Positions 1 to 64,000 of a stretch of 64,000 bases of DNA are shown here, piece after piece. This stretch comes from Catenuloplanes atrovinosus (lineage in GTDB: Bacteria > Actinomycetota > Actinomycetes > Mycobacteriales > Micromonosporaceae). Under the pieces are notes generated by a model. That model worked only from the letters and a program-made list of their open reading frames with translations. It made no database searches and was not told the DNA's origin. The position numbers and the translations under genes were made by a program. Positions within the stretch are counted from its first letter, which is position 1. Each line of letters begins with the position of its first letter. The DNA is taken from contig NZ_JAVDYB010000001.1 in assembly GCF_031458235.1 (NCBI RefSeq), forward strand, positions 5,876,001-5,940,000, read 5' to 3'.

Positions 1-7
1 GCCGGGC

Positions 8-1168
8 GTGCCGGCCGACCTGCCCTGGCACCGCGCCCACCGGCTGGCCGCCACGCTGCCCGTACCGCTTCCCGCGGAGCGGGTGCCGCTGGACCGCGCG
101 CACGGCCGCACGCTGGCCGAGCCGGCCGTCTCCGCCGCGCTGCTGCCCGGCACGGACACCGCCGCCATGGACGGGTACGCGATCGCCGGCCCTGCGCCGT
201 GGCGGATCACCGGCCGGGTCCTGGCCGGCCATCCGGCCACGGACGTGACCGCGATGGCGCCGGGCACCGCCGTCGAGATCGCCACCGGCGCGCCCGTCCC
301 ACCCGGCGCGGGCGCGGTGCTGCCGATCGAGCTCTGCCTGGTGGAGGGCGACACGGTCCGCCCGTCCGAGACCGGGCCCGGCCGCACCCACATCCGGTAC
401 ACCGGCGAGGACCTCACGCCCGGCCGGTTGCTCGCGCCGGCCGGCGCCCGCGTGACGGCCACGCTGACCGGCCTGGCCGCACACGCCGGCCTGGACGAGC
501 TGACGGTCCGCCGGAGCCCGCGGGTACGCCTGATCGCCACCGGCGACGAGGTGATCGGCTCCGGCGTCCCCGCCCCCGGGCAGGTGCGCGACGCGCTGAC
601 CCCGCTGCTCACCGCGCTGCTCGCGGGCACCGGCGCCACGCTGGCCGGGGCCGCGCACGTGCCGGACCGGGCCGAGCTGCTGGCGGAGTCACTGACCGGC
701 ACGGACTGGGACGTTGCGGTGGTGACCGGCTCGTCCTCGGTCGGCCGCGCGGACCATCTCCACGGCGTGCTCACCCGGGCCGGCGCGCGCTGGCACGTCG
801 ACGGGGTGGCCTGCCGGCCCGGTCACCCGCAGGCACTGGCCCGGCTCGGCACCGGCCAGTGGGTGGTGGGGCTGCCCGGCAACCCGTACGCCGCGCTGGT
901 CGGCGCCGTCACGCTGCTCCGCCCGCTGCTCGACGCGCTCCAGGGCCGCACCCGGCCCGCGCCGCTGCGGCTGCCGGTGGCCGGGAAGGTCCACCCGTAC
1001 GACGGCGGCACCCGGCTCGTCCCGGTGCACCTGACCGGCGGCCACGCCACCGCGATCCAGGGCGCGCGGCCGGCCAGCCTGCTCTCCGCCGGGACCGCGG
1101 ACGCGCTGGCGGTGATCCCCGCCGACTGGACGCCGGGCGCGCCCGCCGACCTGTTACCCGTGCAGTGA
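8..1168 (+). CDS. moeA: MoeA-like molybdopterin molybdenumtransferase
   Basis: The 386-residue product resembles MoeA, which inserts molybdate into adenylylated molybdopterin in the cytoplasm to complete molybdenum cofactor. Visible family signatures are the N-terminal AMDGYA motif near residue 53, ATGDEV near residue 178 and GLPGNPYAA near residue 285. The usual glycine-rich GG.S.G segment of the MPT-binding domain reads GSSSVGRAD, so this is a divergent, actinobacterial-type member. The GTG at position 8 is the first possible start; the window edge hides any upstream start, so the N-terminus may be incomplete by a few residues. Its 3' end overlaps the convergent DUF2000 gene by 15 bp. No other cofactor genes are visible. 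A MoeA-like paralogue without enzymatic activity cannot be excluded. Confidence 0.8.
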   Translation: MPADLPWHRAHRLAATLPVPLPAERVPLDRAHGRTLAEPAVSAALLPGTDTAAMDGYAIAGPAPWRITGRVLAGHPATDVTAMAPGTAVEIATGAPVPPGAGAVLPIELCLVEGDTVRPSETGPGRTHIRYTGEDLTPGRLLAPAGARVTATLTGLAAHAGLDELTVRRSPRVRLIATGDEVIGSGVPAPGQVRDALTPLLTALLAGTGATLAGAAHVPDRAELLAESLTGTDWDVAVVTGSSSVGRADHLHGVLTRAGARWHVDGVACRPGHPQALARLGTGQWVVGLPGNPYAALVGAVTLLRPLLDALQGRTRPAPLRLPVAGKVHPYDGGTRLVPVHLTGGHATAIQGARPASLLSAGTADALAVIPADWTPGAPADLLPVQ

Positions 1169-1573
1169 CGCGCCCTTGAGGATCTTGTCGACCGCGTTCT
1201 TCGGCGCGTGCAGGCCGATGCCGACCAGGTTCAGGTCGTCGCGCTTGACCCCGGCCACCGCCTCCCGGTTCGCCGCGTCGTGCCCGGTGGTGAACAGCTC
1301 CTCCGTGAAGATCGTCATGGGTACGCCGCGGGACAGTGCCCGCCCGTGCGCGGCGGTGAGCAGCGCGGCGTCCCCCGCGAAGACCAGCACCGGCTGCCCG
1401 AACATCGGTAGGTAGGCGGTGCCGTCGGCGTCCGCGTAGGGCTCGCCGAGCAGCGACGGCCGCGTGCCGGCGAGCCCGCTGATCAGGAAGGCGGTGACGT
1501 TCAGCCGCTGCCAGGTCAGCAGGTCGTCGCGGAGCAGAACAGCAATCTTGGTGTCGAACCGGACCGTACTCAT
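1154..1573 (-). CDS. DUF2000 family protein
   Basis: This 139-residue soluble protein matches the DUF2000 pattern (N-terminal FDTKIAVLLRDDLLTWQRLNVTAF-like opening, later MTIFTEELF and a C-terminal VGIGLHAPKNAVDKI segment). DUF2000 proteins have no established reaction; some resemble peptidyl-tRNA hydrolase folds. The ATG at 1573 is preferred over an in-frame GTG two codons upstream because it starts the conserved MSTVRFDTK region; no clear ribosome site decides between them. It is divergent from the AraC-type regulator starting 50 bp away, and this pairing suggests that the regulator controls it. No signal peptide or membrane segment is seen. Confidence 0.7.
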   Translation of the reverse strand: MSTVRFDTKIAVLLRDDLLTWQRLNVTAFLISGLAGTRPSLLGEPYADADGTAYLPMFGQPVLVFAGDAALLTAAHGRALSRGVPMTIFTEELFTTGHDAANREAVAGVKRDDLNLVGIGLHAPKNAVDKILKGASLHG

Positions 1574-1623
1574 GGGCACAGTCTCGTGCCGGGCCGAGGC
1601 GGTGGTCTTGTACGTTTCTCACC

Positions 1624-2478
1624 ATGCGTGAGCTGGTCACCGCCTGGCGGCCGACCGTGCCGGGCGTGCGCGAGGTCTTCCACGCCCGGTTCGTCGCCCA
1701 CGCGTACCCCGCGCACACCCACGACGCCTGGACGCTGCTGATCGTCGACGACGGCGCGATCGCGTACGACCTGGAGCAGCACCATCACGGCACCGGCGGC
1801 GCGATGGTGACGCTGCTGCCGCCGCACGTGCCGCACGACGGCCGCGCCGCCACCACGCACGGCTTCCGCAAGCGGGTGCTCTACCTCGACCCGGGCGTGC
1901 TGGGCGAGGACCTGATCGGCGCCGCCGTGGACCGCCCCGGCCTGGACGACGCGCCGCTCCGCCACCGCGTCCACCAGTTGCACGCGTCGCTGGTCAGCCC
2001 CGGTGACGCGCTGGAGGCGGAGAGCCGGCTGACGCTGATCCGCGACCGGCTGCGCGGCCACCTGCTTCCGCACGTCCCGGACGGGCCGCCGGCGGCCCGC
2101 GGCCTGGCCGGCGACCTGCGCGACCTGCTGGACCGGGACACCGTCACCGGCCTGACGCTGCGCGACGCCGCCGCCGAGCTGCACGCCCACCCGAGCCACC
2201 TGGTCCGCGCGTTCACCCGGGCGTTCGGCCTGCCGCCGCACCGCTACCTGACCGGCCGCCGGGTGGACGCGGCGCGCCGCATGCTGCTGGCCGGCATGCC
2301 GCCCGCGGAGGTCGCGACCGCGGCCGGCTTCCACGACCAGCCGCACCTCAACCGGCACTTCACCCGCGTCCTGGGCGTCACACCCGGCCGCTACGCGGCA
2401 CGATCACGAGCATCAGCGGGTACGCGGATGAGCGCCCCGGCCGCGACGGCCGAGACGCTCACCCGTACCCCCCGGTGA
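1624..2478 (+). CDS. AraC-family transcriptional regulator
   Basis: The 284-residue protein has an N-terminal cupin-like AraC sensor domain (about residues 15-95, rich in His: HAYPAHTHDAW, HVPHDG) and a C-terminal double helix-turn-helix (about 170-265) ending in the family signature around AGFHDQPHLNRHF and GVTPGRYA. It is a cytoplasmic DNA-binding regulator, probably of the divergent DUF2000 gene with which it shares a 50-bp intergenic space. The last 20 residues are low-complexity and likely unstructured. The ligand is unknown. The gene ends 2 bp before the convergent serine hydrolase stop codon, leaving no room for a terminator outside coding sequence. Confidence 0.85.
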   Translation: MRELVTAWRPTVPGVREVFHARFVAHAYPAHTHDAWTLLIVDDGAIAYDLEQHHHGTGGAMVTLLPPHVPHDGRAATTHGFRKRVLYLDPGVLGEDLIGAAVDRPGLDDAPLRHRVHQLHASLVSPGDALEAESRLTLIRDRLRGHLLPHVPDGPPAARGLAGDLRDLLDRDTVTGLTLRDAAAELHAHPSHLVRAFTRAFGLPPHRYLTGRRVDAARRMLLAGMPPAEVATAAGFHDQPHLNRHFTRVLGVTPGRYAARSRASAGTRMSAPAATAETLTRTPR

Positions 2479-2480
2479 AT

Positions 2481-3737
2481 TCAGTCGCCGACCCGCACCG
2501 CGCTCGGCAGGAGCGGGACGTTCGTGGCACCGGCCGCCCGACGCTGGTCGGCGCCGGCCACGGCCTCCGGCCCGCACAGCGACCCGACGATCAGGTTGTT
2601 GAGCGCCGTGATCATCTCCGGCGTGGACGCGAAGTTGATGCCGTAGTTACCGCCCCAGGCGAGCTGGGTGCGCCCGTCGGTCGAGGTGAGCACCTGCGTG
2701 ATCTGGCCGATCACGCCGCCGTCGTGGCCCCAGAAGGTGCCGCACGGCAGCTGCAGCGCGTAGATGCCGAGGCCGTACCGCAGCGCCTCGGGCATCTCCG
2801 GGTACCACGGCACCGTCTCCAGCATCGCCGCCTGCTGCGCCGGCTTGAGCAGCTTGCCGGTGATCAGCGCGCGGTAGAACGTGTTCAGGTCGGGCATGGT
2901 GGAGATCATCTCGCCGGCCGTCCACGCCCAGGTCATGTTGTAGACGCTGAAGTCCCGCAGCGTCACCTCGCCGGTCTCGGCGTCCGGCCACGGCACGTAC
3001 GCGCCCGCGTGCGGTCCGCGGATTCGCGGGTCGGCGCCCGGGAAGTAGGTGGTCCGCAGCCCCAGCGGCTTGATGATCCGCCGGTTGACCTCCTTCTCCA
3101 CCTCGTTGCCGGTCACCTTCTCGATGATCAGTCCGGCCAGGATGTAGTTGGTGTTCGAGTACGACAACAACTCGCCCGGCGCGCCCGTCTCCGGGAACGT
3201 CAGCCCGAGCCGGACGAGCTCGTCCGGCGCGAAGGTGCGGGTCTGCCACTCCTCCACCGCCTCGAGCGAGTCCAGCCCCAGCGTGTAGTTGCCGATGCCG
3301 CTGGTGTGGTTGAGCAGCATGCGCACCGTGATCGCCGGGTCCAGGCCGAAGCGCGGCAGCAGCTGATCCACGCTGGTGTCCAGCGACAGCCGGCGCTCGC
3401 CGACCAGTTGCAGCACCGTGGTGGCGACGAACGTCTTGGTGACGCTGCCGATCCGGTGCCGCGAGTCCGCCCGCGCCGGCGCGCCGCTCTCCACGAACGC
3501 CACGCCGGACGCGCCGGTGAACGTCTTGCCGTCCCGGCGGACCTGCGCGTACGACCCCGGCACACCGGACGCGGTGATCGCGTCCAGCAGTGGCTGGATC
3601 TCGCCCTTCAACGCGTTGCCCGGCGCGGCGAACGCCACCCCCGTGTGGGTCAGTGCCGCGGTCCCGGCCAGCACGATCGCGGCCACGGCCGCCCCGGCCC
3701 GGTTCCACAGTCCTCTGTTACGCCATGGTTTCGACAT
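2481..3737 (-). CDS. Secreted beta-lactamase-family serine hydrolase
   Basis: A 418-residue class C beta-lactamase/D-alanyl-D-alanine carboxypeptidase-type hydrolase. Residues 1-38 form a Sec signal (positive start, hydrophobic AAVAAIVLAGTAAL, cleavage near AFA-AP). The active-site SxxK is SVTK at about 98-101, the YxN motif is YSN in LLSYSNTNY, and a HDGG near residue 345 replaces the KTG box as is common in this family. It probably acts outside the cell on peptidoglycan peptides, D-amino-acid peptides or esters; the substrate cannot be told from sequence. The start ATG gives a normal signal peptide. It stands alone between a convergent AraC gene and a 550-bp non-coding stretch. Confidence 0.85.
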   Translation of the reverse strand: MSKPWRNRGLWNRAGAAVAAIVLAGTAALTHTGVAFAAPGNALKGEIQPLLDAITASGVPGSYAQVRRDGKTFTGASGVAFVESGAPARADSRHRIGSVTKTFVATTVLQLVGERRLSLDTSVDQLLPRFGLDPAITVRMLLNHTSGIGNYTLGLDSLEAVEEWQTRTFAPDELVRLGLTFPETGAPGELLSYSNTNYILAGLIIEKVTGNEVEKEVNRRIIKPLGLRTTYFPGADPRIRGPHAGAYVPWPDAETGEVTLRDFSVYNMTWAWTAGEMISTMPDLNTFYRALITGKLLKPAQQAAMLETVPWYPEMPEALRYGLGIYALQLPCGTFWGHDGGVIGQITQVLTSTDGRTQLAWGGNYGINFASTPEMITALNNLIVGSLCGPEAVAGADQRRAAGATNVPLLPSAVRVGD

Positions 3738-4285
3738 GCGTCCATCCTGGGCGGCCCCCGGCCCCCGGGTCGTCGCCCGCGCAGCGGAACCCCGTCTCCT
3801 CCTCGGGACGGACCTTTCCCCGCCGCCCTCCCCGTCCGAGAGGACACCGATCCCCGAGGGGTGGAGATCGAAGATCCACTCCGCCAGACCGCGATCTGCG
3901 ACCTTGCAGAATGGGGTCTGGCTTTATGCCCGGAGGCGTGCCAGACTTATTTTCACGGTTGGAGCGGCACTGCAGATCGGTACTTACAACGGCATTTCGG
4001 CGGGTCAGCGCACGGCCTCCCGAGTCGCCGGCAAGAGAGCGGACGAAGGCACCTGGCGGCAACCGGGTGCCTTCGTAGTGTCCGGCCAAGGTCATCTTCG
4101 CGAGCCCACCGCTACTGACTCCCAGAACAGCGACGCATCGACGGTCGCAATATCAGCCGGTCGCCAGCACAACGGCGAGTCGGCCACACCGGCGGTTGTC
4201 AACCCCGTAAGATGGATCGCATAGTGCGACCTCGCAGATCGCTTTCTGCAGCGGGTGACCTTCCTACATAGGGGATCTGGACGTC
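3738..4285. other. Non-coding stretch with inverted repeats
   Basis: No convincing gene is seen in these 548 bp, which are less GC-rich than their surroundings. They hold a 10-bp stem hairpin at 4044-4075 (CGAAGGCACC, 12-nt loop, GGTGCCTTCG) that could end a transcript, and 11-bp inverted copies GCGATCTGCGA (3891-3901) and TCGCAGATCGC (4232-4242). The region presumably contains the promoters of the serine hydrolase (leftward) and the XRE regulator (rightward). Confidence 0.5.
4225..4242. promoter_or_regulatory. Candidate operator before XRE regulator
   Basis: The small palindrome TGCGA-CC-TCGCA (4225-4236) overlaps TCGCAGATCGC, whose inverted copy lies 340 bp upstream at 3891-3901. It sits about 50 bp before the XRE-DUF5753 start codon, a position suited to autoregulation. 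Function is inferred only from position and symmetry. Confidence 0.3.
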
Positions 4286-5215
4286 ATGACCACGCCTCCG
4301 GGCGAATCGCCGGCCGTCGCGCGACGTCGGCTGAGGCTCGCGCTGCGGCGCGCCCGCGAGGAGATGGGCTACACCCAGCACCAGGTCGCCGAGGAGATGG
4401 AGTGGTCCATCTCCAAGGTCATGCGCATCGAGAGCGGCGAGGTCACCGTCTCGGTCAACGACACACGCTCGCTGTTGACGTACCTCGGCGTCACCGACCG
4501 CGAAGAGGTCGCGCGGCTCGTGCAGTCCGCGCGCGACGCGCGCAAGCGCGAGTGGTGGGACGAGCCGCGCTACCGCGAGCACGTGCCGCCCGCGCTGCGC
4601 CGCCTCATCCAGTTCGAGACCGAGGCGCGGAGCATCCGCTACTTCTTCCCGATGATCATCCCCGGTCCGCTCCAGGTGCCGGACTACGCGCGGGCCATCC
4701 TCCGGGCCCACTTCGGCGACGTGGACACCGAGCTCACCGCCGCGCGCCTGGAGGCACGTCAGCGGCGCCGCCAGGCGTTCCTGGGCCGGCGCGACGCGCC
4801 GGACGTCCGGTTGCTGCTGGACGAGTCCGTGCTCCAGCGCACGCTGGGTGACTTCGGCCTGCTGTCGAAGCAACTGTTCGACCTGCATGCCCTGGCCGGG
4901 CAGGGGCGGGTGACGGTGCGCATCATCCCCTTCACCGCCGCCGTCGCGCTGCCGCTGCTGGGCACCTTTGAGATCTACGGCCTCGGTGGCGGCGACTCCG
5001 CCCTCGAGGACGGGGACAACGGCGTCGACGACGCCGTGATGTATCGCGAGAGCAACCTTCTCGACGAACTCGTGGAGGACCAGGCAGCCGTCAGCAGACA
5101 TCTGACGGTTTTCGAGAATCTCTGGGCCGGCGCCCATGACGAGGCGACCTCCATCCAGATGATTCAGGAGGCCGCGGAGAAAGCCGCCGCCGCCTCCGCC
5201 GGGTCAGGCAGATAG
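4286..5215 (+). CDS. XRE-type HTH regulator with DUF5753
   Basis: A 309-residue cytoplasmic regulator with an N-terminal Xre/Cro helix-turn-helix (about residues 12-68; MGYTQHQVAEEMEWSISKV) followed by the DUF5753 domain (about 95-285; EARSIRYFFPMIIPGPLQ is the characteristic opening). Such proteins are abundant in Streptomyces and relatives, usually next to DUF397 genes; WhiJ-like members influence development and antibiotic production. The ATG is preceded by GGA at good spacing. Two DUF397 genes follow on the same strand, consistent with a regulator/partner module. The ligand or signal is unknown. Confidence 0.88.
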   Translation: MTTPPGESPAVARRRLRLALRRAREEMGYTQHQVAEEMEWSISKVMRIESGEVTVSVNDTRSLLTYLGVTDREEVARLVQSARDARKREWWDEPRYREHVPPALRRLIQFETEARSIRYFFPMIIPGPLQVPDYARAILRAHFGDVDTELTAARLEARQRRRQAFLGRRDAPDVRLLLDESVLQRTLGDFGLLSKQLFDLHALAGQGRVTVRIIPFTAAVALPLLGTFEIYGLGGGDSALEDGDNGVDDAVMYRESNLLDELVEDQAAVSRHLTVFENLWAGAHDEATSIQMIQEAAEKAAAASAGSGR

Positions 5216-5264
5216 ATCATCGGAACAGCTCCGGGCAGTCCGGGGCCCTAGAAAGGCACAACCA

Positions 5265-5465
5265 GTGACATCGCACAACACCCTCGCAGGCTGGCAGCGT
5301 AGCTCGTACTGCGGGAACGGCGCCTGTGTCGAGATCGCTTCGGACGACGCGCGCCGATACATGCGGGACGCCAAGGAGATCCAGAGCCCGATCCTGGCCT
5401 TCTCCAACGCGGCCTGGGGCTCCTTCATCTCCGACATCAAGAGCGGCCAGATCAGCACTAAGTGA
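5265..5465 (+). CDS. DUF397 protein (first copy)
   Basis: A 66-residue DUF397 protein with the family hallmarks W-x-x-SSYC-GNGACVEIA near residues 9-24 and a C-terminal FSNAAWGSFISDIK segment. It starts with GTG behind a GAAAGG ribosome site, 49 bp after the XRE-DUF5753 gene. DUF397 partners are thought to modulate the adjacent XRE regulator, by analogy with WhiJ and its small partners; biochemical function is not established. It is cytoplasmic and has no membrane segment. Confidence 0.85.
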   Translation: MTSHNTLAGWQRSSYCGNGACVEIASDDARRYMRDAKEIQSPILAFSNAAWGSFISDIKSGQISTK

Positions 5466-5639
5466 CGACCGATCAAGAGGGTGCGGGCGTGCAGACGGTC
5501 GCACCCCCTTGGAAAGGATGAATGAACCGGGACTGACTGGTATACAACGGACGCCACCGGTGCCTACCCCGTGACACTGGTTCCCTACTGTGCGCTCATA
5601 TGCCTATGGTGGAGGACGAGGCACAGGGAGGGAGCACCC

Positions 5640-5837
5640 ATGCAGACCGATCTGCAGCTGCGGTGGCACCGCGCCTGCGGTTCCAGCGCATGCGTGGAGG
5701 TGGCGACGACGCCATCGGCCGCGTACGTGCGCGACTCCGAGGCACCACAGGGTGACCGGCTTGCCGTGTCGGCGCCCGCCTGGAGCGCGTTCATCACCGC
5801 CGTCGCCGAGGACGGCATTCCGACCGACCGTCACTAG
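5640..5837 (+). CDS. DUF397 protein (second copy)
   Basis: A 65-residue second DUF397 protein: RWHRACGSSACVEVA near residues 7-21 and VSAPAWSAFITAV near the end align with the first copy, but overall identity is low. The ATG at 5640 follows GGGAGGGAG at 5626-5634, which decides the start against upstream in-frame codons. It lies 174 bp after the first copy, so it may have its own promoter. Two diverged DUF397 partners for one XRE regulator suggest an old duplication or a second regulator elsewhere. Confidence 0.8.
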   Translation: MQTDLQLRWHRACGSSACVEVATTPSAAYVRDSEAPQGDRLAVSAPAWSAFITAVAEDGIPTDRH

Positions 5838-5884
5838 TGCGCACAGCGGGGGCGGGGCCCAGGCCGCCCCTGGCCGAAAGCGGA

Positions 5885-6490
5885 TCAGCCGGACCGTCGC
5901 TCCGCGGTCCGTTCGACGAGGCCCAGCAGGTCCTCCAGGTCCGCCTCGAACTCCGCGTCGCGCTCCTCCGCGGAGCCGGCCGTGAATCGCCCGGTCACCT
6001 CCGAGGCGCCGTAGCCGAGCGCGAACGTCGACAGCATCCGCTGCAACCGCAGCACCTCCGCGCGGGCCACGCCGGCGTCGCGCAGCGCGTCGCGGATGCG
6101 TTCCTGCACCCGGTCCGCGTCGTCGCCCGCCTCCGCCGCCGGACGCGCTACCAGCAGCGGGTACGCACCGGGATGCGCGTGCGCCAGGTCGCGCGCCGCA
6201 CGGGCGATCGCGCGCAGCCGGTCCCGCCAGTCGCCGTCCGACTCCGACGAGTCGTGCAGTTCCTCCAGCAACTGCCGCACCAGGCCGTCGAGCAGCGCCT
6301 CCTTGTTCCCCACATACGGGTAGAGCGCCATCGAGCTGAGTCCGACCCGGCGTCCGACGGCACGCATCGAGACCGCGTCCAGGCCGGCTTCGTCCGCGAG
6401 TGCCATGGCCTGCCGCAGGATCACCCGCTGCTTCTCGTCCACCTCACCGAACGTAGAGCGAATCCCGTCCGTACGCGGGCGAATCAGCAC
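5885..6490 (-). CDS. TetR-family transcriptional regulator
   Basis: From the GTG at 6490 the product is 201 residues, normal TetR length. The N-terminal HTH (about residues 17-60) reads ALADEAGLDAVSMRAVGRRVGLSSMALYPYVGNKEALLDGL, a textbook TetR DNA-binding pattern. The C-terminal domain resembles the TetR_C group common in actinomycetes. The GTG lies inside the last codons of the upstream small ORF (7-bp overlap), implying translational coupling. An upstream extension of the frame exists but is Pro/Arg-rich and antisense-like, so it was rejected. Targets are unknown; the divergent fasR promoter 400 bp away is one possibility but nothing visible supports it. Confidence 0.85.
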   Translation of the reverse strand: MLIRPRTDGIRSTFGEVDEKQRVILRQAMALADEAGLDAVSMRAVGRRVGLSSMALYPYVGNKEALLDGLVRQLLEELHDSSESDGDWRDRLRAIARAARDLAHAHPGAYPLLVARPAAEAGDDADRVQERIRDALRDAGVARAEVLRLQRMLSTFALGYGASEVTGRFTAGSAEERDAEFEADLEDLLGLVERTAERRSG

Positions 6491-6732
6491 CAGCGGCGCG
6501 GCGGGCGGCCTCGGCCGATCTTGCGGCGGCGGGGGCGGACCGCGCCGTGCAGGTGCGCGCCGGCCCAGCCGTTGAGGCGGGTCTGGCAGCCGCCCGGGTT
6601 GCCGGAGCCGGGCAGCGGCAGCTCCGTGACGTCCTCCGGAGAAGCGTGGGAGCGGTGCTGGCGGGGAACCACCCGGCCACCGCATCCGTTGTCGTCCGGC
6701 TCGGGGAAGTCCGCTGGACCTTCCTCCGCCAT
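6484..6732 (-). CDS. Small unknown protein coupled to TetR gene
   Basis: An 82-residue ORF starts with ATG at 6732 behind the strong ribosome site AAGGAGGAG and ends in TGCTGA overlapping the GTG start of the TetR gene. The product has an acidic N-terminus (MAEEGPADFPEPDDNG), a Gly/Pro-rich middle with two Cys, and a very basic C-terminal tail (RPRRRKIGRGRPPRRW). I do not recognise the family. The ribosome site and overlap are good evidence that it is translated; it could be a real small protein or a translated leader controlling TetR synthesis. Confidence 0.55.
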   Translation of the reverse strand: MAEEGPADFPEPDDNGCGGRVVPRQHRSHASPEDVTELPLPGSGNPGGCQTRLNGWAGAHLHGAVRPRRRKIGRGRPPRRWC

Positions 6733-6889
6733 GTGCTCCTCCTTGCTGAACCCGTTCCGTGCGGTGCGCGCGGTCGACCATGCGCGCCCCCGCGGTCGCA
6801 CCCGTCGAGAGTAAGCGGTTTCAGGCGCCGTGGGGGCCTCACACGCTGCGGTGAACATCACTCGCGTCCATGCCTTGATCAGGTAATAC

Positions 6890-8194
6890 ATGGTCATCCG
6901 GGACGCGCCGCGCGGGGCGCCGGGAGCGTCGTGGCAGGCTTGGCCGGTGGCGAATGCGGCGGACGGTACGGCGACGGGCGGCACCAGGGCCGGCGAGCCG
7001 GAGGGCGGCGAGCTGGCCGCCACGGTACGGCGCATCGAGCGGAGCGCGGGCGGCCTGGCCACCGCCGCGATCGCCCGGATGGACGAGACGCTGCCGTGGT
7101 TCCGGGAGTTGCCGGCCGACCAGCGGTCGTGGGTGATGCTCGTCGCACAGGCGGGCGTCCGGTCGCTGGTGGAGTGGCTGCGCGCCGGCGGCAACACGCA
7201 GGAGGTCTCCGACGAGGTCTTCGCGACCGCGCCCCGCGCGCTGGCCCGGGCGATCTCGTTGCAGCACACGGTCGCGCTGGTCAAGGTGACCATCGACGTG
7301 GCCGAGGAGCAGGTGCCGGAGCTGGCCGCGCCGGGCGAGGAGGTCGCGCTGCGGGAGGCGATGCTCAAGTTCTCCCGGGAGATCGCGTTCGCGGCCGCGC
7401 GGGTCTACGCGCGGGCCGCCGAGTCGCGCGGCACCTGGGACGCCCGGCTGCAGGCGATGCTGGTGGACGCGCTGCTGCGCGGCGACTCCTCGGACGTGCT
7501 GGCCAGCCGGGCGGCGGCGCTGGGCTGGGCGGACGCGGCGCCGGTGGCGGTCGCGGTGGGCCGCTCCCCCGGCGGCGAGCTGGCCGCGGTGCTGCACGGG
7601 TTCTACCGCTCGGCGCGGCGGCTGGGCGTGGAGCTGGTCGGCGGCGGGCACGGCGACCGGCTGGTGCTGGTGATCGGCGGCGCGCCGGACCCGGTGGTGA
7701 CCGTGCAGCGGCTGCTGGAGGGGTTCGGCGAGGGCCCGGTGGTGGTCGGCCCGACCGTGCCGAGCCTGGACGCGGCCACCGAGTCCGCGCGCGCGGCGCT
7801 GACCGGCTACCGCAGCGCGGTGGCGTGGCCGTCGGCACCGCGCCCGGTCGCGGCGGACGACCTGCTGCCGGAGCGGGCGCTGGCCGGCGACGCGGAGGCG
7901 CGGCGCACGCTGCGGGACTCGGTCTACGGCGCGCTCACCCGGGCCGGCGGCGAGCTGATGGAGACGCTGGACGCGTTCTTCGCGGCCGGTGGCGTGCTGG
8001 AGAGCGCGGCGCGCGGCCTCTTCGTGCACCCGAACACGGTCCGCTACCGGTTGAAGCGGATCGCGGAGGTGACCACCTTCTCGCCGCTGAACCCGCGGGA
8101 CGCGTTCGCGTTGCGGATCGCGCTCACCATCGGCCGCCTCGATCCGCCGAACGCGGTGTTGCCTCCGTCACGCGCCATGCCCCGCCAGCCGTAG
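6890..8194 (+). CDS. fasR: FasR-type PucR regulator of fatty acid synthesis
   Basis: A 434-residue regulator with an N-terminal sensory region, a GGDEF-like/PucR middle domain and a C-terminal PucR HTH (about residues 345-410; AARGLFVHPNTVRYRLKRIAEVT). Its position directly before fabD-fabH-acpP-fabF matches FasR of Streptomyces, a transcriptional activator of that operon known to affect triacylglycerol accumulation. The ATG at 6890 has only a weak ribosome site; GTG at 6947 is an alternative that would remove a low-complexity N-terminus. The target is likely the palindromic promoter at 8197-8234. Cytoplasmic; the effector is probably a fatty-acid-derived metabolite, by family analogy. Confidence 0.88.
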   Translation: MVIRDAPRGAPGASWQAWPVANAADGTATGGTRAGEPEGGELAATVRRIERSAGGLATAAIARMDETLPWFRELPADQRSWVMLVAQAGVRSLVEWLRAGGNTQEVSDEVFATAPRALARAISLQHTVALVKVTIDVAEEQVPELAAPGEEVALREAMLKFSREIAFAAARVYARAAESRGTWDARLQAMLVDALLRGDSSDVLASRAAALGWADAAPVAVAVGRSPGGELAAVLHGFYRSARRLGVELVGGGHGDRLVLVIGGAPDPVVTVQRLLEGFGEGPVVVGPTVPSLDAATESARAALTGYRSAVAWPSAPRPVAADDLLPERALAGDAEARRTLRDSVYGALTRAGGELMETLDAFFAAGGVLESAARGLFVHPNTVRYRLKRIAEVTTFSPLNPRDAFALRIALTIGRLDPPNAVLPPSRAMPRQP

Positions 8195-8196
8195 CT

Positions 8197-8234
8197 TTGT
8201 AGGTATCTCACAAAACCGTTAGTGTGGTTTGGTG
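8197..8234 (+). promoter_or_regulatory. fab operon promoter with FasR-like palindrome
   Basis: TTGTAG (8197-8202) and TAGTGT (8220-8225) are spaced 17 bp and form a plausible vegetative promoter. Overlapping it is CACAAAACC (8209-8217), 8-bp gap, GGTTTGGTG (8226-8234), an inverted repeat with one mismatch. Its place between fasR and fabD makes it the best FasR operator candidate; binding is inferred. Confidence 0.55.
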
Positions 8235-8272
8235 CCTGTCAGCAGCGATAGACGGCGCCGGCATCCCGCAGA

Positions 8273-9226
8273 GTGTCAACCGTGCTAGCCGTTCTCTCCC
8301 CAGGGCAAGGATCCCAGAAGCCCGGCTTCCTCACGCCGTGGCTCCAGCTCCCCGACGCCGAGGCCCGCCTCCGCGCGTGGTCCGAGCTGGCCGGCGTCGA
8401 CCTGGTGCACCTCGGCACCGAGGCGGACGCCGAGGAGATCAAGGACACCGCGCGCACCCAGCCGCTGCTGGTCGCGGCCGCGCTGCTGGCCGCGGAGCGA
8501 CTCCCGCTGACCGACGCGACCGTGGTCGCCGGGCACAGCGTGGGCGAGCTGGCCGCCGCCGCGATCGCCGGCGTGCTCACCCCGGAGGCCGCCGTCACGC
8601 TGGCCGGCGTGCGCGGCCGGGAGATGGCCGCGGCGTGCGCGCTGGAGCCGACGAGCATGGCCGCGGTGCTGGGCGGCGAGCCGGACGAGGTGGTGGCCGC
8701 CATCGAGTCGTACGGGCTGCACGCCGCCAACCGCAACGGCGCCGGGCAGATCGTGGCCGCCGGCGCCAAGGACGCACTGGACACGTTCGCGGCCGACCGC
8801 CCCGGCGGCGTACGGGTGATCCCGCTGGCCGTGGCCGGCGCGTTCCACACGCCGTACATGGCGCCCGCCGAGACCGCGCTGGGCGCCGTCGCCGCGGGCG
8901 TGGCCACCGCCGACCCGGTCCGGATCATGCTGTCCGACCTGGACGGCGCCGCCGTCGCGGACGGCACCGAGCTGCTGTCCCGCCTGGTCCGGCAGGTCAC
9001 CGCGCCGGTCCGCTGGGACCTGGTGATGCGCACGCTGGCCGAGCGCGGCGTCACCGCGGTGATCGAGCTGGCCCCGGCCGGCACGCTCGCCGGACTGATC
9101 AAGCGTGAACTCAAGGGCCCCGGCCTTCCCGAGATCGTCACCCTGAACACGCCGGACGACCTGCCCGCGGCGCTCGATCTGATCGCCCGGCACGGAGCCA
9201 CCACGAGTCCCGAAGGGCAGAACTGA
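8273..9226 (+). CDS. fabD: Malonyl-CoA:ACP transacylase FabD
   Basis: The 317-residue enzyme transfers malonyl from CoA to acyl carrier protein, feeding fatty-acid elongation in the cytoplasm. It has the N-terminal SPGQGSQKPGF, the nucleophile elbow GHSVGEL (Ser about 89) and the catalytic-His motif AFHTPYM near residue 200. GTG at 8273 or GTG at 8282 could start it; homologues begin close to the LAVLSPGQG motif, so 8282 is equally possible. First gene of the fabD-fabH-acpP-fabF cluster, 1 bp before fabH, hence a single transcript. Length is normal for the family. Confidence 0.95.
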   Translation: MSTVLAVLSPGQGSQKPGFLTPWLQLPDAEARLRAWSELAGVDLVHLGTEADAEEIKDTARTQPLLVAAALLAAERLPLTDATVVAGHSVGELAAAAIAGVLTPEAAVTLAGVRGREMAAACALEPTSMAAVLGGEPDEVVAAIESYGLHAANRNGAGQIVAAGAKDALDTFAADRPGGVRVIPLAVAGAFHTPYMAPAETALGAVAAGVATADPVRIMLSDLDGAAVADGTELLSRLVRQVTAPVRWDLVMRTLAERGVTAVIELAPAGTLAGLIKRELKGPGLPEIVTLNTPDDLPAALDLIARHGATTSPEGQN

Positions 9227-9227
9227 C

Positions 9228-10172
9228 ATGGCAGGCAGCCGCATCCTCTCGCTCGGGCACTATCAGCCGTCCCGAGTCGTCACCAACGACGAGCTCTCCC
9301 AGACGATCGACACCAACGACGAGTGGATCCGGGACCGGGTCGGCATCGCCGAGCGGCGCGTCGCGGACGGCGAGTCGGTCGCGGACATGGCCACGTTCGC
9401 CGCGGAGAAGGCACTGGCCAACGCGGGGCTGACCGCCGCCGACATCGACCTGGTCGTGGTCGCCACCTGCTCCGCCGAGGACCGGTGCCCGACCGTCGCC
9501 ACCCGGGTCGCGGCCCGCCTCGGCATCGCCGCGCCCGGCGCGTTCGACCTGAACGCGGCCTGCTCCGGCTTCTCGTACGCGCTGGCCACCGCGGACCACG
9601 CGATCCAGGCCGGCACGTCCCGCCACGCGCTGGTCATCGGCGCGGAGAAGCTCTCCGACATCACCGACTGGACCGACCGCACCACCGCCGTGCTGTTCGG
9701 CGACGGCGCGGGCGCGGCCGTGGTCAGCGCCGTGCCCGAGGGCGAGCCGTCCGGCATCGGCCCGGTGCTCTGGGGCTCCGCGCCGGAGAAGGGCGACGTG
9801 CTGCGGATCGAGGGCTGGCGGCCGTACATCAAGCAGGAGGGCCAGGCGGTGTTCCGCTGGGCCACCACCGCGATCGCGCCGGTGGCGAAGCAGGCCTGCG
9901 AGCGGGCCGGCGTCGCGCCGGAGGAGATCGCCGCGTTCGTCGCGCACCAGGCCAACACCCGGATCATCGACGGCATCGTGAAGCGGCTCGGCATCCCGAA
10001 CGCGGTCGTCGCGAAGGACCTGGTCGAGTCCGGCAACACGTCCGCGGCCAGCATCCCGCTGGCGCTGTCCAAGCTGGTCGAGCGGCGCGAGGTGCCGTCC
10101 GGCGCGCCGGTGCTGCTGTTCGGCTTCGGCGGCGGCCTGACGTACGCCGGCCAGGTCGTGCGCTGCCCCTGA
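9228..10172 (+). CDS. fabH: 3-oxoacyl-ACP synthase III FabH
   Basis: KAS III of 314 residues condenses an acyl-CoA primer with malonyl-ACP, starting fatty-acid chains. The catalytic triad is visible: Cys112 in NAACSGF, His240 in VAHQANTRI and Asn270 in ESGNTSAAS, plus the C-terminal GFGGGLTYA glycine loop. In actinomycetes this enzyme usually prefers branched primers, which would give iso/anteiso fatty acids; that preference is inferred from the group. It starts 1 bp after fabD stops and is followed by acpP after 61 bp. Confidence 0.95.
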   Translation: MAGSRILSLGHYQPSRVVTNDELSQTIDTNDEWIRDRVGIAERRVADGESVADMATFAAEKALANAGLTAADIDLVVVATCSAEDRCPTVATRVAARLGIAAPGAFDLNAACSGFSYALATADHAIQAGTSRHALVIGAEKLSDITDWTDRTTAVLFGDGAGAAVVSAVPEGEPSGIGPVLWGSAPEKGDVLRIEGWRPYIKQEGQAVFRWATTAIAPVAKQACERAGVAPEEIAAFVAHQANTRIIDGIVKRLGIPNAVVAKDLVESGNTSAASIPLALSKLVERREVPSGAPVLLFGFGGGLTYAGQVVRCP

Positions 10173-10233
10173 GTTCTCGTTCCCGGAACCGCGAACGAGT
10201 AGCAAGACCCAACCCGAAAGGACCACCACGCAC

Positions 10234-10479
10234 ATGGCTTCCCGCGAAGAGATCATCACCGGCCTCGCCGACATCCTGAACGAGCTCGCCGGCGTCGAGC
10301 AGTCCGACGTGACCGAGGAGAAGACCTTCACGGACGACCTCGACGTCGACTCGCTCTCCATGGTCGAGGTGATCATGGCGGCCGAGGACAAGTTCGGCGT
10401 GAAGATCCCGGACACGGAGATGCAGAACCTCAAGACCGTGGGCGACGCCGTCTCCTACATCGAGGCGAACCAGAAGTGA
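10234..10479 (+). CDS. acpP: Acyl carrier protein AcpP
   Basis: An 81-residue acidic acyl carrier protein carrying growing acyl chains on a 4'-phosphopantetheine arm. The attachment serine is Ser40 in DLDVDSLSMVEV. A GAAAGGACC ribosome site precedes the ATG. The stop codon overlaps the GTG start of fabF (GTGA), so the two are translationally coupled. Length and charge are typical for the fatty-acid-synthase ACP rather than a polyketide ACP. Confidence 0.96.
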   Translation: MASREEIITGLADILNELAGVEQSDVTEEKTFTDDLDVDSLSMVEVIMAAEDKFGVKIPDTEMQNLKTVGDAVSYIEANQK

Positions 10480-11702
10480 CCTCTGTCGACGTCGTCGTCA
10501 CAGGGCTCGGCGCCACGTCCCCGCTCGGCGGGGACGTGGCGTCCACCTGGGACGGCATGCTCAACGGCCGTTCCGGGGTCAGCAAGCTGACCCCGGACTG
10601 GGCGGCCGAGCTGCCGGTGCAGATAGCCGCGTCGCTCGCCGTCGACCCCTCCGAGATCATCGAGAAGCCGAAGCTGCGCAAGCTGGACCGCTCGGAGGCG
10701 ATCGCGATCATCGCGGCGCGCCAGGCGTGGGCCGACTCGGGGCTGGCCGGCTCCGGGCTCGACCTCGAGCGGCTCGGCGTGAGCATCGGCTCCGGCATCG
10801 GCGGCGCCACCACGCTGCTCGACCAGGACGACATCCTGGAAGAGAAGGGCGCGCGGCGGGTGTCGCCGCACACCGTGCCCATGCTGATGCCGAACGGCCC
10901 GGCCGCGTTCGTCGGCCTGGAGCTCGGCGCGCAGGCCGGCGTCCACTGCGTGGCCAGCGCGTGCGCCACCGGCGCGGAGGCGATCGCGCTGGGCCTGGAC
11001 CTGATCCGGGCCGGGCGTGCCGACGTGGTGGTGGCCGGCGGCACCGAGGCCGTGATCCACCCGCTGCCGATGGCCGGCTTCGCGTCGATGCGCGCGATGT
11101 CCACCCGCAACGACGACCCGGAGCGCGCATCCCGTCCGTGGGACAAGGGCCGCGACGGCTTCGTGCTCGGCGAGGGCGCGGGCGTCGTGGTGCTGGAGCG
11201 GGCCGACCACGCGGCCGCGCGCGGTGCAAGGGTCTACGCCCGGCTGGCCGGCGCGGGCATCACCTCGGACGGCTTCGACATCGTGCAGCCGCACCCGGAG
11301 GGCGCGGGCGCGATCCGCGCGATCGGCAAGGCGCTGCGCGACGCGGGCCTGACCGGCGCCGACATCGCGCACGTGAACGCGCACGCGACGTCCACGCCGG
11401 TCGGCGACATCGCGGAGATCGCGGCGCTGCGGGCCGCGGTCGGCACGCACCCGGTGGTCACCGCCACCAAGTCGATGACCGGGCACCTGCTGGGCGCGGC
11501 CGGCGCGCTGGAGTCGATCGCGACCATCCTGGCGATCCGCGACAGCATCGTCCCGCCCACGATCAACCTGGACGACCCGGACGACAAGCTGGACCTGGAC
11601 GTGGCCGCCCACAAGGCCCGTCCGCTGGAGATCCCGGCCGCGCTGAACAACTCGTTCGGCTTCGGCGGGCACAACGTGGCGCTGGTCTTCACGCGCGCGT
11701 AA
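10476..11702 (+). CDS. fabF: 3-oxoacyl-ACP synthase II FabF
   Basis: KAS II of 408 residues elongates acyl-ACP with malonyl-ACP. The Cys-His-His triad is present: Cys163 in VASACATGAEA, His303 in VNAHATSTPVGD and His337 in KSMTGHLLGAAG. The GTG start overlaps the acpP stop by 4 bp. It ends the fab cluster and is followed at once by an 11-bp-stem terminator shared with the convergent membrane-protein gene. No domain is missing. Confidence 0.95.
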   Translation: MTSVDVVVTGLGATSPLGGDVASTWDGMLNGRSGVSKLTPDWAAELPVQIAASLAVDPSEIIEKPKLRKLDRSEAIAIIAARQAWADSGLAGSGLDLERLGVSIGSGIGGATTLLDQDDILEEKGARRVSPHTVPMLMPNGPAAFVGLELGAQAGVHCVASACATGAEAIALGLDLIRAGRADVVVAGGTEAVIHPLPMAGFASMRAMSTRNDDPERASRPWDKGRDGFVLGEGAGVVVLERADHAAARGARVYARLAGAGITSDGFDIVQPHPEGAGAIRAIGKALRDAGLTGADIAHVNAHATSTPVGDIAEIAALRAAVGTHPVVTATKSMTGHLLGAAGALESIATILAIRDSIVPPTINLDDPDDKLDLDVAAHKARPLEIPAALNNSFGFGGHNVALVFTRA

Positions 11703-11718
11703 GTCGGCACCACCATGA

Positions 11719-11744
11719 GGGGGCGGCTCGGGTGAGCCGCCCCC
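11719..11744. terminator. Bidirectional hairpin terminator after fabF
   Basis: GGGGGCGGCTC (11719-11729) and GAGCCGCCCCC (11734-11744) form a perfect 11-bp stem with a 4-nt loop, 16 bp after fabF and 9 bp beyond the convergent gene. There is no long T-tract, as is common for actinomycete terminators. Confidence 0.8.
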
Positions 11745-11753
11745 TAAAACCCG

Positions 11754-14063
11754 TTACCGGGGCAGCAGCTCGTAGACCACGGCCTTGCCGTTGTCGTAGC
11801 GCAGCGTCGCCCACGGGGCCAGCGCCTCGCTCGGCGCGGTCACCGGCGTGTCCGTGCCGTTCGGCAGCCGGTCCAGCACCAGCCAGCGCACGCCGTGGTC
11901 GTCCCGGAGTGCGTGCAGGGTCGCCTCGGTCGGCGCGACGAAGGCCTGGTCATTGAGCGCCAGCAGGTCCTGGTCCCAGAAGTCGACGAACCCCAGCGGC
12001 GCGGCGCGCGGCGCGAAGCCCCAGCCCTCGACCAGCACCGGCCGCTCCGAGTAGGCGCTGAGCCAGAACGAGCGCGGGTCGCACCGCTTCTCCTCGAACA
12101 CCAGCGCGCGGCAGTGGTTGTTGGTGGCCAGCACGTCCTCCGGGTCGCTGTGCTCACGCACCCAGCGCGCCACGTCGATCCGGTAGCCCGGCATCGCGGT
12201 CAGGAAGTAACCGCCGCCGTTCGGCCGATCCATGCCCTTCTTCATGTCCATCACGAGACCCGGCGCACCGACCGTCAGCGCGGCGGCGAGCAGCACCACC
12301 GAGCCCTTGCCCCGCATGGCGGTGAATCGCCGCGCCAGCAACCACCACAGCGCCGCGCCGACCACCGCGATCGCGGCCAGCACCAGGCCGTAGCCGATGA
12401 TCGGCCGGACCCGGACCACCCACGGGAACTGCGCCGGCGCCACCGCGAACACCCAGTTGATCACGGTGAGCAGCACCGCGAACACGCCGGTGGCGATCGC
12501 CAGCATGATCTTGGCCCGCCGGCTGTACTGCGCCCTGTCCAGCAACAGCGCGAAACCCCAGACCGACAGGATCACGCTGTACGTGTAGCCGGTGCGCGCG
12601 AAGTACTGGTTGCCGTCGCTCGGCTGGTCGATGATCAGGAACGTCAGGATTCCGGCCAGCGCGCCGCCGAACAGGAACCACTGGGTCGGATCGAGCCGCC
12701 CGCGCTGCACCCACAGCAGCGCCACGATGCCGCCCTGCCGCAGGTGCAGGTTCATGATCCAGGCGAACCAGACCAGCACCATCATCAGCGCGGCCGGGTA
12801 CGGCCCGTACTCGCCGGTGTACCGGGTCAGCGTGGCCGCGAACTTGACCGTCACGCCGTACGCCTGGAAGTGGAACAGCACCGCGGTGGCCAGCAACTGC
12901 GCGCCGCCGGCGATCAGCCCGCACCAGATCACCGCCCATGGGATCCGCCGCTCGGCGATCAGCAAACCGGCCGCCGTGATCAGCAGGCCGACCGCCACCA
13001 CCGGGATGGTGCTGGCCTTCGCACCGCTGGAGACCAGCATGAACACCACGACCAGCACCCAGGCGCCGGGTCCGAGTGACCGGATCGGGCGGTCAGGGCG
13101 CCGGTCGATCACGTCGGCGAGCACGATCATCATGGCGATCAGCAGCGCCCAGCCGTGGATCATCGACATGCCGTGCCAGACCACGAAGCCCATCTGCGTA
13201 CCGAGCGGCATGCTGACCGGGTCGGTGAAGTTGACCTCGCCGATCACGCCGAACAGCACTGCCGCGCCGGCGCCGATCCAGGCGCGGCCGCTGAACCGCC
13301 AGCCGGCCACCGCGATCAGCACCATGGCCAGCGCACACAGCGCCGGGATGGTCAGCCGGTACGCCACCGTGTTCAGGTCGATCTGCCCGATCAGGCTGGT
13401 CGACGCCATGTGCGCGTAGGCGAACCAGTGGTAGTACAGCGGCTCCTCGGCCACCTGCGGCACGTGGATCGGCCAGCCGTACTTGGCCTCACCGGCGAGC
13501 GACAGCTGGTACGCGAGGTCGAGGTACTGCATGTTCGAGTCGGAGGTGGGGATCAGCACGTTGCGCCGCAGGAACGTCTCCGACAGGTAGGCCATGAAGA
13601 ACACGACCACGCCGGTCACGGTCCATGAGAAGCCGAGCGGCACCCTTGCCGCGTAGTCGCGCGGCAGCCAGTGCCGGCGCAGCGCAGGCACTGCCAGGAA
13701 CGGCACGATCACCAGCAGCGGCCACAGCCACAGCCACGGGCGCACCCCGGTGGCAGCGGCCACCGCCCAGGCCGCCAGCTCCAGGCAGATGCCGACCGCG
13801 GCACCCATCGCCAGGTCCTCGAGCAGCGTGTGCGGATTCCGGCGCACCGACCGGTAGACCAGCGTGCCCGGGACCAGGACGGCCACGAACGCGTACACGG
13901 CGTACTTCACGATGTCCAGGACGGGAGTCTGGGACGCCAGCAGCGCGATCACCACCGCGGCGACACCCGCGACCAGCGGCAGCCAGCGCTGCCACCTGCT
14001 CGGTCCGGGCTCACTCCGCGGCGTCGCTGTCGTCGGACTCGTCAACTCCGCGACCACACTCAT
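11754..14063 (-). CDS. Large polytopic membrane protein, GT-C-like
   Basis: A 769-residue integral membrane protein with about 14-16 hydrophobic helices between residues 28 and 590, followed by a soluble C-terminal part of about 170 residues. The layout (long multi-span region, acidic loop after the first helices including TSDSNMQYLDLAY, then a globular C-terminus) resembles GT-C-fold glycosyltransferases or DUF6541-like envelope proteins, but I see no diagnostic catalytic motif. The C-terminal part contains ATNNHCRALVFEEKRC and a Trp-rich region. Probably acts in the cell envelope on a lipid-linked sugar substrate; this is inference. It stands alone on the minus strand between the fab cluster and a NagZ-like gene. 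Confidence 0.7.
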   Translation of the reverse strand: MSVVAELTSPTTATPRSEPGPSRWQRWLPLVAGVAAVVIALLASQTPVLDIVKYAVYAFVAVLVPGTLVYRSVRRNPHTLLEDLAMGAAVGICLELAAWAVAAATGVRPWLWLWPLLVIVPFLAVPALRRHWLPRDYAARVPLGFSWTVTGVVVFFMAYLSETFLRRNVLIPTSDSNMQYLDLAYQLSLAGEAKYGWPIHVPQVAEEPLYYHWFAYAHMASTSLIGQIDLNTVAYRLTIPALCALAMVLIAVAGWRFSGRAWIGAGAAVLFGVIGEVNFTDPVSMPLGTQMGFVVWHGMSMIHGWALLIAMMIVLADVIDRRPDRPIRSLGPGAWVLVVVFMLVSSGAKASTIPVVAVGLLITAAGLLIAERRIPWAVIWCGLIAGGAQLLATAVLFHFQAYGVTVKFAATLTRYTGEYGPYPAALMMVLVWFAWIMNLHLRQGGIVALLWVQRGRLDPTQWFLFGGALAGILTFLIIDQPSDGNQYFARTGYTYSVILSVWGFALLLDRAQYSRRAKIMLAIATGVFAVLLTVINWVFAVAPAQFPWVVRVRPIIGYGLVLAAIAVVGAALWWLLARRFTAMRGKGSVVLLAAALTVGAPGLVMDMKKGMDRPNGGGYFLTAMPGYRIDVARWVREHSDPEDVLATNNHCRALVFEEKRCDPRSFWLSAYSERPVLVEGWGFAPRAAPLGFVDFWDQDLLALNDQAFVAPTEATLHALRDDHGVRWLVLDRLPNGTDTPVTAPSEALAPWATLRYDNGKAVVYELLPR

Positions 14064-14127
14064 CCCTTCATCGGTCGGATCGGCGTCGGCCGGAAACCCT
14101 GGGAACCTACCGCAGCCGGTCGACCGT

Positions 14128-15876
14128 TCAGCAGGTGGTACGTGAAAGACCGTCGACCTCCACCGGCGAGGTGCCCTCCGGCTTGGCCTTGCCGGCGAGC
14201 ACGGCGGCGAGCGCGGTGAGCTGCGCGGGCGCGGGCGAGTACGTGGCCAGCAGCGTCGGCGACGACGCGGACGCCAGCACGTACGGCAGGTCCATCGCCA
14301 CCGTGACCTGGGCTCCCGGCGACAGGTCGGCGGCGCCGTCGCCGTACCCGACCAGGTGCACCGTGGTCCGCCCGCCGCTCGCCGCCACCTCCACGCCGGC
14401 CGCGCGCAGCGCGTCCTCCAGCGTCTTCTTCGCCGCGGCGCGGTCGCCCGCCACCGTGACCGTGACCGGGCCGGCGACCGCCGCGCCGTCGCAGCCGCCG
14501 CGCAGCACCGTGACCGACCGGCGGGCCAGGTCCGCCAGCGGCTCGGCCCCGGACGTGGCGCCGACCGTGGACATCGGCGGCGCCTCCGCGCGGGCCAGCG
14601 TGAACCGGAGCGTGAGCACGCGGGTGACCGCCTCGGTCAGCCGCTCCCTGCTGAGCGAGCCGTCGCGCAGCGCCGCCAGCAGGCCGTCCCGCGCCGCGGG
14701 CAGGTCCGGCGGCATCAGCAGCAGGTCGTTGCCGGCGTTGAGCGCGCGCACCGCGGCCTCGCCCGCCGGCCACGCCATCGCCGGCTCCATGTTGAGCGCG
14801 TCGCTGACCACCACGCCCTCGAACTTGAGCTCGCCGCGCAGCAGGTCGGTGAGCACCTTCTTGGAGAACGTGGCCGGCACGCCCGGGTCGATCGCCCGCA
14901 CGTCCAGATGGCCGGACATGACCAGTTGCGCGCCCGACTCGATGCCGGCCCGGAACGGCGGCAGGTCGCCGGCGTCCAGCGCCTTGCGGTCCTGGGTGAG
15001 CACCGGCAGCGTGTCGTGGCTGTCCGCGGTGGTGTGGCCGTGGCCCGGGAAGTGCTTCAGCGCGGCCGCGACGCCGTGCGTCTGGAGACCGCGCACCGCG
15101 GCGGCGACCTGCTCCGCGACCGCCTTCGGGTCGTCACCGTACGACCGGGAGCCGATCACCAGGCCGCCGGGGCCGCCGAGCACGTCGGCGACCGGCGCGA
15201 AGTCCACGTTGACACCCATCGCGGCCAGCTCGCCGCCGGCCACGGCCCACGCCTTCTCGGTCACGCCGACGTCGCCCGCGGCGCCGAACGCCATGGCCCC
15301 GGGCAGCGTGCTCACGCCGTTGCGGATGCGGGTGACCACGCCGTACTCCTGGTCCGTGCCGATCAGCATCGGCGCGGCACCGGCCGCCAGCCTGGCCTGC
15401 GCGTCCTGGAGCCCCGTGGTCAGTGCGCGCACCTGCGCCGGGTTGTCGACGTTGGTGGTCGGCTGGTTCTTGCCGGTCGGGTCGTCCGCGCTGAAGCCGA
15501 CCAGGATCACGCCGCCGAGCCGGTACTTCTCCACCATCTGGGCCGGGGTGTCCACACCGGCCAGCTCCTGGTTGCCCGCCTTGGAGCCGGCCGAGACGTC
15601 GGTCGCGGACGCGCCGTACGCGTACGGCATCAGCACCTGGCCGACCAGGTCCTCGTCGCTCAGCTTCGCGACCAGCGCCGCGGCCTGCGTGGCGGGGTCC
15701 GGCGCGGACGAGGGCACGCTCAGCGGCGCGGTGGCGTGCGGGGCCGGCTCGGGTCCCGCCGAGGGCTGGGTGCCGCACCCGGTCAGGACGAGCGACAGGA
15801 GCAGCGGGGGTACGGCGAGGGAGCGCCACCGGATCGACCGGTGAACGCCATCGGGTATGTCCGGCACGCGCGCCAT
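14128..15876 (-). CDS. NagZ-like GH3 beta-N-acetylglucosaminidase lipoprotein
   Basis: From ATG 15876 the protein is 582 residues. The lipobox LTGC places the lipid-modified Cys at about residue 34, so it is an extracellular membrane-anchored lipoprotein. The catalytic GH3 domain carries KHFPGHGHTTADSHDTLP (about 274-291), whose His-containing loop is diagnostic of the NagZ type of beta-N-acetylhexosaminidase, and the nucleophile Asp in VVVSDALNM (about 359). A C-terminal GH3 domain of about 180 residues follows, longer than E. coli NagZ and typical of Gram-positive enzymes. It likely trims N-acetylglucosamine from muropeptides in cell-wall turnover. A TTG at 15903 is an alternative start. 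Confidence 0.85.
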   Translation of the reverse strand: MARVPDIPDGVHRSIRWRSLAVPPLLLSLVLTGCGTQPSAGPEPAPHATAPLSVPSSAPDPATQAAALVAKLSDEDLVGQVLMPYAYGASATDVSAGSKAGNQELAGVDTPAQMVEKYRLGGVILVGFSADDPTGKNQPTTNVDNPAQVRALTTGLQDAQARLAAGAAPMLIGTDQEYGVVTRIRNGVSTLPGAMAFGAAGDVGVTEKAWAVAGGELAAMGVNVDFAPVADVLGGPGGLVIGSRSYGDDPKAVAEQVAAAVRGLQTHGVAAALKHFPGHGHTTADSHDTLPVLTQDRKALDAGDLPPFRAGIESGAQLVMSGHLDVRAIDPGVPATFSKKVLTDLLRGELKFEGVVVSDALNMEPAMAWPAGEAAVRALNAGNDLLLMPPDLPAARDGLLAALRDGSLSRERLTEAVTRVLTLRFTLARAEAPPMSTVGATSGAEPLADLARRSVTVLRGGCDGAAVAGPVTVTVAGDRAAAKKTLEDALRAAGVEVAASGGRTTVHLVGYGDGAADLSPGAQVTVAMDLPYVLASASSPTLLATYSPAPAQLTALAAVLAGKAKPEGTSPVEVDGLSRTTC

Positions 15877-15929
15877 TCGACCAGGCGTGCCGGAATCAAG
15901 CAACCCGGCTGGTCATCCCCGAGCGTCCA

Positions 15930-16421
15930 TCAACCCACCCGGGTCAGCACCATGTTCGGCGCGCCGTCGCCGGCGTACCGGTAGGGCTCCAGCTCAGCGT
16001 CCCACGCCGTGCCCATCGCCTTGTCGAGCGCGTGCGCCAGCGCCTCGGGACCCCGGGCCGAGGACATGATGGCCCGCAGGCGGTCCTCACCCAGCTGGAT
16101 GTCGCCGGCCGCACCGCAGGTCGCGCGGAACAGCCCGCGACCCGGCACGTACATGAAGCGCTCGCCGTCGACTCCGTGGCTGGGCTCCTCCGTGATCTCG
16201 AAGCGGATCATGGGCCACTGCCGGAGCGCAGCCGCCAGCTCCGCCCCGGTGCCTGGCCGCCCGCTCCACCCCGACTCCGCCCGGCGGGCGCCGGGATCGA
16301 CGGGCTGCGCGGACCAATGCAGCTTGACCGGCGCGGTGAGGACGCGCGCGATCGCCCACTCGACGTGCGGGCACACGGCGAGCGGGGTCGAGTGGACGTA
16401 TATGACGCCACGCGTTGGCAC
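15930..16421 (-). CDS. DUF3145 family protein
   Basis: A 163-residue actinobacteria-specific DUF3145 protein, recognised by the opening TRGVIYVHSTPLAVCPHVEWA, the central PMIRFEITEEPSHGVDGERF and the C-terminal ELEPYRYAGDGAP. Function is unknown. It is soluble and lies 53 bp upstream of the NagZ-like gene on the same strand, so the two could be cotranscribed, though no functional link is known. Confidence 0.85.
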   Translation of the reverse strand: MPTRGVIYVHSTPLAVCPHVEWAIARVLTAPVKLHWSAQPVDPGARRAESGWSGRPGTGAELAAALRQWPMIRFEITEEPSHGVDGERFMYVPGRGLFRATCGAAGDIQLGEDRLRAIMSSARGPEALAHALDKAMGTAWDAELEPYRYAGDGAPNMVLTRVG

Positions 16422-16644
16422 GGTGACCTCCCGAAGACACGAGGTGCGTCTTCCCCTACGACCTCGATCTCCACGGTCGGCCGGGTTTCATGATGCCGTC
16501 TGTGGCGGATGGTGCGCCAGAGAATCCGGCAACTCTGTTCTCGGATCGGCCGCTTTTCTGCGTACGCCCGCCCTGGTGTAGGCTTTTCGCGGGCGACTAT
16601 GGTCGCCTTCTCTCTTTCTGTGAATGTCGGCAAGGAGTACCTCC

Positions 16645-16971
16645 GTGGCGAGCAACACCTCTAAGACCGCGCGCGCATCAGTCCGCGCTGGACAGGGCCA
16701 GGGTGCCGCCCTGAGCGTGCTGGGCGAGTACAAGTACCTGATCCCGCTCAACAAGGGCAAGCACGCGTACGTGCGGAACCTGACCAACGGCAAGACCACG
16801 CACATGAGCACCTCCTCCGACGCGTTCGTGGAGGAGATCCGGGTGCTGGCCGCCGCCGGTCACGGTGCGAAGATCCGCGCCGAGCTGGCCGCGCTGAGCG
16901 AGGCGCACCCGCAGGACGGCTGGTCCACCACCGAGAAGAAGCTCGTCGACGCGGGCGTCTTCGAGGGCTGA
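16645..16971 (+). CDS. Small conserved hypothetical protein
   Basis: A 108-residue basic cytoplasmic protein of unknown function. The GTG at 16645 follows AAGGAG at 16632-16637, which fixes the start seven codons inside the longest frame. The N-terminus is Ser/Thr/Ala-rich and flexible, and the body contains EYKYLIPLNKGKHAYVRNLTNGKTTHMST and a C-terminal WSTTEKKLVDAGVF. It has its own terminator (16984-17022) and an upstream space of 220 bp, so it is probably a single-gene, possibly well-expressed unit. Confidence 0.75.
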   Translation: MASNTSKTARASVRAGQGQGAALSVLGEYKYLIPLNKGKHAYVRNLTNGKTTHMSTSSDAFVEEIRVLAAAGHGAKIRAELAALSEAHPQDGWSTTEKKLVDAGVFEG

Positions 16972-16983
16972 GTCACCGCTCTT

Positions 16984-17022
16984 CGCGAAGGGCCGGCACC
17001 GTCACGGTGCCGGCCCTTCGCG
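16984..17022. terminator. Strong hairpin terminator
   Basis: CGCGAAGGGCCGGCACC (from 16984) pairs perfectly with GGTGCCGGCCCTTCGCG (to 17022): 17 bp with a GTCAC loop, 12 bp after the small conserved gene. No T-tract follows. It should insulate the downstream alpha/beta hydrolase gene. Confidence 0.85.
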
Positions 17023-17114
17023 CGTTCACCCGCTGGAAATTCTCGCGCCGAGGCGTGATGATTGTTACCCGCGGGTACAGGGTGGGCCGCGGCGAATCAT
17101 TCGCGGAGGTGCCC

Positions 17115-18110
17115 ATGTCGCAGCGCCAGACCCTCCTCCCCACCGGCACGGAGGTAACCCTTTCCGACGGCGTCCGGGTGCACGCCGAGACCGGCGGAGA
17201 CCCGGACGCACCGCTGACCATCGTGCTGCTGCACGGCTGGACGCTGGACGTGCGCTGCTGGCACCGCACGCTCGGCGCGCTCGCCGGCCGGCTCACCACC
17301 CGGGCGCGGATCGTCGCCTACGACGCGCGCGGTCACGGCCGCTCCGACGCCACGCCGCTGGACCGCGCCACGCTCGGCCGGCTCGGCGACGACCTGCGCG
17401 AGGTGCTGGACGAACTGGCCCCCACCGGCCGGGTGATCCTCTGCGGCCACTCCATGGGCGGCATGACGATCATGGAGTACGCGCACCGGCACCCGGAGCA
17501 CTTCGCGTCCCGCATCGCCGGCCTGGTGCTGGTCTCCACGTCCGCCGAGGGCACCTCCCGCACCCACTACGGCCTCCCCGACCGGCTGGCCACGCTGTTC
17601 CGGCTGGCCGAGACGACCGGCGCGGGCGTGCTGGCCCGCTGCGGCACCTGGCGCCCGCACCGCGCGGTGCTGCCCGTACTCGGGCCGGCCATCCGCTGGC
17701 TGCTCTACGGCGACCGCTGCGAGGGCGCGGACCTGCGACTCACGCTCTCCAGCGTGGGCCGGTGCTCGCTGCGCGCGATCGGCGGCTTCCGCACCTCGAT
17801 CGGCATGCAGCAGCGCCTGGACACGCTCTCCACGCTGGGTGACGTACCCGCGGCGGTGCTGGCCGGCAGCGACGACCGCCTGACGCCGCCCGCGTGCGCG
17901 GAGGCGATCGCGGACGCGCTGCCCGGCACCGAGCTGACGCTCTGCCCCGGCGGCGGCCACATGCTGATGCTGGAGCGGCCGTCCGAGGTCGCGACCGCGC
18001 TCGCCGCCGTCACCAACCGCGCGGCCATGGCGACGCCGCTGCGCGCCCCCGGCCGCCACTCCCGCCGGCCGTCCCGGGACGTGTCCCCCGGCGCCACGCA
18101 GGCCGCGTGA
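17115..18110 (+). CDS. Alpha/beta hydrolase
   Basis: A 331-residue alpha/beta-hydrolase-fold enzyme. Oxyanion-hole motif LLHGWTLD (about residue 40), nucleophile elbow GHSMGG (Ser near 115), acid Asp in AGSDDRLTP and His in GGGHMLMLE are all in the expected order, so the triad looks intact. The ATG at 17115 follows GCGGAGGTG and is preferred to an upstream GTG/ATG run. The region after residue 300 is Arg/Pro-rich and probably disordered. No signal peptide is seen. Substrate is unknown (esterase, lactonase or haloperoxidase-like all possible). Confidence 0.85.
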   Translation: MSQRQTLLPTGTEVTLSDGVRVHAETGGDPDAPLTIVLLHGWTLDVRCWHRTLGALAGRLTTRARIVAYDARGHGRSDATPLDRATLGRLGDDLREVLDELAPTGRVILCGHSMGGMTIMEYAHRHPEHFASRIAGLVLVSTSAEGTSRTHYGLPDRLATLFRLAETTGAGVLARCGTWRPHRAVLPVLGPAIRWLLYGDRCEGADLRLTLSSVGRCSLRAIGGFRTSIGMQQRLDTLSTLGDVPAAVLAGSDDRLTPPACAEAIADALPGTELTLCPGGGHMLMLERPSEVATALAAVTNRAAMATPLRAPGRHSRRPSRDVSPGATQAA

Positions 18111-18116
18111 TCACCG

Positions 18117-18136
18117 CCGCTACCGGCCGGTAGCGG
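18117..18136. promoter_or_regulatory. 20-bp perfect palindrome
   Basis: CCGCTACCGG joined to its inverse CCGGTAGCGG, with no spacer, 6 bp after the hydrolase gene and 73 bp before the helicase gene. It may fold as a terminator (with AAAA after it) or serve as a dimeric operator for the helicase gene; sequence alone does not decide. Confidence 0.45.
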
Positions 18137-18209
18137 AAAACGTCGACACGCCCGGGCGCGGAGCGGTAGGTTCGATGGCCGCACCCAAAGCTCAGGAGCA
18201 CGACACCCG

Positions 18210-20333
18210 GTGACCGACGCCAATATCCTGCAACAAGAGATCGCCCTCGAGCAGCGCCACGTGGACGTCGTCTACGCCCGCCTCGCGCAGCTCCGCCAGG
18301 AGGCGGCGAAGGCCGAGAAGGCGGGCTACGGCCTCGCCCGGGTCGGCAACTTCGGCGCGCTCGTCGAGCGGGACGCGATGGTCTTCCACGCGGCCCGCCG
18401 GCGCCAGGCGCTGGACACCGAACACGAGGGCCTGGTCTTCGGCCGACTCGACCTCAAGACCGGCCAGGTCTACCACGTGGGCCGGCTCGGCATCCGCGGC
18501 GAGGCCTCGGAAACGCTGGTCATCGACTGGCGCGCCCCCGCCGCGGCCGCGTTCTACCAGGCCACGGCGAAGGACCCGCGCGGCGTCGTCCGGCGGCGCA
18601 TGATCCGGTCCACCGGCGAGCGGGTCACCGGCGTCGAGGACGACCTGCTCGACCCGGAGGCCGCGCCGGACGACATGCACGTGGTCGGCGACGGCGCGCT
18701 GCTGGCCAGTCTGGGCCGCGCCACCGGCACCGGCATGAAGGACATCGTCGCCACCATCCAGCAGGAGCAGGACGAGGCGATCCGCGCGCCCGCCTCCGGC
18801 GTGACGATCGTGTCCGGCGGTCCCGGCACCGGCAAGACCGCGGTGGCGCTGCACCGCGCGGCGTACCTGCTCTACTCGGACCGCAACCGGTTCGCCGGCG
18901 GCGGCATCCTGGTGGTCGGCCCGTCCGGCGTGTTCGTCAACTACATCGCCACCGTGCTGCCGTCGCTCGGCGAGGACTCCGCCACGCTGCACTCGCTCGG
19001 CTCGCTGGTGCCCGGCATCAACGCGGTGCGCGTCGACCCGGCCGCGGTCGCCGCCGTCAAGGGCTCGCTGCGCATGCGTACCGTGCTGGAGCGCGCCACC
19101 CGCGACGCGGTCCCGTACGGCCCCACCGAGCTGCGCCTGCTCTACCGCGGCACGCTGCTGCGGCTCTCCGCCGAGGACCTCGACCGCGCGCGCGAGCGGG
19201 CGCTGCCCCGGGGCGCGCGCCGCAACGAGTCCCGCCGGGCCGGCTTCGACAACATCTTCCAGGCGCTCTGGACGCAGGCGCAGCGCCTGCGCGTACCCAC
19301 GCTGCCCGCCCGGCCCGACTTCGAGGCCGAGCTGTCCGAGCGCGACGACTTCCGCGACTTCCTGCGCAACTGGTGGCCCCGGCTGCGGCCGATCCGCGTG
19401 CTGGAGTGGCTGGCCGACCCGGAGCGGCTGCGGCGCTACGCGCACGGCATCCTCTCCAACGCCGAGATCAAGCTGCTCCGCGACGCGTTCACCAGTCTCG
19501 CCTCGGACGGCCCGACCATCGCCGACGTGGCACTCCTCGACGAACTGGACGCGCTGCTCGGCCAGCCCCGCAAGCCGCAGCAGCGCAACCGCAACCCGTT
19601 CTACGCCGGCGGCGGCGTGCAGGAGGTCAGCACGTACGCGGACCGCCAGCAGGCCGCCCGCGCCGCCGCCACCGAGCGCCCCGAGGACTACCGCGACTAC
19701 GCCCACGTGGTGGTGGACGAGGCACAGGACGTCTCACCGATGCAGTGGCGCATGCTCGGCCGCCGCGCCTCGATCGCCTCCTGGACCATCGTCGGCGACC
19801 CGCTCCAGGCCGCCTGGACCGGCGACCCCGCCGAACTCGCCCGCGCCCGCGACCAGGCACTCGGCACCAAGAAGCGGCACGAGTTCACGCTCAGCACCAA
19901 CTACCGCAACTCCCGCGAGATCTTCGAGGTCGCCGCCGCCGTCATCCGCCGCGCCTTCCCCGGCGAGCCGCTCCCCACGGCCGTCCGCTCCACCGGCGTG
20001 TCCCCCATCGAGCGCACCGTCCACCCCGACGAACTCCCCGGCACCGTCCACGACTCCGTCACCGAACTCCTCAAGCAGGTCGAGGGCACGGTCGGCGTGA
20101 TCACCCCGGTCCCCCGCCGCGCCGAGATGGCCGCCTGGGTCGCCGACCTGGCCGACGACCGCGTCCAGGTCGTCACCAGCCTCCAGGCCAAGGGCATGGA
20201 ATACGACGGCGTCGTCCTCGTCGAACCCGAAGACATCCGCACCGACTCCGAATCCGGCGTCCGCACGCTCTACGTCGCCCTCTCCCGCGCCACCCAACAA
20301 CTGATCACAGTGGGCACGCGGTCGTACCACTAG
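18210..20333 (+). CDS. HelD/HelR-type RNAP-associated ATPase
   Basis: A 707-residue superfamily 1 (UvrD-like) ATPase of the HelD group. The N-terminus (residues 1-40) is a charged coiled coil like the arm that enters the RNA polymerase secondary channel. Walker A is GGPGTGKT at about 203-210; motif II is VVVDEAQDVSPMQW near 510, motif III/IV includes TNYRNSREIF, and motif VI is ALSRATQQ. HelD proteins dislodge stalled or drug-bound RNA polymerase from DNA; HelR of Streptomyces confers rifampicin tolerance. Whether this one acts on rifampicin is unproven. The GTG start follows an AGGAG. A palindrome lies 73 bp upstream. Confidence 0.85.
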   Translation: MTDANILQQEIALEQRHVDVVYARLAQLRQEAAKAEKAGYGLARVGNFGALVERDAMVFHAARRRQALDTEHEGLVFGRLDLKTGQVYHVGRLGIRGEASETLVIDWRAPAAAAFYQATAKDPRGVVRRRMIRSTGERVTGVEDDLLDPEAAPDDMHVVGDGALLASLGRATGTGMKDIVATIQQEQDEAIRAPASGVTIVSGGPGTGKTAVALHRAAYLLYSDRNRFAGGGILVVGPSGVFVNYIATVLPSLGEDSATLHSLGSLVPGINAVRVDPAAVAAVKGSLRMRTVLERATRDAVPYGPTELRLLYRGTLLRLSAEDLDRARERALPRGARRNESRRAGFDNIFQALWTQAQRLRVPTLPARPDFEAELSERDDFRDFLRNWWPRLRPIRVLEWLADPERLRRYAHGILSNAEIKLLRDAFTSLASDGPTIADVALLDELDALLGQPRKPQQRNRNPFYAGGGVQEVSTYADRQQAARAAATERPEDYRDYAHVVVDEAQDVSPMQWRMLGRRASIASWTIVGDPLQAAWTGDPAELARARDQALGTKKRHEFTLSTNYRNSREIFEVAAAVIRRAFPGEPLPTAVRSTGVSPIERTVHPDELPGTVHDSVTELLKQVEGTVGVITPVPRRAEMAAWVADLADDRVQVVTSLQAKGMEYDGVVLVEPEDIRTDSESGVRTLYVALSRATQQLITVGTRSYH

Positions 20334-20553
20334 CCTTCTTCTTTTCCCACTTCCGGCGTGGCCGGTGTCCGCATGCTCCCGCGGGCACCGGTCGTCGCTG
20401 GCGCTCCTCCCTGCCGGCCCCGTAACCACTCCCGCCAAACCCGAACCCCACCCACCCTGGACCGTCCCAGCCAGCCCGGATCAACCCGCCCGCTCCGCTC
20501 ACGCTCCGCCCCGCACGCGAGCCCGCGCGGTACACGGCCGAACAACACCACGC

Positions 20554-20701
20554 GGCTCCCGCCGTCGGCCGCCTCCCGTGGCACGGCCGGCTCCCGCCGT
20601 CGGCCGGCCCGCGTGGCACAGCGAGTTCCCGTCGTCGGCCCGCGTGGCACGGCGAGTTCCCGCCGTCGGCCGGCCCGCGTGGCACGGCGGGTTCCCGTGG
20701 G
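20554..20701. repeat. Tandem array of ~35-bp units
   Basis: About four head-to-tail units each contain TTCCCGCCGTCGGCC or a variant followed by GCGTGGCAC; unit lengths are about 35, 36, 31 and 35 bp. Variation among units shows an old or drifting array rather than a fresh duplication. Confidence 0.65.
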
Positions 20702-20811
20702 TAGTCGCGCCCGCCGTGGCGCTGCGGACCTAAGTGCAGCCCGGCCCGCGCACGGGCGCTCCGCGCCCGATATTTCACCATATCGACGGAAAGCATGATC
20801 GCCGGTAACGA

Positions 20812-20868
20812 CTTTGTGAGGCTCAGGCACGTTATTCGGCCTGAATAACGTGCCTGAGCCTCACAAAG
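20812..20868. repeat. 26-bp-arm perfect inverted repeat
   Basis: The arm starting CTTTGTGAGGCTCAGGCAC (20812-20837) is perfectly repeated in inverse at 20843-20868, with a 5-nt GGCCT centre. It could form a long hairpin or cruciform and act as a bidirectional terminator between HelD and MerR, or be a mobile palindromic repeat. No identical copy was seen elsewhere in the window. Confidence 0.75.
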
Positions 20869-20989
20869 CGAGGCACTCACGGAATCCGCCCCGATAACCA
20901 CGTCCCCAACCGCAACTACCCCCTGCCGTACCGATTGCACCGCCAGCACGCACCGCGACACCGCGAGCACCGCTCGTCCTGCATCCGTG

Positions 20990-21045
20990 GATCTAGGCCG
21001 AATTCGCGCGATTGGAGATCAAGGCACCGGATTCTGCCCTAGATC
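20990..21045. repeat. 56-bp dispersed palindromic element, copy 1
   Basis: Begins GATCTAGGCCGAATTCG and ends GATTCTGCCCTAGATC, with conserved GGAGATCAAGGCACCGG in the middle. Its ends are inverted repeats. Exactly the same length as the copies at 21248-21303 and 45278-45333. Confidence 0.75.
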
Positions 21046-21199
21046 GACGCCGACAGGGCGACGCGGCGCTGCTAGCGACGCGGACGGGGCGACACGGCGC
21101 TGCTAGCGACGCCGACAGGGCGACGCGGCGCTGCTAGCGACGCGGACGGGGCGACGCGGCCCCGCCAGCGACGTGGCCGGGGCGGCGCGGCGCTAGCAG
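21046..21199. repeat. 31-bp tandem array with alternating variants
   Basis: Four 31-bp units (21046-21076, 21077-21107, 21108-21138, 21139-21169) and a degenerate fifth follow directly on copy 1 of the 56-bp element. Units 1 and 3 share GACGCCGACAGGG, units 2 and 4 share GACGCGGACGGGG; most end in GCTGCTAGC. The A-B-A-B pattern points to duplication of a 62-bp dimer. Confidence 0.75.
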
Positions 21200-21247
21200 T
21201 GCGCAAGGGCGGGTGGTAGCGCCGCACCGCTCTGGCCCGCACTCGTC

Positions 21248-21303
21248 GATCAAGGGCGGATTCCCGTGATCAGAGATCAAAGCACCGGAATCCGCCCTAG
21301 ATC
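21248..21303. repeat. 56-bp dispersed palindromic element, copy 2
   Basis: Begins GATCAAGGGCGGATTCC and ends GGAATCCGCCCTAGATC, a nearly perfect 17-bp inverted repeat around a middle containing AGAGATCAAAGCACC. The best-paired of the three copies. Confidence 0.75.
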
Positions 21304-21384
21304 GACGCGGACGGGCGCGGCGCGGCGGCGACCACGCGGCGCGGCGCCAGAGCGGCGCGGGTCGGCACGGCGCCAGGGGCCGGT

Positions 21385-21432
21385 GGGGCGAGGGCGGCAC
21401 GGGGCGAGGGCGGCACGGGGCGAGGGCGGCAC
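21385..21432. repeat. 16-bp tandem repeat
   Basis: Three perfect head-to-tail copies of GGGGCGAGGGCGGCAC, then a shortened fourth. Just upstream of the MerR stop codon. Confidence 0.7.
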
Positions 21433-21466
21433 GGGGCGGCACGGCGCCAGGGGCGATGGGTGCGGG

Positions 21467-21793
21467 TTAGTCGGGTGGGTTGCGTGGGGGTGGGATGGGA
21501 GGGCTGAGTTCGGCGAGTTGGCGGCGGGCCTCGGCGAGGTCGTCCTCGAGGCGGACGATGCGGCAGGCGGCGGTGAGGGGGATGCCCTCGTCGAGGAGTT
21601 CGCGGGCGCGGGCGGCCAGGTCGAGTTGGTGGCGGGAGTAGCGGCGGTGGCCGCCGGTGGAGCGCTGGGGGGTGATCAGGCCGGCGTCGCCGAGTGCACG
21701 GAGGAAGGCGGGGGTGGTGCCGACCAGGTCGGCTGCGGTGCCGATGGTGTAGGCGGGGTAGTGCTCGTCGTGGACGTGGCCGGGGCGGGTCAC
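21467..21793 (-). CDS. MerR-family transcriptional regulator
   Basis: A 108-residue regulator with a single N-terminal MerR winged HTH (residues 15-85): YTIGTAADLVGTTPAFLRALGDAGLITPQRSTGGHRRYS is the signature, followed by a short coiled-coil tail (EDDLAEARRQLAEL). There is no ligand-binding domain, so it resembles HspR/GlnR-like or other minimal MerR proteins rather than metal or drug sensors. The GTG start follows AAAGG. It lies only 24 bp after a minus-strand intrinsic terminator that overlaps a tiny ORF, suggesting attenuation control. Targets are unknown; the FtsX-type permease upstream on the same strand is a candidate. Confidence 0.85.
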   Translation of the reverse strand: MTRPGHVHDEHYPAYTIGTAADLVGTTPAFLRALGDAGLITPQRSTGGHRRYSRHQLDLAARARELLDEGIPLTAACRIVRLEDDLAEARRQLAELSPPIPPPRNPPD

Positions 21794-21817
21794 TCGGTGC
21801 CTTTCGCGCGTCGAAAA

Positions 21818-21846
21818 GGCCCCGGGGCGCTAGGCGCCCCGGGGCC
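21818..21846 (-). terminator. Intrinsic terminator upstream of MerR gene
   Basis: On the minus strand GGCCCCGGGGCGC, a CTA loop and GCGCCCCGGGGCC form a perfect 13-bp stem followed by TTTTCGA. It ends 24 bp before the MerR start codon, so a transcript from upstream would stop here unless the hairpin is prevented. Confidence 0.75.
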
Positions 21847-21934
21847 CGGGCAGACAGTTTCCACACTCGGGACCGTCGTCGACGATGACGAACGGTGCCG
21901 CGCGAAACGATCCGATCTGCCGGGTGATCTTCAT
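21830..21934 (-). CDS. Candidate 34-aa leader peptide
   Basis: ATG at 21934 opens a 34-codon frame starting MKITRQIGSFRAAPF and ending ECGNCLPGPRGA, with a CxxC pair. Its TAG stop lies in the loop of the terminator hairpin at 21818-21846, so a ribosome finishing translation would cover the hairpin's first arm. The ribosome site is weak (CGGAA). It could be a regulatory uORF for the MerR gene, or less likely a small secreted or modified peptide; no maturation enzymes are visible nearby. No family recognised. Confidence 0.4.
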   Translation of the reverse strand: MKITRQIGSFRAAPFVIVDDGPECGNCLPGPRGA

Positions 21935-22216
21935 TGCGGTGCATTCCGGTTGCGGAACGGGCCGCGACCCGGCGATGGAGAAACTACCCGAATCTCGTGA
22001 GCCGACCGAGGTCGGCAAAGGCAGCGCTCGTGGCGACCACCCCTTTGTCGGTTGGGGACGGGATTGCTTCGAATACCTGGGATATGTCGTAGCCCTCCTT
22101 ACCAACTCGGCCTCCGGAGCCGGAACGCGTGAACGCCCTCGCCTGTCGGCGACACGGGGAGCGCATCCGGCGCCTCTTGCCCGCTCGTCATGCTCTCGGT
22201 CATCACCAGCGAGCTT

Positions 22217-22233
22217 TCTAGACAAAGACTAGA
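22217..22233. promoter_or_regulatory. 17-bp near-palindrome
   Basis: TCTAGAC-AAA-GACTAGA, with one mismatched pair, in an AT-richer patch between the permease and the putative MerR leader transcript. An operator role is possible; the binding protein is not identified. Confidence 0.35.
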
Positions 22234-22262
22234 TCCGCCGCAGGCAAATATCTAGCCCCGGT

Positions 22263-22290
22263 ACGGTAGATTTTTTGTTCCACTGATCAA
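22263..22290 (-). promoter_or_regulatory. Putative minus-strand promoter
   Basis: TTGATC (22290-22285) and TACCGT (22268-22263), spaced 16 bp, read toward the leader ORF and MerR gene. The distance to the MerR start is about 470 bp, implying a long leader. The stretch 21935-22262 shows no convincing gene. Confidence 0.4.
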
Positions 22291-22317
22291 CGGTTTATTG
22301 ACCGGACGATTGAAGGA

Positions 22318-24843
22318 TCAAGCGTCGGAGAGCGCAGACACCACGGACGCGCGCGCCGCCCGCCGGGCCGGGAGCACGGCCGCGACCAGCGCGGACAGCG
22401 TCGCGACCAGCGCGAACAGGGCTAGCTGGCCGACCGGCAGGACCGGTGCTCCACTCCCGTACGCGCTGATCAGCCCGAGCGACGCGGCCCAGCCGGTGGC
22501 GGCGCCGAAGACCACGCCGGTCAGCGCGCCGACCAGCGCCATCAGTGCGGCCTCGCTCAGCAGCGTGGCGCGCAGCTGCGCGCGGGTCAGGCCGAGCGCG
22601 CGCAGCGTCGCGGACTCGCGGGTGCGCTCGAAGACGGACAGCGACAGCGTGTTGCCGATCCCGAACAGCGCGATCAGCACGGACATGCCGAGCAGCGCGG
22701 CGAAGATGGCCAGCAGCTCGTCCAGTGACGCGGAGAGCGACTCGGCCTGGTCCGCCGCGCTCTCCACCTGCACGAGGGGATATCCGGCCAGCGCCGCGTC
22801 CACCACCCGGCGCGCCGCGTCGGTGGTCGTGCCGGCGGCCACGTCGATCAGCACCCGGTTCGGCTGCCCCGCCCCGTACGCGGCGGTGAACCCGTCCCAG
22901 GAGAGCATGACCGAGGCGTCCAGCGGCGCGTCGTCGTACAGCGCGATGATCCTGACCGTGCCGCCGCCCGGGAGCGTGAGCCGATCGCCCAGCCCGGCCC
23001 CGCGCGCGGTGGCGTAGTCGCGCTGCACGGCCGCGGTGCCGACCGTCAGCGCGCCCAGGTCGCCCTCCTTGACCTCGGGCCGCACCTCGCCCGAGGTGGC
23101 CCACACCGCGCCGTCGCCGTGGAAGTCCGGGTCGGTCTCCCGGGACGCCAGCCGGGCCGGCGCCACCGTGGCCAGCTCCGGCCGCGCGGCGAGCGCGTCG
23201 ATCGCGGCCCGCGGTACGCCGTCCGCCGCGGTGACCGGCCCGTCCACGTTCACCCGCTTGGGCGTCAGCACGAAGTCGACCGGGAAGTTCTCGGTGAGTT
23301 CCCGCCCGGCCTGGTCGCGCGCGGTGGCCAGCAGCACGCTGAACAGCGACATCAGCGTCACACCGATCATCAGCGCGCTCGTGGTGGCCGCCACGCGGCG
23401 CGGGTTCCGGTACGCGTTCAGCGTGGCCAGCCGCACCGGCACGCCGAACACCCGGGCCGGTAGCGCGCCCAGCGCCCGGATCACCCGCCCGATCACCAGT
23501 GGTGCGCCGGCCACCATGCCCAGGAAGATCAGCATCGCGCCGCCCAGCACCAGCGGCAGCCCGGCGAAGTCCAGCCCCAGCCCGGCCAGCGCGATCAGCA
23601 GCCCGAGCCCGGCGGGCACCGCGCAGGCCACCGCGCGGGCGCGCCGCCCGGTCTCCCGGTGCTCGCGCGTGCCCGCGTCGCGCAGCGCGGTCAGCGGCGG
23701 CACCCGGCTCGCCGCGACCGCCGGCACCAGCGCGCCGAGCAGCGTCAGCGCGGTGCCGAAGCCGACCGCGACCAGTACGGTCGGCCAGCGCAGCACCAGC
23801 GGGTGGTCCGGGATCGAGGTGGCGACCAGTTCGCGGGAGAGGAGCAGGCCCCAGCCGACCACCAGGCTGGCCAGCACGCCGCCGAGCGAGGCGAGCACGC
23901 CGAGCACGGACGCCTCGATCAGCACCGTGCCGAGCACCTGCGGGCGGGACGCGCCGACGCAGCGCAGCAGCGCGAGTTCCCGGGCGCGCTGCGCGGCCAG
24001 CACCGCGAACGTGTTGTAGATGACGAACCCGGAGACGGTCAGCGCGACCAGGCCGAACCCGATCAGTACGGAGAGGAAGCCGTCCACGTACTTGGCGGCC
24101 TCGGTGGCCAGCTCCGCGGCGAGTTCGTCGCCGGTCATGGTCCAGCCGCCCGGCACCGCCGCGCGGACCCGCGCGCGCAGTTCCTCCTGGCTGACGCCGG
24201 GCGCCGCGGTGGCCACCACCTGGGTGTACCGGTTCGTGTTGGTGATCCGGAGCAGGTCGGCGTCGGTGAGCGCGCCGACGGACGCGCCGCCGAAGAGCTT
24301 GTTGACGCCCAGGTCGAGCACGCCGACCAGGGTGAAGTCGACCGGCGCGCCGTCGGGGCCGACCAGCCGCACCACGCCGCCGAGCGTGAAGCCCTGCTGC
24401 TCGGCGGTCTGCCGCTCCACCGCGATCTCGCCGGTCCGCTCCGGTACGCGCCCCTCCGCCACGTCGAAGCGCGACAGGCCCGGGGAGGTGGGGACGGAGA
24501 TGCCGTAGCCGACGTGCCCGCTGGTGATCAGCAGTTTGCCGTCCGCGCCGAGCATGCCCAGGTTCGCGATGACCCTGCCGTCCGCGGCGGCGACGCCGTC
24601 GACCGCGCGCACCCGGTCCAGCGTGTCGCGGTCGAGCAGGCTCCAGCCGGACTGGACCACCACGTCCACGTTCCGGGACGATTTCGCCAGGTCGTCGTAG
24701 AACGCGGCGCGCGCGGTGTCGCCGTAGACCAGCGAGCCGGCGAGGAAGCTCACGCCGACCACGATCGCGGCCGCGGTCATCAGCAGCCGGACCCAGTGCA
24801 TCCTCAGGCCGGCGAGCGCGGTGCGGAGCAGCGGGAATCGCAT
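22318..24843 (-). CDS. FtsX-like ABC transporter permease
   Basis: An 841-residue permease of the MacB/FtsX type with a duplicated layout: a first helix near residue 20-40, a large extracellular domain (MacB_PCD-like), three helices (about 265-385), a second extracellular domain, and three more helices to the C-terminus ending in LPARRAARASVVSALSDA. Such permeases usually pair with an ATPase to export lipids, peptides or lipoproteins, or to signal to cell-wall hydrolases. No ATPase gene is adjacent in this window on the minus strand, which is unusual. ATG 24843 is chosen because MRFPLLRTALAGLRMHWVR is the normal family start; a GTG seven codons earlier is possible. Confidence 0.85.
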   Translation of the reverse strand: MRFPLLRTALAGLRMHWVRLLMTAAAIVVGVSFLAGSLVYGDTARAAFYDDLAKSSRNVDVVVQSGWSLLDRDTLDRVRAVDGVAAADGRVIANLGMLGADGKLLITSGHVGYGISVPTSPGLSRFDVAEGRVPERTGEIAVERQTAEQQGFTLGGVVRLVGPDGAPVDFTLVGVLDLGVNKLFGGASVGALTDADLLRITNTNRYTQVVATAAPGVSQEELRARVRAAVPGGWTMTGDELAAELATEAAKYVDGFLSVLIGFGLVALTVSGFVIYNTFAVLAAQRARELALLRCVGASRPQVLGTVLIEASVLGVLASLGGVLASLVVGWGLLLSRELVATSIPDHPLVLRWPTVLVAVGFGTALTLLGALVPAVAASRVPPLTALRDAGTREHRETGRRARAVACAVPAGLGLLIALAGLGLDFAGLPLVLGGAMLIFLGMVAGAPLVIGRVIRALGALPARVFGVPVRLATLNAYRNPRRVAATTSALMIGVTLMSLFSVLLATARDQAGRELTENFPVDFVLTPKRVNVDGPVTAADGVPRAAIDALAARPELATVAPARLASRETDPDFHGDGAVWATSGEVRPEVKEGDLGALTVGTAAVQRDYATARGAGLGDRLTLPGGGTVRIIALYDDAPLDASVMLSWDGFTAAYGAGQPNRVLIDVAAGTTTDAARRVVDAALAGYPLVQVESAADQAESLSASLDELLAIFAALLGMSVLIALFGIGNTLSLSVFERTRESATLRALGLTRAQLRATLLSEAALMALVGALTGVVFGAATGWAASLGLISAYGSGAPVLPVGQLALFALVATLSALVAAVLPARRAARASVVSALSDA

Positions 24844-24980
24844 CTGATGATCAACAGGCGGCACGGCGCCAAGTGTGGCCTCTCAACGTTGAACCGCCAA
24901 ATAGCCGATCAGCTGCGGGAACCGGGCGGGCGGGGCATGATTCGGTACGGATCAGAGACGTCCATGGATGGAGTTGAAAC

Positions 24981-25904
24981 ATGCAACGCCGTACCGTTCT
25001 CTCGCTCGCCGCCGCCGTCCCCGCGGCCGCGCTCGTCGCGCCCGGCGCCGCGCACGCCCACGGCGGGCGCACCGTCACCACCATCGACCTGCCGGCCGGC
25101 TGGCAGCCCGAGGGCATCGCGATCGGTGACCGCCCGTACGCCTACTTCGGCTCCCGGGTCAGCGGGTCGATCTACCGCGCCAGCCTGCGTACCGGCGAGG
25201 GCGAGGTCTTCAGCGAGGGCCCCGGCACGCCGTCGCTCGGCCTGAAGCTCGACGACCGGAACCGGCTGTTCGTCGCCGGCGGCACCGGCGGCGACGCGCG
25301 CGTCATCGACGCCCGCTCGGGCCGGGTGCTGAAGTCCTACCGGCTCGCCGCCGCCGGCGCGTTCGTCAACGACGTGGTGCTGACCGGCGACGGCGCCTGG
25401 TTCACCGACTCGTACAACCCGGTGCTCTACCGGCTGACCCTCGGCCGGCGCGGCGAGCTGCCCGCGTCCGCCACCTCGCTGCCGCTGACCGGCATCACGT
25501 TCACGCCCGGCGGTGTCAACGCCAACGGGATCACGCTCACGCCGGACCGCCGCGCGCTGCTGGTGGTGCACTCCCCCACCGGCGTGCTGTACCGGGTGGA
25601 CCCGCGCACCGGCGCCGCGGTCGCGGTCGACCTGGGCGGCGAGACGCTGGTCAACGGCGACGGCCTGCTGCTGGAGGGCCGCACGCTCTACGCGGTGCAG
25701 AACCGGCGCAACGAGGTGGCGGTGGTCCGCGTCTCCCGCGACGGCACCTCCGGCCGGGTGGTCACCCGCGTCACGGACCCGAGCTTCGACGTGCCGGCCA
25801 CGGTGGCCTCCTACGGCGACCGCCTGTGGTTCCCGAACGCGCGGTTCACCACGCCGCCCACGCCGGAGACGACCTACACCGCGGTCTCCATCCGGAAGCC
25901 GTGA
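24981..25904 (+). CDS. Secreted SMP-30/gluconolactonase-like protein
   Basis: A 307-residue exported protein. Residues 1-27 are a twin-Arg-like signal (MQRRTVLSLAAAVPAAALV, cleavage after AHA). The mature part is a six-bladed beta-propeller of the SMP-30 type, with repeated motifs such as GLKLDDRNRLFVAG, NDVVLTGDGAWFTDS and NGITLTPDRRALLVVHS; the Asn and Asp of the propeller centre are present. Homologues are sometimes labelled superoxide dismutase, which the sequence does not support. It may be a lactonase or a ligand-binding propeller. ATG follows GGAG at 7-nt spacing. A terminator follows directly. Confidence 0.75.
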   Translation: MQRRTVLSLAAAVPAAALVAPGAAHAHGGRTVTTIDLPAGWQPEGIAIGDRPYAYFGSRVSGSIYRASLRTGEGEVFSEGPGTPSLGLKLDDRNRLFVAGGTGGDARVIDARSGRVLKSYRLAAAGAFVNDVVLTGDGAWFTDSYNPVLYRLTLGRRGELPASATSLPLTGITFTPGGVNANGITLTPDRRALLVVHSPTGVLYRVDPRTGAAVAVDLGGETLVNGDGLLLEGRTLYAVQNRRNEVAVVRVSRDGTSGRVVTRVTDPSFDVPATVASYGDRLWFPNARFTTPPTPETTYTAVSIRKP

Positions 25905-25910
25905 CCGCCG

Positions 25911-25950
25911 CGCGCGTGGCACCCGTCGGGCCCGGCGGGTGCCACGCGCG
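25911..25950. terminator. Hairpin terminator after SMP-30 gene
   Basis: CGCGCGTGGCACCCG (25911-25925) pairs with CGGGTGCCACGCGCG (25936-25950), a 15-bp perfect stem with a 10-nt loop, 6 bp after the stop codon. Confidence 0.8.
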
Positions 25951-25977
25951 TGTCGACAGCGATTCCCAGTCCCATCT

Positions 25978-26008
25978 TTGCATACATAGCAATACGAACA
26001 TATATTGC
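25978..26008 (+). promoter_or_regulatory. CDF gene promoter with palindromic operator
   Basis: TTGCAT (25978-25983), a 17-bp spacer and TATATT (26001-26006) form a near-consensus vegetative promoter. The inverted repeat GCAATA-8 bp-TATTGC (25989-26008) covers the spacer and -10. The CGAACATATATT portion resembles ArsR/SmtB-type metal-sensor operators; the regulator is not encoded nearby. Confidence 0.6.
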
Positions 26009-26042
26009 GTACGTGAGTGCGGGACGACGGAAGGTGTAGCTC

Positions 26043-26954
26043 GTGGGAGCGGGACACGACCACGGACACGCGCTGGCCGAGACCGGCCGGCGACACCGCG
26101 GCAGGCTGTGGACCGCCGTCGCACTGCTCGCCGGATTCCTGCTGGTGGAGGCGGTGGTGGCGGTCCTGAGCGGGTCGCTGGCGCTGCTCTCCGACGCCGG
26201 CCACATGTTCACCGACGTGCTCGGCATCGGCATGGCGCTGGCCGCGATGACCGCGGCGGCCAAGGCGACCGGCGGCGACCGGCACACGTTCGGGCTGTAC
26301 CGGCTGGAGGTGCTGGCCGCGCTGGCGAACGCGGTGCTGCTCACCGGCGTCGCGGTCTACGTGCTGATCGAGGCGGTGCGCCGGCTCGGCGCGCCGCACG
26401 AGGTCGCCACCGGGCCGATGCTGCTGGTCGCGGTCGGCGGCCTGCTGGTCAACCTGGTCGCGTTCGCGCTGCTGCGGTCCGGCGCGAAGGAGAGCATCAA
26501 CGTGCGCGGCGCGTACCTGGAGGTGCTCGGCGACCTGTTCTCGTCCGTCGGCGTGATCGTGGCCGCACTGATCATCTCCGCCACCGGCTGGTGGTACGCG
26601 GACCCGCTGGTCGCGGTGGCGGTCGCGGTGCTTATCGTGCCGCGCACCTGGAAGCTGGGCATGGCCGCGCTGCGCATCCTGGTGCAGGCGGCGCCGCCGC
26701 ACCTGGACGTGAGCGCGGTGCGCACCAGGCTGGCCGCGGTCCCGGGCGTGTGCGACGTGCACGACCTGCACGTCTGGACGCTCACCTCCGGGATGGACGT
26801 GGCCAGCGCGCACCTGCGCCTGGACCCGGCCGCCGAGGCGGCGATGGTGCTGACCACGGCCCGGGAGGCGCTGCACCACGACTTCCACATCGACCACGCC
26901 ACGCTCCAGCTGGAGCCGCAGACCCCGACGCCCTGCGGCCCCAGCTCCTGGTGA
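26043..26954 (+). CDS. CDF-family metal cation efflux transporter
   Basis: A 303-residue cation diffusion facilitator of the CzcD/ZitB type, exporting Zn2+ (possibly Cd, Co) across the cytoplasmic membrane by proton exchange. It has a His-rich N-terminus (GHDHGH), six helices (about residues 18-210), metal-site motifs SDAGHMFTDV in helix 2 and LEVLGDLFSSVGV in helix 5 (HxxxD / DxxxS pattern), and a cytoplasmic C-terminal domain with HDLHVWTLTSG. GTG at 26043 follows GGAAGGTG. The promoter carries a palindrome that suggests metal-responsive repression. Confidence 0.9.
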   Translation: MGAGHDHGHALAETGRRHRGRLWTAVALLAGFLLVEAVVAVLSGSLALLSDAGHMFTDVLGIGMALAAMTAAAKATGGDRHTFGLYRLEVLAALANAVLLTGVAVYVLIEAVRRLGAPHEVATGPMLLVAVGGLLVNLVAFALLRSGAKESINVRGAYLEVLGDLFSSVGVIVAALIISATGWWYADPLVAVAVAVLIVPRTWKLGMAALRILVQAAPPHLDVSAVRTRLAAVPGVCDVHDLHVWTLTSGMDVASAHLRLDPAAEAAMVLTTAREALHHDFHIDHATLQLEPQTPTPCGPSSW

Positions 26955-26961
26955 GGCGCGG

Positions 26962-27735
26962 TCAGCAGCCGATCCGGGCGCTACCGAGCGCCACGTCGTC
27001 ATACCACAGCGTGTCGGCACCCTCGCCGTAGCTCTCCCAGCCGAGCCGGAAGTCGGTCAGCGCCGGCCGCCACGTCTTGGTCAGCCACTGCCGGTCCACG
27101 TCCGGCGTCGGCTCGCCATCCACCCGCAGGCCGGTCACCTCGGTGCCGTCCACCCAGGTGGTGAGCGTGCCCGCGGCGCCGTCGACGGCGAACTCGACGC
27201 AGGTCCAGACGTTCACCGGCAGCGGGCGGCTGAGCGCCACGCCGACCGGGCTCTGCTCGGGCAGCGTGGCGTCGTCGGACTGCCGGTTCCACTGCAACGC
27301 CGCGTTCTGCCCGCCCATTCGCAGGTCCCGGTTGCCGTCGTTGGTGTCGCGCATGGCCAGGAAGGTCACGTGCGCGGCCGGCAGCGGCGTGGTGTGCCGG
27401 ACCCAGAAGCGGCCGAACCGCGCGCCGCTCAGGTCCGGCGCGGCGCGCACGAACACGTGGTTGCAGTAGCCGGCCGCGCCGGCCACCCTGATCGATCGGG
27501 TGCCGCTGTGCGCGACCGTGGTGTCCACGGTCGCGGTGCCGGTGCCGGAGCAGTCCTGGGACGTGACGGTCCAGGCGCCGGACGGCACGGTGCCGGTCTG
27601 CGACTCGAAGTCGTCGCAGAGCACCGCGGTCTCGCAGGCCGTGGCCGCGCCGGCGGCGGGTGCGACGGCCACCGCGGCCGCGGCCGCGAGCAGGGCCGCC
27701 GGGAGCGCGGCGAGGAGGAGACGTGGTGAAGCCAA
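26962..27735 (-). CDS. Secreted Cip1-like polysaccharide-binding protein
   Basis: From TTG 27735, preceded by AAGGA, the protein is 257 residues with a signal peptide (LLLAALPAALLAAAAAVAVAPAAGA) and a mature beta-sandwich containing ACETAVLCDDFESQTG, GTRSIRV, a FGRFWVRHTTPLPAAHVTFLAMRD strand set, and C-terminal LWYDDVALG. This pattern matches bacterial homologues of the fungal cellulase-associated protein Cip1 and related lyase-like jelly rolls. Activity on plant polysaccharide is possible but unproven. Six Cys could form disulfides. It is convergent with the CDF gene, 7 bp apart. Confidence 0.65.
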   Translation of the reverse strand: MASPRLLLAALPAALLAAAAAVAVAPAAGAATACETAVLCDDFESQTGTVPSGAWTVTSQDCSGTGTATVDTTVAHSGTRSIRVAGAAGYCNHVFVRAAPDLSGARFGRFWVRHTTPLPAAHVTFLAMRDTNDGNRDLRMGGQNAALQWNRQSDDATLPEQSPVGVALSRPLPVNVWTCVEFAVDGAAGTLTTWVDGTEVTGLRVDGEPTPDVDRQWLTKTWRPALTDFRLGWESYGEGADTLWYDDVALGSARIGC

Positions 27736-27927
27736 GGGAGGATCCTTCCGGGGGGCCGCCGCGGGCGCGGCGGGGTGATCGGCGAGGACGCTGCCCGGCT
27801 CCCGAATCCATCGACGTTCATCATCGTATGCCCGGGTGCCCCTAAGGGCCAGCGGGGCGCGGTTGCGCCCGCCGTCGTACGGATGACGTCGTCCCCGGGA
27901 TGACGCGGCCGCCCGCCGTACCCCGGG

Positions 27928-28416
27928 ATGATCCGGGTCATGAACACACTGAACAGGCGCGCGCGGAAGACGCTGCTGACCGCGCACGTGGCGACCTCGG
28001 TCAGCTGGCTCGGCGCGGATCTGGTGCTGGTGGTGCTGGGCGCCGCGGCGCTGTCCGGCCGGGCCCCGGACGGGCTCTACCCGGTCGCCGCGCTGATCGG
28101 CGACTGGCTGCTGCTGCCGCTCACCGTCGCGATCTGGCTGATCGGCGTGGCGAACGCGGTGCTCACGCCGTGGGGGCTGCTCACGCACTGGTGGGTGACG
28201 GTCAAGTTGATCGTCACCACCGTGATGCTCGGGCTGGTATACCTGCTGCTCACGCCGGGTCTGCGGCAGGCCGCCGAGTCGGGCGCGGAGCTGGCCCGGG
28301 AGGACCGGCTGAACATGGTGGTGGCGCCGGGCGTCTCCGGCGCGCTGCTGATCTTCCTGATCGCGCTCTCCGTGTTCAAGCCGTGGGGACGGGTTAGGCG
28401 GGCCGCTCCGCGGTGA
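27928..28416 (+). CDS. DUF2269-like integral membrane protein
   Basis: A 162-residue protein with four predicted membrane helices (about residues 15-40, 50-75, 85-110, 130-155). The early HVATSVSWLGADLVL and central TPWGLLTHWWVTVKLIVT motifs match the DUF2269 group of small actinobacterial membrane proteins. Function is unknown. ATG 27940 is an alternative start. It ends 10 bp before surE on the same strand and may be cotranscribed with it. Confidence 0.7.
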   Translation: MIRVMNTLNRRARKTLLTAHVATSVSWLGADLVLVVLGAAALSGRAPDGLYPVAALIGDWLLLPLTVAIWLIGVANAVLTPWGLLTHWWVTVKLIVTTVMLGLVYLLLTPGLRQAAESGAELAREDRLNMVVAPGVSGALLIFLIALSVFKPWGRVRRAAPR

Positions 28417-28426
28417 CAATACGACC

Positions 28427-29224
28427 ATGCGGGTTCTCATCACGAACGACGACGGGATCGACGCGATCGGGCTCCGGTCGCTGGCAGCGGCGGCGGTGAA
28501 GGCGGGCCACGAGGTGGTCGTGGCCGCGCCGCGCACGGAGCACAGCGGGTACAGCGCGGCGCTGATCGCCGCGCCGAACGACGACGGCCAGATCGTGGTC
28601 GAGCCGCACACCTTCGACGAGTTGCCGGACGTGCCGGCCTACGGTGTGGCCGCCTCGCCCGCGTTCATCGTGGTCCTGGCGCTGCGCGACGCCTTCGGCC
28701 GGGCGCCGGACGTGGTGCTCTCCGGCCCGAACCGGGGCGCGAACGCGGGCCACGCGGTGCTGCACTCCGGCACGGTCGGCGCGGCGCTGACCGCGGCGTC
28801 CGGCGGCCTGAGCGCGATCGCGGTCTCGCTGGACGTGGTCTCGCCGCTGGTCGACGGCGGCTCGCTCCAGGCGCTCAGCGAGGTGGGCGACGACCGGCGG
28901 CACTGGGACACCGCGGCCACCGCCGCGGTGAACCTGCTGGCCACGCTGACCGGGCTGCCGGCCGGCAGCGTGCTCAACCTCAACGTCCCGGACGTGCCGG
29001 CGGAGGAGCTCAAGGGGGTACGCCGCGCCGCGCCGGCCGGCTTCGGCCAGGTGTCCGTGGCGCTGGAGGAGTCCGGCGAGGGTTACCTGCGCACCGGGAT
29101 GCGGATCAGCCAGGAGCGGGCCGCGCCCGGCACCGACCTGGCGCTGCTGGCGGACGGATTCGCCACGGTCACGCCGCTCACCTCCGTGGACGACGACCGG
29201 TCGGTGGAGCTGGCGCTGCCGTGA
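28427..29224 (+). CDS. surE: 5'/3'-nucleotidase SurE
   Basis: A 265-residue SurE-family phosphatase that dephosphorylates nucleoside monophosphates in the cytoplasm using a divalent metal. The metal-site Asp pair is in ITNDDGI (residues 8-9), Ser/Thr contacts in RTEHSGYSAA (family RxxxSGxS), and the SGPNRGANAGHAVLHSGTVGAA loop supplies Asn. Length is normal. Its last 47 bp overlap the convergent kinase gene. Confidence 0.88.
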   Translation: MRVLITNDDGIDAIGLRSLAAAAVKAGHEVVVAAPRTEHSGYSAALIAAPNDDGQIVVEPHTFDELPDVPAYGVAASPAFIVVLALRDAFGRAPDVVLSGPNRGANAGHAVLHSGTVGAALTAASGGLSAIAVSLDVVSPLVDGGSLQALSEVGDDRRHWDTAATAAVNLLATLTGLPAGSVLNLNVPDVPAEELKGVRRAAPAGFGQVSVALEESGEGYLRTGMRISQERAAPGTDLALLADGFATVTPLTSVDDDRSVELALP

Positions 29225-30023
29225 GCGCGCACCACAGCGTCACCGCGAACTCCGCGGCCGTGGGCCGTTCCGCGGGCCGCTTGCGCATGCTCCACCGGCA
29301 GGCCTCCGCGACCGCGCACGGCAGGCCGTCGATCGGCAGCACCGGCGTGGGCGCGAGCCCGTGCATCGGCCCGGCGAGCAGCGCGCCGGGCCGGGCCGCC
29401 GGGTACGGCGAGCGGCCGGTCAGCAACTGGTAGAGCAGCACGCCGGCGGCGTAGACGTCGTCGGCCGGGGACGGCGGCGGGCCGAGCCGGGCGCGCCGCT
29501 CCCCGTCCGGCTCGATCAGCGCGGCCAGGCCGAAGTCGACGATCTTGATGCCGTGCGAGGTGAGCATGACGTTCGACGGGTTGAGGTCGCGGTGCACCAC
29601 GCCGCGCCGGTGCGCGGCGGCGAGCACGTCCGTGACGGTGGCGACGATCCGGACGGCCTCGCGCCAGGGCAGCGCTCCGCCGGCCACCCGCCCGGCCAGT
29701 GAGACGCCGGTGAGCAGCTCCATCGCCACGTACGGCACGGTGCGGCCGTCGGCCAGGCCGGCGTCGCCGTAGTCGTAGACGCGCGGGACGCCGGGGTGGC
29801 GGAGCCGATCGGTGATCCGGGCCTCGCGGCGCACGCACTCGCGCACCCACGGGTCACCGGAGGCGAGGACCTTGACCGCGGTCGCGCGCCCGTGCCAGGT
29901 GTCGATCGCGTGGTAGACGGTGGAGACGCCGCCCCAGGCGACGGGACCGATCAGCACGTATCGGCGGGCGAGGGCGGTGCCCATCCGCAGGGTCCGCCCG
30001 GCACCCGGCTGCGAGGAGGCCAC
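29178..30023 (-). CDS. Degenerate Hanks-type Ser/Thr kinase
   Basis: A 281-residue cytoplasmic kinase-domain protein without the membrane helix and PASTA repeats of PknB. Lys51 (AVKVL), the helix-C Glu in RREARI (about 67), HRD (144-146), Asn151 and DFG (163-165) are present, but the catalytic-loop Lys is replaced by Asn (HRDLNPSN) and the glycine loop reads GPVAWGGVS. The activation segment is short and lacks the usual GTxxYMAPE block, going straight from DFGLAALIEPDGERRARLG to SPADDVYAAG. It may be a pseudokinase or a weakly active one. Followed on the same strand side by a STAS protein gene upstream, so both could act in one signalling route. Confidence 0.8.
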   Translation of the reverse strand: MASSQPGAGRTLRMGTALARRYVLIGPVAWGGVSTVYHAIDTWHGRATAVKVLASGDPWVRECVRREARITDRLRHPGVPRVYDYGDAGLADGRTVPYVAMELLTGVSLAGRVAGGALPWREAVRIVATVTDVLAAAHRRGVVHRDLNPSNVMLTSHGIKIVDFGLAALIEPDGERRARLGPPPSPADDVYAAGVLLYQLLTGRSPYPAARPGALLAGPMHGLAPTPVLPIDGLPCAVAEACRWSMRKRPAERPTAAEFAVTLWCALTAAPAPPTGRRPRR

Positions 30024-30081
30024 GCATGGACTCTTCCGCAGTGGTGGATGCCGGGCAAGACTCCTTTCGGTGCCGGCGCGG

Positions 30082-30441
30082 TCAGGCGCCGGCGGGAGCC
30101 TCGGGCGCCGCGTCCGCGAAGTACGGCTCCGGCGCCCCGAACAGACCGAGCAGCCCGGTTACCCAGAGCTGCCGGTGGACGAACCTGCTGGGCTGCGTGA
30201 CGGCCAGCTTGCAGCCGGTCACCTCCGCAGCCTGGAAGCCCGAGACGAGCGCGCTGATCCCGACCGAGTCGATGAAACTGACCAGTCGCATGTTCAGCTC
30301 GATGCGGGACGGGCGCCCCTTGGTGAGCACCGCCGAGACCGCTTCGCGGATCTCGTGTGCCGTGTCTACATCGATTTCTCCGCGCGGAGCGATCTCGACG
30401 ACATCATTGGGGAGCATGGTCGTGACGATCGACAGGCTCAC
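30082..30441 (-). CDS. STAS-domain anti-sigma factor antagonist
   Basis: From GTG 30441, behind GGAGGT at 7-nt spacing, the product is 119 residues with a single STAS domain similar to SpoIIAA/RsbV. The phosphorylatable serine is in VSFIDSVGISALVSG (near residue 62). Such proteins bind anti-sigma kinases when unphosphorylated and release a stress sigma factor. The cognate anti-sigma kinase is not in the window. It lies 58 bp upstream of the kinase gene on the same strand. Confidence 0.85.
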   Translation of the reverse strand: MSLSIVTTMLPNDVVEIAPRGEIDVDTAHEIREAVSAVLTKGRPSRIELNMRLVSFIDSVGISALVSGFQAAEVTGCKLAVTQPSRFVHRQLWVTGLLGLFGAPEPYFADAAPEAPAGA

Positions 30442-31152
30442 GCGAGCACCTCCACCCACACCCGATCTGACAAGGGGTTCTTCAGTACGCGGGCCGCGAC
30501 CGAGCGTATTCCGCCACGAAGCCCGGTCGCTAGCCCCTGCCGCGCATGGCATTTTCACCGGCATGACGCCCCTAACCCCACGCCAAATCAGGAAAAACGC
30601 CCATATTGCATGTAAAGCATCACATCTCCGCGGGCTCGACCCCGTCCGGGCCCGCGACCCGCACCACCTTAGCGACAGCGAACCAACTCCGCCTGTGTGG
30701 AACCTGAGCGACAGGTCGAAGAAGGGTTCCCAGCGTGACGGACGGTGACAGAGGTTAGCAAGGGACGCCTGGCGTCCACCGTCCCATTTAGCAGGCGCCG
30801 CGAAAATTCCTCGCGCGGGATACTCACCCGATCGGGTCGGTCACCAGGTGATCCACCGGCCCGGACCCGCCGCGGGGGTACCCGATCGGGGTACCCGGCG
30901 CGCGGCGGCGTCCGGCGGCCAAGGGTGCGGCGACCGGAACCGACGATCACCGTATCCCGGCCGGCTCCGCCGCCCGCCGCAGACCTGCGCATTCGTGACG
31001 GCGCACACCCCGGCGTCCCGGCGCGGGCGAATCGGCGCGGACGGGTTTGCACCCCCCGATCGGGGGGCACCACCACCGCAGGGCTCGAAAAGATGTTGCA
31101 CGGGCGCCGCTTTCTCTGGTGGCCGGCACGGACCTGGAGGAGGTAGAGCTTC
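30442..31152. other. Gene-free stretch, 0.7 kb
   Basis: No gene is supported on either strand. GC content drops near 30570-30700. A near-palindrome GGGTACCCGATCGGGGTACCC-like region lies around 30879-30899 and the strand bias of the nearby frames is inconsistent with coding. It should hold the promoters of the STAS gene and of the gene starting at 31153. Confidence 0.4.
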
Positions 31153-31557
31153 ATGGGAACCAACCTGCTTCACCGCAAGAGCAAGACCGAGAGGGCGACC
31201 CAGCAGGCCTGGGACTACCTCAAGCACACGGTGGAGTCGGCCGGAGACCTGGCCGGCAGCACCCGGAGCACGATGAGCTCCACGGTGAGCTCCGCGGCCG
31301 GCACGATCGGCGCGGCCACGAGCGAGGCCAAGTACCGCGCTCAGGCCGCACTGGACGCGCTCGCCGGTCGGCGCCCGGCTCTGCCGTGGACGCTGATCGC
31401 GGGAGCGGCCGTGATCGGCGTGGTGGCCGGTTTCGCGGTGAGTGTCGCCGCGCGCCGGTCGCTGGCGGAGCGCCCGGTCGAGGACGAGATCGACGACGCC
31501 GACGAGGTCGTGGCGATCTACACCGGCGACCGCACCCCGGTCGGCCTCAACGACTGA
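31153..31557 (+). CDS. Single-span membrane protein, YtxH-like
   Basis: A 134-residue protein with a basic/amphipathic N-terminal half rich in Ser/Thr/Ala (AGSTRSTMSSTVSSAAGTIG, long helix likely), one membrane helix at about residues 77-97 (WTLIAGAAVIGVVAGFAVSVAA) and an acidic C-terminal tail (EDEIDDADEVV). The ATG follows GGAGGAGGT. The layout resembles YtxH/DUF883-like stress or ribosome-binding membrane proteins, but I cannot assign a function. A hairpin terminator follows. Confidence 0.7.
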   Translation: MGTNLLHRKSKTERATQQAWDYLKHTVESAGDLAGSTRSTMSSTVSSAAGTIGAATSEAKYRAQAALDALAGRRPALPWTLIAGAAVIGVVAGFAVSVAARRSLAERPVEDEIDDADEVVAIYTGDRTPVGLND

Positions 31558-31577
31558 GTGCCCCCTCCACCGGTGGT

Positions 31578-31604
31578 GCCCCGTTCCCCGCGAGGGAGCG
31601 GGGC
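31578..31604 (+). terminator. Hairpin terminator
   Basis: GCCCCGTTCCC (31578-31588) pairs with GGGAGCGGGGC (31594-31604) with one G-T pair and a 5-nt loop, 20 bp after the stop of the YtxH-like gene. Confidence 0.65.
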
Positions 31605-31674
31605 AGCACCGGCTGCGGCCGTCCGTACCGGCGCCGGCTTCTGATCGTGATCGCCGGCCGATACGGTGTGGACC

Positions 31675-31935
31675 ATGGCGAGCCGGCAGTCCCCCGAGGA
31701 GATCGTCCAGACCCGGCAGGTGTCGGTCGGCGCGGTGCTGGAGGGGCGCGCGGACCTGCGGTTCTACCACTACAAGCACCTGGCGGTGCTGTCCGACGGG
31801 AGCACCGAGCCGGAGCGGCTGGCGCGGCTGATGGCCGCGGTGGAGCACCTCGACGCGTACGGCTGGGAGTTGGTCACACTCTCCCCGTCGACGGACGCGC
31901 GGCGCCTGATCGCGGTCCTCCGCCGACGCGGTTGA
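31675..31935 (+). CDS. Small unknown protein
   Basis: An 86-residue cytoplasmic protein starting at ATG 31675 (MASRQSPEEIVQTRQ). The C-terminal half (MAAVEHLDAYGWELVTLSPS) looks like a compact alpha/beta domain similar to DUF4177-like proteins. No clear ribosome site. It ends 50 bp before the iron-regulated ATPase gene. Function unknown. Confidence 0.55.
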   Translation: MASRQSPEEIVQTRQVSVGAVLEGRADLRFYHYKHLAVLSDGSTEPERLARLMAAVEHLDAYGWELVTLSPSTDARRLIAVLRRRG

Positions 31936-31943
31936 TCGCCTTG

Positions 31944-31962
31944 TTAGGCTAGCCTCACCTGA
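31944..31962. promoter_or_regulatory. IdeR/DtxR-type iron box
   Basis: TTAGGCTAGCCTCACCTGA matches the 19-bp DtxR/IdeR palindrome (TTAGGTTAGCCTAACCTAA) at 16 of 19 positions and lies 22 bp before the ABC ATPase start. Expected to repress that gene when iron is plentiful. Confidence 0.75.
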
Positions 31963-31984
31963 TTCGCCATCCGGGAGGCTGACC

Positions 31985-32791
31985 GTGAGCAGACTGCGCG
32001 CCGAAGGGCTGACGCTGGCGTACGACGCGCGCACGGTCGCCACCGGGCTCAGCGTCGAGATCCCGGACAACTCGTTCACCGTGATCGTCGGGCCGAACGC
32101 GTGCGGCAAGTCCACGCTGCTCCGCGCGCTCTCCCGCATGCTCAGGCCGAAGACCGGCACGGTGCTGCTGGACGGCAAGGGCATCGGGTCGTACCCGGCC
32201 AAGGAGGTGGCCCGCCGCCTCGGCCTGCTCCCGCAGACCTCGATCGCGCCGGACGGCATCACGGTCGCGGACCTGGTCGGCCGCGGCCGGTTCCCGCACC
32301 AGCGCCTGCTGCGCCAGTGGTCCCGCGAGGACGAGCGGGTGGTGGGCGAGGCGATGGCCGCGACCGGCGTCGCCGAGCTGGCCGGCCGCGTGGTCGACGA
32401 GCTCTCCGGCGGCCAGCGACAGCGCGTGTGGCTGGCGATGGCGCTGGCCCAGCAGACCGACATCCTGCTGCTGGACGAGCCGACCACGTTCCTGGACATC
32501 ACGCACCAGATCGAGGTGCTCGACCTCTGCGCCGACCTGCAGGAGGCCGGCCGCACCATGGTGGCGGTGCTGCACGACCTCAACCAGGCCTGCCGGTACG
32601 CCACCCACCTGATCGCCATGCGGGACGGCGCCATCGTGGCGCAGGGCGCCCCGGCCGACATCATCACGGCCGACCTGGTGCACGACGTCTTCGGCCTGCC
32701 GTGCCGCGTGGTCCCCGACCCGGAGTCGGGCACGCCGCTGGTCGTCCCGGCCGCCCGCCGCCGCCCCGCGCCGGTCACGATCGCGGCCTGA
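31985..32791 (+). CDS. Iron-siderophore-type ABC transporter ATPase
   Basis: A 268-residue FepC-like ATPase energising uptake of ferric siderophore or similar chelate. Walker A is GPNACGKST (Ala replaces the usual Gly), signature LSGGQRQRVW, Walker B ILLLDEPTTFLD, and the switch His in AVLHDLNQ; all needed motifs are present. GTG start. The iron box 22 bp upstream supports iron control. The matching permease and substrate-binding protein genes are not adjacent, so it must work with subunits encoded elsewhere. Confidence 0.88.
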   Translation: MSRLRAEGLTLAYDARTVATGLSVEIPDNSFTVIVGPNACGKSTLLRALSRMLRPKTGTVLLDGKGIGSYPAKEVARRLGLLPQTSIAPDGITVADLVGRGRFPHQRLLRQWSREDERVVGEAMAATGVAELAGRVVDELSGGQRQRVWLAMALAQQTDILLLDEPTTFLDITHQIEVLDLCADLQEAGRTMVAVLHDLNQACRYATHLIAMRDGAIVAQGAPADIITADLVHDVFGLPCRVVPDPESGTPLVVPAARRRPAPVTIAA

Positions 32792-32813
32792 CCGGCGCGG
32801 AGACGGCCGTGCC

Positions 32814-34127
32814 TCAGGACGCGGCCGCCGCCGGGGCGGGCTCGTCGTCCAGCGTGGACAGCCGCGAGGTCTCCGGCGCGAAGGCCAGCGCGACCAGCGT
32901 GAGCAGCAGGCACGCGGCCACGTAGGCGGAGACCGCCAGCGCGCCGCCGGTGGACCGGACCAGCTGGATCGCGATGATCGGCGCGAGCGCGCCGCCGAAG
33001 ATGCCGGCGATCTGGTATCCCATCGACGCGCCGGAATAGCGCAGCCGGGTGGAGAACAGCTCGGCGACGAACGCCGCCTGCGGGCCGTACATGATCGCGT
33101 GGGTGGCCAGTGCGACCACCACGGTCAGCACGATGATCAGTGTGTTGCCGGTGTCCAGCAGCGGGAAGAACGCGAACGCCCACACCGCGCCGAGCACCGC
33201 GCCGCACGCGTAGACCGGGCGGCGGCCGACCCGGTCGGAGAGCCCGCCGAACAGCGGGATCAGCGCCAGTTGCAGCGCGGACGCGACCAGCACGCCGGTC
33301 AGCGCCACGGTGCGCGGCAGCCCGACCGTGCCGGTGACGTAGGTCAGCACGTACAGGCTGAACGTGTAGAACGCGACGTCGGTGCCGATCCGGGCGGCCA
33401 TGGCGACCAGCAGGCCGCGCGGATGCAGGCGCAGCACCTCGACCAGCGGCAGGCGGGCCTTCGCGCCCTGCCGCTCCACCGCGGCGAACGCGGGCGACTC
33501 GGTGACCGAGACGCGAATCCAGAGCCCGACCAGCACCAGCAGCCCGGACAGCAGGAACGGGATGCGCCAGCCCCAGCCGAGGAACGCCTCCTCGGGCAGC
33601 ACCGCGGAGAGCAGCCACAGCACGCCGGAGGCGAGCAGGTTGCCGGCCGGCACGCCGACCTGGGGCCAGGACGCGGAGAGGCCGCGGCGCGCGGGGTCGC
33701 CGTGCTCCAGCGACATCACCACCGCGCCGCCCCACTCCCCGCCGAGCCCGAGCCCCTGCAGGAATCGCAGGGACACAAGGAGGACGGGCGCGGCGACGCC
33801 GATGGTGGCGTACGTCGGAAGCAGCCCGATGAGAAAGGTGGCGCCGCCCATCAGGATCAGCGTGGCGACCAGCACCCCCTTGCGGCCGACGCGGTCCCCG
33901 AAGTGGCCGAAGACGATGCCGCCGAGCGGGCGGGCGACGAAACCCACCGCGTACGTCGTGAAGGCGAGCAGGGTGCCGGTGAGCGGCTCGAAGCTCGGGA
34001 AGAAGAGCCGGCCGAAGACGAGCGCGGCGGCCGAGGCATACAGGAAGAAGTCGTACCACTCCAGTGAGGTGCCGACCAGGCTGGCGATGATGACGCGGCG
34101 GGCTTCCTTCGGGTTGCGGGTCGTCAT
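32814..34127 (-). CDS. MHS-type MFS metabolite:H+ symporter
   Basis: A 437-residue 12-helix transporter of the metabolite:H+ symporter branch of the major facilitator superfamily (YdfJ/ShiA/ProP relatives). The N-terminal SLVGTSLEWYDFFLYASAAAL, the loop 2-3 motif GHFGDRVGRKGVL and the helix-4/5 FLQGLGLGGEWGGAV are characteristic. It probably imports a small organic acid or amino-acid derivative. ATG 34127 follows GGGAG. Its promoter faces pxpB and shares a palindromic operator with it, which suggests 5-oxoproline or a related compound as substrate (inference). Confidence 0.88.
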   Translation of the reverse strand: MTTRNPKEARRVIIASLVGTSLEWYDFFLYASAAALVFGRLFFPSFEPLTGTLLAFTTYAVGFVARPLGGIVFGHFGDRVGRKGVLVATLILMGGATFLIGLLPTYATIGVAAPVLLVSLRFLQGLGLGGEWGGAVVMSLEHGDPARRGLSASWPQVGVPAGNLLASGVLWLLSAVLPEEAFLGWGWRIPFLLSGLLVLVGLWIRVSVTESPAFAAVERQGAKARLPLVEVLRLHPRGLLVAMAARIGTDVAFYTFSLYVLTYVTGTVGLPRTVALTGVLVASALQLALIPLFGGLSDRVGRRPVYACGAVLGAVWAFAFFPLLDTGNTLIIVLTVVVALATHAIMYGPQAAFVAELFSTRLRYSGASMGYQIAGIFGGALAPIIAIQLVRSTGGALAVSAYVAACLLLTLVALAFAPETSRLSTLDDEPAPAAAAS

Positions 34128-34172
34128 GGCGGGCTCCCTACGGGGATCGCGGATGCGTGTGCCGTATGCCAC

Positions 34173-34202
34173 ACTGTAGAAAATCGTAGAACGATTGAGC
34201 AA
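34173..34202 (-). promoter_or_regulatory. MFS promoter with GntR-type palindrome
   Basis: On the minus strand TTGCTC (34202-34197) and TACAGT (34178-34173) are spaced 18 bp. The perfect palindrome AATCGT-AGA-ACGATT (34182-34196) fills the spacer. The same motif with two changes is at 39655-39669 by the GntR gene start. Confidence 0.65.
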
Positions 34203-34245
34203 TTCTCCAATATGAAGATGGTGTAACGGATAGAGGAGCGTGATC

Positions 34246-34860
34246 ATGCAGGTGCGCCGGGCCGGACCGTCCGCCATCCTGATCGAGCTGCCCGGCACCG
34301 AGGCGGTCTCGGCCGCGTACGAGCTGCTCACCGGCCTGCGCGAGCGCGGCGACCTGACCGCGGCCGACATCGTGCCGGCCGCGCGCACCGTGCTGCTCGA
34401 CGGCGTCCCCGATCCGGACCGGGTGTTCCGGCTGCTCCCCCGCGACCTGACGCCCGCCGCGGAGCCGGACGGCCAGAACACCACGATCACGATCACCACG
34501 CGGTACGACGGGGAGGACCTGGACGACGTCGCCCGGCTCTGGGGCACCGACCGGGCCGGCGTGATCGCGATCCACACCGGCACCGCGTTCCGCGTGGCGT
34601 TCTGCGGGTTCGCGCCCGGCTTCGCCTACCTGACCGGGCTCGGGCCGCGCCATCACGTGCCGCGCCGCCCGACGCCGCGCACCCGCGTGCCGGCCGGCAC
34701 CGTGGCGCTGGCCGGGCCGTACAGCGGTGTCTACCCCACCGCGTCGCCCGGCGGCTGGCAGCTGATCGGCCGCACCCGGGCCGCGCTGTTCGACCTGGAC
34801 CGCGACCCGCCCGCGCTGCTGACGCCGGGCGCGACCGTGCGCTTCGTCGAGGAGGCATGA
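34246..34860 (+). CDS. pxpB: 5-oxoprolinase subunit PxpB (KipI-like)
   Basis: A 204-residue PxpB protein, one subunit of the ATP-dependent 5-oxoprolinase PxpABC that opens 5-oxoproline to glutamate. The C-terminal half carries the family core FCGFAPGFAYLTGL, PRRPTPRTRVPAGTVALAG and YPTASPGGWQLIGRT. ATG 34246 follows GAGGAG at 7-nt spacing and is preferred to a GTG six bases upstream. pxpC follows 6 bp later. The older KipI name comes from a kinase-inhibitor role of the Bacillus homologue. Confidence 0.88.
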   Translation: MQVRRAGPSAILIELPGTEAVSAAYELLTGLRERGDLTAADIVPAARTVLLDGVPDPDRVFRLLPRDLTPAAEPDGQNTTITITTRYDGEDLDDVARLWGTDRAGVIAIHTGTAFRVAFCGFAPGFAYLTGLGPRHHVPRRPTPRTRVPAGTVALAGPYSGVYPTASPGGWQLIGRTRAALFDLDRDPPALLTPGATVRFVEEA

Positions 34861-34866
34861 GCGGGC

Positions 34867-35730
34867 TTGCGAGCGCTGGAGATCATCCGGGCCGGCGTCC
34901 GGACCACCGTGCAGGACCTCGGCCGCCCCGGCTACGCGCACCTCGGCGTGTCCCGCTCCGGCGCGCTCGACGCCGGCGCGCTGCGGCGGGCGAACCGGCT
35001 GGCCGGCAATCCGCCGGGCGCGGCCGGTCTGGAGATCACGCTCGGCGGCCTGCGGGCGCGCGCGACCGGCGCGCTGACGCTGGCGCTCACCGGCGCGCCC
35101 TGCCCGATCACCGTCGGCCGGCGGCCGGCGGACCCGGAGCTGCCGCTGGCGGTCCCGGCCGGCGCGGTGATCGAGATCGGGCACGCCACCGCGGGGTTGC
35201 GCGCCTACCTGGCGGTGGGCGGCGGGATCGCGGTCCCGCCGGTGCTCGGCAGCCGGTCCACGGACACGCTCTCCGGTCTCGGCCCGGCCCCGGTGCGCGA
35301 CGGCGACGTGCTGCCGGTCGGGCCGGTCACCGCGCCGCCGCCGGGCGTGGACGTGGCGCCCCATCCCCCGCCGCCGGCCGCGCTCTGCCTGCGGGTCTGG
35401 TTCGGCCCGCGCGACGACTGGTTCACCGCGGCGGCGCGGCACACGCTGCTGAGCGCGGAGTACCGGGTGTCGCCGCAGACGGACCGGGTCGGCGCGCGGC
35501 TGACCGGCCCGGCGCTGGACCGCGCGGTCGACGGCGAGCTGCCCAGCGAGGGCCTGGTGCTCGGCGCGATCCAGGTACCGGCGGACGGGCAGCCGCTGGT
35601 CTTCCTGGCCGATCACCCGACCACCGGCGGCTACCCGGTGATCGGCGTGGTCGATCCGTCCGACGTGGACCGGCTCGGCCAGGCGCGGCCCGGCACGCCG
35701 GTCCGGTTCAGCCCGGCAGCGGCTCGCTGA
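34867..35730 (+). CDS. pxpC: 5-oxoprolinase subunit PxpC (KipA-like)
   Basis: A 287-residue PxpC protein, the biotin-carboxylase-like partner of PxpB. It opens with the family motif GVRTTVQDLGRPGYAHLGVSRSGALD and contains SPQTDRVGARLTG, LPSEGLVLGAIQVPADGQP and DHPTTGGYPVIGVV. The frame is closed upstream by an in-frame stop overlapping the pxpB stop region, so the TTG at 34867 is the only reasonable start near the conserved N-terminus. PxpA is not encoded next to it. Its 3' end overlaps the convergent AraC gene by 23 bp. Confidence 0.88.
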   Translation: MRALEIIRAGVRTTVQDLGRPGYAHLGVSRSGALDAGALRRANRLAGNPPGAAGLEITLGGLRARATGALTLALTGAPCPITVGRRPADPELPLAVPAGAVIEIGHATAGLRAYLAVGGGIAVPPVLGSRSTDTLSGLGPAPVRDGDVLPVGPVTAPPPGVDVAPHPPPPAALCLRVWFGPRDDWFTAAARHTLLSAEYRVSPQTDRVGARLTGPALDRAVDGELPSEGLVLGAIQVPADGQPLVFLADHPTTGGYPVIGVVDPSDVDRLGQARPGTPVRFSPAAAR

Positions 35731-36613
35731 CCCGGCGGAACCGGCCGGGCGAGATGCCGAACTCGCGGCGGAACGCGCCCGCGAACGCGAACTCCGTGGC
35801 GTAGCCGACCTGGCGGGCGATCGCGGCCAGCGGCGCGTCCGTCTCGCGCAGCAGCTGTGCGCCCTGGTGCAGCCGGCGGCCGATCAGGTACGTCATCGGC
35901 GGCGTCCCGACCAGCGAGGTGAACCGCCGGGTGAACGCGGTCCGCGACATCCCGGCCGCGCGGCTGAGCCGCTCCACGGTCCACGGCGCCTGCGGGCTGT
36001 CATGGATCTCGCGCAGCGCGGCCGCGATCGCCGGGTCGCCGAGCGCGTCCCAGGCCGGTCCGGCCGCGCCCTGCCGCGCCTGCCAGAGCCGCAGCGCGTG
36101 CACCAGCATCAGGTCGACCAGCGCGGGCCGGGTGACCAGATGGCCGTCCCGGGGGGTGTCCAGGTCGTCGGTGAGCAGCTCGATCAGTGCGCCCAGCCTG
36201 GCCTCGCGCGCGTAGTCCGGCGAGACCAGCACCGCGTCCGGCAGCGAGCGCAGGAACCGGTGGATGCCGCCGCCGTGCTCCAGCCGGTAGATCCCGCACA
36301 TCATGTCCACCGGCATCGGTGCGGGCGGCGGGTTCTGCAGGCCCATCGGCGCGGGCGGCAGCGCGGCCAGCGCACGCGGCTCCGGGGCGAAGCCGTGCGC
36401 GGCGCCGTGCGGGACCAGCGCGATGTCGCCGGCGCGCATCCGGGCGGGCGGGTCCGACTCGGTGATCAGCCAGCCGGTGCCGCGCAGCAGCACGTGGAAC
36501 CCGACGCCCTCGCACGCCTCGAACCGGCCGGCGAAGGTGGCCGGCACCTGGGCGCGGCGTCCGTAGACCCGCCCGATGCGCAGGTCGTCGATGGCCTCGC
36601 TGATCACGTCCAC
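35708..36613 (-). CDS. AraC-family regulator (cupin sensor)
   Basis: From GTG 36613 the protein is 301 residues: an N-terminal cupin_6-type sensor (about 20-190; FHVLLRGTGWLI, GDIALVPHGAAHGF) and a C-terminal AraC HTH pair (about 205-298; SRAAGMSRTAFTRRFTSLVGTPPMTYL and VGYATEFAFAGAFRREFGISPGRFR). It matches the group that often controls short-chain dehydrogenase or oxidoreductase genes. A perfect 6-3-6 palindrome lies 4 bp upstream of the start. It is divergent from the acyl-CoA-dehydrogenase-like gene, its likely target. Confidence 0.83.
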   Translation of the reverse strand: MDVISEAIDDLRIGRVYGRRAQVPATFAGRFEACEGVGFHVLLRGTGWLITESDPPARMRAGDIALVPHGAAHGFAPEPRALAALPPAPMGLQNPPPAPMPVDMMCGIYRLEHGGGIHRFLRSLPDAVLVSPDYAREARLGALIELLTDDLDTPRDGHLVTRPALVDLMLVHALRLWQARQGAAGPAWDALGDPAIAAALREIHDSPQAPWTVERLSRAAGMSRTAFTRRFTSLVGTPPMTYLIGRRLHQGAQLLRETDAPLAAIARQVGYATEFAFAGAFRREFGISPGRFRRVSEPLPG

Positions 36614-36617
36614 GATT

Positions 36618-36632
36618 CCGGATGATATCCGG
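36618..36632. promoter_or_regulatory. Candidate AraC-gene operator
   Basis: CCGGAT-GAT-ATCCGG is a perfect 6-3-6 palindrome in the 90-bp space between the AraC regulator and the flavoprotein gene, immediately upstream of the regulator start. Operator role is inferred from position. Confidence 0.4.
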
Positions 36633-36703
36633 CGCACAGACGCGTATCGGCCGGGCACGATCGCGCATGGCCGGTCCGTACCGCCGCTGGTTGGCTTTTG
36701 ATC

Positions 36704-37744
36704 ATGGATGACCAGACGATCACGAGAGACCGGGCGGAGCAGGGCGAGGCCCGGGACCGGCTGACGGCGGAGACGATTGAGGCGATGCGGGCGGCCGGCG
36801 ACTTCGCGCTGGCGGTGCCGGCCGAGGACGGTGGCCAGGGCGCGAGCGCGGAGACGATCCTGCGCCGCCTGATCGCGCTCGGCCGCGAGGACCCGTCCGC
36901 CGCCTGGGTGGCCGGCGTGAGCGTGACCAGCAAGGTGCTGGCCCGGCGGATGGCCCCGGACCCGGTGCGCACGGAGATCTTCGCGGACCCGGACGCGATC
37001 ACCTGCGGCTCGGGCCGGCCGGAGTGCGGCCGGGGCACGCGCGAGGCGGACGGCACCGTGACCGTCACCGGCGCCTGGCCCAACGTCTCCGGCTGCGAGG
37101 ACGCCGCCTGGGCCGGGCTGGCCCTGATGATCGACGACGTGCCGCACTTCGCGCACATCCCGGTCGCGGACCTGACCATCGACCGGACCTGGCGGGTGGC
37201 GGGCATGCGCGCCACCGGCAGTCACACCCTGGTCGCGGACCGGCTCGGCATCCCGGACGGGCGGGTGCGACCGTTCGTCCCGTTCGGCGTCAACGACGTG
37301 ATGCTGTTCGGCCTGACCGTGCTGGGGCCGGTGATCGGCGGGGCGTACGGCGCGCTGGACACCGTGCGGGCCATGTTCGCCTCCGGGCGCAAGCCGTTCA
37401 TGACCTCGTACGCCTCGATGGGCGAGTCGCCCGGTGCGCGGCACTGGCTGGCGGACGCCACCCACCTGATCGAGCGGGCCGAGCGCACCGCGTTCGCGGT
37501 GGCGGCCGCCTCGGACGGGGACGAGGTGCCGCGGTCCGACATGCCGCGCTGGCACCTGGAGGAGGCGACCGCCGCGCGCGACTGCCGGGCCGCCGTGGAC
37601 CTGCTGCTCGACCTGCACGGCGCGAGCGGCTTCGGCACGGCGAACCCGTTGCAGCGCTTCTGGCGGGACGTCGCGGTCGGCAGCCGGCACCCGCACCTCA
37701 ACCCGTACCTGGCGGTCGAGAACTACGGCAGGGCGCTAGCGTAG
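36704..37744 (+). CDS. Acyl-CoA dehydrogenase-like flavoprotein
   Basis: A 346-residue cytoplasmic flavoenzyme of the acyl-CoA dehydrogenase fold. The N-terminal helical domain (AVPAEDGGQGASAETILRRLIALGREDPSAAWV), the beta domain (GTVTVTGAWPNVSGCEDAAW) and C-terminal helices ending GSRHPHLNPYLAVENYG are present. The C-terminal pattern and lack of the usual catalytic Glu context resemble DszC/HpaA-like two-component monooxygenases more than beta-oxidation enzymes. The substrate is unknown. ATG 36704 starts the protein. Control by the divergent AraC regulator is likely. It overlaps the next, convergent gene by 9 bp. Confidence 0.75.
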   Translation: MDDQTITRDRAEQGEARDRLTAETIEAMRAAGDFALAVPAEDGGQGASAETILRRLIALGREDPSAAWVAGVSVTSKVLARRMAPDPVRTEIFADPDAITCGSGRPECGRGTREADGTVTVTGAWPNVSGCEDAAWAGLALMIDDVPHFAHIPVADLTIDRTWRVAGMRATGSHTLVADRLGIPDGRVRPFVPFGVNDVMLFGLTVLGPVIGGAYGALDTVRAMFASGRKPFMTSYASMGESPGARHWLADATHLIERAERTAFAVAAASDGDEVPRSDMPRWHLEEATAARDCRAAVDLLLDLHGASGFGTANPLQRFWRDVAVGSRHPHLNPYLAVENYGRALA

Positions 37745-38152
37745 GTCGCGCTCGTCATCCGCGACCGGGCCGCCGAGCTCGCCGGTGCCGTAGCCGTCGA
37801 GGATCTCCAGCACGCGGCGGCCCCACCGCTCGTGCGCGGCCTGCCGGCTGGTCCCGGCCGCCTTGGCGATCACCTCCCAGGTGACGCCCCAGCGGCGCAG
37901 GCCGAGCACGATGAACAGCGGGTCCAGGTTCGCCGCGAGGCACAGCCGGAGCTGGACCAACTGGTTCGCCACCTCCCACTCGGCCTCCGCCGCACTGCCG
38001 GACCACTCCTCCCAGCCGGGGCCGCCGGGAATCCTGCGGCCGCCGAGCAGCGCGTCGGCCTGACGGGAGACCTCCAGGACGGCGGCCGAGGTCACGGCCG
38101 CGGTCGCCGCGGTCAGGTCGACCGCGAGTGCCATGTCGGATGCGTTCGTCAT
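37736..38152 (-). CDS. Small HTH protein
   Basis: A 138-residue cytoplasmic protein starting at ATG 38152. The N-terminal part is helical; the C-terminal part has a helix-turn-helix WGVTWEVIAKAAGTSRQAAHERWGRRV near residues 88-115 similar to sigma-factor region 4 or MarR-like motifs. The start codon lies 4 bp from a palindrome (GTCAAGG-TTG-CCTTGAC at 38156-38172), suggesting autoregulation. Family not recognised beyond the HTH. Confidence 0.65.
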   Translation of the reverse strand: MTNASDMALAVDLTAATAAVTSAAVLEVSRQADALLGGRRIPGGPGWEEWSGSAAEAEWEVANQLVQLRLCLAANLDPLFIVLGLRRWGVTWEVIAKAAGTSRQAAHERWGRRVLEILDGYGTGELGGPVADDERDLR

Positions 38153-38155
38153 GAC

Positions 38156-38198
38156 GTCAAGGTTGCCTTGACGCCGCACCCTGTGTCAAGGCAACCTT
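38156..38198. promoter_or_regulatory. Nested inverted repeats before HTH gene
   Basis: AAGGTTGCCTTGAC (38159-38172) and GTCAAGGCAACCTT (38185-38198) form a 14-bp perfect inverted repeat with a 12-bp spacer, and the left arm is part of its own palindrome GTCAAGG-TTG-CCTTGAC. The block sits between the TIGR03089 stop codon and the HTH start codon: terminator for the former, operator or both for the latter. Confidence 0.6.
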
Positions 38199-38944
38199 TA
38201 CAAAACGCGCGTGACCCGCTCCGACTCCGCACGGGCGGCCAGCTTCTCCTTGTCCGCGTTCGCCACCAGCACGATCGACGCGCCCGCGGCCAGCGGCGCC
38301 AGCAGCCACTGCACCGGCTGCTCGTGCGCGCTCGCGTCGATCATGATCCGATCCCCGGACGTCAGGCCCGACTCGCCCGCGATGTGCCGGGCGATCTCGC
38401 CCCACTGCGCGAACGTGGTGCCGTCCGGGCTCGCCGGGTCCGTGGCGGCGGGCAGCGCGTACGGGCGGAACACGTCGCCGTGCACGCGCACCTCCGCGTT
38501 GAAGTCGCGATAGCCCTCCGGCACCTCGCGCATCGGCATCGCGAACGGGTGCATGCTCAGCACGAACCGCTCGTCCGCGTCCGGCACGGCCTCCAGGAAG
38601 CTGCGCGCCCGCTCGTGCGAGACGAAGGCCACGTCCGGCACGGCCGTGTCCGCGCCCAGGCCCGCGGTCGACCACGGCCGGTAGCCCACGGTCAGGCCCG
38701 CGGACCAGCCCGCCAGCAGGATCGCCGCGGTCTGCCAGTGCGGCGGCAGCAGCAGGTCCGCGCGGTTGCCCGGGCCCAGGCCGAGGCCGTCCACCAGCAG
38801 ATTCGCGGTCTTGGACACCCAGTTGCCGAGCGTCACGCCGGACAGCTCGGTGCGCTCGCCGGTCGCGTCGTCGTAGTAGGTCAGCAGCGGGCGGGCCGGA
38901 TCGGCCGCCACCGCGGCGGTGAAGATCGCTGGAACGTCGGACAC
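38198..38944 (-). CDS. TIGR03089 family protein
   Basis: A 248-residue protein of the actinobacterial TIGR03089 family, which resembles the N-terminal part of AMP-binding acyl-CoA synthetases but lacks the rest of that enzyme. Typical segments are TAAVAADPARPLLTYYDDATGERTELSGVTLGNWVSKTANLL and MHPFAMPMREVPEGYRDF. Function unknown; cytoplasmic. It follows the GntR gene by 12 bp on the same strand, so they are probably cotranscribed. The stop codon overlaps the inverted repeat at 38159-38198. Confidence 0.85.
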   Translation of the reverse strand: MSDVPAIFTAAVAADPARPLLTYYDDATGERTELSGVTLGNWVSKTANLLVDGLGLGPGNRADLLLPPHWQTAAILLAGWSAGLTVGYRPWSTAGLGADTAVPDVAFVSHERARSFLEAVPDADERFVLSMHPFAMPMREVPEGYRDFNAEVRVHGDVFRPYALPAATDPASPDGTTFAQWGEIARHIAGESGLTSGDRIMIDASAHEQPVQWLLAPLAAGASIVLVANADKEKLAARAESERVTRVL

Positions 38945-38956
38945 TGTGGACTCTCC

Positions 38957-39649
38957 CTATCGGTCGGCCGCGGCGTAGGCGGCGAGCAACTGCTTCTCGG
39001 CGTCGTCGAAGTAGCGTTGCAGCGCCTCCTCGGCGGCCCGCACGTCGCCGGCCGCCAGCAGCTCGTAGAGCGCGCGGTTGCCCGCCACGTACGGCTCGTG
39101 CAACTGCCGCGGGTCCGCCACCACCAGGAACACCAGGCGCAGCTCGGCCAGCAGCGCGCGCACCGACTCCGCGACCCGGCGGCTGCCGGACAGGTCCGCG
39201 ATCGCCTGGTGGAACCGCATGTTCGCGGTGCCGACCGCGCCCCAATCCGCGCGCGCCGCCGCGTCGTCCGCCGCCTCGATCGCCGCGCGGAGCCGCGCGA
39301 CCGCCGCCGCGGGCACGGCGTCCAGGTTGCGCAGCGCCCCGCACTCCAGGATGCGCCGGATCGCGTACAGATCGCGGATGTCCGCGCTGGACAGCAGCCG
39401 CACGAAGACGCCGCGGTTGAGCTGGTGCTCCAGCAGCCCCTCGTGCGCGAGCAGCCGGAACGCCTCACGCAGCGTGTTCCGCGAGATGCCCAGCGCCTCG
39501 CGCAGGCTCTCCTCGCTCAGCCGCGTGCCGGGCCGGAACACGCCCTCGGTGATCCGCTGCCGAAGGACGTCCGCCACCCGCTCCGCGGTGCTCCCGCGAT
39601 CGAGCAGCGCCCGGTCGCCCGCGAGTCGCGTACCCCACTCCTCGGTCAC
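38957..39649 (-). CDS. GntR-family regulator, FCD domain
   Basis: From GTG 39649 the regulator is 230 residues: N-terminal GntR winged HTH (about 18-75; LRQRITEGVFRPGTRLSEESLREALGISRNTLREAFRLLAHEGLLEH) and a C-terminal FCD ligand domain (about 85-215) with metal-site His in MRFHQAIADL. A TACGAT -10-like element ends 6 bp before the GTG, suggesting a leaderless transcript; a TTG six codons upstream is the alternative start. The operator-like sequence AATCGTAGAACAATC lies over this promoter and matches the palindrome in the MFS/pxpB promoter. Confidence 0.85.
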   Translation of the reverse strand: MTEEWGTRLAGDRALLDRGSTAERVADVLRQRITEGVFRPGTRLSEESLREALGISRNTLREAFRLLAHEGLLEHQLNRGVFVRLLSSADIRDLYAIRRILECGALRNLDAVPAAAVARLRAAIEAADDAAARADWGAVGTANMRFHQAIADLSGSRRVAESVRALLAELRLVFLVVADPRQLHEPYVAGNRALYELLAAGDVRAAEEALQRYFDDAEKQLLAAYAAADR

Positions 39650-39654
39650 GACAG

Positions 39655-39669
39655 AATCGTAGAACAATC
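39655..39669. promoter_or_regulatory. GntR-type operator at regulator's own promoter
   Basis: AATCGT-AGA-ACAATC is 13/15 identical to the perfect palindrome at 34182-34196. It overlaps the putative -10 (TACGAT on the minus strand), placing it for autorepression. Confidence 0.6.
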
Positions 39670-39716
39670 CCTATGATCCGCCCGCGTCCGGCGTGGTCGC
39701 GGAGGTCGGCGGGCGG

Positions 39717-39908
39717 TTACGAGTTCTCGATCTCGGCGTGCCGGGCGCGGAGGCGATCCTTGATCTCGTCCGGCGTGTACGCCCGGCGGCGTCGCTCCGC
39801 GCGGGCCACCACGATGCCGGTGGCGGCGACGCCGACCACCCCGGCCACACCGAGGATCTTCCAGAAGGGGAGCGCCTTGCCGGTCTGCCGCACCTTTGAC
39901 CACTGCAT
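39717..39908 (-). CDS. Small single-span membrane protein
   Basis: A 63-residue protein with one membrane helix at about residues 15-37 (FWKILGVAGVVGVAATGIVVA) and a basic C-terminal tail (RAERRRRAYTPDEIKDRLRARHAEI). A conserved type in actinobacteria but of unknown function. Start codon ATG at 39908, 17 bp from the divergent start at 39926; a shared -10 region implies a leaderless mRNA. Confidence 0.75.
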   Translation of the reverse strand: MQWSKVRQTGKALPFWKILGVAGVVGVAATGIVVARAERRRRAYTPDEIKDRLRARHAEIENS

Positions 39909-39913
39909 CCACT

Positions 39914-39920
39914 TAGAGTA
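39914..39920. promoter_or_regulatory. Shared divergent -10 region, leaderless
   Basis: TAGAGT (39914-39919, plus) and TACTCT (39920-39915, minus) are overlapping -10 elements. Each lies 6-7 bp before the ATG of its gene (39926 plus; 39908 minus), the distance at which transcription would begin at the start codon itself. No -35 match is clear. Confidence 0.5.
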
Positions 39921-39925
39921 ATGCG

Positions 39926-40579
39926 ATGGCCGAAGGGACGAGCATCACCCTGGACGAGGCAGTCGATCTCGCTCGTACGGGTGACATGTGGGTTTTTCGC
40001 GGACGCAGCGCGGCCGACCGCGCTATCCAGACGCTGACCAACAGCCCGGTGAACCACGTGGGGATGGCCGTGGTCATCGAGGACATGCCGCCCCTGATGT
40101 GGCACGCGGAGCTGGGCCGGTCGCTGACCGACCTGTGGAGCGGCACCCACCAGCGCGGCGTTCAGCTGCACGACATGCGGCAGGCGGTGACGGTCTGGGG
40201 CATGCGGTACGGCCAGCGCGGCTGGCTGCGTCAGCTGGAGCCGGCCGTGACGCGCCAGATGGAGGACGCGGTACTGAAGACCATCGCGCGCCTGGACGGC
40301 ACGCCGTTCCCGTCGACCGCGCAGCTCGCCATGCGGTGGGCGAAGGGCCGGGTGCCGAACATCCGGTTCCGCCGGAGCGAGCGCCAGGAGAACGAGCTGG
40401 AGAAGGCGTACTGCGCGGAGGTGGTGGCCGTCACGTACGAGGCGATGGGCCTGCTCCCGCCCGGCAAGCGGCCCAACTGGTACGACCCGGGCAGCTTCTG
40501 GTCCGGCGACGACCTCGAACTGCGACTCGGCTACAAGCTCGGCGACGAGATCGCGGTCGACATCCCGGGCGCGGAGTGA
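39926..40579 (+). CDS. YiiX/NlpC-P60-like papain-fold hydrolase
   Basis: A 217-residue protein resembling permuted papain-fold amidases of the YaeF/YiiX group. The His of the permuted triad is in NSPVNHVGMAVVIED (near 45) and the Cys in EKAYCAEVVAVTYEAMGL (near 173), the order expected for the permuted family. No signal peptide, so it may work in the cytoplasm, possibly on a lipid or peptide ester. No ribosome site; the transcript may be leaderless. A perfect 13-bp terminator follows 1 bp after the stop codon. Confidence 0.7.
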   Translation: MAEGTSITLDEAVDLARTGDMWVFRGRSAADRAIQTLTNSPVNHVGMAVVIEDMPPLMWHAELGRSLTDLWSGTHQRGVQLHDMRQAVTVWGMRYGQRGWLRQLEPAVTRQMEDAVLKTIARLDGTPFPSTAQLAMRWAKGRVPNIRFRRSERQENELEKAYCAEVVAVTYEAMGLLPPGKRPNWYDPGSFWSGDDLELRLGYKLGDEIAVDIPGAE

Positions 40580-40580
40580 T

Positions 40581-40609
40581 GGGGCGCCCCTCCGATGGAG
40601 GGGCGCCCC
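40581..40609. terminator. Perfect hairpin terminator
   Basis: GGGGCGCCCCTCC (40581-40593), GAT loop, GGAGGGGCGCCCC (40597-40609): 13-bp stem between the hydrolase gene and the convergent Pro/Thr-rich protein gene, serving both. Confidence 0.85.
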
Positions 40610-40627
40610 ACGCGTGCGGCCGGCGGA

Positions 40628-41080
40628 TCAGTCGCCGAGATCCACACCATCGGCCGGCGAGGCGGAGGCGGACGGCGTCGTGGTGTGCTCGGCCGGCGGG
40701 GTGGACGCCGGTGGCGTGGCGGTCACCGAGGCCGGCGGCGAGACGGACGGCGGCGTGGAGGGGGCGGCCGTGACCGGGCGCGGGCCCCAGGTCGGGCGCG
40801 CGGTGGTCGGGCCGGCGGTCGGCGTCAGGGGTGGCGCGGCCGGAGGCGTCCAGGCGTCGGCGATCTCGGAGACGCCGGTGGCACCCTCATCAACCGCGGC
40901 GGACGGCTCGACGGCCACGTAGACCGTGCTGATCGAGACGGACGGCACGGGCCGGGCGGGATCGCCGGGGACGGTCGCGTCGGCCTCCGCGCTCGCGAGC
41001 GTGCCACCGATCCAGACGGCCGGACCGAGCCCGAAGGCAACGATCGCGCCGAAGAACCAGGCCGGGCCTCCGCGTCTCAT
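40628..41080 (-). CDS. Pro/Thr-rich membrane-anchored protein
   Basis: A 150-residue protein from ATG 41080, preceded by GGGAGGGG. One N-terminal membrane helix (GPAWFFGAIVAFGLGPAVWIGGTLA, about 5-28, possibly an uncleaved signal anchor) is followed by an extracellular Pro/Thr/Ser/Ala-rich tail (TPPAAPPLTPTAGPTTARPTW, PSTPPSVSPPASVT), typical of a disordered cell-wall spacer. Function unknown. It lies convergent to the hydrolase gene and 224 bp from hrpA, which runs the other way. Confidence 0.65.
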   Translation of the reverse strand: MRRGGPAWFFGAIVAFGLGPAVWIGGTLASAEADATVPGDPARPVPSVSISTVYVAVEPSAAVDEGATGVSEIADAWTPPAAPPLTPTAGPTTARPTWGPRPVTAAPSTPPSVSPPASVTATPPASTPPAEHTTTPSASASPADGVDLGD

Positions 41081-41303
41081 GGCCCCTCCCCAGGTCGGCC
41101 CCGATGAACGATCTTCGTCAGCGTATGTACCGCTTCTCGCGCTCGGCGAAGCATTTTTCAGTCGTCTTCGGCTGTGACACGTGCCGCACCCCGCGCGGGA
41201 TGCGGCACCACCTGCCATGTGACACGTACCGCAGGGGTGCCCGGTTCGCCCGGCGGTAAACGAGTCGGGAAAATGCGAGGTCCGGCCTATCCTTGACGGC
41301 GGT

Positions 41304-44300
41304 ATGCACACGAATCCCGCCGCCCTTCAGCAGCGCCTCCCCCACCTGATGCTCCGCGACGAGCGGCGGCTGCGCCGTCGGCTCGACGGTGTCCGCAAGG
41401 TCCGCGACCCGGAGTCCCGGGCGAAGGTCCTGGCGACCATCACCGCGGAGGTCGAGGCCGCGGAGGCCCGGATAGCCGCGCGCGCCGAGAGCCGGCCGGA
41501 GATCACCTACCCGGAGCAGCTCCCGGTCAGCGCGCTGCGCGACGAGATCCGCGACGCGATCCGGGACCACCAGGTGGTGATCGTGGCCGGCGAGACCGGC
41601 TCCGGCAAGACCACCCAGCTGCCGAAGATCTGCCTGGAGCTGGGCCGGGGCGTGCGCGGGCTGATCGGGCACACGCAGCCGCGGCGGCTGGCCGCCCGTA
41701 CCGTGGCGGAGCGGATCGCGGAGGAGCTCAAGACCGGGCTGGGGCAGACCGTCGGCTTCAAGGTGCGCTTCTCCGACCAGGTCGGCGACGCCTCGATGGT
41801 GAAGCTGATGACGGACGGCATCCTGCTCGCCGAGATCCAGAACGACTGGAACCTCACCCAGTACGACACGCTGATCATCGACGAGGCGCACGAGCGCAGC
41901 CTCAACATCGACTTCATCCTGGGCTACCTGAAGCAGTTGCTGCCGCGCCGGCCCGACCTCAAGCTCGTGATCACCTCCGCGACGATCGACCCGGAGCGGT
42001 TCGCGGCGCACTTCGCGGACGCGACCGGAAAGCCCGCGCCGATCATCGAGGTCTCCGGCCGTACGTACCCGGTGGAGGTCCGCTATCGCCCGGTCGTGGA
42101 CCCGGACGACGAGAACTCGGACCCGGACCGCGACCAGACCACCGCGATTCTCGACGCGGTGCGGGAGTTGCAGGGTGAGGGCCCGGGCGACATCCTGGTC
42201 TTCCTCAGCGGCGAGCGGGAGATCCGGGACACCGCGGACGCGCTGACCAGGCTGGACCTGAAGAACACCGAGATCCTGCCGCTCTACGCGCGGCTCTCCG
42301 TGGCCGAGCAGCACCGCGTGTTCGCGCCGCATCCCGGCCGCCGTGTCGTGCTCGCCACCAACGTGGCCGAGACCTCGCTGACCGTGCCCGGCATCAAGTA
42401 CGTGATCGACCCGGGCACCGCGCGCATCTCCCGGTACAGCCACCGGCTCAAGGTGCAGCGGCTGCCGATCGAGCCGATCTCCCAGGCCAGCGCGAACCAG
42501 CGCAAGGGCCGCTGCGGCCGCGTCTCCGAGGGCATCTGCATCCGGCTGTACACCGAGGAGGACTTCCTCTCCCGGCCGGAGTTCACCGACCCGGAGATCC
42601 TGCGCACCAACCTGGCCTCGGTCATCCTGCAGATGACCGCGCTCGGGCTGGGCGACCTGGCCGCGTTCCCGTTCGTGGAGCCGCCGGACAAGCGCAACGT
42701 CAAGGACGGCGTCAACCTGCTGGAGGAACTGGGCGCGCTCGACCCGGTCGCGTTCGACCCGGCGAAGCGGCTCACCCCGCTCGGCCGCCGGCTGGCCGCG
42801 CTGCCGGTCGACCCGCGCCTGGCCCGGATGGTGCTGGAGGCGGAGAAGAACGGCGTGGTCCGCGAGGTCATGGTGATCGCGGCCGCACTGTCCATCCAGG
42901 ACCCGCGCGAGCGCCCGCAGGACGCGCAGCAGCAGGCCCAGCAGCAGCACGCGCGGTTCACCGACAAGGACTCGGACTTCCTGACGTACTGGAACCTGTG
43001 GCGCTATCTGCGCGACCGGCAGAAGGAGCTGTCCGGCAACCAGTTCCGCCGGATGTGCAAGAAGGAATACCTGAACTACCTGCGCGTGCGCGAGTGGCAG
43101 GACATCTACGCGCAGCTGCGCGAGGCGATGGACGTGCCGCGCTCCGCCCCGGAGTCGGACGGCCTCGACTCGCAGAAGGTGCACACGTCGCTGCTGACCG
43201 GCCTGCTCTCGCAGATCGGGCTGAAGGACCCGGAGAAGCCGCAGGAGTACGTCGGCGCGCGCAACGCCCGCTTCGTCCTCTCCCCCGGGTCCGCGCTGTA
43301 CCGGAAGTCACCGCGCTGGGTGATGGCCGCGGAACTGGTCGAGACGAACCGGCTCTGGGCCCGCGTCGCCGCCAAGATAGAGCCGGAGTGGGTCGAGCCG
43401 CTGGCCCAGCACCTGGTGAAGCGCTCCTACAGCGAGCCGCACTGGGAGAAGAAGCAGGGCGCCGTGGTGGCGATGGAGAAGGTCACACTGTACGGCGTGC
43501 CGCTCGTCGCGCAGCGGAAGGTCAACTACGGCCGGATCGACCCGGAGCTGAGCCGCGAGCTGTTCATCCGGCACGCGCTCGTCGAGGGCGACTGGCAGAC
43601 CCAACACACGTTCTTCCACGCCAACCGCCGGCTCATCGAGGACGTCGAGGAGCTGGAGCAGAAGACCCGCCGCCGCGACATCGTGGTCGACGACGAGACG
43701 CTGTTCTCGCTCTACGAGGCGCGCATCCCGGCCGACGTGGTCTCCGGGCGGCACTTCGACTCCTGGTGGAAGAAGGAGTCGCGCACCAACCCGGGGCTGC
43801 TCACGTTCGACCGGCAGATGCTGATCAACGCGGGTGCCGGTGGCGTGGACGAGGCCGCCTACCCGGACGAGTGGGAGGTCGAAGGGCTCACGCTGCCGCT
43901 GACCTACCAGTTCGAGCCCGGCACCGAGGCGGACGGCGTGACCGTGCGCATCCCGCTGCCGGTGCTCAACCAGGTGCCGGTGGACGCGTTCGAGTGGCAG
44001 GTGCCGGGGCTGCGCGAGGAACTGGTCACCGCGCTGATCCGCGGGCTGCCGAAGGCGCTGCGCCGCAACTTCGTACCCGTACCCGATCATGCCCGGGCCG
44101 TGCTGGAGCGCGTCGGCCCGGACGACGGCCCGCTGCTGGAGACGCTGGAACGCGAGCTGCGCCGGATCACCGGCGTGACGATCCCGCCGGACGCGTGGGA
44201 GGTCGGCAAGCTCCCCGACCACCTGCGGATGACGTTCCGGGTGGTGGACGAGAAGGGTGCCACCGTCGGCGAGGGCAAGGACCTGCTCGCGCTGCGCACC

Positions 44301-45242
44301 CGGCTGCGCCCGCAGACCCGCCAGGTGCTCGCCGCCTCCGCGTCCAGCATCGAACGCACCGGGCTCACCACCTGGGACGTCGGCACGGTGCCGCAGACCT
44401 TCCAGAAGCAGAGCAACGGGTACGTGGTCCGCGCGTTCCCCGCACTGGTGGACGAGGGCAAGACGGTCGGCCTGCGGCTGTTCGACACCGAGCCGGAGCA
44501 GCGGCGCGCCATGTGGGCCGGCAACCGCCGCCTGCTGCTGCTCGCGCTGCCCGCCCCGGCCCGGTTCGTCGCCGACATGCCGAACTCGACGAAGCTCGCG
44601 CTCGCCCGCAACCCGCACGGCGGCTTCCCCGCGCTGCTCGACGACGTCATGGCCTGCGCGGTCGACAAGGCGATGGCCGACTTCGGCGGGCCGGCCTGGG
44701 ACGCCGCCGCGTACGACACGCTGCTGACCAAGGTCCGGCAGGCGGTCGGCGACGTGGTCGCGGACATCGTCTCCTGGGTGCAGCGCATCCTGGGCGCCGC
44801 CTACGCCGCCGAACAGCGGATCGCCGCCACCGGCAAGGCCGCGTCCGGCGGCGGCATGGCCGCGATGGCCGTGGTCCCGGCGCTCAACGACGTGCGCGCG
44901 CAGCTGGCCGGGCTGGTGCACAAGGACTTCATCACCGAGACCGGGTGGCAGCGCCTGCCGGACCTGGTGCGCTACCTGCAGGGCATCGAGAAGCGGCTGG
45001 AGAAGCTGCCCGCCGGCGCGCAGCGCGACGGCCAGTTGCTCAAGCAGCTCGGCGAGGTGCAGAAGGAGTACCAGTGGCTGCTGGCCAACCAGCGCCCCGG
45101 CCGTCCCGCGGCCGAGCAGATCACCGAGATCCGCTGGATGATCGAGGAACTCCGGATCAACTACTACGCCCCCTCCCTCGGCACCCCCTCCCCCGTCTCC
45201 GACGTCCGCATCTTCCGCGCCATCGACACCATCCACCCCTGA
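41304..45242 (+). CDS. hrpA: ATP-dependent RNA helicase HrpA
   Basis: A 1312-residue DEAH-box RNA helicase of the HrpA type, unwinding RNA or resolving stalled ribosomes by family analogy. Walker A GETGSGKTT is near residue 97, DEAHERS near 193, SATIDPERF near 225, and motifs V/VI (TNVAETSLTVPG, QRKGRCGR) near 350-400. The helicase-associated HA2/OB part and the long DUF3418 C-terminal region (to the end) are present; length matches full-size HrpA. ATG start. Followed by a copy of the dispersed 56-bp element. Confidence 0.92.
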   Translation: MHTNPAALQQRLPHLMLRDERRLRRRLDGVRKVRDPESRAKVLATITAEVEAAEARIAARAESRPEITYPEQLPVSALRDEIRDAIRDHQVVIVAGETGSGKTTQLPKICLELGRGVRGLIGHTQPRRLAARTVAERIAEELKTGLGQTVGFKVRFSDQVGDASMVKLMTDGILLAEIQNDWNLTQYDTLIIDEAHERSLNIDFILGYLKQLLPRRPDLKLVITSATIDPERFAAHFADATGKPAPIIEVSGRTYPVEVRYRPVVDPDDENSDPDRDQTTAILDAVRELQGEGPGDILVFLSGEREIRDTADALTRLDLKNTEILPLYARLSVAEQHRVFAPHPGRRVVLATNVAETSLTVPGIKYVIDPGTARISRYSHRLKVQRLPIEPISQASANQRKGRCGRVSEGICIRLYTEEDFLSRPEFTDPEILRTNLASVILQMTALGLGDLAAFPFVEPPDKRNVKDGVNLLEELGALDPVAFDPAKRLTPLGRRLAALPVDPRLARMVLEAEKNGVVREVMVIAAALSIQDPRERPQDAQQQAQQQHARFTDKDSDFLTYWNLWRYLRDRQKELSGNQFRRMCKKEYLNYLRVREWQDIYAQLREAMDVPRSAPESDGLDSQKVHTSLLTGLLSQIGLKDPEKPQEYVGARNARFVLSPGSALYRKSPRWVMAAELVETNRLWARVAAKIEPEWVEPLAQHLVKRSYSEPHWEKKQGAVVAMEKVTLYGVPLVAQRKVNYGRIDPELSRELFIRHALVEGDWQTQHTFFHANRRLIEDVEELEQKTRRRDIVVDDETLFSLYEARIPADVVSGRHFDSWWKKESRTNPGLLTFDRQMLINAGAGGVDEAAYPDEWEVEGLTLPLTYQFEPGTEADGVTVRIPLPVLNQVPVDAFEWQVPGLREELVTALIRGLPKALRRNFVPVPDHARAVLERVGPDDGPLLETLERELRRITGVTIPPDAWEVGKLPDHLRMTFRVVDEKGATVGEGKDLLALRTRLRPQTRQVLAASASSIERTGLTTWDVGTVPQTFQKQSNGYVVRAFPALVDEGKTVGLRLFDTEPEQRRAMWAGNRRLLLLALPAPARFVADMPNSTKLALARNPHGGFPALLDDVMACAVDKAMADFGGPAWDAAAYDTLLTKVRQAVGDVVADIVSWVQRILGAAYAAEQRIAATGKAASGGGMAAMAVVPALNDVRAQLAGLVHKDFITETGWQRLPDLVRYLQGIEKRLEKLPAGAQRDGQLLKQLGEVQKEYQWLLANQRPGRPAAEQITEIRWMIEELRINYYAPSLGTPSPVSDVRIFRAIDTIHP

Positions 45243-45277
45243 CCCCCCGCCCCCGCCCCCCCCTTTCCCTGCGCCGC

Positions 45278-45333
45278 GATCTAGGCCGTATTCGTGTAAT
45301 CGGAGATCACTCCACCGGAAAACGCCCTAGATC
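45278..45333. repeat. 56-bp dispersed palindromic element, copy 3
   Basis: Begins GATCTAGGCCGTATTCG and ends GGAAAACGCCCTAGATC, same 56-bp length and central GGAGATCA-n4-CACCGG as copies 1 and 2 near 21 kb. Lies 35 bp after hrpA, between convergent genes. Confidence 0.75.
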
Positions 45334-45369
45334 GCGGCAGAGAGAGGGTGGGGGGTGGGGGGTGGGGGG

Positions 45370-46203
45370 TTAGCGGATCTGTTCCTCGGTGGTGGTGCGG
45401 AGGAGGGCGGGGTGCAGGAGGGTGGCGTCGCCGGCGCGGTAGAGCTGGGAGCGGGGGCCGCCGCGGGCGCCGCCGCGTTCGGTGGTGGCGCCGACGGACT
45501 CGACGAAGCCGGGCACCGACAGGATCTTGCGGCGGAAGTTGGGGCCGTGCAGTTGCTCGCCCCAGACCGTCTCGTAGACGGCGCGCAACTCCGCGATGGT
45601 GAACGTCTCGCCGACGAACGCGGTGGCCAGCGCCGTGTACTCCAGTTTCGCGCGCGCCCGCTCCAGGCCGTCGAACAGGATCTGCGCGTGGTCGAACGCG
45701 AGCCGGCGGCTGGTGCCGGGGCGCTGTGACACGGCCCGGCCGGGGATCGCGTCCGCGCCCTCGGGCAGGCCCAGCTCCGCGACCGGCACCCAGGCGGCGG
45801 CGCGCGCGTCCGAGCCCGCCTCCGGGTCGGGCAGCTGCGGGCCGAAGCCGAGATACGCGACGCTGACCACCCGCATGCGCGGGTCGCGGTCCGGGTCGCC
45901 GTACGTGCCGAGCTGCTCCAGGTGCACCCGGCCGAGGCGTTCCGCGTCCAGGCCGGTCTCCTCGGCCAGCTCACGGCCGGCCGCCTCCTCGAGCGTCTCC
46001 GCCCAGGGTTCGCCCGCGTCGGTCCGCTGCTTGAGGAAGCCGCCGGGCAGGCTCCAGAAGCCCTCGAACGGCGGCGCGGCGCGCTCCACCAGCAGCACGC
46101 AGAGCCGGTCGTCGCGGATGGTGAGCGCGACCACGTCGACGGTGACCCCGACGGCCGGGTAGTCCCGGGGGTCGTACGCGGCGAGGAACCCGGCCTCGGA
46201 CAT
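45370..46203 (-). CDS. nrtR: NrtR-like Nudix transcriptional regulator
   Basis: A 277-residue NrtR-type protein: an N-terminal Nudix domain (about 20-150; Nudix box with RELAEETGLD and an insertion QRTDAGEPWAE before it) and a C-terminal winged HTH (about 185-255; ALATAFVGETFTIAELRAVYETVWGEQLHGPNFRRKIL). NrtR proteins bind ADP-ribose and repress NAD biosynthesis or sugar genes; the target here is unknown. ATG 46203 follows GGGAG. A GTTA-6-TAAC repeat lies 30 bp upstream. Divergent from the GGDEF-EAL gene. Confidence 0.82.
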   Translation of the reverse strand: MSEAGFLAAYDPRDYPAVGVTVDVVALTIRDDRLCVLLVERAAPPFEGFWSLPGGFLKQRTDAGEPWAETLEEAAGRELAEETGLDAERLGRVHLEQLGTYGDPDRDPRMRVVSVAYLGFGPQLPDPEAGSDARAAAWVPVAELGLPEGADAIPGRAVSQRPGTSRRLAFDHAQILFDGLERARAKLEYTALATAFVGETFTIAELRAVYETVWGEQLHGPNFRRKILSVPGFVESVGATTERGGARGGPRSQLYRAGDATLLHPALLRTTTEEQIR

Positions 46204-46232
46204 CTCACGCTCCCATGGCCTTAGTTTATCTC

Positions 46233-46246
46233 GTTATGAGCGTAAC
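46233..46246. promoter_or_regulatory. Candidate NrtR operator
   Basis: GTTA-TGAGCG-TAAC, a perfect 4-6-4 repeat in the AT-rich 160-bp space between nrtR and the GGDEF-EAL gene; a role in nrtR control is inferred from position only. Confidence 0.35.
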
Positions 46247-46363
46247 CATAGCGGCCGCGTCGATCTTCGCGCAACGCCGATCACACGGTGATGTCCTCAG
46301 AGCCCGCGCGCCCACGTCGATACGGAAATCGACGACCCGGCCGCGACGACAGGAGGAGCTCCG

Positions 46364-48682
46364 GTGCCCCAGGCCCCCGCCGTCGTGCCGTGGCGCGATC
46401 CGGTCCTGCTCGGCATCGTGGGCGTCGCGCTGCTGGCCACCGCCGGCTTCTACGCCGGTGCCGGTCACGTGGACGCGCAGGTGCAGCTGTTCTGGCTGGC
46501 GCAGGTGCCGCTGGACGCCGCGCTCGGCTACTTCGCGTACCGGATGTTCCGGGTCACCGCCGCGCAGCGGCGCCGGTTCTGGGGCGTGCTGTCGTTCGCC
46601 GGCGCGCTGTTCACGGTCGCGGACACGATCCAGTCGTCGATCAGCGCGGTCGATCCGCACGCGCGCACGCTGAACGGCGGGCCGGTGCAGAGCGCGCTTT
46701 TCACGGTCGGGCTCGGCGCCGTGGTGATCGCGATGCTGATCCACCCGCAGAACACCCGTACGCACAAGGAGCGGCTGGCGCTGTGGCTGGACTCCGCGAC
46801 CGTGCTGGTCGCCGGCGCGGTACTGACCTGGTGCTTCGTGATCGACACGGACGCGCCGGTGAACGCCGCGATGATCTCCGTGATCGTGGCCGCCAGCATC
46901 GTGATGGTCTCCGCGTTCGCGGCCGTGAAGCTGATCCTCAGCGGCGGCCGGCCGATGAGCAAGCTCGCCGCCTGGCCGATGGCGATCGCTGGCGGCATCC
47001 AGGGCGGCGGCATCATGGTCACGCCGGAGGAGTTGACCCCGCACACCAACCCGGGCCTGCTGGTGCTGCGGCTGCTGCCGTCGGTGCTGATCGCGACCGG
47101 TCCGCGCCTCCAGGAGTTGCAGACCCGGCAGAACCCGGACGTGAACACGCCGCGCCGCCGCAAGCCGTACAGCTTGCTGCCGTACGGCATGGTCGCGCTG
47201 ACCTTCGCCATCCTGATCGTGGTGCTGCCGGCCGGCGCCGGGCACCAGCTCTGGGGCGCGGTCACCGGCGTCGCCATGATCACCGTGCTGGTCGCCGCGC
47301 GGCAGCTGATCGCGTTCCACGACAACGCGCTGCTGATCAACCGGCTGGACACCACGCTCGGCGAGCTGCGCCGGCACGAGTCCCGGCTGCGCGAGGCCGC
47401 GTCCGTGGACGGGCTGACCCAGCTGGCGAACCGCACCCACTTCGGCGACCAGGTGGCGGAGACGCTGCGCACCACGGCCGACCCGGCCAGCGTGGCGCTG
47501 CTGCTGATCGATCTGGACGACTTCAAGACCATCAACGACACGCTGGGCCACCCGGCCGGCGACGCGCTGCTGGTCAGCGTGGCGGACCGGCTGCGCGCCG
47601 CGGTACGCGAGCAGGACCTGGTCGCCCGGCTCGGCGGCGACGAGTTCGCGGTGCTGCTGCGCGACGCCGGCCCGGACACCGGGGCGCAGACCGCGCAGCG
47701 CATCCTCACGCTGCTCGGCCGCCCGGTGCGGGTGCAGGACAACGACCTGATCGTGCGTGCCAGCATCGGCCTGGCCGGCGCGGACGCCACGGACGACCTG
47801 GACTCGCTGCTGCGCGACGCGGACATCGCGATGTACGCGGCGAAGGACCGCGGCAAGAGCAACTGGGTCGCGTACACCCAGCAGATGGGCGTGCGGATCC
47901 GGGACGGCGCGGAACTGGCCAGCCAGCTCCGCGAGGCGATCGACGAGGGGCAGCTGCGCCTGGTCTACCAGCCGGTGGTCCGGCTGGACACCGGCGAGAT
48001 CGCCGGCTGTGAGGCGCTGGTCCGGTGGTGGCACCCGGTGCGCGGCCAGGTGCACCCGACCGACTTCATCCCGGTCGCCGAGTCCAGCGGCCTGATCGTG
48101 CCGCTCGGCCGGTTCGTGCTGCGCGAGGCGGTCCGGCAGGCGGCGCGCTGGCGCGAGCGCGGGCTCCGGATGAACGTCAACGTGGCCGGCCGGCAGCTGC
48201 GCGAGCCCGGCTTCGTGGACGAGGTGGCGGCCGTGCTGGCCACCTCCGGGTACCCACCGGAGCTGCTCACCATCGAGGTGACCGAGACCGCGGTGCTCTC
48301 CGACGACGAGGCGATCGCGGCGCTGCACGCGCTGCGCGGGATCGGCGTGAAGCTGGCGCTGGACGACTTCGGCACCGCCGCCTCCTCGCTCGGCCTGCTG
48401 CTCACCTGCCCGATGACCACGCTGAAACTGGACCGGTCGTTCGTGGAGGGCATCACCACGGTCACCCGGCAGGCCGCGGTGGCCACCGCGGTCGCGCAGA
48501 TGGCGAACGCGCTGGACCTGAACGCGGTCGCGGAGGGCATCGAGACGCCGGAGCAGGCGCGGCTGCTGCGCCGGCTCGGTTACGAGTTCGGCCAGGGCTT
48601 CCTCTTCTCCCGCCCGCTCAGCCCGGCCGGTTTCGAGACGTTGCTGCACACGACCGTACCCGGACATTTGATCTTCTCTTGA
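46364..48682 (+). CDS. Membrane GGDEF-EAL cyclic-di-GMP protein
   Basis: A 772-residue protein: about ten N-terminal helices (residues 10-325, MASE/MHYT-like sensor region), a GGDEF domain with intact GGDEF at 424-428 and an I-site-like upstream RXXD not obvious, and an EAL domain starting VYQPVVRLDTGEIAGCEALVRW with EAL at 550-552 and later DDFGTAASS and SFVEG. Both active-site signatures are intact, so it may make and degrade cyclic-di-GMP under control of the membrane sensor. The GTG start follows GGAGGAG. In actinomycetes c-di-GMP controls development via BldD; direct evidence here is absent. Confidence 0.88.
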   Translation: MPQAPAVVPWRDPVLLGIVGVALLATAGFYAGAGHVDAQVQLFWLAQVPLDAALGYFAYRMFRVTAAQRRRFWGVLSFAGALFTVADTIQSSISAVDPHARTLNGGPVQSALFTVGLGAVVIAMLIHPQNTRTHKERLALWLDSATVLVAGAVLTWCFVIDTDAPVNAAMISVIVAASIVMVSAFAAVKLILSGGRPMSKLAAWPMAIAGGIQGGGIMVTPEELTPHTNPGLLVLRLLPSVLIATGPRLQELQTRQNPDVNTPRRRKPYSLLPYGMVALTFAILIVVLPAGAGHQLWGAVTGVAMITVLVAARQLIAFHDNALLINRLDTTLGELRRHESRLREAASVDGLTQLANRTHFGDQVAETLRTTADPASVALLLIDLDDFKTINDTLGHPAGDALLVSVADRLRAAVREQDLVARLGGDEFAVLLRDAGPDTGAQTAQRILTLLGRPVRVQDNDLIVRASIGLAGADATDDLDSLLRDADIAMYAAKDRGKSNWVAYTQQMGVRIRDGAELASQLREAIDEGQLRLVYQPVVRLDTGEIAGCEALVRWWHPVRGQVHPTDFIPVAESSGLIVPLGRFVLREAVRQAARWRERGLRMNVNVAGRQLREPGFVDEVAAVLATSGYPPELLTIEVTETAVLSDDEAIAALHALRGIGVKLALDDFGTAASSLGLLLTCPMTTLKLDRSFVEGITTVTRQAAVATAVAQMANALDLNAVAEGIETPEQARLLRRLGYEFGQGFLFSRPLSPAGFETLLHTTVPGHLIFS

Positions 48683-48685
48683 GAG

Positions 48686-48715
48686 CCCCGCCGCCGTCAC
48701 GCGTGCGCGGCGGGG
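48686..48715 (+). terminator. Hairpin terminator after GGDEF-EAL gene
   Basis: CCCCGCCGC (48686-48694) pairs with GCGGCGGGG (48707-48715), 9-bp stem with 12-nt loop, 4 bp after the stop codon. Confidence 0.65.
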
Positions 48716-48886
48716 ATTCACGCCGACCTGGCGGCTGGTGCGCGGGGGCGCGCCCGTCTTCTGACGTGTGACGTCCGTCCCCTCGCCGGGGGACGGACAC
48801 CACCCACCCGGATGACCTGGACTTTCTCCGATCATCGCGTCGAAGCTACCGTTGCGCGGCCGCCGACCCCGAGCGTGAAGGACGCC

Positions 48887-49960
48887 ATGGCCGCCACCCG
48901 CGAGCGCTACTTCGACCTATTACGAGCGGTCGCCATCGCGCGCGTCGTCACGTACCACATGTTCCCGCTCGCCGCGCTGGAGCTGATCTTCCCGTCGATG
49001 GGCGTGATGTTCGCGCTCGGCGGCTCGCTGATGGCCCGCTCACTGGACCGGGCGGCGGCCGGCCACACCGTGATCGTGAAGCGGTTGCGGCGGCTGCTGC
49101 CCGCGCTCTGGGTGCTCGGCGCGGTCGCGGTCCCGGCCATGCTGCTGCACGGCTGGGCGGACCCGCCGTGGGCGCGGCTGCTGCTCTGGGTGCTGCCGAT
49201 CGCGGACCCGCCGGCGAACGAGTTCGGCGCGGAGGCGGCCGGTCCACTGTGGTATCTGGTCACGTACCTCTGGCTGGTGGTGCTCTCCCCCGGCCTGCTG
49301 TGGCTCTACCGGCGCGCGCCGCTGCCGATGCTGGCCGCGCCGCCGGTCCTGCTGGTGCTGCTGCTGACCGTGCCGATCCCGCTGCCGGAGACGCCGGAGC
49401 GGACGCTGGTGACCGTGCTGCAGTTCGCCACCGCGTGGATGCTCGGCTTCGCGCATCGCGACGGCGACCTGCGGCGGCTGCCCGGCCCAGTCACGATCGC
49501 GCTCTCCGCGGCCTGCGTGGCGGGCGCGCTCGGCTGGTGGTGGCGCGCCGGGGACGGCGGCATCGCGGAGCTGCCGCTCGCCTACGCGATCTTCTCCGCC
49601 GGGCTCACGCTGGTGCTGCTGCGCTGGACGCCGCCGACCGGGTGGCTGCGCCGCGTACCGCCGCTGGACGGGCTGGTCACGCTGGTCAACGCGCGGGCCG
49701 TGACCATCTACCTGTGGCACAACCCGGCGATCACGGCCGCGCTGGCCGTGGCGGACGCGGTGGCGCTGTGGAATCTCGGCACGGTCGCCGGCGAGACCGG
49801 TACGGTCGTGATCGCGCTGGCGCTGCTGGCCGGCGCGGTGCTGGCGGTGGGCTGGGTCGAGGACGTCGCGGCCCGGCGCCCGCCCCGGCTGCTGCCCCGG
49901 ACGGACGCGCCGGCCACGGCCGCGCCGCGCCCGGCCCGGGAGCTGGTGCCCCGGCCGTGA
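48887..49960 (+). CDS. Acyltransferase 3 family membrane protein
   Basis: A 357-residue, about ten-helix membrane protein of the acyltransferase-3 (OafA/YrhL-like) family, which O-acylates cell-envelope sugars or secondary metabolites. The N-terminal RYFDLLRAVAIARVVTYHMF carries the catalytic His region, and the GPLWYLVTYLWLVVLSP segment is typical. ATG 48887 follows AAGGA at good spacing and is preferred to ATG 48812, which would add a 25-residue low-complexity tail. C-terminal 30 residues are Pro/Arg-rich. The acyl acceptor is unknown. Confidence 0.8.
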   Translation: MAATRERYFDLLRAVAIARVVTYHMFPLAALELIFPSMGVMFALGGSLMARSLDRAAAGHTVIVKRLRRLLPALWVLGAVAVPAMLLHGWADPPWARLLLWVLPIADPPANEFGAEAAGPLWYLVTYLWLVVLSPGLLWLYRRAPLPMLAAPPVLLVLLLTVPIPLPETPERTLVTVLQFATAWMLGFAHRDGDLRRLPGPVTIALSAACVAGALGWWWRAGDGGIAELPLAYAIFSAGLTLVLLRWTPPTGWLRRVPPLDGLVTLVNARAVTIYLWHNPAITAALAVADAVALWNLGTVAGETGTVVIALALLAGAVLAVGWVEDVAARRPPRLLPRTDAPATAAPRPARELVPRP

Positions 49961-49982
49961 ACACGGCCGGGGCGACCCGCGC

Positions 49983-52010
49983 TCAGCCCGCCTCGGCGTA
50001 CGCCCGGCCGCCCTCGGTGAGGGCCTTGGCGTTCGGGTCGTAGAGGCCGTTGCCGAAGTCGTCCGCGACCGGGAGCGAGAACCACGCGTACCGCTCGACG
50101 TACGGCAGGCCCTCCATCATCGCGGTGGAGCCGTCGATGAACGCGGCCTGCTGCGCCCCGCTCGGGAACTTCGGCGAGCCGGCGAAGTTGATCAGGCCGT
50201 ACTCGGTGACCCAGATCGGCAGCTTGTACCGGTCGTGGACGGCCTTGATGTAGCCCTCCAGGTGACCGACCGCGGCCGGGCTGAAGTCCGAGCCGTACCA
50301 GTGCAGCGCGATGAAGTCGACCCGGTAGCCCTTGGCCTTCGCGCCGGCCATGAAGCGATCCAGCCAGCCGCCGGCGGTGTCGCCGCCGTAGGCCACGGCC
50401 GGGCTGCCGAGCCGCATGCCGGTCGCCTGGAGCTGCGGCCACAGCTCCAGCGCCTGCTCCACCGTCATGTTGGCCTGCTCGCCCAGGTCCGGCTCGTTGA
50501 AGCCGAGCAGCGTCTCGCCGTTCGCCTTGGCCTGCGCCAGCGTGCCCGCGTTGACCGAGTCCCTACCCCAGATCATCGGCACGAACTCGACGCCGGACGG
50601 CGCCTTCACCTGGTCCGGCCCGGCGCCCCAGGTGTAGTACCAGGACGCGCCGACCGCGGTCATGCCCGGCCCGACGCCGGCCACCTGCCAGGTGCTCACG
50701 CCCTTCTTCGACGACGCCGCCACGGCCGCGGGCACGATCGGCTTCGGCTGTGCGGGTGGCGTCGCGGACGGCGTGGGGCTGGCGCTGGGTGACGGCGACG
50801 GCGACGCGCTGGCGGACGGGGACGGCGACGGGGACGGGCTCTCCGACGTGACCGGCACCACCGCGGCGGGCGGCGGCTCCTGCGCGGCCGGCACCGGCTC
50901 GTCGCGGCCGGTCAGCGCGAACACGCCACCGGCGGTGACCACCGCGGCCGTGGCCAGCGCGGCGGCGAGCGGCTTCAGACCCAGAAGACCACTGAAGGCC
51001 GCCTTCGCCGGTACGGCGTGCGCGCCGGCCTGCCCGGCGGAGGCGAGCTCGGGGCGGGCCAGCACGTGGGTGGCGGTGGTGCTCGGGTCCGGCGGTGCGG
51101 CACCGAGCTGCACGGTCGCGTCCGGGGCGGGCGCCGCGTCGTACCCGTGGACCGGCTCGTAGCCGCCGGCCGCCTCGTGCCCCGCGGCCGCGGCCGCGCC
51201 GTGCAGCGCCGGCTCCAGTAGGTAGCCGGGGATCGGCACCAGCGCCAGCCCGGCCAGCAGCCGCTCCGCGTCGACCATCTCGTGCCAGGCCCGCGCGCAC
51301 TGGTCGCACTCGCGGGTGTGCCGGGCGAAGCGCTTGCGCCACACCGGCTCCGGGCGGCCGTCCCAGCCGATCGCCAGCAGCGTCAGGTCCGGGCAGGCCG
51401 GGTGCGCGCGCAGCGCGCGGACCACCACGCGGGCGGCCTCCAGCTGCGCCTTCATCCGCTGCACCCGGACCGCGGTGTGCTGGCGGGTCAGGCCGAGCGC
51501 GTGCGCGACGTCCTCGCGGTCGAGCTCGCCGGCCGACTCCAGCCACCAGAGCGAGAGCAGCTCGCGGTCGTCCGGGTCGAGCCAGCGAGTGGCCTGGGCG
51601 ACCTCCTGCCGCTGGCCGGAGAGGCCGAGCCGGACGATGGTCAGGTCGACGAAGTCGGCGCCCGGGTCCGCCACGTCGTCCGGGGTGGCGTCCGCCGGGT
51701 AGGCGCGGGTCAGGTCGCGGTGCCGGTCGCGGACCAGGCGCATCGCGATCGCCACCACCCACGACCGGAACGCGGCGGGGTCCCGCAGTTCCGGCAGGTT
51801 GTGCACGACGCGCAGCATGGTCTCCTGCACCACGTCGTCGACGTCCGCGTGGCCCTGCAGCGCCCGGCCCACGATGTTGTAGACGAGCGGCAGGTACGCC
51901 GCGACCACCCGGTCCAGCGCCGCCGCGTTCCCCTCCCGGGCCGCCCGGACGGTCGCCGGGTCGACGCCGCCGACCGGGCCCCTCGGGTCACGTACCTCTG
52001 GAGTCCACAT
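49983..52010 (-). CDS. Sigma factor fused to ZAS motif, TM helix and GH128-like glycosidase
   Basis: A 675-residue hybrid. Residues 31-98 form sigma-70 region 2 (VVQETMLRVVHNLPELRDPAAFRSW), 138-198 region 4 (DREDVAHALGLTRQHTAVRVQRM), and H231-C235-C238 in HTRECDQC is a zinc anti-sigma (ZAS) signature. A membrane helix follows at about 345-367, then a Ser/Pro-rich linker (about 369-428). The outer domain (about 436-675) resembles GH128 beta-1,3-glucanases: acid Glu506 in GFNEPDLG and nucleophile Glu603 in WVTEYGLI. ATG 52010, 6 bp after GGAGAGG, is chosen over GTG two codons upstream. The design suggests a membrane-held ECF sigma factor whose outer enzyme or lectin senses polysaccharide. Related ECF groups with extracellular C-terminal domains are known; whether cleavage releases the sigma factor is unproven. 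Confidence 0.88.
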   Translation of the reverse strand: MWTPEVRDPRGPVGGVDPATVRAAREGNAAALDRVVAAYLPLVYNIVGRALQGHADVDDVVQETMLRVVHNLPELRDPAAFRSWVVAIAMRLVRDRHRDLTRAYPADATPDDVADPGADFVDLTIVRLGLSGQRQEVAQATRWLDPDDRELLSLWWLESAGELDREDVAHALGLTRQHTAVRVQRMKAQLEAARVVVRALRAHPACPDLTLLAIGWDGRPEPVWRKRFARHTRECDQCARAWHEMVDAERLLAGLALVPIPGYLLEPALHGAAAAAGHEAAGGYEPVHGYDAAPAPDATVQLGAAPPDPSTTATHVLARPELASAGQAGAHAVPAKAAFSGLLGLKPLAAALATAAVVTAGGVFALTGRDEPVPAAQEPPPAAVVPVTSESPSPSPSPSASASPSPSPSASPTPSATPPAQPKPIVPAAVAASSKKGVSTWQVAGVGPGMTAVGASWYYTWGAGPDQVKAPSGVEFVPMIWGRDSVNAGTLAQAKANGETLLGFNEPDLGEQANMTVEQALELWPQLQATGMRLGSPAVAYGGDTAGGWLDRFMAGAKAKGYRVDFIALHWYGSDFSPAAVGHLEGYIKAVHDRYKLPIWVTEYGLINFAGSPKFPSGAQQAAFIDGSTAMMEGLPYVERYAWFSLPVADDFGNGLYDPNAKALTEGGRAYAEAG

Positions 52011-52229
52011 CCGCACCCTCTCCTAGGTCAGCCATCCTGGCGCAACCCGACGGGACTGACCAGGGCCGCGCGGACAGGAGACGGGTCACCCCGGCACCGA
52101 TAACAGGAACTCGGGCGAGATTTTTCCGCGGTACGGACGACGGAGGCCGCCTCCGGGACGGAAACGGCCTCCAACCAGCCCTGCTGCCGCCCCGACCCCC
52201 GCCCCTAAGCCGGAATCAGGGCCCTCCTC

Positions 52230-54071
52230 CTACTTCCAGGCGTCGTTGCGGGCAGTCGTGCCGCCCGCGCCCGTGGTGAAGGCCCGGTTGCCGCCGGACT
52301 CCCACGTGACGGTGCCCGCGCCGTCCTTCTTGATGTACTTGTACTCGATCGCGGTATTCGCCGGGAGCGTCACGGTGGCCGACCACACCGGGTACCCCGC
52401 CGAGGAGAGCGGCACCGCCGCGGCCGGGTTCCAGCCGCCGAGCGCGGGCACGTTGCCGGTCACGAACACGGAGGTGCCCCAGGTGGTGGTCACGTTCGCG
52501 TTGAACGTCACCGCCACGTTCCCGGTCGGGTTCGGCGTGGGCGTGCCGGTGCCGCCGCCGGACCGGGACCCCGCGTGGATGGCGAACGCGCCGTTCGCCG
52601 GGATGGTGACGGTCGCGCTCCCGCCGGAGACGGTCACGGACGAGCCCGCGCAGCCGGTGCCGGTCGCGCCGCCGGTGATCACGTCGCAGTAGACGCCGTC
52701 CGGCAGCCCGGTGCGGTACGTGGCGGTGGAGGCGGCGCCGGACGCGTTCAGCCCGAACCAGCCCAGCGCGCCGCGCCGGAACCCGATCACGTTGCTCGCG
52801 GTGGCGGTGAAGTCGGAGACCGTGGTGGCCGCCGCGGTCGCGTTGTGCCAGCCGACCATGCCCTTCACGCCGGTGGACCGGTGCAGGCACTGCCACTGAC
52901 CGTTGCCGCAGTTCGCGTCCGTGACGAAGCCGTTGGCGTCCGCGGGCGGGGACGCGCCCGTGTTCGACGTGCTGAACGTGAACCCGTCGTAGACGAACGG
53001 CTGCCCGTACGGGTAGGCCAGCAGGAAGTAGTTCGCCAGCGGGTAGCGCGCGCCGTCGGAGTAACGCAGGGTGGTGCCGTCCCGCTCCAGGTCGTGGTTG
53101 GTGATCATCGCGGCGGTCTGGTCGCTGGACGCGTCCAGGCTCCACGACGGGATGCCGGCCAGGTTGTTCAGCGTGCCGTTGACGAACTGGGTGCGCAGCG
53201 CCTGCGCGTAGGAGAAGCCGAGCACGTCGCCGTTCGAGGTGAACGCGGCCGGTTGCAGCTCCGGGTTCGTGGAGCCGGTGAAGATCTCCTGTGCGATGTA
53301 CGGCGCCCGCCCCTCCGCCGTGGTCGGGTGGAGCAGGCCGCGGATCGCGGTGAAGTCGGCGCGCGCCACGTGCTTGGCCGCGTCCACCCGGAAGCCGTCC
53401 ACGCCCAGGCTGATCAGATCGTTCAGGTAGCCGGCGATCCTGGACCGTACCGTCGCGCTCTGGGTCTTCAGGTCCGAGAGCGACAGCAGCATGCAGTTCT
53501 GCACCTCGGACGTGTTGTTCCAGTCGTCGATCACCGCGTCGTCGTCCGCGCAGTAGCCGTCGTTCGCGTGGTGGAAGTCGTCGTAGCCGTACGGCACGGC
53601 GGGGTAGCCGTACCCGGACGGGCTGTACGTGGACCCGCCGTACGTGGTGGTGAGCGTGTTGTTCGCGCCGGCCATGTGGTTGATCACCGCGTCCGCGTAG
53701 ACGCGCACGCCCGCGTCGTGGCAGGCGGTGACCATGGCGGCGAACTCCGCGCGGGTGCCGAGCCGGCTGGTCAGCTTGTACGACACCGGCTGGTACACCT
53801 CCCACCAGGGGTGCGCGCCGCCGTCGCTGGTGGCCAGGCTGACCGACTCCGCGGGCGGCGCGACCTGCACCGCGCCGTAACCGGCCGGACCGAGGTGGTC
53901 ACGGCAGGCGGCGCCGATCGAGCGCCAGTTCCACTCCCAGAGGTTGGCGGTGACGTCGCTGTTGTTGAGTGCCGGGGCCGCCTGCGCGGTGGCGGTGGTG
54001 GCGGTGACGGCGGCGAGCCCGGCGGCGGCGACGGCCACCGGGACGAGTGCTCTTGCGATGAGTTTCTTCAT
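52230..54071 (-). CDS. Secreted alpha-amylase with CBM20
   Basis: A 613-residue GH13 alpha-amylase that hydrolyses starch outside the cell. Signal peptide residues 1-31 (cleavage after AQA). The catalytic triad is Asp230 (GFRVDAAKH), Glu262 (AQEIF) and Asp327 (TNHD). A starch-binding CBM20 forms residues ~505-613 after a Gly/Thr/Pro linker, with Trp residues typical of starch sites. ATG 54071 behind AGGAAGT is chosen; a longer frame upstream lacks a signal. Upstream palindromes resemble LacI-type MalR sites. It precedes the sigma-glycosidase gene on the same strand with a 219-bp gap. Confidence 0.93.
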   Translation of the reverse strand: MKKLIARALVPVAVAAAGLAAVTATTATAQAAPALNNSDVTANLWEWNWRSIGAACRDHLGPAGYGAVQVAPPAESVSLATSDGGAHPWWEVYQPVSYKLTSRLGTRAEFAAMVTACHDAGVRVYADAVINHMAGANNTLTTTYGGSTYSPSGYGYPAVPYGYDDFHHANDGYCADDDAVIDDWNNTSEVQNCMLLSLSDLKTQSATVRSRIAGYLNDLISLGVDGFRVDAAKHVARADFTAIRGLLHPTTAEGRAPYIAQEIFTGSTNPELQPAAFTSNGDVLGFSYAQALRTQFVNGTLNNLAGIPSWSLDASSDQTAAMITNHDLERDGTTLRYSDGARYPLANYFLLAYPYGQPFVYDGFTFSTSNTGASPPADANGFVTDANCGNGQWQCLHRSTGVKGMVGWHNATAAATTVSDFTATASNVIGFRRGALGWFGLNASGAASTATYRTGLPDGVYCDVITGGATGTGCAGSSVTVSGGSATVTIPANGAFAIHAGSRSGGGTGTPTPNPTGNVAVTFNANVTTTWGTSVFVTGNVPALGGWNPAAAVPLSSAGYPVWSATVTLPANTAIEYKYIKKDGAGTVTWESGGNRAFTTGAGGTTARNDAWK

Positions 54072-54108
54072 GGTGAGGACTTCCTGTCCACGAGTCCGCT
54101 GAAACTTC

Positions 54109-54145
54109 TTGCAGAGGAGTGCCCTCTCTGCAAAACCTTGCAAGG
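54109..54145 (-). promoter_or_regulatory. Amylase promoter operators, LacI/MalR-like
   Basis: TTGCAGAG-9 bp-CTCTGCAA (54109-54133) and CCTTGCAAGG (54136-54145) lie 40-75 bp upstream of the amylase start. Similar CTTGCA-type operators control Streptomyces amylase genes through the LacI-family MalR/Reg1 repressor. No such repressor is in the window. Confidence 0.5.
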
Positions 54146-54199
54146 CGTTTCAGCAAGGTATCAGGGTGTTACCGGCTCGTAAAGACGTCCGTCCATGAA

Positions 54200-54230
54200 G
54201 AAGGCCCCGCCGACGTACGGCGGGGCCTTC
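54200..54230. terminator. Bidirectional intrinsic terminator
   Basis: GAAGGCCCCGCCG (54200-54212) and CGGCGGGGCCTTC (54218-54230), 5-nt loop, extended to 15 bp by flanking AA/TT, followed on the plus strand by seven T. It ends the minus-strand PTS operon before the amylase gene. Confidence 0.85.
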
Positions 54231-54250
54231 TTTTTTTGGGGGGGTGGGGG

Positions 54251-55885
54251 TTAAGACACGAGCTTCCGCGCGTGGACCGGGTCTTCCGCGTCCAGCACGG
54301 CCGCGGCCAGCCGCTCGCACTCGGCCAGCGAGTGCGCGGCCAGCGAGGCCCGGACCGCGGGCAGCGCCCGGGCGGACATGCTTAGGCTGGTGATGCCGAG
54401 GCCGGCCAGCACCGGCGCGAGCGCCGGGTCGGACGCGGCCTCGCCGCAGACGCCGACGGACTTGCCGGTCGCCTTCCCGGCCGCGCCGCAGGCCGCGATG
54501 AGCTGCAGCAGCGCGGGCTGCCACGGGTCGAGCAGCTCGGCGAGCGTGCCGACCTGCCGGTCCGCGGCGAACGTGTACTGGCTGAGGTCGTTCGTGCCGA
54601 TGCTGAGGAAGTCGACCACGCCGAGCAGCTTCTCGGCCCGCAGCGCCGCGGCCGGCACCTCGATCATCACGCCGGCCTTGGGCAGGCCCGCCTCGTGCAC
54701 CAGCGCCGCGAACTCCGCGGCCTCGGCCACGGTGGAGACCATCGGGGCCATCACCCACACGTCCGCGTCCGTCTGGATCGCGGCCTGCGCGATCGCGGCG
54801 AGCTGCGTGGTGAGCACCTCCGGGCGCTGGCGGGCGATGCGCAGGCCGCGCACGCCGAGCGCCGGGTTCGGCTCGCCGTCCTGATGCAGGAACGGCAGCG
54901 GCTTGTCCGCGCCCGCGTCGAGCGTGCGGATGACCACGCGGCGGCCCGCCATCGCGGCGAAGACCTCGCGGTACGCGGCGACCTGCTCGTCCAGGCCGGG
55001 CTCGCGCGTGCGGTCCAGGAACAGCAGCTCGGTGCGGAACAGGCCGACGCCCTCCGCGTCCGTGGCCGCCGCCGCGTCCTTGCCGGAGCCGACGTTGGCC
55101 AGCAGCGCGACCGCGTGCCCGTCGGACGTGCGGCCGGGCCCGGTGGTGCCGCTGATCGTCTTCAGCGCCTCGGCCGCCGCATTCCGCACCGAGGTCACGG
55201 TCTCCTCGGACACGCCGGTCTCGACGTGGCCGCTGGTGCCGTCCAGCGTGACCAGCGTGCCGTCCGCCACCTCCAGCACGCCCTTGCAGGAGACCACGGC
55301 GGGCAGGCCGAGCGCGCGGGCCAGGATCGCGGTGTGGCTGGTGGGGCCGCCGTCCGCGGTGATCAGGCCGACGACCTGCCGCGGGTCGAGGTCCGCGGTG
55401 TCGGCCGGGGCCAGGTCGCGGGCGGCCAGCACGTACGGGTGGCCCGGCTGCGGCACGCCCGGCATCGGCCGGCCGAGGCAGACCGCCACCGCGCGGTCGC
55501 GCAGGTCGTCCAGGTCCGCGACCCGCTCGGCCAGGTAGCCGCCGGCCGCCTCGAACGCGGCGCGGTGGGTGGCGAACGCGGCGTCGATCGCGTGCACCGC
55601 GTCCGTACCGCCCTCGATGCCCTCCTGCACGGCGTCGCGCAGCATCGGGTCGTCCGCCATCATCGCCTCGGCGCGCAGCACCTCCGCGACCGTGGCGTCG
55701 GTGGCCCGGTCGGCCCGCCGGCCGAGGTCGGCGACGACCTCGGCCAGCGCGGCGAACGCCTTCTCCACCTCGGCCGCGGTGTCCGCGACCGCCGCCGGCG
55801 CGGGCAGCGCGGGGACCGCGGCGATCCGCAGCAGCGGACCGGCCGCCACGCCCGCGCTGACCCCGATGCCGGTCAGCTCAGCCAT
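54251..55885 (-). CDS. ptsI: PTS enzyme I (phosphoenolpyruvate-protein phosphotransferase)
   Basis: A 544-residue enzyme I that takes phosphate from phosphoenolpyruvate and passes it to HPr. The phosphorylated His is His184 in GGPTSHTAIL; the PEP-binding domain includes GVCGEAASDP near 455 and GTNDLSQYTFAADR near 425. ATG 55885 overlaps the ptsH stop by 8 bp. Length is typical. Together with ptsH and the upstream EIIA, EIIB, EIIC genes it forms a complete PTS in one minus-strand locus, closing at the terminator near 54.2 kb. Confidence 0.92.
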   Translation of the reverse strand: MAELTGIGVSAGVAAGPLLRIAAVPALPAPAAVADTAAEVEKAFAALAEVVADLGRRADRATDATVAEVLRAEAMMADDPMLRDAVQEGIEGGTDAVHAIDAAFATHRAAFEAAGGYLAERVADLDDLRDRAVAVCLGRPMPGVPQPGHPYVLAARDLAPADTADLDPRQVVGLITADGGPTSHTAILARALGLPAVVSCKGVLEVADGTLVTLDGTSGHVETGVSEETVTSVRNAAAEALKTISGTTGPGRTSDGHAVALLANVGSGKDAAAATDAEGVGLFRTELLFLDRTREPGLDEQVAAYREVFAAMAGRRVVIRTLDAGADKPLPFLHQDGEPNPALGVRGLRIARQRPEVLTTQLAAIAQAAIQTDADVWVMAPMVSTVAEAAEFAALVHEAGLPKAGVMIEVPAAALRAEKLLGVVDFLSIGTNDLSQYTFAADRQVGTLAELLDPWQPALLQLIAACGAAGKATGKSVGVCGEAASDPALAPVLAGLGITSLSMSARALPAVRASLAAHSLAECERLAAAVLDAEDPVHARKLVS

Positions 55886-56162
55886 TGGCCGGCTCCTCGG
55901 CGTCCAGGTCGCGGGCGAGCAGGTCGGCGAGGCTGTCCAGCGCCTCGTCGGCACCCTCGCCCTCGGCCGCGAGGACCACCTCGGTGCCCTTCTTCGCGCC
56001 GAGCGACAGGACGGAGAGCATGCTGTTCGCCGGTACGGCGCGCTTCTCCCCGACCTGGATCGTCACCTTGACCGGCGCCGCCGCGGCGGCCTGGACGAAG
56101 AGCGCGGCCGGCCGGGCGTGCAGGCCACTGGCGGATCCGACGGTAACGGTGCGCGTGGGCAT
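55878..56162 (-). CDS. ptsH: PTS phosphocarrier HPr
   Basis: A 94-residue HPr with phosphate-accepting His15 in SGLHARPAA and the regulatory Ser at 47 in NSMLSVLSLGAKKG, so kinase control as in Gram-positive HPr is possible. ATG 56162 follows GGAGG. It passes phosphate from enzyme I to EIIA proteins. Lies between the Zn dehydrogenase and ptsI. Confidence 0.92.
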   Translation of the reverse strand: MPTRTVTVGSASGLHARPAALFVQAAAAAPVKVTIQVGEKRAVPANSMLSVLSLGAKKGTEVVLAAEGEGADEALDSLADLLARDLDAEEPANG

Positions 56163-56193
56163 CGGTGCCTCCTTAGTGTGTGAAGTCAGCCGG

Positions 56194-57234
56194 TCAGGGC
56201 TCGATCGTGACCTTGATGGCCTCGCCACGGGCGACGATGCCGAACGCGTCGATCGCGCCGTCCAGCGGCAGCCGGTGCGTGATCAGATCGGCCACCGGCA
56301 CCGAGCCGGTGGAGATCAGCCGCAGCGCCTCCGCGTTGTGCGCCGGGCTGGAGCCGTTCGCGCCGACGATGGTCAGCTCGCGGTAGTGCACCAGGTTCGA
56401 GTCGACCGTGACGGTGGGCTTGTCCTTCGGCAGGCCGCCGAAGAAGCTGATCCGGCCCTGCCGGGCGACCATCTGGAGCGCCTGCTCCTGGGCGGCGCCG
56501 GAGGCGGCGGCCGTGATGATCACGTCCGCGCCGCGGCCGTTCGTGGCGTCCAGCACGGCCTTGACCACGTCGACCTCCTCACCGGCGATCGCCAGATCGG
56601 GCTTGACCAGGTCGGCGGCCATGTCCAGGCGGGCCCGGTTCAGGTCGACCAGGAAGACGCGGGCCGCGCCGCGCGCCTTGGCCAGGCGGACGTGCAGGCA
56701 GCCGATCGGGCCGGAGCCGACGACCACCACGTCGTCGCCCTCGCCCACGCGGGCCAGTTCCTGGCCGTTGAGCACGCAGGCCAGCGGCTCGGCCACGGAC
56801 GCCTCGGCGAAGCTGACGCCCTCCGGGATGCGGTTCAGGCCGTTGACCGCCAGGACCTTCGCCGGTACGACCATGAACTGCGCGAAGCCACCCTCGTAGT
56901 GGTAGCCCATCGACTCCTGGTTCGGGCAGATCGTCATCCGGCCGCGCTTGCACTCGTCGCACGTCCCGCACGGGATCGCGGCGATGACCTGCACGCGGTC
57001 GCCCTCGGCCCAGCCCTCGACGCCCTCGCCCAGCGCGACGATCTCGCCGGCGATCTCGTGGCCCATCACCCGCGGCGGGTGGATGTGGTGGTGGCCGAAC
57101 TTGGAGATCTTGACGTCGGTGCCGCAGGTGGAACAGTTGCGCACCCGGATCTTGACCTCGCCCGGGCCGGCCTCCGGTTCCGGCATGTCCTCGAAGCGGA
57201 CGTCCCCGGGGGCGTGGAAACGCACTACCTTCAT
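56194..57234 (-). CDS. Zn-dependent medium-chain polyol dehydrogenase
   Basis: A 346-residue medium-chain dehydrogenase/reductase of the sorbitol/arabitol/galactitol-phosphate type. The catalytic zinc site uses Cys in NCSTCGTD (about 37) and GHEIAGE; the structural zinc is in CGTCDECKRGRMTIC (about 90-105); the NAD(P) fold includes VVVGSGPIGCLHV. The GTG-ATG overlaps with the EIIA gene and the locus suggest it oxidises a polyol phosphate made by the PTS, for example a mannitol/arabitol-1-phosphate. It lies 31 bp upstream of ptsH. Confidence 0.82.
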   Translation of the reverse strand: MKVVRFHAPGDVRFEDMPEPEAGPGEVKIRVRNCSTCGTDVKISKFGHHHIHPPRVMGHEIAGEIVALGEGVEGWAEGDRVQVIAAIPCGTCDECKRGRMTICPNQESMGYHYEGGFAQFMVVPAKVLAVNGLNRIPEGVSFAEASVAEPLACVLNGQELARVGEGDDVVVVGSGPIGCLHVRLAKARGAARVFLVDLNRARLDMAADLVKPDLAIAGEEVDVVKAVLDATNGRGADVIITAAASGAAQEQALQMVARQGRISFFGGLPKDKPTVTVDSNLVHYRELTIVGANGSSPAHNAEALRLISTGSVPVADLITHRLPLDGAIDAFGIVARGEAIKVTIEP

Positions 57235-57677
57235 GATTGCTGTTCCTCTCCAACCGGCTTGAGCAGCCGGAGCACCTCGTCGATGTCGGTGGCCTCGCGG
57301 AGTGCGCGGGCCTGGTCCGGGTCGAGAAGGATCTCGGCCAGCGCGGAGAGCAGCTCGACGTGCCCGTCACCCTTGGCCGCGATCGCCACGCAGACAGAGA
57401 CGGGGTTGCCGTCCCAGTCCACGCCCTCCGGGAAGCGCAGCACGGCCAGCGCGTCCCGGTTCACCAGTTCCTTGCCGCCGAGCGTGCCGTGCGGGATCGC
57501 CACACCCTCGCCCACGTAGGTGGAGACGGACTGCTCACGGGCCAGCATCGTGTCGATGTAGCCGGCCTCGGCCGCGCCGATCGCGACGAGCGTCTCGCCG
57601 CAGAGGCGGATCGCCGCGTCCCGGTCGGCCGCGACCGCGTCGAGCCGGATGGCCTGACGGTCCAGCAGCTCAGGCAT
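57231..57677 (-). CDS. PTS EIIA component, mannitol family
   Basis: A 148-residue mannitol/fructose-type EIIA with the active His63 in GVAIPHGT and the usual FPEGVDWDGNPVSV segment. It receives phosphate from HPr and passes it to EIIB. ATG 57677 follows GAGGACATCA. The 3' end overlaps the dehydrogenase start by 4 bp (ATGA), showing translational coupling. Encoded separately rather than fused to EIIC. Confidence 0.87.
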   Translation of the reverse strand: MPELLDRQAIRLDAVAADRDAAIRLCGETLVAIGAAEAGYIDTMLAREQSVSTYVGEGVAIPHGTLGGKELVNRDALAVLRFPEGVDWDGNPVSVCVAIAAKGDGHVELLSALAEILLDPDQARALREATDIDEVLRLLKPVGEEQQS

Positions 57678-57978
57678 TGATGTCCTCACCGGTCTGGATC
57701 GCCTTGACGACCTTGGTGACGGCCGGGTCGCCGAGGAACACCTGGAACGGCACGATCGGCTTGCCGGGCGCGCTGGCCCGCGCGCGGGCGGCCAGCCCGC
57801 TGTGGCAGACCACCAGGTCGGCGTCGGCGGGGATCGAGTTCACCGGGGTGTGCTCGACGGTCACGCCGTTGTTCTTGAGCTGCTTGCGCAGCGTGCTGGC
57901 GAGCATGACGCTGCTGCCCATGCCCGCGTCGCAGGCCACGACGAGCTTCTTGACGTCACTGCCGTTGATGGTTGCCAT
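57670..57978 (-). CDS. PTS EIIB component, mannitol family
   Basis: A 102-residue EIIB with the phosphocysteine Cys16 in VVACDAGMGSSV, characteristic of the mannitol-type EIIB fold. ATG 57978 follows a purine-rich ribosome site. It transfers phosphate from EIIA to the incoming polyol. It overlaps the EIIA gene by 8 bp, so the three EII genes are one operon. Confidence 0.87.
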   Translation of the reverse strand: MATINGSDVKKLVVACDAGMGSSVMLASTLRKQLKNNGVTVEHTPVNSIPADADLVVCHSGLAARARASAPGKPIVPFQVFLGDPAVTKVVKAIQTGEDINA

Positions 57979-58072
57979 CGGTCTAGCCTTCCGATCGGAG
58001 TTGCTGGGAGCCGCCGGCCCGCTCCCCCACCTCAATGCTCCGTCTGGCGGAGCGGGCCGGCGGTGTGAGCTG

Positions 58073-59239
58073 TCAGGCAGTGCCGGGCTCGGCGTTGCGG
58101 GCCACGGCCGGGCTGTCGGTCCTGACCGCGCCGTCCGTGCTGTCGGCACCCAGCGCCTCGGCCGAGGCGTCGTCGACCTCCTGGTCCTCCTTCAGCCGCC
58201 CGAAGCCGAGCAGCAGGGAGGCGACCACGAAGGTGACCGCCGCCGCGATCAGCACGCCGGCGATCATGCTGACGTAGTTGCCGACGCCCTTCGGCGTCAC
58301 CGCGAAGTAGGCGAAGATGCTGCCCGGCGACGGCGGGGCGAGCAGTCCGGCACCGGTGATCATGAAGGTGGTCACGCCGGCCGCGCCACCCGCGATCATG
58401 GCGAGGATCAGGCGCGGCTTCATCAGCACGTACGGGAAGTAGATCTCGTGGATGCCACCCAGGAAGTGGATGATCATCGCGGCCGGGGTGGACGGGCGCA
58501 GCAGCTTCGGGCCGAAGAAGAAGTAGGCCAGCAGCAGGCCGAGACCCGGGCCGGGGTTCGACTCGATCATGAACATGATCGACTTGCCCTGCTCCGCGAC
58601 CTGCTGCGGGCCGAGCGTGGAGAACACGCCGTGGTTGATGGCGTTGTTCAGGAAGAGCACCTTGGCCGGCTCGACCAGGATCGACACGACCGGGAGGAGG
58701 CTGTGGTCGATCAGCCAGTTGACACCGCTGCCGAGCCACTCCATGACCTCGGCGGCGGCCGGGCCGATGGAGATCTTGCCGAGCAGCGCGAACGCGCCGC
58801 CGACGATACCGGCCGAGAAGTTGTCGACCAGCATCTCGAAGCCGGGGCGGATCCGGCCCTCGATCGCCTTGTCGAACAGCTTGATGACGTAGGCGGCCAG
58901 CGGGCCGATGATCATCGCGCCGAGGAACATCGGGATCTCGGCGCCCACGACGACGCCCATGGTGGCGACGGCGCCGACCACGGCACCGCGCTGACCGTGG
59001 ACGATCCGGCCACCGGTGTAACCGATGAGGATCGGCAGCAGGTACTTGATCATCGGATCGACGAGCTGCGCGAGGCCCTCGTTCGGGATCCAGCCGGTGG
59101 GGATGAACAGCGCCGTGATCAGGCCCCACGCGATGAACGCGCCGATGTTGGGCATGACCATGCCGGCCAGGTGGCCGCCGAGACGCTGGACCCAGGCGCG
59201 GAAGCCTGAGCCTTCGACTTGAGGGGTGTATGTGCTCAT
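58073..59239 (-). CDS. PTS EIIC component, mannitol family
   Basis: A 388-residue membrane permease with eight to ten helices, opening RLGGHLAGMVMPNIGAFIAWGLITALFIPTGW, very like MtlA EIIC. The conserved GIHEIYFPYVLMKPRL motif that contacts substrate is at about 265-280. It is not fused to EIIA or EIIB. ATG 59239 follows GGAG. The polyol could be mannitol, sorbitol, arabitol or similar. Confidence 0.88.
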   Translation of the reverse strand: MSTYTPQVEGSGFRAWVQRLGGHLAGMVMPNIGAFIAWGLITALFIPTGWIPNEGLAQLVDPMIKYLLPILIGYTGGRIVHGQRGAVVGAVATMGVVVGAEIPMFLGAMIIGPLAAYVIKLFDKAIEGRIRPGFEMLVDNFSAGIVGGAFALLGKISIGPAAAEVMEWLGSGVNWLIDHSLLPVVSILVEPAKVLFLNNAINHGVFSTLGPQQVAEQGKSIMFMIESNPGPGLGLLLAYFFFGPKLLRPSTPAAMIIHFLGGIHEIYFPYVLMKPRLILAMIAGGAAGVTTFMITGAGLLAPPSPGSIFAYFAVTPKGVGNYVSMIAGVLIAAAVTFVVASLLLGFGRLKEDQEVDDASAEALGADSTDGAVRTDSPAVARNAEPGTA

Positions 59240-59339
59240 GAGGGGGGACTCCGTTCTGGAGGAACCCGCGCGGTGCCGCGCGGCGTGATGCGGTGAGGCG
59301 TTTCCCCGTGATGAAGTTGTGTGGTGCGGCTGGGGCCTC

Positions 59340-60284
59340 TCAGCCCCGGGGGTGAAGCCGCCGGCCCAGATCGGGCCGGGGGTCGAGCTGAACGGTCTCC
59401 CGTTCCATGTCGGCCGGTCCCGGCATGCGGCTGCCGGGCTGGCGGACCGCCGCCGCGCCCCAGGCCAGGCCCTCGGCCAGCGCGGCCTCCCCGCTCGCGC
59501 CCGCCGACAGGAACCCGGCCAGCAGCGCGTCACCGGCGCCGACCGTGCTGCGCGGCGCGCTCACCGGCGACTTCCCGGTGACCACGCCTGAGTCCTCGAT
59601 CAGGACAGCGCCGTCCGCGCCGAGGCTGGCGAGGACCGTACCAGCGCCGGCCTTGCGCAGCGTGTTCGCCGCGTCCACCACGTCGCCGAGCGTGTGCAGC
59701 TCGGCACCGGTGGCCTCGGCCAGTTCCTCGCGGTTCGGCTTGACCAGCGCGGCACCGGCCGCGGCAGCGGCGCCGAGCGCCGGACCGCTGGTGTCGACGG
59801 CGAGCTTGGCACCGGCGGCCACGAGCCGGGCGCAGAGCTCACCGAACGCCGCCACGGACGGGCCGGGCGGGAGACTGCCGCAGAGCACGACCCAGTCCGC
59901 GGTGCGCGCGGCGTTCAGCACGGCCTCGGTGACCGCGGTGAACTCCTCCGGCGCGAGCACCGGACCGGACTCGTTGATCTTCGTGACCGTGCCGTCCGGC
60001 TCGGCCAGCGTGATGTTGGAGCGGGTGCGGCCGGCGATCGGCACCGCCACCATGGCGACGCCCTCGGCCTCCAGCATCCGGACCAACTGCGCGCCCTCCT
60101 CGCCGCCGCACGGCACGACGGCCGTGGAGGCGACGCCGTTGGCCAGCAGCGCGCGGGAGACGTTGACGCCCTTGCCGCCCGGGTCTATGTGCGCGTTCGT
60201 GGCGCGGAGCACCTCGCCGCGAGTGAGCGTGTCGATCTCCATGGCCCGGTCCAGGCTCGGGTTCAGCGTGACCGTGAGGATCAT
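59340..60284 (-). CDS. fruK: 1-phosphofructokinase-family kinase
   Basis: A 314-residue PfkB-family kinase. The motifs TLNPSLDRAM (N-terminal), INESGP, CGSLPPG and the active-site TVGAGDALLAGF are those of FruK/LacC-type enzymes that phosphorylate fructose-1-phosphate or tagatose-6-phosphate. The combination with a mannitol-type PTS and a dehydrogenase fits a polyol pathway yielding a ketose phosphate. Overlaps deoR-type gene by 4 bp (ATGA). Confidence 0.85.
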   Translation of the reverse strand: MILTVTLNPSLDRAMEIDTLTRGEVLRATNAHIDPGGKGVNVSRALLANGVASTAVVPCGGEEGAQLVRMLEAEGVAMVAVPIAGRTRSNITLAEPDGTVTKINESGPVLAPEEFTAVTEAVLNAARTADWVVLCGSLPPGPSVAAFGELCARLVAAGAKLAVDTSGPALGAAAAAGAALVKPNREELAEATGAELHTLGDVVDAANTLRKAGAGTVLASLGADGAVLIEDSGVVTGKSPVSAPRSTVGAGDALLAGFLSAGASGEAALAEGLAWGAAAVRQPGSRMPGPADMERETVQLDPRPDLGRRLHPRG

Positions 60285-61042
60285 GCCCGCACCACCCGGA
60301 CGCCCGCCGCCTCGACCTCGTCGGCCAGGTCGGCGTCGAGCCCGTTGTCCGTGATCAGCAGGTCCAGGTCGGACATCGACCCGAAGCGGGCCAGATAGTC
60401 GTTACCGACCTTGGTGTGGTCCGCGAGCAGCACCACCCGGCGGGACGCGTTGATCATCGCCCGCTTGACGGCGGCCTCGGCCGGATCCGGTGTCGTCATT
60501 CCGCGCTCCGTGGAGAGCCCGTTGGTACCCATGAAGGCGACGTCCACGTACATCTCCTCGAGAGGACGTAGCGCCCAGTCGTCGACGGTCGCCAGGGTCT
60601 TGCCCCGGAGCCGGCCGCCGAGCAGCAGCACGCTGAGGTTGGACTTGAGGCCGAGCGAGGCGGCGATGACCGGGGAGTTGACCACGACGGTCAGCTCCCG
60701 GTCGGAGGGGAGCAGCTGAGCCAGCCGCGCCGTGGTGGTGCCGGCGTCGAGGATGATCGCCCCCTCCGAGGGCACTTCCGCGAGCGCCGCCTTGGCGATC
60801 CGCTCCTTCTCGCTGATCAGGACCGAATCGCGGGTGGCGAGCGCCGGCTCGAACCCGATCCGCTCGACCGGGATCGCTCCGCCGTGGACCCGGCGCAGCA
60901 CGCCGGCCCGCTCCAGAACAGTGAGGTCGCGCCGGATCGTCTCAGCCGTTACGTTGAGAGCGTCGGCGAGCGCCATGACGTCCACCCGCCCGTTGGCGCG
61001 AGCGAGCCGCAGGATCTCCTGCTGGCGCTCTTCGGGGTACAT
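60281..61042 (-). CDS. DeoR/GlpR-family regulator of the PTS locus
   Basis: A 253-residue DeoR-family repressor with N-terminal HTH (about 5-57; RVDVMALADALNVTAETIRRDLTVLERAGVLRRVHGGA) and a C-terminal sugar-phosphate-sensing domain (about 75-235) including DAGTTTARLAQLLP. It is first in the locus and cotranscribed with the kinase gene. It likely represses the locus until a sugar phosphate accumulates. The promoter upstream has repeated AAAC/AAAG words (61062-61089), possible operators. Confidence 0.88.
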   Translation of the reverse strand: MYPEERQQEILRLARANGRVDVMALADALNVTAETIRRDLTVLERAGVLRRVHGGAIPVERIGFEPALATRDSVLISEKERIAKAALAEVPSEGAIILDAGTTTARLAQLLPSDRELTVVVNSPVIAASLGLKSNLSVLLLGGRLRGKTLATVDDWALRPLEEMYVDVAFMGTNGLSTERGMTTPDPAEAAVKRAMINASRRVVLLADHTKVGNDYLARFGSMSDLDLLITDNGLDADLADEVEAAGVRVVRA

Positions 61043-61061
61043 CTCGTTCCCACCGCCCCGC

Positions 61062-61089
61062 TTCGTTTTGGCTTTGCTTTTGTTTACGC
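61062..61089 (-). promoter_or_regulatory. Candidate DeoR operator region
   Basis: On the minus strand AAACAAAAGCAAAGCCAAAA is a run of direct AAAC/AAAG words lying 20-45 bp before the deoR-type start. DeoR-family operators are often such A/T-rich direct repeats; assignment is by position. Confidence 0.45.
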
Positions 61090-61301
61090 CCGACTGTGTG
61101 GGAAGTCAACACCGCTACGTAACTTCTCTGACATCCAGGGGTTGCGGTGCCCGTGATCTCGGACATATTGGTCACCGCTCACCAGCGCGAATCCGCGCCG
61201 AGTGGCCGGCCTCACGGCGTACCCCCGGATTTTTGAGTCTGTGGTTTTCGGCCCGGCCTTATGCGATGGCGTGGGCGGGCCGCGCACGGTGGGATGGGCA
61301 C

Positions 61302-62483
61302 ATGGAGATTCGCCTGATCACCGCCGACGACGCCGACCGGATCATGCCGGTCCGGGCGTACGCGTTCGACGCCACGCCGCTCACCCCGCAGCGCGCCGAG
61401 GAACTCGTCCGGTACATGAGCTTCCGGTTGCAGAACACCACGCTCGCCGCCGAGGAGGACGGCGAGGTGCTGGCCAGCGTCTCCGGCATCCCGATGCGGC
61501 AGAACCTGCGCGGTGTCGTGCACCCGATGCTCGGCGTGGCCGGCGTGGTCAGCAACCCGCTCGCCCGGCGGCGCGGGCACGTCCGCACGCTCATGCACGA
61601 CCTGATGCGCCGCGGCCGCGAGCAGGGCCGGCCGCTGAGCGTGCTCTACCCGTTCCGGAGCGGCTTCTACGCGCGGCTGGGCTACCTGGGCCTCACCGCG
61701 GCGAAGACCGTCACGCTCCGGCCCGAGGCGCTGGCCTCGCTGCTCACCGTGGACCTGCCCGGCGAGGTGCGCCTCCGCCGGATCGCGGAGGGCTGGGAGG
61801 ACGTGCTCGCGCTCCAGGACCGCTTCCTGGGCAGCCGGCACGGCTTCACCGAGTTCCCGGAGTACCGGCGGCACCAGCCGCGCGACGACGACGAGCACTG
61901 GCTGGTCACCGCGCACCGCGACGGCCGGGTGGTGGGTGCGCTGCCGTACCGGATCACCGAATACGGCGGCGAACTCGCCGGCGGCGTGCTCCTGCACGAC
62001 GGGGCGATCGCCCGCGCGCTGCTGCTGCGGTTCCTGGCCGGGCACGCGGACCAGGTCCAGACGATCACGCTGAGCGTGCCGCCCGCGGAGCGCCCGGAGC
62101 AGTGGAGCACCGACTTCGCCGGCACCATCGCCAGCACGGTGGCGATCCCGCACCCGGCGCCGCCGATGGTCCGGGTGCTGGACCTGCCCGCGCTGACCGG
62201 GCTGCCGGCCGGCGAGGCCCGCGTGACGATCACCGTGGTGGACGACGCGCTGCTCGGCGGCGACTGGACGCTGGACGGGGCCGGCGGCGCGCTCACCGTC
62301 ACGCCCGGCGCGTCCGCCTCCGAGGTGCGGCTGACCTCGGCCGCGCTGTCCGGGCTGGTCTACGGCGCACTCGGCCCGGAGGAGATCGTGGCGCGCGGGC
62401 TCGGCGCGGTGCCGGCCGAGGCCTGGGACGGGATCTCCACGCTGTTCCCCCGCGCCGACCCGTGGGTGTACCTGGACTTCTGA
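61302..62483 (+). CDS. Eis-like GNAT N-acetyltransferase
   Basis: A 393-residue protein of the Eis group of GNAT acetyltransferases (three-domain proteins that acetylate aminoglycosides or other amines). The acetyl-CoA site in VSNPLARRRGHVRTLMHDLMRRGREQG and PFRSGFYARLGY match Eis. The C-terminus WVYLDF ends with an exposed carboxylate typical of the family. Start ATG 61302. Its 3' end overlaps the convergent 62360-63460 gene by 124 bp. Confidence 0.82.
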   Translation: MEIRLITADDADRIMPVRAYAFDATPLTPQRAEELVRYMSFRLQNTTLAAEEDGEVLASVSGIPMRQNLRGVVHPMLGVAGVVSNPLARRRGHVRTLMHDLMRRGREQGRPLSVLYPFRSGFYARLGYLGLTAAKTVTLRPEALASLLTVDLPGEVRLRRIAEGWEDVLALQDRFLGSRHGFTEFPEYRRHQPRDDDEHWLVTAHRDGRVVGALPYRITEYGGELAGGVLLHDGAIARALLLRFLAGHADQVQTITLSVPPAERPEQWSTDFAGTIASTVAIPHPAPPMVRVLDLPALTGLPAGEARVTITVVDDALLGGDWTLDGAGGALTVTPGASASEVRLTSAALSGLVYGALGPEEIVARGLGAVPAEAWDGISTLFPRADPWVYLDF

Positions 62484-63460
62484 GCGGCCGCCGCGCGCAG
62501 CAGCGCCCGCATCGACCGGATCACCGCGCGGATCTCCTGGAGGTAGCGGTCGGGCGCGGTGGGACCGACCGGCGGCAGCGCGGTCGACCGGGAGACGTCG
62601 AAGCCGACGGTGTCGATGCCGCAGCCGTACGGCAGGCCGAGCACCCGGATCGCCTCGCAGTGCTGGAACGGCACGTGGATCGGCGAGGTCACGATCAGGA
62701 TCCGGTGCTCCGGCCGGACGGCGAGCCGCCGCGCCCAGAAGTGGTACGTGTCCGGCGTGTCCGCCCGCCGCCGGTCCGGCTCGCTCGACGGCGCGGCCAG
62801 CACGTGCACCACCGGGCCGTCGCCCACCGGCCGGTACCGGTCGACGGCCCACGCGTGGTGGCCCGGGTCACCGCCGGAGAACGCCTCCCGCCGCCGGTCC
62901 GTCACGCCGAACGCGCGCCGCACGCCGAGGTGCATCGCGTCCAACTCGTACCGCACGTCGCCGTCGCTCAGCGGTGGCAGCGCCCGCTCCGCCGCGGTCA
63001 GCGGCCGGTAGCTGCCCAGCGCCGTCACCTCCGGCGCGCTCACCCCGCACGCCCGCAGCAGGAACGCGGCGAAGTGGGTGCGCTGGAGGCAGGCGCGGGC
63101 CAGCCCGCCCGGCACGAGCACGTGGTCGTACGCGGTCAGCGGCGGCGGCGCGGGCGTCACCAGCCGGAGCGCGGTGGCCGCCGCCATGACCAGCGCGGCG
63201 GTCTCCCGGTCGAACTCCGGCGGCGACACCTCGTACCGCTCCAGCGCGCCACCGCGGAAGTCCCAGTGCGTGCCGGAGAACGTTTCCAGCCACTCGAGGA
63301 GGTGGTCGAGCCCGCGGTCCGGCGGCCACCCGCCGCCGAACGCCGCCACCAGCGCCCGCATCGGCGCGGACGTCACCCAGCCCGCGACCTCGGCCGCGAG
63401 CCGCTCGGGCCGGGCACCGCCGTGGCATCGGGGAACCGGAACGGGCGCGAAGCGGGCCAT
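62360..63460 (-). CDS. Unknown protein, possibly DUF218-like
   Basis: A 366-residue protein with a strong ribosome site GGAGGGAG before ATG 63460. The central part YDHVLVPGGLARACLQRTHFAAFLL and RILIVTSPIHVPFQHCEAIRVLG is reminiscent of DUF218 (YdcF/SanA-like) Rossmann folds, but no firm family assignment is possible. No signal peptide is clear. The final 40 residues, overlapping the Eis-like gene by 124 bp, are low-complexity, so the true end may be natural but divergent. Function unknown. Confidence 0.6.
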   Translation of the reverse strand: MARFAPVPVPRCHGGARPERLAAEVAGWVTSAPMRALVAAFGGGWPPDRGLDHLLEWLETFSGTHWDFRGGALERYEVSPPEFDRETAALVMAAATALRLVTPAPPPLTAYDHVLVPGGLARACLQRTHFAAFLLRACGVSAPEVTALGSYRPLTAAERALPPLSDGDVRYELDAMHLGVRRAFGVTDRRREAFSGGDPGHHAWAVDRYRPVGDGPVVHVLAAPSSEPDRRRADTPDTYHFWARRLAVRPEHRILIVTSPIHVPFQHCEAIRVLGLPYGCGIDTVGFDVSRSTALPPVGPTAPDRYLQEIRAVIRSMRALLRAAAAQKSRYTHGSARGNSVEIPSQASAGTAPSPRATISSGPSAP

Positions 63461-63514
63461 GCGTCTCCCTCCACTGTGCCGCTCCGCATGCTAATCACCG
63501 TCGATGTCACCCGG

Positions 63515-64000
63515 TCAGATGTGCGCGGTCGCCAGCGTGAACGGGACGCCGCCGGTCTCCGCCTCCAGGCGCTCCAGCCCGTCCGCCCACGCCGGGACCG
63601 CGCCGGAGGTGTCCACCACGCGGGCGATCGTCAGCGTCAGCCCGCCGGCCGTGATCACCGTCGGGTCACCGTCCTTGACGGCCGGGCGCGCGTGCACCGC
63701 GGGCGCCTGCGACGCGGTGCCGGTGCCCTTCGCCCGGCAGTCGGACGGGCGCGTCACGCCCTCGACGATCTCCTCCGCGTTGCCCGCGCCGGTCAGCACC
63801 GCGTGCGCCAGCGCGGTGGCGTAGACCGGGTCACCGGCCGCGTCGTAGATCCACCGGGTGCCCAGCACGGAGTGCTCCAACGTGCCCAGCAGATGCTCGT
63901 CCGCGCCGGCCAGCGGCGCGCCCCGATAGGTGAGCGGCACGTGATGCAGCGGCCCGCCGTCCCGGTGCCGCACCAGCATCGCCTCGACGCCCACCGCGCC
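63515..64000 (-). CDS. Maltokinase-cap-like protein (truncated by window)
   Basis: Only the 3' part of this minus-strand gene is present; at least 159 residues are visible. VGVEAMLVRHRDGGPLHHVPLTYRGAPLAGADEHLLGTLEHSVLGTRWIYDAAGDPVYATAL is the characteristic core of small actinobacterial proteins similar to the N-terminal cap of maltokinase (CG0192-like). The start lies beyond position 64000, so GTG 63994 should not be taken as the true start. Function is unknown; the cap domain of maltokinase takes part in alpha-glucan metabolism. Confidence 0.75.
   Translation of the reverse strand, partial: GAVGVEAMLVRHRDGGPLHHVPLTYRGAPLAGADEHLLGTLEHSVLGTRWIYDAAGDPVYATALAHAVLTGAGNAEEIVEGVTRPSDCRAKGTGTASQAPAVHARPAVKDGDPTVITAGGLTLTIARVVDTSGAVPAWADGLERLEAETGGVPFTLATAHI

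Follow-up and report, generated by a model that had tools for sequence, protein, structure and literature searches.

Some ECF sigma factors of Actinobacteria, assigned to ECF52 and ECF53, carry predicted glycosyl hydrolase and carbohydrate-binding domains, which passages of a 2024 review present as being without experimental validation (PMC10766802). As far as the available excerpts describe these proteins, of which SCO4117 represents ECF52, they combine an ECF sigma domain, a zinc-finger anti-sigma segment, a membrane helix, a proline-rich stretch and an extracellular carbohydrate domain. Activation of such membrane sigma factors is expected to occur by proteolysis, according to parts of one article (PMC8999054), and sections of another, on an ECF52 protein with a binding domain, indicate that the sigma part alone can modulate development (PMC5826349). 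A second point of reference is provided by the SigI/RsgI systems of Clostridium thermocellum, notably SigI6/RsgI6 with its GH10 domain. Extracts of two articles (PMC4711584, PMC12203970) describe an outer glycosidase or binding domain and a membrane helix, together with an autoregulated sigma factor whose regulon holds enzymes for the same kind of polymer. A self-cleaving periplasmic domain is, in the parts of that literature at hand, a feature of RsgI.

In the present work, we analyzed a window of 64,000 nucleotides, the whole stretch of DNA under study, from Catenuloplanes atrovinosus (contig NZ_JAVDYB010000001.1, positions 5,876,001 to 5,940,000). One gene on its minus strand joins an ECF sigma factor to a GH128 domain within a single frame and lies behind a promoter-like motif that is conserved in its family. 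The kind of protein is already known, since passages of PMC10766802 describe ECF52/ECF53 members with predicted glycosyl hydrolase domains, and the earlier note on this DNA states that ECF sigma factors with extracellular C-terminal domains are known in actinobacteria. The account that we favor, with some confidence, is that of a membrane-tethered, autoregulated ECF sigma factor acting as a one-protein receptor for beta-1,3-glucan and working like the clostridial SigI/RsgI.

One chain from sigma factor to GH128 domain

A single open reading frame spans positions 49983-52016 (minus strand), GTG 52016 being its first in-frame start and giving a protein of 677 amino acids. The ATG at 52010 chosen in the earlier note delimits a gene at 49983-52010 (minus strand) and a protein of 675 amino acids, which is likelier because this codon has the better-placed Shine-Dalgarno sequence (GGAGAGG) and because the N-terminus read from it, MWTP, is retained in two congeners (L181 and L182). 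Residues are numbered below from the GTG, and subtraction of 2 gives the ATG numbering. The open reading frame, the profile matches and the hydropathy bear out the succession that had been read from the letters, namely sigma factor, HxxxCxxC motif, helix, Ser/Pro linker and GH128. The presence of an anti-sigma motif in the sigma factor itself and of a glycosidase past the membrane helix holds as architecture.

The ECF sigma-70 domain occupies residues 33-193 (51438-51920, minus strand). The Pfam model Sigma70_r2 matches residues 38-104 (E 1.8e-14) and the sigma70-ECF model TIGR02937 matches residues 33-193 (E 5.8e-20); the latter covers profile positions 2-162 of 165, and both regions 2 and 4 are therefore present. 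Pfam's own region 4 models are absent from the matches listed for the protein. Solved ECF sigma factors are matched by the family profile over profile positions 3-183, and the two regions form one compact domain recognized by an ECF profile, as in ECF sigma factors generally. The zinc anti-sigma-type motif follows as HTRECDQC (HxxxCxxC; residues 233-240; 51297-51320, minus strand), and it was found in all 63 related sigma frames inspected. The predicted membrane helix, LAAALATAAVVTAGGVFAL (residues 350-368; 50913-50969, minus strand), has a Kyte-Doolittle mean of 2.05 across its 19 residues, and the translation then runs through a Ser/Pro-rich linker (50709-50891, minus strand). An AlphaFold2 model was built from 40 sequences, those of the window and of related loci. 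Its pLDDT is 82-96 per ten-residue block over the sigma part, save for 45-57 at residues 101-130, mostly below 50 over the linker, and 82-99 over the GH128 domain. The topology that we infer places the sigma part likely inside the cell and the enzyme-like part likely outside.

The domain past the linker (residues 438-677; 49986-50705, minus strand), first described as GH128-like, was confirmed as such by profile search and predicted structure and can be narrowed to subgroup I. Glyco_hydro_cc (PF11790) matches residues 457-673 with an E-value of 1e-49. When solved structures were searched by sequence, the endo-beta-1,3-glucanase AmGH128_I of Amycolatopsis mediterranei (PDB 6uaq) and its mutants came out on top (E 1e-92 to 1e-91), the other GH128 chains reaching 3e-26 or weaker. 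The AlphaFold2 model superposes on 6uaq with a TM of 0.98, an rmsd of 1.0 and 62% identity. Subgroup II comes next at 30-32%, and the GH128 chains that the PDB names oligosaccharide-binding proteins (subgroup VII), at 22-24% identity, are not close to this domain. By its predicted fold, its close identity and its two catalytic glutamates, the outer domain is a GH128 domain of subgroup I. The solved AmGH128_I chain (263 residues) consists of this domain without the sigma part, unlike the window protein.

Both glutamates that had been proposed as catalytic, Glu506 and Glu603 from the ATG, are retained. As Glu508 (50493-50495, minus strand) and Glu605 (50202-50204, minus strand) they align with E102 and E199 of AmGH128_I, the residues changed in its E102A and E199A/Q entries, and they are invariant in an alignment of 40 fusions (40/40), together with N507, H572, W573, Y574 and W602. 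With such residues, the outer domain is predicted to be a competent endo-beta-1,3-glucanase, and its probable substrate is beta-1,3-glucan, which occurs as a polymer in the walls of fungi. A dead glycosidase kept for binding only is not supported, because the catalytic pair is invariant.

The gene upstream of the fusion (52230-54143, minus strand) encodes an alpha-amylase whose C-terminus is formed by a CBM20 starch-binding domain. Its identification as an amylase stood, and its standing as a conserved neighbor did not: an amylase relative occurs in none of the 80 related loci, most of which extend roughly 5 kb to either side and some of which contain a GH128 frame lacking sigma. The amylase was rejected as a partner gene on this count. 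The C. atrovinosus genome, 8.9 Mb in one contig, also encodes a second GH128 protein (L001), which lacks a sigma part and bears a ricin-type lectin domain.

Relatives and their outer domains

A scan of genome contigs brought together at least 540 relatives, and 80 loci were retained. Mechanical reading of their open frames gave 41 with sigma and GH128 parts, 25 with sigma and without GH128, and 19 with GH128 and without sigma. Once the copy from the C. atrovinosus genome itself (L002) and a fragment (L058) are subtracted from the 41, 39 intact fusion relatives are left, spread over 15 genera plus one MAG. L190 is likewise a GH128-type sigma gene. Among the 25 sigma frames without GH128, those of L037 and L048 (runs of N), L058 (broken) and L081 (doubtful frame) were left out of the Pfam scan. 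A CAP outer domain was found in 18 of the remaining 21, and no known outer domain was matched in L035, L040 and L044. Further genomes yielded an AbfB outer domain in four of four cases tested and a right-handed beta-helix in three of three. Streptomyces loci, L054, L057, L061, L066 and L070 among others, unite a related sigma-zinc-membrane part with an outer CAP domain and the promoter-like motif described below, and more distant members (L098, L103, L107 and L108; L102, L104 and L106) have AbfB or Pel9A-like beta-helix outer domains.

When 94 sigma parts were placed in a tree, of which 16 inner branches are open, the nine outer-domain labels, assigned from motifs and by visual inspection, required nine changes (minimum 8; mean of shuffled labels 38.2). 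Outer domains therefore follow the clades of the sigma part, with few exchanges.

A promoter-like motif and the genes behind it

Upstream of the fusion gene lies a putative autoregulated ECF promoter, TGTTATC-N16-CGTCTCC (core GTTATC-N16-GTCTCC; 52077-52104, minus strand), which matches the strict form of a motif with a family-wide footprint. This bipartite motif was found by reading upstream regions; its strict form, GTTAT-N17/18-[GCT]TCTCC, matches once in the window, where 0.03 matches are expected, and stands upstream of 41 of 64 sigma genes. A position matrix exceeds its threshold upstream of 62 of 65 sigma-family genes, window included, on genes on which it was itself trained, the strict count and new loci serving as checks. 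L022 bears the motif too, very near the start and outside the 62, and the upstream matrix scan found none at L044 and L058. The window motif scores 31.4; shuffled upstream regions have a 99th percentile of 9.2 and a maximum of 23.3. Across 55 aligned upstream regions, the two boxes carry 2.0 and 1.6 bits per column, the spacer 0.20 and the flanks 0.25-0.26; the regions had been selected by high score and by a spacer of 16 bases, which favors the boxes. Because spacer and flanks are low in information, the conservation of the boxes is not plain relatedness.

Out of sample, the motif was present at eight of nine further sigma genes (L100 being cut before its outer domain). Six of these eight show the variant GTAATC-N16-GTCTCC, the only form in the six Micromonospora fusion genes, at which the plainer pattern found no motif; its scores of 17.2-18.4 lie above the shuffled 99th percentile and below the shuffled maximum. 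At a score of 5 or more, the motif is missing from all 11 scanned relatives that share the sigma part and have an AbfB domain, a beta-helix or no tail (L098, L099, L102-L108, L110, L111), so the AbfB and beta-helix members may read another promoter. The occurrence of the motif upstream of nearly all family genes suggests that the gene switches on itself, and autoregulation of the window gene, from a promoter that we infer this sigma factor to use, is well supported at the level of sequence.

Within the C. atrovinosus genome, the strict motif is found at this gene and before L084 only. The latter site (6008519-6008546 of that genome) precedes a gene for a membrane protein of 183 amino acids without a Pfam match. 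A congener has a membrane protein of 182-183 amino acids under the strict motif (L194), and across the C. atrovinosus genome and two congeners the motif lies on the sigma gene in all three and before this membrane protein in two of three. A glucan regulon was not found in the C. atrovinosus genome with strict, loosened or one-mismatch patterns, at the locus of the ricin-lectin GH128 paralogue L001, or at five fetched of nine GH16 matches. The 14 one-mismatch matches showed no glucanase by eye, and the best of them (L169, score 19.9) precedes a gene for a protein without a Pfam match.

Several relatives place the motif before other genes. At a matrix score of at least 20, 869 kb of related loci gave nine matches off the sigma genes and none in reversed sequence; free GH128 genes follow six of them, and the other three precede a thaumatin gene, a discoidin-DUF1996 gene and a lipoprotein-like frame truncated where its contig ends. 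When 16 GH128-type genomes (139 Mb) were scanned with the strict form, 28 matches were obtained, against one in the reversed control. Ten fall on the genomes' own fusion gene. GH128 and DUF1996 genes account for four each, GH16 genes with a ricin-B lectin for three, and GH64 and thaumatin genes for one each. The other five concern two BTAD-type regulators, a PrgI-family gene, a deaminase-like gene at a distance of 410 bases and a site without a likely gene. Relatives with a GH16 gene under the motif include Actinoplanes palleronii (L031) and Paractinoplanes bogorensis (L004). Downstream genes were chosen by a rule of length and third-position GC within 350-420 bases, and the glucan-type targets, which by eye start with signal- or anchor-like stretches, were then checked with Pfam.

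Five of the 16 genomes (L020, L022, L023, L049 and L050) had been picked with a glucan-type match already known. The other 11, not picked on outcome, have nine non-self matches, before three GH16, two DUF1996 and two BTAD genes and at two sites without a likely gene, GH16 or DUF1996 making up five of the nine. Three GH16 genes among nine non-self matches correspond to a binomial p of 4e-8, and among 16, with six further genomes added, to 3e-7. Both values assume that GH16 genes make up 0.0008 of all genes, a share estimated from 47 matches in seven genomes with roughly one gene reckoned per kb, and these seven had been chosen after the motif matches were seen.

A sigma-GH128 fusion is likewise present in each of the six Micromonospora genomes that have a motif-bearing free GH128 gene. 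Their free proteins (L049, L050, L051, L064, L065 and L073) have an N-terminal hydrophobic stretch by eye, no sigma part and the motif of the fusion, and are perhaps duplicates that have lost the sigma part. In two lineages, the tree places free GH128 genes that bear the motif together with fused ones (support 92 and 94), so the promoter of a free gene may be a duplicate of that of the fusion. Among 17 free GH128 genes, with L037 (a fusion fragment) and L046 (truncated by a contig end) left out, Fisher's test of 7/11 against 0/6 gave a p of 0.035, which is weak and ignores relatedness. Duplication of the fusion gene cannot explain the motif before GH16, GH64, thaumatin and DUF1996 genes. DUF1996 proteins recur under it (L114, L118, L132 and L138), and from this placement a glucan-related role is possible for a domain without established function. 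BTAD/AAA regulators stand under the strict motif in two Actinoplanes-type genomes (L137 and L139) and could form a second regulatory layer.

The ten CAP-type genomes gave 17 matches and one control match. Eleven were on family sigma genes, and the remaining six included no glucan enzyme, four having been judged by Pfam and two having no likely gene. One match, again lacking a likely gene, and one control match came from a set of four genomes in which the family's sigma factor was not found. When the targets of GH128-type and CAP-type genomes are compared, outer domain and regulon seem to correspond, on small numbers; Fisher's test of 5/9 against 0/6 non-self matches gave a p of 0.044, again weak and blind to relatedness. 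A family-wide draw of 61 genomes, two of which repeat members of the 16, gave 28 matches against one in the control, 11 of them on family sigma genes. By eye, none of the seven non-self matches in six further GH128-type genomes (G000, G046, G061, G069, G087 and G092, that of C. atrovinosus among them) was of glucan type.

These counts bear on a narrower reading, according to which the sigma factor mainly makes more of itself, the product being a surface-tethered glucanase, and glucan genes came under the motif in few lineages. It accords with the seven non-self matches just described and with the C. atrovinosus genome and its two congeners, where the motif marks the sigma gene itself and, in two of three, the small membrane protein. 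Against it stand the GH16, GH64, thaumatin and DUF1996 matches in separate lineages and the ratio of 28 strict matches to one control, and we hold it to be unlikely. Taken together, the matches give good support to autoregulation of the window gene, and they support a glucan-enzyme regulon in some relatives only, not in the C. atrovinosus genome.

A proposed one-protein glucan receptor among known systems

The favored account, a one-protein receptor for beta-1,3-glucan, would operate as follows. The sigma domain would be held inside the cell by the membrane helix and by the zinc anti-sigma segment of the same protein, until the outer GH128 domain meets beta-1,3-glucan, for instance fungal wall glucan. 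Binding or cleavage of the glucan would lay open the linker or the helix to regulated proteolysis, and the freed sigma part would join RNA polymerase and start transcription at TGTTATC-N16-CGTCTCC. Its first target would be its own gene, in a positive feedback, and further targets in several relatives would be genes for glucan-type enzymes. Through such a receptor, bacteria could sense the walls of fungi by means of one protein. A bolder version, which we put forward as a speculation and regard as unlikely, is that glucan turnover by the tethered GH128 domain itself frees the sigma part, one polypeptide then being substrate detector, transducer and transcription factor, and that each outer domain (GH128, CAP, AbfB or beta-helix) has a matching promoter or regulon.

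The signal could also be wall stress, as may hold for the CAP relatives, with the GH128 domain serving as a passive handle or binding an envelope polymer of the cell itself. Related sigma parts do bear CAP, AbfB and beta-helix outer domains, or others without a Pfam match, and the second motif of the C. atrovinosus genome precedes a membrane protein. An envelope sensor of this sort is nevertheless distinctly improbable in view of the catalytic pair and neighboring residues, invariant in 40 of 40 fusions, and of the GH16, GH64 and GH128 targets in relatives. A frameshift or assembly error joining two genes, raised at the outset, can be dismissed because 39 relatives carry the same continuous fusion and because, in two congeners, the frame continues into the GH128 domain up to the end of the fetched loci. 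Among the relatives, L037 (a run of N) and L058 (a broken frame) are themselves interrupted.

Read as a tethered glucan receptor, the window protein is closest by architecture to ECF52/ECF53: sigma domain, zinc anti-sigma motif, helix and carbohydrate domain lie in one chain, as judged by motif and hydropathy. It differs from SCO4117, as partially available descriptions present that protein, in bearing a GH128 rather than a carbohydrate-binding domain, and in its motif, GTTATC-N16-GTCTCC as against the CSGYN-17-SRHA proposed for SCO4117 (PMC5826349). The present motif or regulon was not found in the open-access literature searched, and the string TGTTATC was absent from the articles listed on ECF sigma factors or promoter motifs. 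The architecture is already known. To judge from the open-access literature searched, the additions made here are the conserved motif, the genes that follow it and the placement of the outer domain in GH128 subgroup I. The motif, with glucan-type enzymes behind it in some relatives, gives this ECF/glycosidase type a predicted signal, promoter and regulon open to bench testing. The likeness to SigI/RsgI lies in the outer glycosidase or binding domain, the membrane helix, the autoregulated sigma factor and the enzymes for the same kind of polymer in the regulon. The window protein is not a member of that system, because its sigma factor is of another family, ECF-type rather than SigI-type, and because sigma factor and receptor, which in SigI/RsgI are two separate proteins, are here united in one chain.
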